Shown here: positions 1 through 30,281 of the stretch, in pieces
Layout: each line of letters begins with the position of its first letter
Position numbering within the stretch: position 1 is the stretch's first letter
IMG/VR virus record: IMGVR_UViG_3300045135_000404
Location: 1 to 30,281 of that record
Length of the DNA stretch: 30,281 nt
Reading direction: 5' to 3' (one strand)
Source of the DNA: a virus
Translations under genes and position numbers: made by a program
Notes under the pieces: model-generated
Database searches by the model: none
What the model was told of the DNA's origin: nothing
What the model saw: only the letters and a program-made list of their open reading frames with translations

Positions 1-28
1 GCCAGTCAAGCCCCAAAGGTGGACGTAA
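1..28 (+). CDS. C-terminal end of upstream gene, possibly large terminase (partial)
   Basis: Only the last eight codons are present, ending in PVKPQRWT followed by TAA at 26-28, directly before the portal start. In tailed phages the gene before the portal is usually the large terminase subunit, and a short basic or aromatic tail fits. The fragment is far too short to prove this, so the identity rests on gene order. Confidence 0.3.
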
Positions 29-1390
29 ATGACAACCGAAATTTTAAATAAACATCCCGAATACGACGAAAACGTCACCAATTGGGAATTCTTTTTGCGC
101 TCTTACATGGGCGGGGAAGAATATAAGGGTGGCGAATACCTTACAAAATACGTCAACGAAGACAAGAAAGATTATCAGCGTCGCATTGATTTGACGCCTG
201 TGGATAACCACTGCAAGAACATTGTTCACATTTACAGTTCGTATCTGTGGCGCGTTCCTCCAGTTCGCAACTTCAATGCTTTGGCGAACAATCCTGCGCT
301 TGAGCCGTTTCTCAAAGATGCAGACCTTGATGGGAAATCGTTTGATTCGTTCATGAAGGAAAGCCAGATCTGGTCAAGTGTTTACGGGCACTGCTGGATT
401 ATTCTTGACAAGCCCAAATCAAACGCTGGCACTCGCGCTGAAGAACTAGCCCAAGGCTTGCGGCCATACGCTAACCTGTTCACACCTGAGAATGTCTTTG
501 ATTGGCTCTGGGAGCGTGATGCTTCTGGGCGGTTCACGTTGCGCTATCTCAAGGTTCGTGAGCAGATCATTCGCCAGAACGCCACCGATACAGATCAATA
601 CTTCCGCGAGTGGACACCTGAAGAAATCCGCTACACAGTGGTCAAAGATGACGTTGAGGAACTAATTGAGGTGATGCCTAACCCGATTGGCGTCATTCCT
701 GCGGTCTATGTGCCTGCTGCCCGTTCGGTAGTGCGTGGCATCGGCATTTCCGACTTGACCGATATTGCGACCATGCAGCGGTCAATTTACCAAGAGTTGT
801 CGGAAATTGAACAATTGATTCGTATCAGCAATCACCCGACTCTAGTCAAGACGACCGGAACAGATGCAAGCGCAGGCGCTGGTTCTGTGGTCAACATGCC
901 TGATGACCTTGACCCGAACCTGAAGCCGTACCAGATTCAACCTGACGGCGGCAACCTAGACGCGATTAGAGCCAGCATCACGGACAAAGTGGCCTCAATC
1001 AATCGAATGGCTCACTTGGGCGCAATCCGTGGCACTGAGGCCGTTCAAGCATCTGGTATTGCCTTGCAAACTGAATTCCAACTGTTGAACGCGAAGCTGG
1101 CTGAGAAGGCTGATTTGCTTGAATTGGCCGAGGAACAGTTGTGGGGCTTTTTCTGCCGCTGGCAAGGCGTAACGCCTGATGTTGAAGTGTTCTACCCTGA
1201 TAGCTTTGATATTCGCGACTATCCGCAAGAGTTGAGTTTCTTGCAAAGCGTAAAAGCCGCTGGTGTTCGCTCTAAAACGCTCCAGGTTGAAGTTGATAAA
1301 CAAATCGCAGACTTGGTGCTTGATGATGAGCAATTGAAGCAGGCTTACTCTGAGATTGAATCAAGTACGGTTGTTATTGGTCAATTCTGA
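29..1390 (+). CDS. Portal protein (DUF4055-like)
   Basis: 453 residues. Portal proteins form the dodecameric ring at one capsid vertex through which the terminase pumps DNA and to which the neck and tail attach. The N-terminal part, with DRRIDLTP-like and YLWRVPP stretches near residues 50-80, and the mid-region around IRGTEAVQASGIALQTEF (about residues 335-355) look like the DUF4055 group of phage portals. The start is supported by an AAAGGTGG ribosome binding site at 15-22. The stop overlaps the first base of the following minor head gene, which fits the usual portal, minor head protein, scaffold, capsid order. Length and position are normal for a portal, and no defect is seen. Confidence 0.88.
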   Translation: MTTEILNKHPEYDENVTNWEFFLRSYMGGEEYKGGEYLTKYVNEDKKDYQRRIDLTPVDNHCKNIVHIYSSYLWRVPPVRNFNALANNPALEPFLKDADLDGKSFDSFMKESQIWSSVYGHCWIILDKPKSNAGTRAEELAQGLRPYANLFTPENVFDWLWERDASGRFTLRYLKVREQIIRQNATDTDQYFREWTPEEIRYTVVKDDVEELIEVMPNPIGVIPAVYVPAARSVVRGIGISDLTDIATMQRSIYQELSEIEQLIRISNHPTLVKTTGTDASAGAGSVVNMPDDLDPNLKPYQIQPDGGNLDAIRASITDKVASINRMAHLGAIRGTEAVQASGIALQTEFQLLNAKLAEKADLLELAEEQLWGFFCRWQGVTPDVEVFYPDSFDIRDYPQELSFLQSVKAAGVRSKTLQVEVDKQIADLVLDDEQLKQAYSEIESSTVVIGQF

Positions 1391-2265
1391 TGGCTGCTGA
1401 TACAGATCACGCACGTTTTATTGAGCGTCTAGGCGATGCACACGAGCAGCGCGTGATTGATGCTTTGCAGGCGCTTGAAGACCGCATTACAGCGTTAATG
1501 TCTGCTGCGCCATTGCAAGATGGCAATCTGTTTGATTTAGAGTGGGCTTTGGCTGCTAGGCGTGATATTCTGCAATCAATCACTGATGAATATTTGTCAA
1601 TCATCAATGAAAATGTTACTCAGTACAGGGAAGCGGCTGATTCTGCTGCAAAGATGATTGCCACTTATACTGAATTTGTTGGTGTAGCGCCTGAAGTATT
1701 GACCGCACTTCAAAGGCAGTCATTTCAAGGTTTTGAAGACATTGCGAATACATTTTTGAATGATATTTCAAATGAAATCTATCAAAACACATTGGCAGGG
1801 CGGCCAGTATCCGAGTCAATCAAAACCATCCGACAAAAAATCAATGGTGTCTATGCTGCGTCAGATCAAGTGGAGATTCAGCGTCTGGTGGACATTGCAA
1901 ACGCTGGCGGCAAAGGTGCAGATGAAGCGATTAAAAAACTTCATTCTGTGTATGCTGCGGATAAGGTTGGCAACAACATGCGACGTTACGCGACTCAGCA
2001 GGTTCATGACTCGCTTATGCAATTCGATGCAAGCATCACTGTACAAGCTGGAAAAGAGACGGGCGCTGAGAAGTGGAAGTATTATGGGTCAGTGATTCGT
2101 GACTCGCGGCCATTCTGTCAGAAACACGCTGGCAAGGTATACACTGAAGAAGAAATTAGGAACATTTGGCAAGGCGACTGGAAAGGCAAAGCCCCAGGCG
2201 ACCCTTTCATTGTTCGTGGTGGTTACAATTGCCGCCATCATTTCCGACCTTATTATTCAGAATGA
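1390..2265 (+). CDS. Minor head protein (SPP1 gp7 / Mu F-like)
   Basis: 291 residues. The C-terminal 80 residues carry the pattern typical of phage head morphogenesis proteins of the SPP1 gp7/Mu gpF group: a conserved SRPFCQKHAGKVYT stretch (about 236-250), then GG-YNCRHHFRP near the end. The Cys and His residues in this domain are conserved in the family. Such proteins associate with the portal inside the procapsid and help assembly or DNA delivery. The N-terminal two thirds is mostly helical and variable. The gene starts on the last base of the portal stop, indicating translational coupling. Confidence 0.85.
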   Translation: MAADTDHARFIERLGDAHEQRVIDALQALEDRITALMSAAPLQDGNLFDLEWALAARRDILQSITDEYLSIINENVTQYREAADSAAKMIATYTEFVGVAPEVLTALQRQSFQGFEDIANTFLNDISNEIYQNTLAGRPVSESIKTIRQKINGVYAASDQVEIQRLVDIANAGGKGADEAIKKLHSVYAADKVGNNMRRYATQQVHDSLMQFDASITVQAGKETGAEKWKYYGSVIRDSRPFCQKHAGKVYTEEEIRNIWQGDWKGKAPGDPFIVRGGYNCRHHFRPYYSE

Positions 2266-2295
2266 TTTTTTCAACTACTCGAAAGAGGTGCTAAC

Positions 2296-2961
2296 GTGAG
2301 CGAAAACACGGAAGATCAAGTTCAAGATCAAAACACGGACGACAGCAGCACGGAAAATGCAGCAAAGACTTTTACGCAAGAGGAAGTCAATCAAATCCTT
2401 GAGCAGCGCCTAGCACGGGAGCGAAAGCGATTTGAAAAGCAAACCGCAGGCATTGATTTGGATGAGGCCAAACGTGCGCTTGAAGAAAAGCAAAACGCAG
2501 AATTGGAAGCAGCTAAACAGCGAGGCGAGTTTGAAAAGGTACTGAAGGAAACCGTAGGCAAGAAAGATCAAACGATTCAATCTTTGCAAGAACGGTTACA
2601 TCAAATTCAAGTTGACGGCGCATTGCTTAATGCGGCATCGTCACAAAGCGCAGTTTCACCTGAGCAAGTTTCTGCATTGTTGCGTAATAACATCCGATTG
2701 GGTGATGACGGAAATGTAGAGGTTCTTGATAAGTCTGGAACTGTTCGTTACAATGACAAAGGCGAATTACTCAGTGTGAATGAGTTAATGAGCGAATTTC
2801 TTACTGCAAACCCGCATTTTGTTCGTGCAACCCCTGGTGGTTCGGGCAGTACGGGCGGCGCAGGTGGCTCTACACAGAAGCCTATGTCTGTGGCTGCGAT
2901 GCTTGAGAATTGGGATTCTGGCGGGCGTGAAGCCTATGCAGCCCAGCGCAAGCGGAAATAA
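2296..2961 (+). CDS. Capsid scaffold protein
   Basis: 221 residues, highly charged and rich in Glu, Lys and Gln. A predicted coiled coil lies at about residues 25-105 (repeated E-K-R-L heptad-like runs such as NQILEQRLARERKRFEKQ). A Gly/Ser-rich linker near 180-195 is followed by a short basic C-terminal helix ending in AYAAQRKRK. This is the usual make-up of phage scaffolds: an elongated coiled coil with a basic C-terminal clamp that binds the coat protein. It sits immediately before the major capsid gene. A GAAAGAGGTG ribosome binding site precedes the start. No protease domain is visible, so scaffold removal would have to be by exit or by an unidentified protease. Confidence 0.8.
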   Translation: MSENTEDQVQDQNTDDSSTENAAKTFTQEEVNQILEQRLARERKRFEKQTAGIDLDEAKRALEEKQNAELEAAKQRGEFEKVLKETVGKKDQTIQSLQERLHQIQVDGALLNAASSQSAVSPEQVSALLRNNIRLGDDGNVEVLDKSGTVRYNDKGELLSVNELMSEFLTANPHFVRATPGGSGSTGGAGGSTQKPMSVAAMLENWDSGGREAYAAQRKRK

Positions 2962-2994
2962 TTTCGTTTTCTTTTTCTGTAATTGGAGTTAATC

Positions 2995-3828
2995 ATGGCC
3001 GCTACGACCACCACCACCCTTGACGACCTGTTTGTCAATATCGTTGCTCAAGCCCGTTTCACGGCTGAAGAGCAATCCCTGATGCGTAACTTGGTGACGA
3101 TGTATAACATCGAAGCCCAAGCCGGTACGACCATTCAGGTTCCCAAGTATCCTGCCATCAGTGCTGCCGCCCTGACCGAAGGCACGGATATGTCGAGCAC
3201 TACGGTTTCGACCTCTAGCGTTAGTATTGCTGTTGGCGAAGTTGGCGCACAAGTGCTGCTGACCGACATGGCTGCTATGGGCGCTGGCGACCCTGCTAGT
3301 GAGTTGGGCACTGTGTTGGGTAACGCTATTGCTACCAAGATGGACAAGGACTTGATCGCCTTGTTTGATGGCTTTGGCACCTCGCTGGGCGCTACGACCG
3401 TTGAAATGACCGCTGCTTACTTGTTCCAAGCCGCCGCTACGCTGCGCGCCAACAAGGCTCCTGGTCGTTTGGTTGCCGTGCTGCATCCGTACCAAACCTA
3501 CGCGCTGAAGGCAAACCTGACCAACACGTTCGCTAACCCGAACGGCGGCGATTTGCAAAATGAAGCAATGCGTAACGGCTATGTCGGCACTATCGCTGGC
3601 ATTGATGTGTTTGAGTCGGCAAACATCACGGTTGATGGTTTTGGCGATGCCAAGGGCGCTGTGTTTGCGCCTGAAGCCTTGGCCTTGGCCATGAAGCGTG
3701 ACTTCCGCATCGAGCCTCAGCGTGACGCATCGAACCGCGCTTGGGAGTTGAACGCCACCGCTATCTACGGCGTTGGCGAGTTGGACGACTCCTACGGCGT
3801 TGAGATGTACTTCGACGCTGGCCTGTAA
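2995..3828 (+). CDS. Major capsid protein
   Basis: 277 residues, forming the icosahedral shell. The sequence shows the N-terminal region AATTTTTLDDLFVNIVAQARFTA, a beta-rich stretch with TIQVPKYP and LTEGTDMSS (residues about 45-70), and a C-terminal part with RDFRIEPQRDAS and YGVGELDDSYGVEMYFDAGL, all like HK97-fold coat proteins that follow DUF4055-type portals. The ATG at 2995 is chosen because GGAG at 2985-2988 lies seven bases upstream; an in-frame TTG at 2983 would precede that site. Codon use is more GC-rich than in the neighbours, typical of the most highly expressed virion gene. A strong intrinsic terminator follows. Confidence 0.88.
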   Translation: MAATTTTTLDDLFVNIVAQARFTAEEQSLMRNLVTMYNIEAQAGTTIQVPKYPAISAAALTEGTDMSSTTVSTSSVSIAVGEVGAQVLLTDMAAMGAGDPASELGTVLGNAIATKMDKDLIALFDGFGTSLGATTVEMTAAYLFQAAATLRANKAPGRLVAVLHPYQTYALKANLTNTFANPNGGDLQNEAMRNGYVGTIAGIDVFESANITVDGFGDAKGAVFAPEALALAMKRDFRIEPQRDASNRAWELNATAIYGVGELDDSYGVEMYFDAGL

Positions 3829-3841
3829 TCAGGCTTAAAAT

Positions 3842-3876
3842 GCCCCTGCTGCTCAAAAGGCGGTGGGGGCTTTTTT
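3842..3876 (+). terminator. Intrinsic terminator after capsid gene
   Basis: A 12-bp stem including G-T wobbles pairs 3842-3853 with 3859-3870 around a short A-rich loop, followed by six T at 3871-3876. It lies between the capsid stop and the connector start and would reduce read-through into the tail genes after the abundant coat mRNA. Confidence 0.8.
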
Positions 3877-3889
3877 GTAAGGATTTAAC

Positions 3890-4303
3890 ATGGCATTCAG
3901 TAGCGACACCGATTTAACCGACTTGATTCCAGACATTTTGGATTTGGGCATCGCATCGTTTGCTGATTACCATGCAGACGCACAAGCAGACATTGAGCGA
4001 GACATTCGCATCAAGTGGTGGTCAAAGACTGGCTACAACGGCGAGTTGGATGCTACGTTGCTGACAAGCACTCAATGGACTAAAGCTAGTGCATATCTGG
4101 TTTTGTGGAAGTACGCGCTTCCTCAGTTGACCAACTGGATTCCAGATGACCGTTTCCAAGTGATGATGGCTGAATACAAGTCACGCTATCACGAAGAAAT
4201 GGCTGCTGTGTACGCTGATGGCGTTGAGTACGACTACAACGAAGACTCAACGATTAGCGACACAGAAAAGAATGTCACAATCATTAACCGATTGGTGCGG
4301 TAA
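3890..4303 (+). CDS. Putative head-tail connector (adaptor)
   Basis: 137 residues. Position directly after the capsid gene and the mainly helical composition (acidic N-terminus, a WSKTGY segment near 44-49, TQWTKASAYLVLWKYALPQL near 63-82) fit the adaptor proteins that dock below the portal. I do not recognise a specific family with certainty; a DnaT-like or DUF1320-like annotation is also possible. The start follows a TAAGGA ribosome binding site and the gene ends on the same base at which the next gene begins. Confidence 0.6.
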   Translation: MAFSSDTDLTDLIPDILDLGIASFADYHADAQADIERDIRIKWWSKTGYNGELDATLLTSTQWTKASAYLVLWKYALPQLTNWIPDDRFQVMMAEYKSRYHEEMAAVYADGVEYDYNEDSTISDTEKNVTIINRLVR

Positions 4304-4821
4304 TGGCAATAGGTCTTGCTGCCAGAATTGGGGCAAGCCTTGGTCGTGCGGTTATTCGCGCTGTATCAAAGCAAAAAAACTCTGGCGGTAATATATCGCC
4401 AAGTGTTTATGTTGAGATTGACGACAGAAACCTTGAGGCACTTCTTAAACGCAAGGCAAATGATATTGTCAGCGACATTGAAAAGTCTTTGTTAAAGACT
4501 GCTCAATATGGCACACAGATCATCCTTGATCGCACTGAACGAGGGATTGGCTACAAAGGCCAGTTTGAGAAATACTCGCCTGGATATGCAAAGTATCGAG
4601 CGCAAAAAGGTAGGGGCCAAACCCCAGACCTTAACTTTAGCGGTAGGATGCTATCAAGTATTCAGCAGCGCAAAGTTGGCAGAGGTGTTGCTGAAATTTA
4701 TTTCGGCAGGGCAACGGAAGCAAAGAAGGCTGCATTCAACAATCAAAAGCGGCCGTTTTTTGGCTTCAATAGTTCTGAGAAAGACAAGCTGCAAAAATTC
4801 TTTAGCAGGGACTTCAAATGA
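4303..4821 (+). CDS. Neck / tail-completion protein (HK97 gp10 / virion morphogenesis-like)
   Basis: 172 residues. A basic N-terminal helix is followed by an alpha/beta domain. The segment FEKYSPGYAKYRAQKGRGQTPDL (about 86-108, including FSGRML just after) is like the phage virion morphogenesis or HK97 gp10 group, in which such proteins finish the neck or tail end. The C-terminus KRPFFGFNSSEKD is also typical. Overlaps its neighbours by one and four bases, so it belongs to a coupled connector cassette. Exact role (neck ring or tail completion) is inferred from position. Confidence 0.65.
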   Translation: MAIGLAARIGASLGRAVIRAVSKQKNSGGNISPSVYVEIDDRNLEALLKRKANDIVSDIEKSLLKTAQYGTQIILDRTERGIGYKGQFEKYSPGYAKYRAQKGRGQTPDLNFSGRMLSSIQQRKVGRGVAEIYFGRATEAKKAAFNNQKRPFFGFNSSEKDKLQKFFSRDFK

Positions 4822-5243
4822 GTAAGCGAGAATCCATTGCTGGCAACATTGTTACAACATTGAATGCCGTTGTTGGCATCAAAAAGGTTTCTCGTGAGCC
4901 TATTGATTTTGCCAAGTTGTCCAATGCTCAGTTTCCCGCTGTGCTGGTTCAATCGTCTTCTGAGTCGCGCACTGATGTAACCATTGGCGATGATGGCATT
5001 ACCCGCGAAGGTTCAATTGATTATTTGTTGGTTGGCTATGTCAAAGGCGCGGTGATTGACACTGCCAGGAATTCATTGATTGAGTTGATTGAAGAAGCAT
5101 TAGACGCAGACCGGACACGTGGCGGTTATGCTTTAGATACGCAAGTGGTGTCAGTTGAAACCGACGATGGTTCAATTGACCCGATTGGTGGGGTTCTCGT
5201 TACTGCGCGAGTTCTATATAATTTCACCCGTGGCGCTGTTTAA
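4818..5243 (+). CDS. Tail terminator-like protein
   Basis: 141 residues with a GpU-like layout: an N-terminal helix (SKRESIAGNIVTTLNAVVG), a central strand-rich part with FPAVLVQSS, a helix RNSLIELIEEALDADRTR, and a closing strand VTARVLYNFTRG. Tail terminators cap the tail tube after polymerisation and join it to the head. The position just before the tube gene matches lambda-like order. The ATGA overlap with the preceding gene indicates coupling. The call is by layout and context, not a distinct motif. Confidence 0.65.
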   Translation: MSKRESIAGNIVTTLNAVVGIKKVSREPIDFAKLSNAQFPAVLVQSSSESRTDVTIGDDGITREGSIDYLLVGYVKGAVIDTARNSLIELIEEALDADRTRGGYALDTQVVSVETDDGSIDPIGGVLVTARVLYNFTRGAV

Positions 5244-5270
5244 CGCGCTGATTCTGCAAAGGAATGAATC

Positions 5271-5663
5271 ATGGCTACTCACAAAGGCTCTGAAGGTACG
5301 GTCAAATTCTCGGCTAACGAGATTGCCGAAATCCGCAGCTGGACGATTAACGAAACCGCCGATACCCTGGAAGATACGACCATGGGGGACACGGCACGCA
5401 CCTATAAGCCAAGCCTGACCTCTTGGGATGGCTCGATGGATGTGTATTGGGATGAAACCGATACTAACGGCCAAGTTGCCGCAACCATTGGCGCAGAGGT
5501 TACGCTGAACGTCTATCCTGAAGGCGACACGTCTGGCGATGCCTATTACACTGGTTCGGCCATTGTGACGGGTGTGTCGCGTACGGCATCGTTTGATGGC
5601 ATGGTTGAGGCCAGCATCACGTTCCAAGGCACGGGCGCGTTGTCTGCTAGCACGGTGGTCTAA
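5271..5663 (+). CDS. Major tail tube protein
   Basis: 130 residues, beta-rich and acidic, with an N-terminal ATHKGSEGTVKF strand, WTINETADTLEDTTMGD (40s), and a WDGSMDVYWDE turn. These features are seen in the small tail-tube proteins of siphoviruses and gene transfer agents, which stack as hexameric rings to form the tube. An AAAGGAATG ribosome binding site precedes the ATG. Codon use resembles the capsid gene, as expected for a very abundant virion protein. The stop shares a base with the following chaperone gene. Confidence 0.8.
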   Translation: MATHKGSEGTVKFSANEIAEIRSWTINETADTLEDTTMGDTARTYKPSLTSWDGSMDVYWDETDTNGQVAATIGAEVTLNVYPEGDTSGDAYYTGSAIVTGVSRTASFDGMVEASITFQGTGALSASTVV

Positions 5664-6007
5664 TGTCATTAGGTAAACGTCTTGCGGCCAATCGGCAGGC
5701 TAAACGAAAATCTTTTGATGTAAGCGAGTGGGGCGAAGATGAAGTCCCACTGACCGTTTATTCTGGGATGCTAACTTGTGGCGATATTGACAAGTTGCAA
5801 CGAAAGCATCCCAACTTCATGAGCAATCCAACTGTCGCAGCGATGGTTGATTTGATTATCATGAAGGCAGAAGACAAAGACGGCGAGAAGCTGTTTACGT
5901 TGGAAGACAAGCCAATTCTGATGCGCGAATCTGTGACTGTGGTCAGCAAAGTTGCTGGGCACATGTTCTCAACGGTTGAATCTCAAGAAGATTTGGGAAA
6001 CGACTAA
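5663..6007 (+). CDS. Tail assembly chaperone G-like
   Basis: 114 residues. The place between tube and tape-measure genes, the small size and the acidic C-terminus are those of lambda gpG-type chaperones, which coat the tape measure during tail assembly. The gene ends ten bases before the small T-like frame and contains the slippery heptamer GGGAAAC two codons before its stop, so a minority of ribosomes should make a longer GT product. Recognised mainly by context and by the frameshift arrangement. Confidence 0.75.
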   Translation: MSLGKRLAANRQAKRKSFDVSEWGEDEVPLTVYSGMLTCGDIDKLQRKHPNFMSNPTVAAMVDLIIMKAEDKDGEKLFTLEDKPILMRESVTVVSKVAGHMFSTVESQEDLGND

Positions 6008-6156
6008 AGGCCGACAACATGAGGTTTAACCTCATTGCGTTGGCTGACAGGCTGCATAAGACAATTGATGAAATCGAAGAAATTTCGGTTTCTGAGTTTA
6101 ACGAGTGGCTCGCTTATTTTGAATTGCGCGATGGGGTAAACAATGGCGGCAAATGA
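5663..6156 (+). CDS. Tail assembly chaperone GT-like frameshift fusion
   Basis: Predicted product of a -1 shift at GGGAAAC (5995-6001). Reading continues from 6001 in the -1 frame through RLRADN and the T-like domain to the TGA at 6154-6156, giving about 164 residues. The T part (MRFNLIALADRLHKTIDEI, then SVSEFNEWLAYFEL) is typical of the short second chaperone domain that contacts the tube protein. The -1 frame is open from 5980, so no stop blocks the fusion. The separate ATG at 6019 could also start a 45-residue T protein, but its ribosome binding site is poor. Confidence 0.75.
5995..6001 (+). promoter_or_regulatory. Programmed -1 ribosomal frameshift site
   Basis: GGGAAAC read as G GGA AAC in the G frame fits the X XXY YYZ rule and is the close relative of GGGAAAG used in the lambda G-GT pair. 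It lies two codons before the G stop and directs ribosomes into the T frame. Confidence 0.78.
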
Positions 6157-7903
6157 TGTAAATATCAGAATCAAGGCTATTGATGACACCAAACGCGCTT
6201 TCAATAGTGTGCGTGGCAGTCTGAGTGGCTTGAAGAATGCTGTATTTAGTGTTCAAGGTGCTTTGTCTGCGCTTGCTGGCGGCGCCATTGTCAAAGGCAT
6301 TGTTGACACAAACGTAGAGTTTCAAAATCTTGAGGCAAGTCTTAAGACATTTACTGGCTCTGCTGAAAACGCTCGCAAAGAGTTTGATGCTCTTTCTGCT
6401 TTTGCTGCTAGCACTCCATATGAACTTCAAGATGTTGTTAGCGCGTTTAACATCTTGGTGGCGCGAGGAATCAAGCCTTCAGAGGAAGCGCTTACGGCTT
6501 TTGGAAACATTGCAAGCGGCACAGGTAAAAGCCTAAACCAATTCATTGAAGCTGTTGCAGATGCTGCAACTGGTGAATTTGAGCGTTTAAAAGAATTTGG
6601 TATTAAAGCCAACAAAGAAGGCGATAACATTAAATTCACGTTTGGCGGCGTAACCACCAACATCAAAAACAATTCTGAGGCCATCAAAGGTTATCTTCAA
6701 GAGCTTGGCAATACTAAGTTTGCTGGGGCGATGGAAGAACAATCGAAAACGCTTGGCGGCGCTTTTAGCAACCTTAAAGATGCCATTGCAACAACTGCAA
6801 AGATAATTGGCGAGTCTGGACTTAATGATTTCATCATTGAAATAACCAGGTCGCTGACCGACTTGATTAATAAGGTCAACATTGCTATCAAAGGCAAAGG
6901 TGTTTTTGGCGCAATTAATGAATTGTTGTTTGGGACTAATCAAGAGCAAGCACTTGAGCAAGCACAACAAAATCTAGCTTCTTGGCAAACAACATTGTCT
7001 GACGCTGTTAAAGATGGCGTTGTCAAAGACCTGCCACTGATTCAGCAAGAGGTTGATAAGGCTTTTGCAGATGTTAAGCGGGCGTTTGCTGACCTTGACC
7101 GAACAACCCAGCAAACAGAGTTTTCTGTTAGCAAGATTGGCGACACTATTGACGATGTAACTGGTTCAGCAGATTCACAAACTGCCCCATTGAAACAACT
7201 TGCGACAATCACTGAAGATTATGGGCGGACTGTCGCTACGGTTTGGAGTGGTCAAGGGATTGGCAAGCGCTTGACAATGGACGAATATGTAAACGTCTTG
7301 TTAAGCAAGCAAAAAGACCTGTTACCAGAAGTTGTGAGTTCTATTGGTGTTTATGAAGAATCAGTCAAAACTCTTGGTGATTCTTTGCGTGATGTTGGCG
7401 ACAATGCAATCCGCAGTGTTGAAGATGGATTAGTTGATTTAATTAGCGGCGCTAAAAGTGCATCTGATGCTTTCCGAGACATGGCATCAAGCATCATTAA
7501 AGACTTGATTCGGATGTATATTCAGTCAACCATTACAACACCAATTGCGCAAGCACTAGGTATTGGCTCGTTTGGTAGCCAATCTGCTGCGCCAATTGCA
7601 GCCGCAAACGTAAATCTTCCTGGAAAAGCAATCGGAGGCTCTGTCCAATCTGGTAGAAATTACATGGTTGGCGAGCGTGGCCCAGAGTTGTTCGTTCCGA
7701 ACCAAAGCGGCGCAATTGTTCCAAATAACAAGTTGGGCGGCGGCGGTGTTGTTGTCAATCAAACAATTAATGTTTCAACGGGCGTTCAGCAAACGGTTCG
7801 TGCCGAAGTCATGTCGCTGATGCCTCAGATTGCAGGCGCTGCAAAGGCTGCTGTTGCTGACGCTAAACTTCGCGGTGGTTCTTATGCTGCCGCGTTGAGG
7901 TAA
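6143..7903 (+). CDS. Tail tape measure protein
   Basis: 586 residues. Tape measure proteins set tail length and are ejected with the DNA. The N-terminus (NIRIKAIDDTKRAFNSVRG) and the ALSAFAASTPYELQDVVSAF region (about 95-115) are typical of siphovirus tape measures. The C-terminal part FRDMASSIIKDLIRMYIQS resembles the lambda H C-terminal region, followed by MVGERGPELFVPNQSGAIVPN, a common tape-measure signature. By the usual 0.15 nm per residue, the tail would be near 90 nm. The start lies within the T-like frame, giving a 14-base overlap typical of chaperone-tape measure junctions. Confidence 0.88.
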   Translation: MAANDVNIRIKAIDDTKRAFNSVRGSLSGLKNAVFSVQGALSALAGGAIVKGIVDTNVEFQNLEASLKTFTGSAENARKEFDALSAFAASTPYELQDVVSAFNILVARGIKPSEEALTAFGNIASGTGKSLNQFIEAVADAATGEFERLKEFGIKANKEGDNIKFTFGGVTTNIKNNSEAIKGYLQELGNTKFAGAMEEQSKTLGGAFSNLKDAIATTAKIIGESGLNDFIIEITRSLTDLINKVNIAIKGKGVFGAINELLFGTNQEQALEQAQQNLASWQTTLSDAVKDGVVKDLPLIQQEVDKAFADVKRAFADLDRTTQQTEFSVSKIGDTIDDVTGSADSQTAPLKQLATITEDYGRTVATVWSGQGIGKRLTMDEYVNVLLSKQKDLLPEVVSSIGVYEESVKTLGDSLRDVGDNAIRSVEDGLVDLISGAKSASDAFRDMASSIIKDLIRMYIQSTITTPIAQALGIGSFGSQSAAPIAAANVNLPGKAIGGSVQSGRNYMVGERGPELFVPNQSGAIVPNNKLGGGGVVVNQTINVSTGVQQTVRAEVMSLMPQIAGAAKAAVADAKLRGGSYAAALR

Positions 7904-7905
7904 TC

Positions 7906-8514
7906 ATGGCTAACTACACTTTCCCATCCATTGGCCTTCGCTCGATGAACATCCGTGCCCGCAATGTTGTGTCGGTGTCGTCTAGCCCTTTCACTGGTCA
8001 GCAACAGGTCTACAAGCACCCTGGTCAATGGTGGGAAGCAGAAATCAGCCTGCCGCCTTTGAAGCGTGATGAGGCTGAACAAGTTGCCGCATTTCTGATT
8101 AAGCTAAACGGCCAATACAACACATTTTTGTTGGGCGACCCAGCAAATGCTTCGCCTCGTGGTGTTGGCACTGGTACGCCTGTTGTTCAGGGTGGCTCGC
8201 AGACCGGAACTAGCCTTGTTACGGATGGCTGGACAACAAGCACGACGGGTATTTTGAAGGCTGGAGATTGGATTCAACTCGGCTCAGGTTCCACCACAAG
8301 GTTACACAAAGTGTTAGATGATGTGAACTCTGATGGTTCTGGCGCTGCTACGCTGAACATCTGGCCTGCTTTGCGTTCTAGCCCTTCTGATAATGCTACT
8401 ATTACAGTCAGCAGCCCCAAGGGTATTTGGCGCTTGGCATCAAACGAAGTGAACTACTCCATTGATGAAGCAAGCGTTTATGGAATCACATTTGCTTGCG
8501 TGGAGGCTCTATGA
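7906..8514 (+). CDS. Distal tail / minor tail protein (DUF2460-like position)
   Basis: 202 residues. The N-terminal half has YTFPSIGLRSMNIRARNVV, a WWEAEISLPPL strand and GQYNTFLLGDP (about 75-85), as in small distal tail proteins where a split-barrel ring closes the tube. The C-terminal half reads WRLASNEVNYSIDEASVYGITFACVEAL, a pattern seen at the end of such proteins. It directly follows the tape measure, as in gene transfer agents (orf12) and many siphoviruses. Family assignment is by layout. Confidence 0.65.
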   Translation: MANYTFPSIGLRSMNIRARNVVSVSSSPFTGQQQVYKHPGQWWEAEISLPPLKRDEAEQVAAFLIKLNGQYNTFLLGDPANASPRGVGTGTPVVQGGSQTGTSLVTDGWTTSTTGILKAGDWIQLGSGSTTRLHKVLDDVNSDGSGAATLNIWPALRSSPSDNATITVSSPKGIWRLASNEVNYSIDEASVYGITFACVEAL

Positions 8515-9065
8515 GTCGTGATCTTACGACGGCAGTCGAAAACATTGTAGATTCGGCTGAAGTTCAGCCGTTTTTGCTTTTTGAAGGTTCATTTGCTTCA
8601 GGCTATGTGCGGGCATGGTCTGGGTATGGTGACTTGTCTTGGGATAGCAAGACTTGGACAGGCACTGGTACGCTTCTTGGCATCACGAACATTCAAGAAA
8701 CCTCTGATGGCTCTGCTCAGGGCATCACGGCAACCTTATCTGGTGTGCCATCGGCATTGGTGAGCCTTGCATTGTCTGATGTTAGGCAGGGCGCCTCTGG
8801 CAAGGTCTGGATGGGCTTCCTTGATAGCGGTGTTGTAAGCGACCCAGTGTTGTTGTTTGAGGGCCGCTTAGATGTGCCTTCAATTCAAGAAGAAGGGGAA
8901 ACATCGTCAATCAGTATCAGTTATGAGTCTCGATTGATTGACCTTGAGCGACCAAGGCAGACACTTTACACAAACGAAGAACAGCAAGCCTTATATGCTG
9001 GTGATTTAGGTTGTGAATTTGTCCCTTCACTTCAAGACATTACTCTTGATTGGGGCAAGAAATGA
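8511..9065 (+). CDS. Tail hub protein (DUF2163-like)
   Basis: 184 residues. The order tape measure, distal tail protein, this gene, peptidase-like gene, large tip protein is that of gene transfer agents, where this slot is the DUF2163 hub. The sequence is beta-rich (VRAWSGYGDLSWDSKTWTGTG near 37-57, ISYESRLIDLERPRQTLYT near 145-163). The last motif, with RPR followed by TNEEQQ, is frequent in this family. The ATG at 8511 follows GGAGG at 8502-8506 and overlaps the preceding stop; an in-frame TTG at 8496 is less likely. Confidence 0.68.
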   Translation: MSRDLTTAVENIVDSAEVQPFLLFEGSFASGYVRAWSGYGDLSWDSKTWTGTGTLLGITNIQETSDGSAQGITATLSGVPSALVSLALSDVRQGASGKVWMGFLDSGVVSDPVLLFEGRLDVPSIQEEGETSSISISYESRLIDLERPRQTLYTNEEQQALYAGDLGCEFVPSLQDITLDWGKK

Positions 9066-9451
9066 GAAAAGAAGGCTGGGAGTCTGCGCTTAACAAGCAT
9101 TTGGAGACTATTGGGCCTTTTGAGTGGGGCACAAACGATTGCTGCATGTTTGCTGTTGGCTGCGTAGAGGCCATCACAGGCGTTGATTACGGCAAGCCAT
9201 ACCGAGGCTACAAAACCAAGATTGGGGCCGCTAGACGGCTTTCTGATGGTGGTGGCGTGGAAGGCATCGCAACTGAATGTCTTGGCAAACCAAAAGAGCC
9301 AGTGAAGGCAAAGCGCGGCGATGTAGTGATGTTTGATTGCGGCGATGGAAACGCGCTGGGAGTCTGCTTAGGCGTTAAAATTGCGGCAGTAAGTGAATCT
9401 GGTTTGATGTTCGTTTCAATGAACAAAGCCATCAAAGCATGGAGCGTTTGA
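9062..9451 (+). CDS. DUF6950-like tail-tip protein with NlpC/P60-like cysteine
   Basis: 129 residues. The segment FEWGTNDCCMFAVGCVEAITG (split near residues 20-40) matches the start of a papain-like NlpC/P60 fold, where the Cys after Asp is the nucleophile (C27 or C28). The KRGDVVMFDCGDGNALGVCLG stretch near 85-105 forms the following strands. The usual catalytic His is not evident, so it may bind or process peptidoglycan weakly or be structural. It occupies the peptidase slot of the tail-tip module. ATG 9062 overlaps the previous stop as ATGA; an upstream TTG at 9050 is less likely. Confidence 0.65.
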   Translation: MRKEGWESALNKHLETIGPFEWGTNDCCMFAVGCVEAITGVDYGKPYRGYKTKIGAARRLSDGGGVEGIATECLGKPKEPVKAKRGDVVMFDCGDGNALGVCLGVKIAAVSESGLMFVSMNKAIKAWSV

Positions 9452-9452
9452 T

Positions 9453-12400
9453 ATGCCTCAAGTAGCAGCAGGTGCAGCAGTAGGTGCTGGTGTTTCAACT
9501 GGTGTAGCTGTTGCAACAGGAACAATTGCGGCATCTGCGGCGGCTGCATATTTTGCTCAAACATTTGTAACAACTCTTGTTCTTGGTGCTATATCTCAAG
9601 CACTTGCAGAAGAACCAGAACAAGCATCGCTACAAGGTCAAACTGTAACAAGTAGAAATCCTGTTGCGCCACACAATGTTGTTTATGGCCGTACTCGTGT
9701 TGGCGGAAATGTTGTTTACATGGCTGTGTCAGATAAAACAGTCACCAAGACAAAACAGGAATGGATTGGCGGCGAGGATGGTGAATACGTTACAGCCTCT
9801 TACGATGCTTCAGTAGCAAACGCATATCTTCATATTGTCATTGCAATTGCTGGGCATGAGATTGATGCTGTTGAACAAACATTTGCTAATGAAGAAGCAC
9901 TGACGTTTGATGGGAATGGCTTTACAACATCTGATTCAACATATGGCAACAAAATCCGCTATCAAGTGTCATATGGAGATCATACGACGCAGCCATTTCC
10001 AGATTTAGTTACAGAAACATCTGATTTAGGTGATTCTGCATGGACAAATAGCCATCTTGTTCGTGGTTCTGCATTGGCATACATTCGGCTTGAATACGAT
10101 GTAGACAAGTTCCCAAATGGTGTTCCAAACTTCTCGTTTAAGGTTCGAGGCAAGAAGGTTTATGACCCGCGCACATCAAGCACAGCATGGAGTGCAAATT
10201 CTGCACTTTGCTTGAATGACTACCTGACAAGCACACGCTACGGTCTTGGATGCGTTTACGCTGATGAAATTGATTCATCTGCTTTGGTTGCCGCAGCAAA
10301 CGTCTGTGATGAAGATGTTGCTTTGGATGCTGGTGGCACTGAAAACCGTTATGAGTGTCACGGCGTCTTTTCTACTGGAAATACGCCATCTGACATTATC
10401 AATAGGCTTCTTTCTTCAATGGCTGGCAAGGCTGTATGGAGTCAAGGTAAGTGGAAAATCATTCCTGGTGTGTATTACACGCCTGAAATTACGTTCACTG
10501 AAGATGATTTGCGCGCAGGAATGCGTGTTCAAACTCTTGTTAGCCGCCGTGAAAGTTTTAATGCAGTCAAAGGTAAATTCTCATCTTCTGATGACAATTA
10601 TGTTCTTTCCAGTTTCCCGCAGGTTGTTAGTAGTGCTGCGGTAACTGAAGATGGCGAAGAAGTCTTTAAGTCAATTGAACTGCCGTTTACAACTTCTGCA
10701 AGCATGGCGCAGAGGTTAGCTAAGATTGAGCTTCTGAAGGCACGACAGCAAATAACTCTAACTTTATCGCTGAAACTTCAAGGACTAAAGGCTGCTGTTG
10801 GTGATATTGTCAATGTCACAAACACAAGACTAGGTTGGTCTGCCAAAAAGTTTGAGGTTGTCGGACTGAATATGGTCTTGGGTGAAACGCCTGGTGTTGA
10901 CCTTGATTTGCGTGAAATCAGCACAGATGTGTTTGATTGGTCTACGTCTGAAGAACAGGCATATGACCCAGCGCCGAACACTAACCTTCCAAACGCCTTC
11001 AGTGTTGATGCTCCAACAGAATTAACATTGGTTGCAAATAATGTTTTGTCTCCTGATGGCACGGCACAATCTGGTTTGTTTGTGACTTGGACAACAGTTG
11101 ATAACGCATTTGTTGAGCAATACGAAGTTCAATATATTCGCGGCGCATCAAACTTTGATTGGGGTTCAATCGTTGATTCTCCAACAACATCAAACGATTT
11201 TGGCTCAATCTCTACGAGTGCTGATAGCTCTGCCGATTATGGTTCTGTGGCTGATGCTACTGCCGCAAGCGAGATTGAATATAACGCCGTTTTTGTAACG
11301 ACACCATATTTCAACATTGTTCCAGCAATTGCTGGTGCTGAGTATGCGGTTCGAGTTCGTGCAATATCTGCGCTTGGTGTTCGGTCTGCTTGGATTACTT
11401 CAAACCAAATTACCTATGGAGACAGAGATGCGCCTGATGCGCCATCTGCTGTTGTTGCATATGGTGGTTATCGTCAGATTACCGTAAGCTGGATTAACAC
11501 CACTGTCTCTGACTTTGATTACGTTGAAGTCTGGCGCAACAACACAAACACGACTTCAGGCGCTACCAGGGTTGCTGTTTTGCGTGGGAGCATGTTTGTT
11601 GATGCGCCATTGGCCATTAACGTGACTCGTTATTATTTCTTGAGGTCTGTTGACCGCACAGGAAATATTTCTGGCTTTACCGCTGGTGTGAGTGCCACAA
11701 CCGAGTTTGTTGATTCTGATTCGTTTAGCCAAGAGGTTCTTAACCTGTTTGCTGAAGCAGGTGCTTACGGTATTGAGCCTGTCGCTACCTTGCCTGAGAC
11801 TGGAGACTTTGACGGCCAGATTAAATACGACACCACAAACAACAAGTTGTGGCGTTGGGATGGCACGGCCGAGGAATGGACTGACGACATTTTCAGCATT
11901 GAGTCTGGCTCAGTTGATGAAGCATCGTTTGCAAGCGGCATTGAGCCTGTCAAGATAGTTTCTGAGCTACCAAACCCATCTGGCTACACAGGTGCCAAGG
12001 TTGTATTCCTGACGACCGATAACAAGTTGTACCGCTATGATGGCTCTGCATGGGTCACAGGCGTCTCTGCTGGCGATATTGATGGCACATTGGGTGCTGA
12101 CAACTTCAGCCAGGATTTGCGCCCTGTGGAGCGTGTGAGCGCCCTTCCTGCGTCTGGCAACTTCCAAGGCCGTGTTGTTGTATTAACAACCGACAACAAG
12201 CTGTATCGTTATACGGGTACGGGGTGGACTGCTGCTGTTCCTTCAACGGATATTAGCGGTACGTTAACCGCAGCCCAAATTGCTTCTGTAACGGCTGCTC
12301 AAGTTACTGGTCAACTTACTAACGCTCAGATTGAAGAAGTTGCTGCTGCAAAGTTGACTGGTTCAATAACTGAAACGCAAATCAGCGATGGGGCAATTTC

Positions 12401-13361
12401 AACAAACAAGTTGGCTGCAAATAGCGTGTCAACCGCTAAATTAGCGGCAGGGTCTGTAACTGCTGATGTGCTGGCTGCAAACTCTGTGACTTCTGCCAAG
12501 ATTGAATCTGGTGCAATTACAACCGCTAAACTTGCGGCAGGTTCTGTGACGGCAGATGAATTAGCAGCAAATTCTGTTACTGCATCTAAAGTATTGGCTG
12601 GTGAAATTGGTACTGATGCCTTAGCTGCAAATGCAATAACCGCTGGCAAGATTGCTGCTGGCGCAATTGAGGCTGATGCACTTGCGGCAAATGCTGTTAC
12701 TGCTGGGAAAATTGCCGCTGGAGCAATTTCAACATCTGCATTATTTGTTGATGGAGTTATTGAAAGCGCTAAGATCAAAGCAGGAGATATTCAAGGCGAT
12801 AGGATTGCGGCAAACACTATCACTGGTGGTTTGATTGCTGCAAGCGGGATTATTACTAGCGCAGCACAGATTGACGATGCTGTAATCACAAACGCAAAGA
12901 TTGAAAACGCTGCTGTTGATACTCTAAAAATTGCTGGTAACGCTGTTACTGTTCCAAGTTATGAAAAATTAACATCAGATTTTACAATAACAAACTACAC
13001 ATCATCAGGTAATAAGGACACGATATTTGAAATCACAGCAAATACAGATGGCGAACCAGTATATGTTTTGTGTGATATTGCAGGATATTTATACGATACA
13101 GTTGCAATTTTTCCAACAATTAATTTTTATTTACAAATAAATGGAACAACTGTGATTTCTGCAACTCAATATAAACAGTACACTGAAAGACGCGTCATAT
13201 CTACTATTTACGAAACACCACCAACTGGAAATTTTACAATTTCACTGCTTGCTTCAAAAAATACATCAATATCTGGTTATGCAAAAGTTCTTTGTGAGAC
13301 AAGCACTATTCTCTTGGGGAATGGTGGAAGTTCACTAATTAGCATTGGAACAAAAAGATGA
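9453..13361 (+). CDS. Tail tip / host specificity protein (J-like)
   Basis: 1302 residues. Forms the central tail tip that contacts the receptor. Order: an Ala/Gly-rich hydrophobic N-terminus (about 3-50) that may insert into membrane; VAPHNVVYGRTRVGGNVVY, typical of J-like proteins; a hub region to about 510; two fibronectin III-like domains (about 518-650 and 660-750); three repeats of a LTTDNKLYRYDG-type unit (about 772-815, 828-870, 888-930); a run of LAANSVT/AGAI-type short repeats (about 935-1130), likely a trimeric stalk; and a C-terminal head of about 130 residues. That head is encoded by markedly AT-rich DNA (13 G/C of 60 at 13081-13140) and is probably the exchangeable receptor-binding domain. 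Confidence 0.85.
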   Translation: MPQVAAGAAVGAGVSTGVAVATGTIAASAAAAYFAQTFVTTLVLGAISQALAEEPEQASLQGQTVTSRNPVAPHNVVYGRTRVGGNVVYMAVSDKTVTKTKQEWIGGEDGEYVTASYDASVANAYLHIVIAIAGHEIDAVEQTFANEEALTFDGNGFTTSDSTYGNKIRYQVSYGDHTTQPFPDLVTETSDLGDSAWTNSHLVRGSALAYIRLEYDVDKFPNGVPNFSFKVRGKKVYDPRTSSTAWSANSALCLNDYLTSTRYGLGCVYADEIDSSALVAAANVCDEDVALDAGGTENRYECHGVFSTGNTPSDIINRLLSSMAGKAVWSQGKWKIIPGVYYTPEITFTEDDLRAGMRVQTLVSRRESFNAVKGKFSSSDDNYVLSSFPQVVSSAAVTEDGEEVFKSIELPFTTSASMAQRLAKIELLKARQQITLTLSLKLQGLKAAVGDIVNVTNTRLGWSAKKFEVVGLNMVLGETPGVDLDLREISTDVFDWSTSEEQAYDPAPNTNLPNAFSVDAPTELTLVANNVLSPDGTAQSGLFVTWTTVDNAFVEQYEVQYIRGASNFDWGSIVDSPTTSNDFGSISTSADSSADYGSVADATAASEIEYNAVFVTTPYFNIVPAIAGAEYAVRVRAISALGVRSAWITSNQITYGDRDAPDAPSAVVAYGGYRQITVSWINTTVSDFDYVEVWRNNTNTTSGATRVAVLRGSMFVDAPLAINVTRYYFLRSVDRTGNISGFTAGVSATTEFVDSDSFSQEVLNLFAEAGAYGIEPVATLPETGDFDGQIKYDTTNNKLWRWDGTAEEWTDDIFSIESGSVDEASFASGIEPVKIVSELPNPSGYTGAKVVFLTTDNKLYRYDGSAWVTGVSAGDIDGTLGADNFSQDLRPVERVSALPASGNFQGRVVVLTTDNKLYRYTGTGWTAAVPSTDISGTLTAAQIASVTAAQVTGQLTNAQIEEVAAAKLTGSITETQISDGAISTNKLAANSVSTAKLAAGSVTADVLAANSVTSAKIESGAITTAKLAAGSVTADELAANSVTASKVLAGEIGTDALAANAITAGKIAAGAIEADALAANAVTAGKIAAGAISTSALFVDGVIESAKIKAGDIQGDRIAANTITGGLIAASGIITSAAQIDDAVITNAKIENAAVDTLKIAGNAVTVPSYEKLTSDFTITNYTSSGNKDTIFEITANTDGEPVYVLCDIAGYLYDTVAIFPTINFYLQINGTTVISATQYKQYTERRVISTIYETPPTGNFTISLLASKNTSISGYAKVLCETSTILLGNGGSSLISIGTKR
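12240..12935 (+). repeat. Coding repeats of the tip-protein stalk
   Basis: Short degenerate repeats encode units such as LAANSVTSAKI and LAAGSVTADEL, one after another. The DNA copies differ mostly at synonymous sites, so selection keeps the protein pattern. The repeats likely form a trimeric beta or coiled stalk that carries the C-terminal receptor-binding head. Confidence 0.75.
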
Positions 13362-13717
13362 ACAAATATGCAAAAATAGACAAAGACGGGAATGTTATTT
13401 CAATAATTTCATCCAAAATTGAACAAACATCAGAAAGTATTTTTAAACTTGAAAATGAGATACCTGAAAACAATCAAAACTGTGATTCATTTAATGTTTT
13501 TTCTTGGTCATGGATAAACAAAAATGATTTAAGTTCTTATTTGTTGAGTGCTTTCTCAAAGAGAGGAAATCTTCTTGCCAATTCTGATTGGACACAACTT
13601 CCTGATGTTCCAGAAGAAACACGCCTAAAGTGGCAAGAGTACCGCCAAGCCTTGCGAGACATAACTTTGCAAGAAGGCTTCCCAGAAAATATAATTTGGC
13701 CTACTAAGCCGGAGTAA
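13358..13717 (+). CDS. Tail assembly chaperone-like protein (Phage_tail_APC type)
   Basis: 119 residues in two parts. The C-terminal half (RGNLLANSDWTQLPDVPEE, then WQEYRQALRDIT and GFPENIIWPTKPE) is the widely shared phage pattern that includes SDWTQLPD and WxxYRQALRDI, annotated as a tail assembly chaperone. The N-terminal half is unlike it and is AT-rich, matching the end of the preceding J-like gene. ATGA overlap with that gene suggests that both products are made together, consistent with the chaperone folding or attaching the J-like receptor-binding head. Confidence 0.75.
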   Translation: MNKYAKIDKDGNVISIISSKIEQTSESIFKLENEIPENNQNCDSFNVFSWSWINKNDLSSYLLSAFSKRGNLLANSDWTQLPDVPEETRLKWQEYRQALRDITLQEGFPENIIWPTKPE

Positions 13718-13719
13718 AC

Positions 13720-16182
13720 ATGACAACTGCTGTTCAACATCGCCGTGGCACGACTGCCGAACATTCAACCTTTACCGGACTTGAGGGTGAGGTAACGATT
13801 GACACCACCAAAGACACGGCTGTTATTCATGATGGCTCGTTGGCTGGTGGTTATCCGCTGGCCAAAGAAACGCTGGCAAACGTCAATCCGTCTACGCTGA
13901 GTGCGATTACAGGTGCTGCAACGGCTTCTGACGATCTTTTCTTGATGTATGACACATCTGCATTGTCAATGAAGAAAATCAGCCGTGCAGAATTGAATAA
14001 CGCGATCACGATTGAAGCATTAGACACTGTTGACATTAACGGCGGCACGATTGATGGCACGGCTATTGGCGGCACTACGCCTGCTGCTGGTGCTTTCACC
14101 ACTTTGTCAGCATCTGGCTCTGTCACCTTGTCAGGCGGCACAGCAAACGGCGTGGCCTACCTCAACGGCTCCAAAGTTCTCACCAGTGGCTCGGCGCTGA
14201 CGTTTGATGGGGCGAATTTTGCGGTAGGTAGCGCATCTGCTATTGGTGGCGGAGTGGTTTCAGCGCAAGGTGATTTGGCATCCGTAAATGGCTATGTTTT
14301 TAAGAACTCAGCCGCCAACTATGGTAATACAAACAATTTTGTCAGACTGATTAATTCTTCCAGCGCGACCGTTGGCGGGCTAACTCATCCAGCCGCTGCA
14401 AGCCTTGGTGTTTGGGGTAATGATGACATCAGATTCTTAACCACTGGAGCAGCATCCGAAAAAATGCGCCTGACCTCCACAGGTCTGGGTATTGGGACGA
14501 GTTCGCCAACAAACAAGCTGTCTGTAACAGGCAATGCCAACATCACTGGCAACACCACCCTCGGCGATGCCTCCACCGACACTGTGACGGTGAATGGGTA
14601 TATGGGGGTTGGGGGTGCTGGCGCAACAAATCATGCGCTTCAGATTTCATCGTCTGCGCTTGGCGGCGCAACCCAACGAGGGATTTTTTCAGACATAACT
14701 GGAACGTCAGCAGCGACAACCATTATTGAGGGTGTTTCTGGTCGAGTCAGGACAGCAGCAGAAGTATTTACTGTGGTAGATGCTGCCGCGTTGAAGGCTG
14801 AGAATGCTATTAAGGGCGCAGGCTCAACCATCACCAACCAGCACGGGCTGCGTATTTTTGACCAAAACCAAGGCACAAACAACTACGGCATCACCAGCCT
14901 AGTCTCCAGCGGCACGAACAAGTGGAACATCTACGCCAGCGGGACAGCGGCGAACTATTTTGGTGGGAATGTGGGTATTGGGACGAGTTCGCCTGCGAGT
15001 AAGCTGCATCTAAGTGGTGCTGCAACTGTTGACGCTCGAATTACGTTAACGCAAACAACGGCGGGATTAACAAGCACATTGCAGCAAGGCTCTTCTGGTC
15101 TTTCGTTGTCTGCTGCTGGCTCTCAATCTTTGCTGCTTGAGACCAATGGAGTAACAAGAGCAACCATCGACTCCTCCGGCAACCTAGGCTTGGGTGTTAC
15201 TCCTAGTGCTTGGGGAAGTGCTTATCGTGCGCTTGATTTATACGGCGCAGGATTAGCCTCAAGCACTACGGGTGGGCAGACTATTTTTGCTCAGAACGCA
15301 TACAACAACGGTTCAAACTACATTTACAAGTACACAGCAGCAGCTACGCTTTACCACCAGCTCATAGGTGAACACCGCTTCTACACCGCCCCCTCCGGCA
15401 CAGCAGGTAACGCCATTAGCTTTACACAGGCGATGACGCTGGATGCCTCTGGACGGCTTGGATTGGGCGTTACTTCGCCTACAAATAAGTTGGTTGTTTA
15501 CGATAGTGCAAACACCGCAATGGATGTACAGGATGCCTCAAGAACATTGCGACTTGGCGTTACCAGTGCTGGCTTTGGGTATGTTGCACAAGTAACAAAC
15601 CACCCTCTTGTTTTTTCCACCAACAACACAGAACGCGCCCGTATCGACTCCAGCGGTAACTTGCTGGTGGGGACGACGAGTCTTCTTGGGAAAATAACGG
15701 TGCGTGGAAGCTCTGGAATCACTGTTGGTAGCAGTTTGGACTCAGGTGCTACTGGTGACGCATACTACGGGAACATTTCTGCAACAGGGCAGTACTTGGC
15801 GCGGTGGGAATACGGTGGGTCTTTTGTTGGCTCAATTACAAGCAACGGTTCTTCCGTTGCATACAACACCACTTCAGACTATCGCCTGAAAAACACCATT
15901 GCCCCAATGACGGGTGCTCTGGCTAAGGTTGCACTGCTCAAGCCCGTCACCTACAAGTGGAACGCTGACGGTTCTGATGGTGAAGGATTCATTGCTCACG
16001 AGTTGGCTGAAGTTGTGCCGCAAGCTGTGACAGGCGAGAAAGACGCAGTGGATGCTGATGGCAACCCAGTCTATCAAGGCATCGACACCAGCTTTTTGGT
16101 CGCTACGCTCACAGCGGCTATTCAAGAACAACAAGCCATCATCGCATCACTTGAATCACGTTTGGCCGCTGCTGGCCTATAA
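13720..16182 (+). CDS. Tail fibre with C-terminal S74 chaperone domain
   Basis: 820 residues. The N-terminus (VQHRRGTTAEHSTFTGL, GEVTIDTTKDTAVIHDG, GGYPLA) is the common phage fibre or spike attachment module. The middle holds repeated units such as GIGTSSPTNKL (from about residues 257, 424, 586) and RIDSSGNLLVG, which form beta-rich trimeric shafts. The C-terminal 102 residues are an intramolecular chaperone (Peptidase_S74): TSDYRLKNTI with the predicted self-cleavage before S719, LKPVTYKWNADG, GFIAHELAEVVPQAV, then a coiled coil QEQQAIIASLESRLAA. After trimer folding the domain cuts itself off. Confidence 0.88.
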   Translation: MTTAVQHRRGTTAEHSTFTGLEGEVTIDTTKDTAVIHDGSLAGGYPLAKETLANVNPSTLSAITGAATASDDLFLMYDTSALSMKKISRAELNNAITIEALDTVDINGGTIDGTAIGGTTPAAGAFTTLSASGSVTLSGGTANGVAYLNGSKVLTSGSALTFDGANFAVGSASAIGGGVVSAQGDLASVNGYVFKNSAANYGNTNNFVRLINSSSATVGGLTHPAAASLGVWGNDDIRFLTTGAASEKMRLTSTGLGIGTSSPTNKLSVTGNANITGNTTLGDASTDTVTVNGYMGVGGAGATNHALQISSSALGGATQRGIFSDITGTSAATTIIEGVSGRVRTAAEVFTVVDAAALKAENAIKGAGSTITNQHGLRIFDQNQGTNNYGITSLVSSGTNKWNIYASGTAANYFGGNVGIGTSSPASKLHLSGAATVDARITLTQTTAGLTSTLQQGSSGLSLSAAGSQSLLLETNGVTRATIDSSGNLGLGVTPSAWGSAYRALDLYGAGLASSTTGGQTIFAQNAYNNGSNYIYKYTAAATLYHQLIGEHRFYTAPSGTAGNAISFTQAMTLDASGRLGLGVTSPTNKLVVYDSANTAMDVQDASRTLRLGVTSAGFGYVAQVTNHPLVFSTNNTERARIDSSGNLLVGTTSLLGKITVRGSSGITVGSSLDSGATGDAYYGNISATGQYLARWEYGGSFVGSITSNGSSVAYNTTSDYRLKNTIAPMTGALAKVALLKPVTYKWNADGSDGEGFIAHELAEVVPQAVTGEKDAVDADGNPVYQGIDTSFLVATLTAAIQEQQAIIASLESRLAAAGL

Positions 16183-16203
16183 AACCCCCTGAAAGGAAAA
16201 ATC

Positions 16204-16506
16204 ATGACTATCGAATACAAATGGAGTGTTCTGAACACCGACCACAAACTGCCTTCTGGCTATATTTTCTGTGTGCACTGGCAATGCACAGGCGCTGATG
16301 GCGACATCACCTCTAGCGTCTACGCCACCTGTTCGTTTGAAGATGGCACCCCTGTCATTCCTTACGAGAACGTCACTGAGACTGAAGTGCTGGATTGGAT
16401 TTGGGCAAATGGCGTGGACAAAGACGCCACTGAAGCATCCATTGCTGCTCGCATTGCTGATTTGCAGAACCCCAAAGAGGCCAGCGGCTTGCCTTGGTCA
16501 AATTGA
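16204..16506 (+). CDS. Small phage protein after fibre gene (DUF7936-like)
   Basis: 100 residues. Begins IEYKWSVLNTDHKLPSGYIFCVHWQCTGADG and includes SSVYATCSFEDG. Proteins with this WSV and VHW pattern often follow fibre genes in phages. Function is unknown; a virion or fibre-associated role is only suggested by position. A GAAAGGAAAAATC ribosome binding region precedes the start. The C-terminus (ARIADLQNPKEASGLPW) resembles that of tail fibre assembly proteins. Confidence 0.65.
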   Translation: MTIEYKWSVLNTDHKLPSGYIFCVHWQCTGADGDITSSVYATCSFEDGTPVIPYENVTETEVLDWIWANGVDKDATEASIAARIADLQNPKEASGLPWSN

Positions 16507-16522
16507 CATGATTTGATAAAAT
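16494..16522 (+). promoter_or_regulatory. Candidate promoter of the lysis cassette
   Basis: TTGGTC at 16494-16499 and TAAAAT at 16517-16522 are separated by 17 bases, a normal sigma-70 spacing. The site overlaps the end of the upstream gene and precedes the first lysis-region gene by a short leader. The -10 is good and the -35 only fair. A TTGACA at 16503 has no -10 at correct spacing. Confidence 0.45.
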
Positions 16523-16544
16523 CGCCAAAACTTTGAGGTATGCC

Positions 16545-16733
16545 ATGTCTAGCGAAGTTCAATTAACAGACGCCCAAATTGATGCTATCGCTGAAAAGGC
16601 GGCTGAGAAGGCTTTTCAGAAGATTTATCAGAATGTCGGCAAGTCCGTGCTAACCAAGTTGGCATGGCTTGCTGGCGCTGCTGTCATCGGTCTATTCATG
16701 TGGCTTGGCGGCCATAACAACCTGCCAAAATGA
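16545..16733 (+). CDS. Small single-helix membrane protein of the lysis region
   Basis: 62 residues: an acidic/basic N-terminal amphipathic part (LTDAQIDAIAEKAAEKAFQKIY) and one C-terminal membrane helix (KLAWLAGAAVIGLFMWLGG). The ATG at 16545 follows GAGG at 16535-16538; an in-frame TTG at 16533 overlaps that site. First gene after a candidate promoter and ahead of the holin, so a lysis-related role (pinholin, antiholin or Rz-like) is possible, but no family is recognised. Confidence 0.7.
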   Translation: MSSEVQLTDAQIDAIAEKAAEKAFQKIYQNVGKSVLTKLAWLAGAAVIGLFMWLGGHNNLPK

Positions 16734-16734
16734 T

Positions 16735-17172
16735 ATGCTGGCAGAAGTCGCGGCGGCGAACGCTGCTTTCGCTGTAATCAAGACTGCGCTATCCAACGGC
16801 GCAGAGATTCATGCTGTTGGCAAGCAACTTACAGACTTCTTTGACGCCAAGGCTCAGATTGAGCGCAAGGCACAAGACAAAGGCAAAGGCACAGAAGATT
16901 TCTTTGCCCGCGAGCAACTCAGGCAGCAAGAAGAAGAATTCCTCCAAGCATTGATCTACCAAGGTCGCCCAGGTCTTGTTGAAGAATGGTGGCAATATCA
17001 GGCCCAACGAAAAAAAGAGCGTGATGCCGAAGAACGGGCCATCAAGGAAAAAGTAAGGAAGCGCAGGGAGACCATCTATAACTGGTTCATGGGAATCTTG
17101 GTTGCCTTGGCTGGCGTGACTGGCATCGGCCTGATTGCTTTGGTCGCCTACATTATCTTGAGGAACAAGTGA
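16735..17172 (+). CDS. Conserved phage membrane protein upstream of holin
   Basis: 145 residues. The first 115 are helical, charged and likely coiled coil (AAANAAFAVIKTALSNGAEI, REQLRQQEEEFLQALIYQGRPGLVEEWW). A membrane helix follows near the end (WFMGILVALAGVTGIGLIALVAYIIL, about residues 115-141), with a short basic tail. Such proteins are common in phage lysis regions; their function is unknown to me. The ATG at 16735 begins one base after the previous stop. It overlaps the holin start, so the cassette is translationally coupled. Confidence 0.7.
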   Translation: MLAEVAAANAAFAVIKTALSNGAEIHAVGKQLTDFFDAKAQIERKAQDKGKGTEDFFAREQLRQQEEEFLQALIYQGRPGLVEEWWQYQAQRKKERDAEERAIKEKVRKRRETIYNWFMGILVALAGVTGIGLIALVAYIILRNK

Positions 17173-17624
17173 TGAATATCGTTGACACAATCAAACAATA
17201 TGCCCCTGGCATTGCTACCGTATTAGGTGGCCCTTTGGCAGGTGTTGCAGTTTCTGCACTAGCTGGCAAGTTGGGTGTTCAAGATACGCTTGAGGCCGTA
17301 CAAGAGGCCGTCCAAAAGCCTGAGAACCGAGAGCGCATTATTGAGTTAGAGCAAGAGAAATTTAAGTCTGTTCTTGCTGACAAGCAAAGCGCACGAGATC
17401 GAGAAATCAAGATCGCAAACTCTGGCGCTAGTTGGATGTCAAAAAACATCGTTCCATTGCTGGCGGTGATTGTTGTTGTTGCTTGGGTTGGCATCCAATA
17501 CACGATGATTAACATCGAGATTCAGCAAGGCATGAGGGAATTGGTCGCGCGTGTTTTGGGTACTCTTGATGGCGCATTGATGTTGGTGCTTGCGTATTTT
17601 TTCGGCGCATCTACGAAGGAATGA
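17172..17624 (+). CDS. Holin (3-TM, PF11351-like)
   Basis: 150 residues. Holins accumulate in the inner membrane and open at a set time so the endolysin reaches the cell wall. Three hydrophobic segments are seen: GIATVLGGPLAGVAVSALAG (about 13-32), VPLLAVIVVVAWVGIQYTMI (about 94-113) and LDGALMLVLAYFFGA near the C-terminus. Between them lies a charged helix (EAVQKPENRERIIELEQEKF). This matches the 3-TM holin family found in gene transfer agents and phages. The ATG at 17172 overlaps the preceding TGA; a GTG at 17169 is the alternative. The endolysin follows immediately. Confidence 0.8.
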   Translation: MNIVDTIKQYAPGIATVLGGPLAGVAVSALAGKLGVQDTLEAVQEAVQKPENRERIIELEQEKFKSVLADKQSARDREIKIANSGASWMSKNIVPLLAVIVVVAWVGIQYTMINIEIQQGMRELVARVLGTLDGALMLVLAYFFGASTKE

Positions 17625-17625
17625 A

Positions 17626-18156
17626 ATGTTTGATGAAGCTTTTAAACGTCTCTTGAAGCATGAAGGCGGATTTACATCAGATTCTCGCGACCCAGGAAAC
17701 GCAGGTGGCACTTCTACAAATCTTGGTGTGACTCAGATGGTTTGGGAATCGTGGATTGGCCGCAAATCAAATGAGAAAGAGATGCGTTCATTGACGCCAG
17801 AAAAAGTTGCTCCTCTTTACAAGAAAAAGTATTGGGACGTTGTGAAAGGCGATGATTTGCCTTCAGGCGTTGATTACTGCGTGTTTGATGCTGCGGTGAA
17901 CTCTGGGCCTGGACGCGCTGCAAAGTGGCTTCAGGAGGCCGTAGGAGCCTTTCCCGATGGTGCTATTGGCCCCAAGACATTGGCTGCTGTAAATGCCATG
18001 AAGCCTGTTGATGTTATAAACGCCATGTGCGACACTCGCCAATCTTTCCTAGAGGACTTGGTTACCTTCAGGATTTTTGGACGGGGCTGGACAAGGCGCG
18101 TCAAAGAGGTGCGCGAGACGGCATTGGGGCTTGCAAATGAATCCAAAGGTCAGTGA
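17626..18156 (+). CDS. Endolysin, glycoside hydrolase 108 muramidase
   Basis: 176 residues. Cleaves the glycan strands of peptidoglycan. The N-terminus LLKHEGGFTSDSRDPGNAGG carries the EGG motif with catalytic Glu13, followed by TNLGVTQMVWESW, typical of GH108. The C-terminal part (WLQEAVGAFPDGAIGPKTLAAVN) is the small PG_binding_3 domain. No signal peptide is seen, so export depends on the holin. The ATG at 17626 follows a GAAGGAATGA ribosome binding site; upstream in-frame codons would lie inside the holin gene. Confidence 0.88.
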   Translation: MFDEAFKRLLKHEGGFTSDSRDPGNAGGTSTNLGVTQMVWESWIGRKSNEKEMRSLTPEKVAPLYKKKYWDVVKGDDLPSGVDYCVFDAAVNSGPGRAAKWLQEAVGAFPDGAIGPKTLAAVNAMKPVDVINAMCDTRQSFLEDLVTFRIFGRGWTRRVKEVRETALGLANESKGQ

Positions 18157-19108
18157 AAAAGAGTTCATAGAACTATGGATGGAACTTAAGTCCGGTGCAG
18201 AAGTCGCTAAGAGGCTTGACATTGAGGTGTCCAATGTCATGCGGCGAAGACGGTACATTGAAGGCAAGTTAGGTATTATTCTGCCTTCAAAGATTCCGTC
18301 AAAGGAAAAGAAATATCAATACCGATACACGGCTCAGACTCACAAATCGGCCATAAATCTAGGCATTGAAAACGGTTCTGTTATCGTTTTTTCAGATGCT
18401 CATTTCTGGCCCGCAAACGAAACGGCGGCTTATCGTGGGCTTGTCAAGCTGATTGAAGAAATCAAACCAAAGGCAGTTATTTGCAATGGTGATGCTTTTG
18501 ATGGCGCATCAATCTCGCGACATGACAAGATCATGTGGGAGAAGCGGCCAACGGTCATTGAAGAACTGAAGGCGTGTGAGATTTATCTAGGAACGATTGA
18601 CGACACTGCTAAGAAAGCCAATAATCAGTGTAAGCTAATCTGGACGCTTGGCAACCACGACCAACGTTTTGAAAGCAGGATTGCAAACACCGCGCCTGAG
18701 TACGCCCAGGTTCACGGCGTCCACCTCAAAGATCACTTCCCTTACTGGGAATTTGGGATGGCTGCCTGGGTCAATGACTCAACCATTGTTAAGCACCGCT
18801 GGCACAATGGCGTCCATGCTGCGTACAACAATGCTTTGAAGTCTGGCAAGAGCATCGTCACAGGCCACCTACACAGCCTGAAAGTGACGCCCTGGACTGA
18901 TTACCTTGGGAACCGTTACGGCGTTGACACAGGAACCCTAGCAGAGCCTTACAGCGATCAATTCGCTTACACCGAGGTGAACTCGCTTAACTGGCGTTCT
19001 GGCTTTGTTGTCCTGACTTTCCACAATGGACGCCTTCTTTTGCCTGAGATGTGTCAGGTTTTCGACAGCGACCATGTGGAGTTCAGAGGCCAACTTATTC
19101 CGGTCTAG
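18137..19108 (+). CDS. Calcineurin-like metallophosphoesterase with N-terminal helix-turn-helix-like region
   Basis: 323 residues. Metal-binding motifs are in order and intact: SDAH (D87, H89), NGDAFD (about 117-122), LGNHDQRFE (171-179), and TGHLHS (242-247), with a further His near 220-223. These enzymes hydrolyse phosphodiester or phosphomonoester bonds using two metal ions; the substrate here is unknown. The first 45 residues (EFIELWMELKSGAEVAKRL, then a basic RRRR) look like a small DNA-binding helix-turn-helix. The gene overlaps the endolysin by 20 bases, so it is probably expressed late, and converges with the leftward operon, overlapping its last gene by 14 bases. Confidence 0.8.
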   Translation: MNPKVSEKEFIELWMELKSGAEVAKRLDIEVSNVMRRRRYIEGKLGIILPSKIPSKEKKYQYRYTAQTHKSAINLGIENGSVIVFSDAHFWPANETAAYRGLVKLIEEIKPKAVICNGDAFDGASISRHDKIMWEKRPTVIEELKACEIYLGTIDDTAKKANNQCKLIWTLGNHDQRFESRIANTAPEYAQVHGVHLKDHFPYWEFGMAAWVNDSTIVKHRWHNGVHAAYNNALKSGKSIVTGHLHSLKVTPWTDYLGNRYGVDTGTLAEPYSDQFAYTEVNSLNWRSGFVVLTFHNGRLLLPEMCQVFDSDHVEFRGQLIPV

Positions 19109-19307
19109 GGCAGTCCTCGGGTACTTCTGCCAAGCAGTAAACGGCTTCTCCGTCTTCCGTCCAGCGGTCGATGTATATACATGGTATATACGACAGCAAG
19201 ACCTCTGTTTGGCGCTTACTGGATGCGGTGGCTCGCATAATTTCTTTAAACGTGCCACCATGCCCATGACGGAAAAAAGCGAATAAAGCTTTCTCGCGCT
19301 GGTTCAT
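19095..19307 (-). CDS. Small winged-helix-like phage protein
   Basis: 70 residues. The pattern FAFFRHGHGGTFKEIMRATAS, then RQTEVLLSYIPCIYIDRW and CLAEVPEDCPRPE, looks like a winged helix-turn-helix found in other phages. Start ATG overlaps the stop of the preceding microprotein as ATGA. Last gene of the leftward L2 unit. A regulatory or DNA-binding role is inferred only from the fold-like pattern. Confidence 0.65.
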   Translation of the reverse strand: MNQREKALFAFFRHGHGGTFKEIMRATASSKRQTEVLLSYIPCIYIDRWTEDGEAVYCLAEVPEDCPRPE

Positions 19308-19429
19308 GACATGAAGAAATCATAGACGGTGACGAAAGCACCGACTCCAGCGGCTGCTGCTGCACCAAGCATTGCAAGGAATATCACAAGCTGAGCCCAG
19401 GCTCTAAACATTTCCATCATTTGCTTCAT
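19304..19429 (-). CDS. 41-residue membrane microprotein
   Basis: A short polar N-terminus (MKQMMEMFRAWAQ) is followed by one membrane helix (LVIFLAMLGAAAAAGVGAF) and a short tail VTVYDFFMS. Both ends overlap neighbours as ATGA, which is strong support for translation. No family is recognised. One of four such membrane microproteins in the L2 unit. Confidence 0.7.
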   Translation of the reverse strand: MKQMMEMFRAWAQLVIFLAMLGAAAAAGVGAFVTVYDFFMS

Positions 19430-19923
19430 CGTAATAACCCCGAAAAAATCCCTGTAGACCGCCATGTGACGTACTGACGCACATCAAGAATTGTTCTCTC
19501 GCTTACTCCATACTCTTTTGCAATTTCTTTTGTAGGCTTATCGCTTAAGCGGATTTCATCTGCCATCTGCTGATTTAACTTCACCGGAAACTGCGCCTGT
19601 CGCCGCGCTGCATCTGCTCGCGCTTTTTTGCTGATGTGTTTGTTAGCCCACGAAGCATATTTCTTGCGATCATATATTTTCATATGCTCAGGGTTAAGGC
19701 ACAGCAAAGACTCGCAAGACATGACGATTCGCCAAGTCTTTGGAATCGGCTTAACCTCATGCTCATAAACGACACGCCGCGCTGACAGCGTATGTTTGTA
19801 TCCGTTTTCGTAGTAGACGAATATCGGGTAGTTTCTTGCACCAGTGTACCCGTCCCAAATCCTGCATCCAGCATCATCATGCGTTTGCATTATCAAGCGT
19901 TTATAGGTTTCTTCACTAACCAT
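19426..19923 (-). CDS. HNH-like endonuclease with degenerate motif and C-terminal helix-turn-helix
   Basis: 165 residues. The part CRIWDGYTGARNYPIFVY and SARRVVYEHEVKPIP, then SCESLLCLNPEHMKIYDR (C70, C75, N77, H80), is the phage HNH arrangement in which the first His of the motif is here replaced (VMSCES), so activity may be lost or altered. The C-terminal part PTKEIAKEYGVSERTILDVRQ is a helix-turn-helix as in phage homing-type nucleases. The gene is coupled to neighbours on both sides. It could be a free-standing homing endonuclease or a domesticated DNA-binding protein. Confidence 0.65.
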   Translation of the reverse strand: MVSEETYKRLIMQTHDDAGCRIWDGYTGARNYPIFVYYENGYKHTLSARRVVYEHEVKPIPKTWRIVMSCESLLCLNPEHMKIYDRKKYASWANKHISKKARADAARRQAQFPVKLNQQMADEIRLSDKPTKEIAKEYGVSERTILDVRQYVTWRSTGIFSGLLR

Positions 19924-20024
19924 TTGTCACCCAAATTTAAAACTGCACGGAGCCAAGCACGTTGGTTGTACTGGCTATCAGGCCACAATGCACGGGCTTT
20001 GCGGCGAAGCGTGAGTGTACTCAT
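19893..20024 (-). CDS. 43-residue small phage protein
   Basis: Sequence STLTLRRKARALWPDSQYN then QRAWLRAVLNLGDKWLV is basic and helical. Similar short proteins with RALWPDS and WLRAV patterns occur in phage early regions; function unknown. Chosen start 20024 is preceded by AGGAG at the right distance on the minus strand; a longer in-frame reading to 20171 would overlap two other genes. Overlaps the HNH gene start by 31 bases. Confidence 0.65.
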   Translation of the reverse strand: MSTLTLRRKARALWPDSQYNQRAWLRAVLNLGDKWLVKKPINA

Positions 20025-20026
20025 TT

Positions 20027-20110
20027 TTAATCTCCTGAGAACCAAATTAACGCCAAGACTATTGCCAAAGATATTGGAGTAATCAGCAATAGTATTGCTG
20101 CTTGAATCAT
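20027..20110 (-). CDS. 27-residue membrane microprotein
   Basis: Almost entirely one membrane helix (IQAAILLLITPISLAIVLAL, then IWFSGD). The start overlaps the MazG stop as ATGA, and the ribosome binding site of the next gene lies in its last codons. Too short for gene finders; supported by coupling and hydrophobicity only. Confidence 0.6.
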   Translation of the reverse strand: MIQAAILLLITPISLAIVLALIWFSGD

Positions 20111-20415
20111 TGCTCTTTGACAAATACGCCTGACGGAAGAAGCATTCCTTTGCGATCTTTGATGCACTCATATGCTGCTTCTAAGCACTCAGTAAACGTA
20201 ATTCCACGTTGAGCACAAATCATAAGCAACGTTACTCCTATATCACCAATGGCATCAGTAATTTCTTCAGGATTATCTCCAGCATTTATGGCTGCAAGTA
20301 GTTCTGTAACTTCTTCAAGCGTTTTAATGGCTTGCCCCATTGGTTTTCCATGTTGAATGATGCCGCGAGCGTAACCCCAGATTTCAATCTTATTTTCAAC
20401 GTCTACATATGTCAT
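20107..20415 (-). CDS. MazG-like nucleotide pyrophosphohydrolase
   Basis: 102 residues. The metal-binding pattern EEVTE (E34, E35, E38) followed by EITDAIGD (E51, D54, D58) is that of MazG/dUTPase-type all-alpha NTP pyrophosphatases, which hydrolyse (d)NTPs to monophosphates. Phage versions may alter nucleotide pools or (p)ppGpp signalling. Single-domain length is normal for phage MazG-like proteins. The start overlaps the previous stop as ATGA. Confidence 0.8.
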   Translation of the reverse strand: MTYVDVENKIEIWGYARGIIQHGKPMGQAIKTLEEVTELLAAINAGDNPEEITDAIGDIGVTLLMICAQRGITFTECLEAAYECIKDRKGMLLPSGVFVKEQ

Positions 20416-20546
20416 TTCAATTTTTCCTTTCGTCCATCACGATATACGAGAACATCGCCAAATCGACTTGGTTTTTGAAAAGCATCCATGCAACCAGCAC
20501 GGACAGGGTGTGATCGCAACTCAGGGCAAGTATATTTGCCATTCAT
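20412..20546 (-). CDS. 44-residue small phage protein
   Basis: Sequence NGKYTCPELRSHPVRAG, then MDAFQKPSRFGDVLVYRDGR. The YTCPEL and YRDGR pattern is shared with other short phage proteins of unknown function. The start at 20546 follows GGAG on the minus strand with nine-base spacing, right after the stop of the upstream gene; an in-frame reading upstream would overlap that gene. Confidence 0.62.
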   Translation of the reverse strand: MNGKYTCPELRSHPVRAGCMDAFQKPSRFGDVLVYRDGRKEKLK

Positions 20547-20553
20547 CACGTTG

Positions 20554-20733
20554 TTACTCCGAGACATAGCTCGGTTTGTAGTCGAGTTCATAATCGTCAA
20601 TCCTATCAATTGAAAGCCCAAGTTCGTAAACAAAATCAGAGTGGACAACACCCCACAAAACAAACTGTTTTTGACGTTGTGTGTACAACTCGACAATCTC
20701 TGGATCGTCTTTGTTTTGACGCATATAGATCAT
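20554..20733 (-). CDS. 59-residue unknown protein
   Basis: Starts IYMRQNKDDPEIVELYTQRQ and ends with an acidic, Tyr-rich part (SIDRIDDYELDYKPSYVSE). Start overlaps the stop of the preceding membrane microprotein as ATGA. No family recognised. A longer frame in the same place (to 20696 in another frame) has no ribosome binding site and is rejected in favour of this one. Confidence 0.62.
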   Translation of the reverse strand: MIYMRQNKDDPEIVELYTQRQKQFVLWGVVHSDFVYELGLSIDRIDDYELDYKPSYVSE

Positions 20734-20840
20734 TTTGACAACTCCATCAGCAGGTAAGCCAAAGGAACCGCGATTGCAACCGCGACTGCTGCATCAAGAA
20801 TCATGTTCATCTGTAAATCATTGAAGTTTTGATAGCTCAT
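20730..20840 (-). CDS. 36-residue membrane microprotein
   Basis: A polar N-terminus (SYQNFNDLQMN) leads into one membrane helix (MILDAAVAVAIAVPLAYLLM) and a short ELSK tail. Coupled by ATGA overlap at both ends. A CAGGAGCC ribosome binding site precedes it. Family unknown. Confidence 0.65.
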   Translation of the reverse strand: MSYQNFNDLQMNMILDAAVAVAIAVPLAYLLMELSK

Positions 20841-21049
20841 TCTGGCTCCTGTTCTGCCAACATTTCGTCAGCGATTGGACAACGGTGTTTCATGTTCGGA
20901 TACTCGATCAACTCGCAGTACCGGAAAGTCTCTGTTGCATAGCCTTCCCCGTAGGGACGCTTTTCGGTGTCGGTGTAGTGCCACTCGCAGTCATGGCAGT
21001 GGTCGCCATGCTCGTAGACCTGGGCCAAGAAATACTTGTAGTCTTTCAT
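20837..21049 (-). CDS. 70-residue protein with four cysteines
   Basis: Residues HCHDCEWH (C18, C21) and later YCELIEY (C45) and RCPIADE (C57) suggest a small zinc-binding fold. Start at 21049 overlaps the stop of the 28-residue microprotein as ATGA; four codons further upstream is an alternative Met. Function unknown. Confidence 0.65.
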   Translation of the reverse strand: MKDYKYFLAQVYEHGDHCHDCEWHYTDTEKRPYGEGYATETFRYCELIEYPNMKHRCPIADEMLAEQEPE

Positions 21050-21132
21050 GCTGACCACCATGCAACCAAAGCCGCAGCAACGCCGACGCCGATGGTTACT
21101 TGCAGAAGCGTGTCTAAAATCATGTCTTTCAT
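21046..21132 (-). CDS. 28-residue membrane microprotein, first gene of unit L2
   Basis: Sequence KDMILDTLLQVTIGVGVAA then ALVAWWSA, one membrane helix. An ideal AAGGAG ribosome binding site lies six bases before the ATG, and the stop overlaps the next start. It is the first cistron behind the L2 promoter, so it may be highly translated or act as a leader peptide. Confidence 0.68.
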   Translation of the reverse strand: MKDMILDTLLQVTIGVGVAAALVAWWSA

Positions 21133-21143
21133 ATCATCTCCTT

Positions 21144-21176
21144 GTGTTGATGGTGCAATCATAACACCACCAACAC
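21144..21176. promoter_or_regulatory. Candidate operator: 12-bp inverted repeat over the L2 -10 element
   Basis: Arms 21144-21155 and 21165-21176 match at 11 of 12 positions and flank nine bases that include most of the -10 hexamer. Next to it lies an Arc-like repressor gene, which makes this a reasonable binding site. It could also form an RNA hairpin just upstream of the ribosome binding site. Confidence 0.45.
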
Positions 21177-21203
21177 TGGTTTTTTCTAGGGGTTTTCCCT
21201 TAG
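21158..21203 (-). promoter_or_regulatory. Promoter module of leftward unit L2
   Basis: On the minus strand, an extended -10 element TGTTATGAT (21158-21166) lies 19 bases downstream of CTAG at the edge of a GGG-N4-CCC palindrome (21186-21203). No consensus -35 is present. The same spacing is found at unit L1. The palindrome centre falls near -43, a position often used by transcription activators. Confidence 0.5.
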
Positions 21204-21320
21204 ATACATTTCAAGCATGTAGAGCACCTGGGCGTTGACAGATCGGTGTTCCATCTTTGCAAGCATCTTGATTTTCTCAAGGAGTTCACTCGGCAGCCGG
21301 ATTGAGAACGTCTTGGTCAT
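21186..21320 (-). CDS. Arc-like ribbon-helix-helix DNA-binding protein
   Basis: 44 residues, the usual size of an Arc-family repressor. The N-terminal strand FSIRLPSELLEKIKMLA begins the fold, followed by a helix with HRSVNAQVLYMLEMYL (SVNxQ is the common turn before helix B). Such proteins bind DNA operators as dimers of dimers. Start at 21320 follows AAGGAGC; a longer in-frame reading upstream overlaps another gene. It is the last gene of L1 and its stop lies within the L2 palindrome, so it could control L2. Confidence 0.82.
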   Translation of the reverse strand: MTKTFSIRLPSELLEKIKMLAKMEHRSVNAQVLYMLEMYLRENP

Positions 21321-21444
21321 GTTCTTGCTCCTTGTACTGCTGGACGAGTTTTTGATGCAGCGGAAATGCACCAGACTCTGTTGGTAGGTTGCCAAGCACA
21401 CGGATGATGAAGGCGGCTTCGTTTTGTTCAACTGCAAAATTCAT
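21286..21444 (-). CDS. 52-residue small phage protein
   Basis: Sequence NFAVEQNEAAFIIRVLGNLP then TESGAFPLHQKLVQQYKEQE. The pattern with ILxxLxxLP and a helix ending in Q-rich residues is common in short phage early proteins of unknown function. The Arc-like gene starts inside its last 35 bases in another frame, indicating coupling. A TGAGGTAA ribosome binding site precedes it. Confidence 0.62.
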   Translation of the reverse strand: MNFAVEQNEAAFIIRVLGNLPTESGAFPLHQKLVQQYKEQEHDQDVLNPAAE

Positions 21445-21453
21445 GGTGTTACC

Positions 21454-21732
21454 TCAGAACGGCAAATCCGAGTCCATGTCATCAAAGCCGCTAGTGTCAA
21501 CAGCTTGAGGCGCTTGTTTGGCTTGTCGCGCTGGCTTTGCTGCTTGCTGCTGTTTAGGCTGCACTGACAAGGACATGAACTTGTTGCCTTGCTTGCTGGT
21601 CTTAATCCAGCCAGACAGCCAGTACTCCACGCCGTCAACAACGACGCTACCTTTGTAGTCTGGTTGTGTGTCTTTCTCCTTTTCGGTGTTCTTCATAAGA
21701 AAACCGCGCAGATTGTTGTCGTAGTCCATCAT
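21454..21732 (-). CDS. DUF736-like protein with SSB-like C-terminal tip
   Basis: 92 residues. The central part (YKGSVVVDGVEYWLSGWIK, then GNKFMSLSVQPKQQ) is an OB-like strand pattern seen in DUF736 and related phage proteins. The Gln/Ala-rich linker and acidic tip DDMDSDLPF copy the arrangement of single-stranded DNA-binding proteins, whose DDDIPF-type tips recruit partner enzymes. It lies two genes downstream of the annealing protein, so a role in ssDNA handling or recombination is likely. The start ATG overlaps the previous stop. Confidence 0.7.
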   Translation of the reverse strand: MMDYDNNLRGFLMKNTEKEKDTQPDYKGSVVVDGVEYWLSGWIKTSKQGNKFMSLSVQPKQQQAAKPARQAKQAPQAVDTSGFDDMDSDLPF

Positions 21733-21923
21733 TTTCCTTTCAGGTAATACTCAGCAAAAAATTTGCCGTTGATGCGCTTTTTGCGCGTTTCAATGTCGTG
21801 GCCCATTCCACGCAAGTCATTGATTCTTGATGCCAGTCGGAAGCAACCGTAGAACCGCAGCGCGTCTAGTGCGGTGATTGGCTCGCGTTTAAGGTGCGCT
21901 AAGATTGCTTCGTTCTGTGTCAT
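21729..21923 (-). CDS. Helix-turn-helix protein (HTH_39-like)
   Basis: 64 residues. TQNEAILAHLKREPITALDAL then RFYGCFRLASRINDLRGMGH matches the small phage helix-turn-helix pattern with ITxxxAL-YGxxRLxxRIxDLR. It could be a regulator or accessory replication factor. Start 21923 overlaps the annealing protein stop as ATGA and follows GAAGGCAAC. An upstream in-frame Met at 21971 would overlap that gene further and is not preferred. Confidence 0.72.
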   Translation of the reverse strand: MTQNEAILAHLKREPITALDALRFYGCFRLASRINDLRGMGHDIETRKKRINGKFFAEYYLKGK

Positions 21924-22519
21924 TGTGTTGCCTTCAGTATGCGTCGCGTAGGGGCGTCCAGATAGCTCCATAAGGCCCGCATCTGCGGTTCCTCAAGGTT
22001 CTCATCACGGATGCGCTGTTTGGCCGCTGCTGGCTGATGTACAACCATTGCGGTGACTTCTGCTGCAAGCTCCTCAAGGTACGGCAGTTCATCGGCAGGC
22101 ACATCATCACGAGCGCCTTGGTTCGGCACGATCTTTACTGCTGGTTTCTGTTCAGGAATATCTTCGCCAGCATAAATATAGAGACCAAGACCATGAAGCC
22201 CAAGGCATTTGGTCAAGCAGCGCATAATGGCTGTATTGACTTGAAAGGCATCAGGCTTTTCAATGGCTTTGTTTCGATAATCCATGACCGGAAGCTGACA
22301 CATCATTGGCTTGCCAAACATCGTCACGGTTACAAATACCATAGCAGTGCCGTTAATGTCCATGTAGCATTTGCCATCAAACATTTCAACTCGGTAAGAA
22401 GCTGCTGGGTCTGCTTTTAAAGCCTCTGCCCAAGCCCATGCCCATGACAGGTAGGTCAGGTTGTTTTTCTTTTCGGTGTGCTCGTTTACGTTGAGCGCCA
22501 ACAATTTTTCAATACTCAT
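21920..22519 (-). CDS. Single-strand annealing protein (Sak3 / DUF1071-like)
   Basis: 199 residues. The N-terminal TYLSWAWAWAEA motif (about 22-33), YRVEMFDGKCYMDINGTAMVFVTV, and NTAIMRCLTKCLGLHGLGLYIYAGED (about 95-119) are diagnostic of the DUF1071/Sak3 group, a branch of Rad52-like phage annealing proteins. They bind ssDNA and anneal complementary strands in recombination and replication restart. The C-terminus is a charged helical region that may bind a partner such as the neighbouring SSB-like protein. Confidence 0.8.
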   Translation of the reverse strand: MSIEKLLALNVNEHTEKKNNLTYLSWAWAWAEALKADPAASYRVEMFDGKCYMDINGTAMVFVTVTMFGKPMMCQLPVMDYRNKAIEKPDAFQVNTAIMRCLTKCLGLHGLGLYIYAGEDIPEQKPAVKIVPNQGARDDVPADELPYLEELAAEVTAMVVHQPAAAKQRIRDENLEEPQMRALWSYLDAPTRRILKATQ

Positions 22520-22743
22520 CCTAACTGCTCCTCAGTAAGTTCATCAATCAAATGCCGCTTGTGCGGGATGTTGCCTGGAAAGTGGACAAACACCCGTTCG
22601 CGCAACCGCTTGTCGTTGTCTTGGTAAAAGTACTCAGGGAAACGCTCATGCAGGTTCAAAGCGTCTAGCTTTTTGTTTTGCGTCATTACTCCTGCGCCTC
22701 GATAGCAGGCTTTGATCTGCTCTCGGATTTCGTTAAAAGTCAT
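22516..22743 (-). CDS. 75-residue unknown protein
   Basis: Basic and helical (FNEIREQIKACYRGAGVMTQ, LRERVFVHFPGNIPHKRH). No recognised family. Overlaps both neighbours by four bases, so it is a real member of the L1 unit. Position beside the annealing protein suggests a DNA metabolism role, but nothing in the sequence proves it. Confidence 0.62.
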   Translation of the reverse strand: MTFNEIREQIKACYRGAGVMTQNKKLDALNLHERFPEYFYQDNDKRLRERVFVHFPGNIPHKRHLIDELTEEQLG

Positions 22744-22931
22744 TCGATTACCTCAGTCTGTTTAAAGTCAATTACGATGTTCTCACGCGAGAACGCTCGC
22801 AGTTCAATCTTGCCTTGATCGCTTTTAATCACAAAAGTTGTGGAGTAGTGCGGCAAGCCGTCAGCGCCCTCAAAGATGTGCTTTTGTGCCTCAATAGACA
22901 CAACATCATGTGTTGTCATATAGCTGTTCAT
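22740..22931 (-). CDS. 63-residue unknown protein
   Basis: Predicted beta-rich (HYSTTFVIKSDQGKIELRAF, ENIVIDFKQTEVIE). No recognised family. The start at 22931 overlaps the previous stop as ATGA; a second Met four codons later is possible. Confidence 0.58.
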   Translation of the reverse strand: MNSYMTTHDVVSIEAQKHIFEGADGLPHYSTTFVIKSDQGKIELRAFSRENIVIDFKQTEVIE

Positions 22932-23134
22932 AAGATCACTACCTTCTCAAAGTCATCTTCACCAAACACCACTACCTCGCCACCGACACGGATGTGAGGC
23001 ATGTCGCCTTTGTCCATCTGGTCTTCAAGGGTGATGACCGCATCTGTCATGCAGCCCTCGGCCAGCAGCTCACGCAGCCTGTTGACCGATTCTGTCTTGA
23101 GCATGTACACATGCTTTGCTTCTTTCACTTTCAT
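22928..23134 (-). CDS. 68-residue unknown protein
   Basis: KVKEAKHVYMLKTESVNRLR then LLAEGCMTDAVITLED and a beta-like IRVGGEVVVFGEDDFEKVVIL. No recognised family. AGGAGAG precedes the ATG. Lies behind the hairpin at 23152-23165. Confidence 0.58.
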   Translation of the reverse strand: MKVKEAKHVYMLKTESVNRLRELLAEGCMTDAVITLEDQMDKGDMPHIRVGGEVVVFGEDDFEKVVIL

Positions 23135-23151
23135 CGCTCTCTCCTATTAAT

Positions 23152-23165
23152 GGGGCCGAAGCCCC
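23152..23165 (-). promoter_or_regulatory. UUCG-capped hairpin between first two L1 genes
   Basis: On the minus strand GGGGC-TTCG-GCCCC forms a five-bp G/C stem with an extra-stable UUCG tetraloop. No T-run follows, so it is not a standard terminator. It could protect the upstream mRNA end or modulate expression of the following genes. Confidence 0.55.
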
Positions 23166-23170
23166 GTTGC

Positions 23171-23338
23171 TTATGCGTACTTGCCAATCAAATCCATTGC
23201 GTGAGCTTCGTCAATAACTTTGAACGTCTCAACACATCCGTTGATGTGCAAGATGCTATCTTGACGATCAAAAAAGCCAATCAGCTTGCCTTCTGCGTTG
23301 CGAACTGCGCCATTGCTGTACATTGTTGCTTGGATCAT
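23171..23338 (-). CDS. 55-residue unknown protein, first gene of unit L1
   Basis: IQATMYSNGAVRNAEGKLIG then FFDRQDSILHINGCVETF and a closing helix DEAHAMDLIGKYA. No recognised family. Start 23338 follows AAGGAGAGAG on the minus strand; an in-frame Met at 23371 would lie in the promoter region. First gene behind the L1 promoter, hence likely expressed early and strongly. Confidence 0.6.
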   Translation of the reverse strand: MIQATMYSNGAVRNAEGKLIGFFDRQDSILHINGCVETFKVIDEAHAMDLIGKYA

Positions 23339-23369
23339 TTTCTCTCTCCTTTTGTGTTGCGATGTGTGC

Positions 23370-23412
23370 ATCTTAACACCAAAAACACGTCAAAATACTA
23401 GGGAAAACCCTA
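23370..23412 (-). promoter_or_regulatory. Promoter module of leftward unit L1
   Basis: On the minus strand the extended -10 element TGTTAAGAT (23370-23378) lies 19 bases downstream of CTAG at the edge of the palindrome TAGGG-AAAA-CCCTA (23399-23412). No consensus -35 is at the right distance. Sequence between -10 and ribosome binding site (GCAC, CATC, AACACAA, GGAGA) is shared with L2. Confidence 0.52.
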
Positions 23413-23441
23413 TGTTTGAAAATTTTTTTTGAGTCTATGAT
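23399..23441 (+). promoter_or_regulatory. Candidate divergent rightward promoter sharing the palindrome
   Basis: TATGAT at 23436-23441 lies 22 bases from the right side of the same palindrome, mirroring the leftward spacing. No good -35 is seen. If the usual spacing to the transcription start holds, the mRNA would begin at or very near the ATG at 23448, giving a leaderless message. Confidence 0.4.
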
Positions 23442-23447
23442 GAGAGC

Positions 23448-23606
23448 ATGAAACACTTTGAACTTTTTTTGGAAGACCTGCGGGCAAACGTGCGTCACCT
23501 GCCGATCAGCGAGGCAGAAGCCTTGAGTTGGCTCCGTGCTGTCATCTATGATGCTGTGATGTGCGGCGAGCAAATCGAGAGGGGTTTAGATGCTGAGAAT
23601 CAATGA
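23448..23606 (+). CDS. 52-residue unknown early protein
   Basis: KHFELFLEDLRANVRHLPIS then EAEALSWLRAVIYDAVMCGE is all-helical. No recognised family. Only a weak ribosome binding site is present (GAGAG), which fits a leaderless message. Overlaps the next gene by 17 bases. First rightward gene of the early region. Confidence 0.58.
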   Translation: MKHFELFLEDLRANVRHLPISEAEALSWLRAVIYDAVMCGEQIERGLDAENQ

Positions 23607-23778
23607 TGCGCGTGTAGCCGTGGACGACGAACTGCGCTACCGCCCGATGAACACATGCCCGATAGAGTGCAAGGTTCTGCTGCTGACCAAGGACGGGGTG
23701 GCCGTTCTTGGCAAGCTAAAGGCGCTTGAAGCAAGAAAATTGTGGGCAGGTTGGTTTCCTCTGCCAAAGCGTCTATAA
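23590..23778 (+). CDS. 62-residue DUF551-like small protein
   Basis: The core RYRPMNTCPIECKVLLLTKD, then GVAVLGKL and WAGWFPLPKR, is a compact beta pattern (PMxxxP-x-KVLLLT-GVAV-WxPLP) repeatedly seen in phage small proteins. Function unknown. GAGAGGGG precedes the ATG. Confidence 0.65.
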   Translation: MLRINDARVAVDDELRYRPMNTCPIECKVLLLTKDGVAVLGKLKALEARKLWAGWFPLPKRL

Positions 23779-23779
23779 T
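23751..23779 (+). promoter_or_regulatory. Promoter of the replication operon
   Basis: TTGGTT (23751-23756) and a perfect TATAAT (23774-23779) are 17 bases apart, inside the end of the preceding gene. Transcription should start near 23786, giving a leader of about 130 bases before the initiator gene. Confidence 0.65.
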
Positions 23780-23785
23780 GAAGAC

Positions 23786-23915
23786 ACGCTGTGGAAGGCG
23801 TATAAGCTGGGTTGATTCAAGTTCCCTTTGGTGACTAGGTTCAGCCCGTTCACAACTGCAATGGTTGGCCCCAGCTCGGAATTTCCACCTGAGCCTAGTC
23901 AACTAAAGGGAATTT
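23786..23915 (+). ncRNA. Structured leader RNA upstream of replication initiator
   Basis: The only longer gap in the rightward early region. A 23-bp stem with one bulged A pairs 23822-23844 with 23889-23912. Its 3' arm contains AAAGGGA (23905-23911), the ribosome binding site of the gene starting at 23916. The 44-base apical part can form a CAAC/GTTG hairpin (23853-23856 with 23864-23867) and a CCG/CGG pairing (23846-23848 with 23877-23879). A seven-base AGCTGGG at 23805-23811 is complementary to CCCAGCT at 23870-23876 in the loop, a possible pseudoknot. No known riboswitch or RNA family is recognised. Confidence 0.6.
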
Positions 23916-24614
23916 ATGCGAATCAAAAACTGGAATAAGTTTCAGCACTTTAAAGACAGGCGACCACCTTGGATCAAGTTGTACAGAGACATACTTGATG
24001 ATGTTGACTGGCACGAACTTGATGGAGACTCGGCAAAGGCTCTTGTTGCAATCTGGTTGATAGCAAGCGAGGATGATAAGCAACAGGGAACACTTCCTGA
24101 CACGAGGACGCTGGCTTTCCGATTGAGAATCACAGAAAGCAAGGTAAATCAACTACTTACCAAACTTTCAAAGTGGCTGATACAAGATGATAACGACGTG
24201 ATATCAAGTGGATATCAAGTTGATCTACCAGAGACAGAGACAGAGACAGAGAGAAAGACAGAGACAGAGACAAAGAAGAAAGCTGTCGCTTGTCCTTCGG
24301 ACGTATCACCAGATTGTTGGGAAGCCTTCATCACTCACCGGAAAGCTGTCAAAGCATTGGTGACTGACCGAGTAGTGAACACGATACGCAACGAAGCAGA
24401 CAAGGCGGGCATACCACTTGAGGACGCCCTAGACGAAGTTGTGGCGCGTGGATGGAGGGGCTTTAAGGCCGAGTGGTACAAGCCTCAGGTTCGCACTGAG
24501 CAGCCAAGGAAGACCCAGCATCAGTTGAACGAAGAAGCTACTGCCCGCGCACTCGGTTTGATTCCCAAAAAGGAAGTTTACGATGTTGAAACCACTGCCC
24601 GATTCTTGGATTGA
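23916..24614 (+). CDS. Replication initiator (lambda O-like)
   Basis: 232 residues. The N-terminal domain (RIKNWNKFQHFKDRRPPWIK, WHELDGDSAKALVAIWLIAS, LAFRLRITESKVNQLLTKL) is the winged-helix type seen in many phage replication proteins that bind the origin. A Glu/Thr/Lys linker (about 104-123, TETETERKTETET) joins it to a C-terminal helical domain (CWEAFITHRKAVKALVTDR and RGFKAEWYKP) thought to contact the loader or helicase. The linker DNA carries repeats that may include the origin, as in lambda. Its ribosome binding site lies in the leader stem, so translation is probably controlled. Confidence 0.78.
   Translation: MRIKNWNKFQHFKDRRPPWIKLYRDILDDVDWHELDGDSAKALVAIWLIASEDDKQQGTLPDTRTLAFRLRITESKVNQLLTKLSKWLIQDDNDVISSGYQVDLPETETETERKTETETKKKAVACPSDVSPDCWEAFITHRKAVKALVTDRVVNTIRNEADKAGIPLEDALDEVVARGWRGFKAEWYKPQVRTEQPRKTQHQLNEEATARALGLIPKKEVYDVETTARFLD
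24199..24285 (+). repeat. Iteron-like and purine-rich repeats within initiator gene; candidate origin
   Basis: GATATCAAGT occurs at 24200-24209 and 24211-24220 with 11-base period. It is followed from about 24229 by a purine-rich run of GACAGA-type hexamers that encodes the initiator linker. Lambda has its origin iterons in the same place in gene O. Confidence 0.45.
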
Positions 24615-24951
24615 TCGCATTTTCATGCGCTTAATCGGCGTTTATGGACGCGAGTTTAAGTCTCAGTTTTCGCATGTTGTTGATGGCGTTGACATTGGCA
24701 TCGAGAACGCTAAAAAGGTGTGGGCAGAAGAACTCGCTGGTTTTCAGGATAACCCGCAGGCGATTGCTTACGCGCTGGAAACATTACCCGACCGAGCGCC
24801 AAACGCGATAAGATTCAGAGACGCTTGTAGGCGCGCCCCTGAAATTGCCAAGCCAAAACTTGAGCACAAGCTGACCGCCGAGCAGATGGCGGCGAACAAA
24901 AAGCGAGTGCAAGAGATGCTGGCAACACTGAAAGCGAAAAATGGAACATGA
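24583..24951 (+). CDS. Helicase loader-like protein (lambda P-like)
   Basis: 122 residues. The stretch RIFMRLIGVYGREFKSQFS, then VWAEELAGFQDNPQAIAYAL and LPDRAPNAIRFRDACRRAP, matches the lambda P-type loader pattern (FxxLxxxYGxxF, VWxxELAG, ALexLPxxxPNxxxFRxxCR). It would bring the host DnaB helicase to the initiator at the origin. It is shorter than lambda P, which is common in related phages. Overlaps the initiator gene by 32 bases in another frame. Confidence 0.75.
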   Translation: MLKPLPDSWIDRIFMRLIGVYGREFKSQFSHVVDGVDIGIENAKKVWAEELAGFQDNPQAIAYALETLPDRAPNAIRFRDACRRAPEIAKPKLEHKLTAEQMAANKKRVQEMLATLKAKNGT

Positions 24952-25189
24952 ATACGACATGGACGACCCAATCGAGTTTGACATTGCCGAGCAATCGGTA
25001 ATCAAGATGGAGGACGTGCTTTCAGATGCAATCCGCAGTCAAATGGGTGAGGAGTTTGGCGAGTACGACGCCAGGATTGTGATCAGCGCAATGGTTTGCT
25101 TGATGGCTGACATTGCCTTACAAGCCGAGGTCGACAAAGATGTTTTGATTAGTTTGCTAGACATAGCAATGGAGGATGACGATGAGTGA
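24941..25189 (+). CDS. 82-residue acidic unknown protein
   Basis: Acidic (pI clearly low; DDPIEFDIAEQ, MGEEFGEYDARIV, ending AMEDDDE), with helical core. No recognised family. It overlaps the loader gene by 11 bases and the next gene by eight. Strong negative charge may mimic DNA or bind a basic protein, but this is only speculation. Confidence 0.6.
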   Translation: MEHEYDMDDPIEFDIAEQSVIKMEDVLSDAIRSQMGEEFGEYDARIVISAMVCLMADIALQAEVDKDVLISLLDIAMEDDDE

Positions 25190-25568
25190 GTTAGAGAAGG
25201 CGGCGAGGCAGGCGCTTGCGGCGTTGGAAGTCTCAACAGATTGGGATGTAAACGCTACTGGCAAGCAGGCACAAAGTATGAGAGCCATCACCGCCCTCCG
25301 CGCAGCACTGGAAGAGCAGCCAGCAGAGCAGCAGGAGCCAGTGGCGTGGAGATACAACGGAAAACTGCACGAGTTTGACCCAAGCGACTGGGCCACTGGC
25401 CCCGTCACACCACTCTACACATCCCCACCAGCAAAGCCGTGGGTTGGGCTGACGGATGAGGAGATTGCGGTAATTGCAGCAGCATGCGGAGGGCTGGCGT
25501 CTGATTTTGTAGTCGATGTTGCCAGAGCCATCGAGCAGGCTCACGGAATCACAGGAGAAACGAAATGA
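25182..25568 (+). CDS. Ea22-like modular early protein, paralogue 1
   Basis: 128 residues in modules: an N-terminal helical part (SELEKAARQALAALEVSTD, ITALRAALEEQ), a QQEPVAWRYNG module, then LYTSPPAKPWVGLTDEEIAV and a C-terminal helix. The EPVAW and PPAKPW modules recur in many phage early genes of unknown function and shuffle between genes. Start 25182 is seven bases after GGAGG. The following gene is a clear paralogue, sharing a 28-base exact repeat. Confidence 0.68.
   Translation: MSELEKAARQALAALEVSTDWDVNATGKQAQSMRAITALRAALEEQPAEQQEPVAWRYNGKLHEFDPSDWATGPVTPLYTSPPAKPWVGLTDEEIAVIAAACGGLASDFVVDVARAIEQAHGITGETK
25418..25445 (+). repeat. 28-bp direct repeat, copy 1
   Basis: Identical to 25822-25849. 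Encodes the TSPPAKPWV module in each of the two tandem paralogues. A second similar stretch (25322-25349 and 25693-25720), with mismatches, encodes the EPVAW module. Confidence 0.85.
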
Positions 25569-25981
25569 CTGACAAGAAAACAGAGGTGCTCAAGATGGCG
25601 CTGAAGGCGTTGGAAGAAATACACCCCGGCAACATGACGCCAATGGCAGAAGAGGCGTGGAATAAAGCCATCACCGCCATCCGCAAAGCACTGGCAGAGC
25701 AGCAGGAGCCTGTGGCGTGGCATCACCCAGAGTGTGAGGGCCAGTGCATTGCCTGCTTGATTGAGCAGGTGGTGCAGGAGGCATATGGCAATCAAGGTCT
25801 TGGCTACCTGCAACGACATCTCACATCCCCACCAGCAAAGCCGTGGGTTAACCCGAGCATCAAAGAGTACGAGGACATCATGCTGGCAAACTTGACACCG
25901 CGCACGGATGACGAACGCGATGGAATCATGGGCGCACTGAATGACATGGTCGGTTTACTTAAGGAGAAGAACCATGACTGA
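25565..25981 (+). CDS. Ea22-like modular early protein, paralogue 2
   Basis: 138 residues. Same module order as the preceding gene: VLKMALKALEEI, ITAIRKALAEQQEPVAWHHP, then a distinct Cys-containing insert (CEGQCIACLIEQV), TSPPAKPWVNPS, and a new C-terminal helical region (DDERDGIMGALNDMVGLL). The insert with three Cys is absent from paralogue 1. Start overlaps the previous stop as ATGA and follows AGGAGAAACGAA. Confidence 0.68.
   Translation: MTDKKTEVLKMALKALEEIHPGNMTPMAEEAWNKAITAIRKALAEQQEPVAWHHPECEGQCIACLIEQVVQEAYGNQGLGYLQRHLTSPPAKPWVNPSIKEYEDIMLANLTPRTDDERDGIMGALNDMVGLLKEKNHD
25822..25849 (+). repeat. 28-bp direct repeat, copy 2
   Basis: Identical to 25418-25445. Exact identity over 28 bases in otherwise diverged paralogues points to recent duplication or recombination. 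Confidence 0.85.
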
Positions 25982-26126
25982 CGCAGAAGCAATCAAAGCA
26001 TGGATGGAACACGATCCGTTTACGCGAGCAAGCAAAGAGCTGGTGCAGCGCATCCAGCGTATCAACAATGTTGACACAGCGGCCAAGTTTGACCAATTGG
26101 TCGAGGAAGTGGGAGAAGCGCCGTGA
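25974..26126 (+). CDS. 50-residue unknown protein
   Basis: TDAEAIKAWMEHDPFTRASK then ELVQRIQRINNVDTAAKFDQ is helical. No family recognised. A clear AAGGAG ribosome binding site sits before ATG 25974. An in-frame start at 25941 would overlap paralogue 2 further. It overlaps the next gene as GTGA. Confidence 0.6.
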   Translation: MTDAEAIKAWMEHDPFTRASKELVQRIQRINNVDTAAKFDQLVEEVGEAP

Positions 26127-26293
26127 GTGACGGATTTTTAGTGTTTATCGTCGGCGTCTGTGCTGTTTGTGTTTGTGGTTTGTTTTGGGTTGGTGGCAAA
26201 GCCGACATCGCTAGCGATTGCAGAGCAATGGGCATGACATCTTTTGGTGGAGCAGTTTTTAAGTGCGAAGAGGTGAAGGGTGAAGCACCATGA
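26123..26293 (+). CDS. 56-residue single-helix membrane protein
   Basis: Starts with GTG. One N-terminal membrane helix (FLVFIVGVCAVCVCGLFWVGG) is followed by a small extra-membrane part, SDCRAMGMTSFGGAVFKCEE, with two Cys that could form a disulfide. The DCxxMGM pattern is seen in other short phage membrane proteins. Overlaps both neighbours by four bases. Confidence 0.65.
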   Translation: MSDGFLVFIVGVCAVCVCGLFWVGGKADIASDCRAMGMTSFGGAVFKCEEVKGEAP

Positions 26294-26505
26294 CCAAAGT
26301 CGTCCCGTTAAACGCGAAGTGGGATGCTGTTGCCGCGCTTAACTGCGCCATCGAAGAAACCGATCCTGACGAGCAAGTGATTGTGATTGTCCGAAAAAAA
26401 GACGGAGACCGATGCAGATACGCCGCCAACATGACAAACATGGAAGTGCATTGGGAATGCTCATTGCTTGCTTCTGATGTTGCAAACAACAGGATAGACC
26501 GATGA
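26290..26505 (+). CDS. 71-residue unknown protein
   Basis: VVPLNAKWDAVAALNCAIEE, then VIVIVRKKDGDRCRYAANMT and VHWECSLLASDVANN: an alpha/beta pattern. No family recognised. Both ends overlap neighbours as ATGA. Confidence 0.6.
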   Translation: MTKVVPLNAKWDAVAALNCAIEETDPDEQVIVIVRKKDGDRCRYAANMTNMEVHWECSLLASDVANNRIDR

Positions 26506-26729
26506 AACTTGAACACTGCAGCCGCGCATCTTGCGTGGAGATCATTGAGTCACTGCAAAAGACTTTAGGGTCGTTTGTAGACAGACGAGACAAAGACGAG
26601 GAACTACTACGCCAAGCATTTGACGCCATCGTCAACGTGCTGGCTGGTGCAGACTACGATGACCCCTACGCATCGCTGAAAGAAGCGGCGAAAGCGTTAT
26701 CTGATCGACTTGGAGGAGGTTTGAAATGA
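26502..26729 (+). CDS. 75-residue unknown protein
   Basis: Helical and acidic: CVEIIESLQKTLGSFVDRRD, EELLRQAFDAIVNVLAGADY, LKEAAKALSDRLGGG. No family recognised. Coupled to neighbours on both sides. Confidence 0.6.
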   Translation: MKLEHCSRASCVEIIESLQKTLGSFVDRRDKDEELLRQAFDAIVNVLAGADYDDPYASLKEAAKALSDRLGGGLK

Positions 26730-27106
26730 GCGGAGATCACAACATGAATCAAAAACACGACGGCGTAACGTTGCAGTATGAATACCCACTAGAAAAACTG
26801 ATGATCGTCGGTCAGCAAGTCGAACCAAACATCACTTTTCATCCTGGAGACCGAACAAAAGAGGTCATGCGGATTGACAGGCATGGCGTCAAGGTTAATC
26901 CTGAGTATTCGGTAGACGAAGCAACACGGCACGTCTTGAACGCATTAACAAGGCATATTGAACACACGGTAAATCATGCTGTCATGGCAGAGCGTCAGCG
27001 AATTGTGAATCTATTGATGATTCAGCACGAGGCAGCAAAAGGGGAGCACAACTATTGGAAAGTTGCGGCGCAGTTAATTCAAGCAGATGTAGCGAGTGAC
27101 ACATGA
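26726..27106 (+). CDS. 126-residue unknown protein
   Basis: Includes LIVGxx-like beta parts (EKLMIVGQQVEPNITFHPGD, KEVMRIDRHGVKVNPEY) and a C-terminal helix with TRHVLNALTRHIEHTVNHAV. No known family. The ideal AGGAGG ribosome binding site precedes the ATG, which also overlaps the previous stop. Several His residues in the helix may bind metal, but no motif is recognised. Confidence 0.6.
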   Translation: MSGDHNMNQKHDGVTLQYEYPLEKLMIVGQQVEPNITFHPGDRTKEVMRIDRHGVKVNPEYSVDEATRHVLNALTRHIEHTVNHAVMAERQRIVNLLMIQHEAAKGEHNYWKVAAQLIQADVASDT

Positions 27107-27318
27107 GCACATTCAATTCAAAAGTGACAGAGATCACCATCGAGATGGATGGCTTGCACGTCACCACGGTATCGGCACTTGAGGCGGATGAATACGCAGA
27201 AGGCGACAAGCACAACGAGGCGCGTGTTGGTGACTTTCACATGAGCCGGTTTACCGCAATGGAATGGCAAGAGATTGCGATCTTAATCGAGACAGCTATC
27301 AGAGAGGTGACAAAATGA
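27103..27318 (+). CDS. 71-residue unknown protein
   Basis: Beta strand start (FNSKVTEITIEMDGLHVTTV), acidic middle (EADEYAEGDKHNEA), and C-terminal helix (MEWQEIAILIETAIREV). No family recognised. Both ends overlap as ATGA. Confidence 0.58.
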   Translation: MSTFNSKVTEITIEMDGLHVTTVSALEADEYAEGDKHNEARVGDFHMSRFTAMEWQEIAILIETAIREVTK

Positions 27319-27506
27319 GTGATGGCGGGAAAGGCAGCAAACAGCGTCCTACTGACAAGCAAAAATTTGATGAAGCATATGACCGCATCTTTGGAAATAA
27401 GCCTAAACGAGGCAAACGCGATCTTAGACCGCCTCAAGGACGGAAAATCCGCGCCGAAGCACATCATCCAGATCGCACTGAGCATTACGGAGGCACTTCC
27501 GATTGA
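27315..27506 (+). CDS. 63-residue MSDGGKGS family protein
   Basis: Begins SDGGKGSKQRPTDKQKFDEA and continues YDRIFGNKPKRGKRD, a basic short protein whose N-terminal part is common in Betaproteobacterial phages. Function unknown; the basic, glycine-rich start suggests nucleic acid binding. The C-terminal half overlaps a second frame read as another gene. AGAGGTG precedes the ATG. Confidence 0.65.
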   Translation: MSDGGKGSKQRPTDKQKFDEAYDRIFGNKPKRGKRDLRPPQGRKIRAEAHHPDRTEHYGGTSD

Positions 27507-27561
27507 AGCTATCAAAGCAGCAGATGAGGGAGCAGTCAGCATTGGACATGGCTGCAATTGA
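27379..27561 (+). CDS. 60-residue protein in overlapping frame
   Basis: TASLEISLNEANAILDRLKD then GKSAPKHIIQIALSITEALP resembles short phage proteins with LNEAxxIL and HxIxxALxxT patterns. It overlaps the MSDGG gene by 128 bases in another frame. Start is uncertain: ATG at 27379 with weak ribosome binding site, or TTG at 27391. Other in-frame Met codons upstream reach 27319. Real coding is likely but not certain. Confidence 0.5.
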   Translation: MTASLEISLNEANAILDRLKDGKSAPKHIIQIALSITEALPIEAIKAADEGAVSIGHGCN

Positions 27562-27781
27562 GCGCGGTGAAGCGCGTTTGCTTTACAACACTTGGTGTTT
27601 GGTTGACAACAAAAAAGAATGGTTCAAGCGCATTTATGCCAGCATGAGCAAAAAATACGGCAAAGCGTACATGGAGCGTGTGCGCGGTTACATGACATTG
27701 GAGAAAGAGCGAGATGAGAAAACGAAGCAGCTACAGGCCACGCAGGGTGATTGCCAACACGATGGAATGGGTCAAGGCTAG
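27503..27781 (+). CDS. 92-residue unknown protein with TTG start
   Basis: SALDMAAIERGEARLLYNTW then KKEWFKRIYASMSKKYGKAY and VRGYMTLEKERDEK. No recognised family beyond phage small-protein patterns. The TTG start at 27503 is supported by GGAGG at 27489-27493 and the TTGA overlap; an ATG at 27524 has no such site. The C-terminus overlaps the next gene by 68 bases. Confidence 0.62.
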   Translation: MKLSKQQMREQSALDMAAIERGEARLLYNTWCLVDNKKEWFKRIYASMSKKYGKAYMERVRGYMTLEKERDEKTKQLQATQGDCQHDGMGQG

Positions 27782-28175
27782 TGTGAGCTTTGTAAGCAAC
27801 AATCCTGGCGCTACAACGCTGAAAATCAAGAACTATGATGCTTTGGACGCTTTAAGGCTTGGCAAGGCGACAAGGCATGATATAGATGTTTTGGTCAATG
27901 TTGTGAACATGGCTGAAGCGTTTGCGATGTGTGATAAAAAATTTGCTGATGATTTTTACCAGTTGATAAGCGATGCTCAAACTGCACTTTTGGAAGTATG
28001 TAATCGAGGCAAAGACCGCAATCATTTTGTGTGTCGCGCGAGTGAATTGGAAGCGATACGCGATGTTATGGAATTGCATGATGAGCAGCTTGAAATTGCC
28101 ACTGTCAAGGAAATGGAGCAGGCTTACAAGATGGTTAAGACGGTCATTGAACAAAAGAAAGCTGTGGTGACATGA
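27714..28175 (+). CDS. Conserved phage protein of unknown function
   Basis: 153 residues. Basic start RKRSSYRPRRVIANTMEWVK, then KNYDALDALRLGKATRHDID, VVNMAEAFAMCDKKF and ELEAIRDVMELHDEQLEIAT. This combination (RPRxVxxNTMxWV, KNxxALxxLxxGxAT, NMAEA, MELHDxQL) is common in phages close to NinB and resolvase genes, without a known function. Lies directly before and overlaps the ninB start. Confidence 0.68.
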   Translation: MRKRSSYRPRRVIANTMEWVKASVSFVSNNPGATTLKIKNYDALDALRLGKATRHDIDVLVNVVNMAEAFAMCDKKFADDFYQLISDAQTALLEVCNRGKDRNHFVCRASELEAIRDVMELHDEQLEIATVKEMEQAYKMVKTVIEQKKAVVT

Positions 28176-28570
28176 AAGTCGTGCTGCATAACGCGCAACA
28201 AGGTCACCAAATGCTGATGACTTTGTGGCCGAAAATGAAGGCGGCTTTGACTGCTGGACGCAAATTAACGCTGACCGTTGAAGGCGAAAAGCGCAGTCTG
28301 CCTCAGAACGCCATGTATCATGCAATCATTGGTCAAATCGCAAAACAAGCAAAATCACATGGTTCAAAATGGAATAGTGATGATTGGAAGCGTTACTTGA
28401 CGCAAGAATGGTGCAATGAAACTGGTCGTGAATACATCAAAATGAAGCGAGATGGCGATAGGATGATGCTTGATATTCTGCACACAAGTGGTTTTGACAA
28501 GCCACAAGCAAGCGAGTTCACTGAATTTTGTATAGCATGGGCTGCACAAAATGGCGTTGAAGTTTCCTAA
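28172..28570 (+). CDS. ninB: NinB-like recombination protein
   Basis: 132 residues. TLTVEGEKRSLPQNAMYHAI (about 33-52), WKRYLTQEWCNETGRE and SEFTEFCIAWAAQNGVEV at the C-terminus are the NinB (Orf) family pattern. In lambda this protein binds ssDNA and takes part in phage recombination, able to replace RecFOR functions. It precedes an HNH protein and a RuvC-like resolvase, forming a recombination cluster. ATGA overlap with the previous gene. Confidence 0.82.
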   Translation: MKVVLHNAQQGHQMLMTLWPKMKAALTAGRKLTLTVEGEKRSLPQNAMYHAIIGQIAKQAKSHGSKWNSDDWKRYLTQEWCNETGREYIKMKRDGDRMMLDILHTSGFDKPQASEFTEFCIAWAAQNGVEVS

Positions 28571-28889
28571 GACAACCTACTACCGCAGCAAGCGTCACCT
28601 TAAAAACGTGGCATCTTTGCCATGCCAGCTATGCGGTATTGAGGGCTACACACAAGCAGCACATTCAAATTCTGCTGAACACGGTAAGGGTAGGTCTATC
28701 AAGGCTTCAGACGAGTATGTTGCTGCTCTCTGCCAGTATTGCCACTACGAGATTGACCAAGGAAGCACACTAGACAAAGATGGACGCAGGGCGCATTGGG
28801 ATGCGGCTTACCGAAACACGGTAAAGGCGCTTGTTGCACAAGACTTGTGGCCTTATGATTTGCCAATTCCAAACTTGGAGGCATCATGA
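28551..28889 (+). CDS. HNH-type zinc protein (DUF1364-like)
   Basis: 112 residues. Metal-binding residues are C25 and C28 (PCQLCG), C61 and C64 (CQYCHYEID), with H38 and H65 (AHSN, CHYE) forming an HNH-like nuclease core. The pattern CQLCG, AAHSN, HGKGRSIKASDEY, ALCxxCH, W is the DUF1364 group found beside NinB or RusA in phages. Likely a structure-specific or ssDNA nuclease working with NinB, similar in place to lambda NinG. Overlaps ninB by 20 bases. Confidence 0.75.
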   Translation: MALKFPKTTYYRSKRHLKNVASLPCQLCGIEGYTQAAHSNSAEHGKGRSIKASDEYVAALCQYCHYEIDQGSTLDKDGRRAHWDAAYRNTVKALVAQDLWPYDLPIPNLEAS

Positions 28890-29341
28890 CTTTATTTGTA
28901 GGCCTAGACTCAGGGTTCAGCGGAGCGTTTGGCATCATTGACCACAATAGTGAGTACATTGCCTGTGGTGATTTACATCACGACAAAGACATTTTGCACA
29001 CTGATTTGATTTGGGATGACATACTGAGCCACATCCGAGGCAGAGATTACGAAATCATCATTGAGTCTGTACACACAATGCCAGGACAAGGTGTTGCTTC
29101 AAGTGGAAAGTTCATGAAGTCATTTGGGCAACTTGTTGCTATGGCTCAACTTTCTCATGCGCCTTGGCATTTTGTAACGCCTCAGAAGTGGAAACGAGAC
29201 TTAGGCTTGTCAAGCGACAAAGAAGAAAGCCTAAAGCTGGCTAGGACAATGTGGCCTAAAGCACCGTTAGAACGCAAGAAAGACAATGGCCGCGCTGAGG
29301 CTTTGCTCATATCTGGTTGGTGGGTAGAAAACGCGCTATAA
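28886..29341 (+). CDS. RuvC-like Holliday junction resolvase
   Basis: 151 residues of RNase H fold. Acidic residues fall where expected: D8 in FVGLDSGFSGAFG, E60 in YEIIIESVHTMPGQG, and D133/E138 in KKDNGRAEALLISG. KSFGQLVAMAQ and FVTPQKWKRDLGL are usual in phage RuvC-like resolvases that debranch recombination intermediates before packaging. Coupled to the HNH gene and followed by a terminator, it closes the replication-recombination operon. Confidence 0.82.
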   Translation: MTLFVGLDSGFSGAFGIIDHNSEYIACGDLHHDKDILHTDLIWDDILSHIRGRDYEIIIESVHTMPGQGVASSGKFMKSFGQLVAMAQLSHAPWHFVTPQKWKRDLGLSSDKEESLKLARTMWPKAPLERKKDNGRAEALLISGWWVENAL

Positions 29342-29383
29342 TCCAACCTGTTATCTCTCCTCCTTATCGGCCTAGCCCGATTT

Positions 29384-29413
29384 AAGCCCGTCACCGCGAA
29401 CGGGCTTTTTTTT
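29384..29413 (+). terminator. Intrinsic terminator after resolvase
   Basis: Stem AAGCCCGT (29384-29391) pairs with ACGGGCTT (29400-29407) around an eight-base loop, followed by a run of eight T to 29413. It separates the early operon from the ParB-methyltransferase gene. Confidence 0.82.
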
Positions 29414-29442
29414 GGTAAAATGACTGTACTTTGGTAAACCAA
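29411..29442 (+). promoter_or_regulatory. Candidate promoter/operator with TTTGGTAAA repeats
   Basis: TTTGGTAAA occurs at 29411-29419 and again at 29430-29438, where it continues into an inverted repeat TTGGT-AA-ACCAA (29431-29442). TAAAAT at 29416-29421 could be a -10 element, but no -35 is visible because the terminator lies upstream. The repeats may be a binding site controlling the methyltransferase gene. Confidence 0.35.
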
Positions 29443-29452
29443 TGGAGAAACC

Positions 29453-30281
29453 ATGACGACTGTGGAAAAAGTCGGGCAGATTGAGCAAATCAACATTGAT
29501 GCGTTGATTCCATATGCTCGCAATAGCCGTACACACTCGGATGCACAAGTTGCACAGATCGCGGCAAGCATCAAAGAATTTGGATTCACAAACCCTGTTT
29601 TGATTGACCAAGATGGCGGCATTATTGCTGGTCACGGTCGCACATTGGCTGCGCGCAAACTTGGATTGACTGAAGTACCTTGCTTGCGGCTTTCATATCT
29701 CACAGAAGCACAAAAGCGCGCTTATGTTATTGCTGATAACAAACTAGCACTAAATGCTGGTTGGGATGATGAAATGCTGAAGGTTGAACTTCAAGAGTTG
29801 AAAGAGCTGGATTTTGATCTTGAGTTAACAGGCTTTGACTCTGACGAATTGGCAAAAATCCTTGAGCCAGATCAGGTTGAGGGTTTAATTGATGAGGATG
29901 CTGTTCCGGATGTGCCTGTCAAGCCGGTTACGCGCCTTGGCGATGTTTGGATTCTTGGGCGTCATCGATTGATGTGTGGCGATAGCACGTCGGTGGATGC
30001 GGTGGAGGTGCTGATGGAGGAAGGCAAGGCCGATATGGTTTTTACTGACCCACCGTATGGCGTGGATTACAAAGGGATTAATAACGACAATCGCAGTGGG
30101 CTGGAAGACCTGCTGCGCGGCGCTTTTGGAAACTACTTGGCCACCTCAAAATCCGGCGCTGCTTGCTATGTCTTTCACTCGGACAAATGCGCTGACATCT
30201 TTCACCTGGTTTTTCGAGAGTTCTTCCATTTCAGCAGCATGATTATTTGGGCGAAGAACAGCCTCACGCTATCGCGTACCG
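29453..30281 (+). CDS. ParB-like nuclease domain fused to DNA methyltransferase (partial, runs off window)
   Basis: 276 residues present. The ParB N-terminal-like domain spans about residues 10-100 (LIPYARNSRTHSDAQVAQIA, FGFTNPVLIDQDGGIIAGHG RT, then AYVIADNKLALNAGWDDE). A linker leads to the methyltransferase start, RLGDVWILGRHRLMCGDS (161-178) and motif IV, ADMVFTDPPYGVDYKG (193-208). DPPY indicates an amino-methylating (N6-adenine or N4-cytosine) enzyme with motif IV first. Such fusions are common in phages and may protect phage DNA from host restriction. The 3' end with the AdoMet-binding motif lies beyond the window. Confidence 0.85.
   Translation, partial: MTTVEKVGQIEQINIDALIPYARNSRTHSDAQVAQIAASIKEFGFTNPVLIDQDGGIIAGHGRTLAARKLGLTEVPCLRLSYLTEAQKRAYVIADNKLALNAGWDDEMLKVELQELKELDFDLELTGFDSDELAKILEPDQVEGLIDEDAVPDVPVKPVTRLGDVWILGRHRLMCGDSTSVDAVEVLMEEGKADMVFTDPPYGVDYKGINNDNRSGLEDLLRGAFGNYLATSKSGAACYVFHSDKCADIFHLVFREFFHFSSMIIWAKNSLTLSRT

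Follow-up and report, generated by a model that had tools for sequence, protein, structure and literature searches.

A palindrome placed symmetrically between divergent early phage promoters as a predicted class II activator site

The window analyzed here, a 30,281-nt stretch of viral DNA, contains a palindrome, TAGGG-AAAA-CCCTA (TAGGGAAAACCCTA, 23399-23412, centre 23405.5), located between a leftward recombination unit (L1) and a rightward replication unit (R). The locus raises the question of which protein reads this palindrome, and whether its binding would turn the two early promoters on or off.

Geometry of the palindrome and its promoters

The leftward promoter carries an extended -10 element on the minus strand (TGT TAAGAT, TGTTAAGAT, 23370-23378, with its hexamer TAAGAT at 23370-23375), and the rightward promoter carries the -10 hexamer TATGAT on the plus strand (23436-23441). 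The computed gaps from the palindrome to these hexamers (23376-23398 on the L1 side and 23413-23435 on the R side) are 23 nt each, one more than the 22 bases given in the original prediction, and the distance between the centres of the palindrome and of the hexamer is 33 bp for L1 and R alike, making the symmetry between the two promoters exact. The first rightward gene (52 aa, 23448-23606, plus strand) begins with an ATG at 23448, 6 nt beyond its -10 hexamer. The same arrangement of a hexamer, exactly 6 nt and an ATG was found by scan at the replication- or Cro-side promoters of relatives L025, L086 (MW202710), L121 and L151, and was read by hand in L015, L128, L155 and L232; judging from this layout, the mRNAs on that side should start at the ATG and be leaderless. 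With the first base of the R start codon as +1, the palindrome is centred at -42.5, and the proposed symmetric position near -42.5 of both divergent promoters is thus borne out.

A second site (TAGGGGTTTTCCCTTA, 21187-21202) precedes a further leftward unit, L2, whose extended -10 element is TGT TATGAT on the minus strand (21158-21166, hexamer 21158-21163). In this near copy, the CCCTA half nearer the promoter lies 23 nt from the hexamer; because the half-sites are 5 rather than 4 nt apart, the core GGGTTTTCCC sits one base farther out than at L1 and R, at 34 bp from centre to centre. The second palindrome is therefore related to the first, as had been claimed, and the claimed distance of 22 bases applies only when it is counted from a wider 18-nt outline. 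The site overlaps the 3′ end of a gene for an Arc-like ribbon-helix-helix protein (21186-21320, minus strand; PF03869, E 1.3e-8), and the same layout is present at position 3291 of relative L207. None of the three -10 elements has a good -35 element at 17 bp, in agreement with the original prediction. An extended -10 (TGT ahead of the hexamer) is found at L1 and L2, and the leader between the -10 and the ribosome binding site is similar in both, as had been noticed, and also in L207 and L196.

The L1 unit begins with a 55-aa gene with no assigned function (23177-23341, minus strand; Shine-Dalgarno sequence AAGGAGAG) and includes a Sak-type single-strand annealing protein (21923-22519, minus strand; Pfam PF06378, E 3.7e-43), which served as the anchor for finding relatives. 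The R unit includes an O-like replication initiator (23916-24614, plus strand; phrog_678, E 1.7e-18). Ahead of that gene lies a long, stable predicted RNA hairpin (23819-23914; -50.1 kcal/mol, z -3.0, from a fold of 23779-23918), whose arms (23819-23844 and 23889-23914) end just before the replication gene's ATG at 23916. In the predicted fold, the arms bury the AAAGGGAA ribosome-binding region of the replication gene, making translational control of replication possible. Elsewhere in the window, a sub-threshold match to the Rfam family Betaproteobacteria_toxic_sRNA (30.6 bits, E 0.0067, where the gathering score is 50) lies at 29354-29413, where the last rightward gene ends, and 19426-19923 encodes a free-standing homing-endonuclease-like protein with a C-terminal helix-turn-helix, with relatives in L087 and L044.

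The word and its spacing in phages and host promoters

The scan for the Sak-type protein (PF06378) yielded 80 loci. A related Sak recombinase gene was the sole criterion for fetching these loci; promoters played no part in the choice, and the loci therefore provide an unbiased test of the spacing. Sites matching TAGGG-N4-CCCTA with at most one mismatch were collected, near-duplicates were removed, and the resulting 39 distinct arms were scored for a good -10 element at offsets of 15 to 31 nt. Fifteen arms have one at offset 23 and six at offset 24, while every other offset has at most two; in comparison, 19 permuted half-sites made from the same five letters yield 0 to 3 good -10 elements at offset 23. 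A simpler version of the test showed the same preference for offset 23. Across these arms, the spacing to the -10 is constant and the intervening bases are not. The pattern of palindrome and spacing is far above chance, as a matter of sequence statistics, and the proposed check, namely conservation in relatives, comes out in its favour, with 23 nt kept in many phages. A separate pattern scan required a -10 element in its query and was itself conditioned on the feature of interest, so it supplies examples only.

The site is present in two sequence clades of the Sak loci. In clade A (L004, L006, L007, L015, L025 and the metagenome-assembled contig L232), the word is TAGGG-AAAA-CCCCTA or a near variant; on the Sak side, CACATT lies 23 nt past the half-site, a weak -10 that counts against the activator reading, and on the other side, where fully read, TAATCT, TAGGCT or TAAGAT lies at 23-24 nt. 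In clade B (many of L046-L083), the word is TAGGGTTTGTCCTA or TAGGGTTTATCCTA. TAGGAT, TAGTAT or TAGCAT stands 23 nt away on the left, and GACAAT or AATAAT 23-24 nt away on the right; these phages have an additional one-sided site located 23 nt ahead of GATAAT or CATAAT. L207 is syntenic with the window, with a divergent site before its Sak operon, a ribbon-helix-helix gene at the operon's end, and a second site overlapping the end of that gene before the next unit. Further, the word and spacing recur in freshwater phages with a P22-type Cro and in phages with unrelated structural genes. The site is absent from Vibrio phages with Sak and from MW202691, and also from the divergent regions of Limnohabitans phage DC33 and MW202640, both reached via the replication gene.

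Two other arrangements were seen among the phages. L102, L105, L169 and L194 contain many copies of TTAGGGAWWTCCCTAA-like palindromes, resembling a stoperator array, and were set aside as a different system. L153 (5587 and 5624) and L177 (823 and 859) each contain two TAGGG-type palindromes separated by 36-37 bp; the second one lies near the expected leftward -10, so that the pair could be a built-in feedback.

Sak relatives in bacterial assemblies led to Burkholderiales contigs. Across 349 Burkholderiales genomes, the palindrome occurs 22-24 nt before TANNAT at 16 places in 14 genomes, compared to about 8 counts for a reversed-pattern control, and 7 of the 16 places are two orthologous promoters (gene names were assigned by reading the proteins). 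In particular, three small genomes carry TAGGGCAAACCCTA upstream of tctB, a tripartite tricarboxylate transporter gene, 23 nt before TACAAT, and four other genomes carry TAGGG-N4-CCCTA upstream of sdhC, which is divergent from mdh, 22 nt before TATAAT. The tctB site matches at 9 or 10 of 10 positions in 18 of 30 loci of the genus of the three small genomes, nearly all of them at exactly 23 nt; weaker matches retain most of GGGCAAACCCTA, whereas the spacer varies, and 8 of the 30 loci have no site by a scan that also demanded a recognizable tctB start. The promoter of one phage, L219 (G012), is nearly the same as the host layout (TAGGGCAAACCCTATGTTTGATGCCCGTAAGTTAGCTTACAAT). Since the tctB and sdhC promoters carry the phage word, a host factor probably reads it, at least to judge from the shared layout. 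Perfect sites are seldom used in the hosts, being confined to tctB and sdhC, which weighs against this reading. In the whole genome G084 (1.71 Mb, GC 46.5%, with a perfect tctB site), weaker sites with 8 of 10 matches are no more frequent than in the permuted-palindrome control, and only the tctB site stands out; a wider regulon at acs/fumarase and sulfite oxidase sites in G084, made of such 8/10 matches, was dropped for that reason. We infer from the contigs and the promoter resemblance that the hosts are Burkholderiales, the window's own host likewise, and the small genomes of 46% GC suggest Polynucleobacter.

Candidate readers of the palindrome

Host genomes were surveyed for regulators of the CRP/FNR and LuxR-type families. 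G084 encodes only two LuxR-type helix-turn-helix proteins. The first, RR1 (773572-774216), belongs to the FixJ type of response regulators, is accompanied by a sensor kinase and adjoins aceE; its matches include FixJ (PDB 5xso, E 6.6e-47) as well as 1yio, a response regulator, and its score of 226 bits falls below the NCBIfam FixJ cut-off of 255. Orthologues of RR1 are present in 7 of the 7 host genomes with the site, with an identical recognition segment (ISIKTVEAHRANIM); overall, the orthologues of the tctB group are 94% identical and those of the sdhC group 57-61%. The second, RR2, resembles EvgA, is encoded next to groESL and is restricted to the tctB group; upstream of its operon, at G084 1450675, lies a 14-bp palindrome of similar geometry (TAGGAAGTTTCCTA), perhaps an autoregulatory site of RR2. 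Inverted half-sites resembling TAGG are frequent targets of LuxR-type regulators. RR1 is a lead from a survey of two families; it is the best candidate, although less likely than not to be the actual binder, which could come from another host regulator family.

The survey also bears on a host activator of the CRP/FNR family, which would have the 5-N4-5 geometry and a centre near -41.5/-42.5 in common with FNR-type class II sites. No CRP/FNR protein (HTH_Crp_2, PF13545) is found in G084 despite its perfect site, G198 (with an sdhC site) has a sub-threshold match alone, and TAGGG does not resemble the half-sites TTGAT and TGTGA; the family was therefore rejected, and such a binder is very improbable. 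By comparison, a phage-encoded DNA-binding protein, whether the Arc-like protein here or other small proteins elsewhere, that turns the early promoters on or off within a genetic switch of the phage is a more credible alternative, though still unlikely. It is usually a phage protein that recognizes an early phage operator, a ribbon-helix-helix gene adjoins the second site in both the window and L207, and the position of the second palindrome in L153 and L177, near the leftward promoter, recalls autoregulated operators. Against it, the Arc family (PF03869) occurs in only 2 of 27 site-bearing records, namely the window and L207, many of the 27 being incomplete, and the Arc-like protein was accordingly discarded as a general binder. 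The first leftward and rightward genes differ between phages: L004 has a 59-aa protein without assigned function and a winged-helix protein, L128 and L155 have a P22 Cro, and elsewhere there are small unknown proteins. The one operator word is thus found in phages with a P22 Cro, with a winged-helix protein or with no recognizable regulator, and the host tctB and sdhC promoters carry it at the same spacing (22 nt at sdhC). When 13 phages were compared all against all, they widely shared Sak, replication and further phage families, but among the matches listed there is no DNA-binding family that they have in common. No LuxR-type helix-turn-helix above cut-off was found in the phages, and such a phage protein was rejected as the binder; the window's weak match lies in an HNH protein. 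As many phage records are fragments, a missing regulator is no proof of absence, and the binder may be a small phage protein that is too diverged to recognize or absent from incomplete contigs. The Cro/CI family has no match among the scanned window proteins, and a search of the genome contigs with a Cro-like protein gave no matches. P22 Cro was recognized only in the L128/L155 group, where it has operator-like repeats of its own, and was not retained as the binder. In the P22-Cro phages L121, L128, L155, L200 and L219, P22-type TAAG-N4-CTTA repeats flank the TAGGG palindrome and overlap a -10 element, so that the palindrome appears separate from these repeats, which by analogy to P22 are probable Cro operators. 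These phages would then combine a lambdoid-like switch with the common putative activator site.

A repressor of host or phage origin, bound just upstream of the -35 position and shutting both early promoters, is less probable again than a phage switch protein. Repressors often act from a single palindrome placed between divergent promoters, and the extended -10 elements of L1 and L2 could work without an activator; but a repressor has no need of a constant 23 nt to the -10, which is nevertheless conserved across differing intervening DNA, most of these promoters lack a -35 element, and the site is clear of the -10 and the start, where the P22-Cro phages have their own operator-like repeats. 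Coincidence, or common ancestry without function, is the least probable of the readings: some phages are related through Sak and the palindrome is only 14 bp long, yet the deduplicated sites show a sharp peak at offset 23 against the 19 permuted controls, and the site occurs in phages with unrelated structural genes as well as in host chromosomes. The original prediction had one factor driving all three units as a class II activator, which is supported by the fixed spacing, and had named the Arc-like protein among those to examine, which fails as a general binder. Its option of a modified RNA polymerase is unneeded, as host tctB and sdhC promoters have the same site in the same place (at 22 nt for sdhC), and its option of a host factor fits best, given the host promoters and the lack of a common phage DNA-binding family.

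Predicted activation and its biological meaning

Overall, the palindrome is best explained as the site of a dimeric, probably host-encoded class II activator of the early promoters, with the FixJ/NarL regulator beside aceE as the best candidate; we give this reading, built from sequence comparison, a probability of about 0.6. Its host source is suggested by host promoters that carry the word and by phages that do not have a common recognizable regulator. Activation is favoured over repression because the spacing is constant, the -35 elements are missing, and the site does not overlap the -10 or the start; in particular, a constant 23 nt with varying intervening bases is more in keeping with a contact to RNA polymerase than with plain blocking. 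According to the proposed mechanism, a dimer on the palindrome (-49 to -36, centre -42.5) would sit immediately ahead of each promoter's -35 position and would touch region 4 of sigma or the polymerase's alpha domain on either side; since each promoter has the site at -42.5, this contact would be possible at either of them. One site would thereby help sigma-70 RNA polymerase to initiate both the leftward recombination unit (L1, with Sak) and the rightward replication unit (R), and the second site would act likewise on L2. The promoters would depend on this contact because they lack a usable -35 element, L1 and L2 having an extended -10 instead.

Known class II sites are centred at -41.5 for CRP and FNR, at -42.5 for the lux box of LuxR, and at about -42 for lambda CI at OR2. 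The palindrome resembles them in being one dimer site directly upstream of the -35 position, centred near -41.5/-42.5, with a fixed distance to the -10 and a poor or absent -35; it differs from them in that one palindrome serves two divergent promoters, is common to unrelated phages, and has the word TAGGG-N4-CCCTA. A literature search for this word gave no match. NreC of Staphylococcus carnosus, a response regulator of the NarL/FixJ family, binds a GC-rich palindrome and activates transcription (PMC5694512, PMC8139620). The likeness extends to the LuxR-type helix-turn-helix, found here in a response regulator of all seven host genomes with the site, and to the GC-rich palindrome; in contrast, NreC is a Gram-positive nitrate/oxygen regulator, whereas the present sites are found in Burkholderiales and their phages, at tctB, sdhC and early promoters. 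The NreC palindrome is reportedly TAGGG-N4-CCCTA in the original NreC paper. Among FixJ/StyR/TtrR-type regulators, RR1 is alike by its FixJ and 1yio matches, with the FixJ score under the family cut-off. CrbR, which acts through the ACTU motif at acetate genes of Gammaproteobacteria, is likewise a LuxR-type regulator with an imperfect inverted repeat at central carbon promoters; its word, GACC-N3-GGTC (PMC5715377), differs from TAGGG-N4-CCCTA, and CrbR was not kept as the reader. The early regions of P22 and lambda are similar in having divergent early promoters and a leaderless mRNA (PRM/cI) with an activator site at about -42. They differ in that no CI or Cro was recognized among the scanned window proteins, that Cro-like operators are separate in the P22-Cro phages, and that the palindrome does not appear to be the operator of an adjacent Cro or CI gene.

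A broader and more doubtful proposal, less likely than RR1 as the binder, is that unrelated freshwater Burkholderiales phages have converged on one operator and hijack a FixJ-type regulator, encoded beside aceE, that also drives tctB and succinate dehydrogenase; one symmetric dimer would then fire both early promoters and tie early transcription to the carbon and energy state of the host. If the activator reading is true, the 14-bp word and its 23-nt spacer would identify many uncultured freshwater phages and their host group, and the locus would offer a clear example from nature of two divergent promoters sharing a single symmetric class II site. Moreover, early phage genes would be under the control of a host metabolic sensor, and carbon supply would determine how infection proceeds in abundant lake bacteria.
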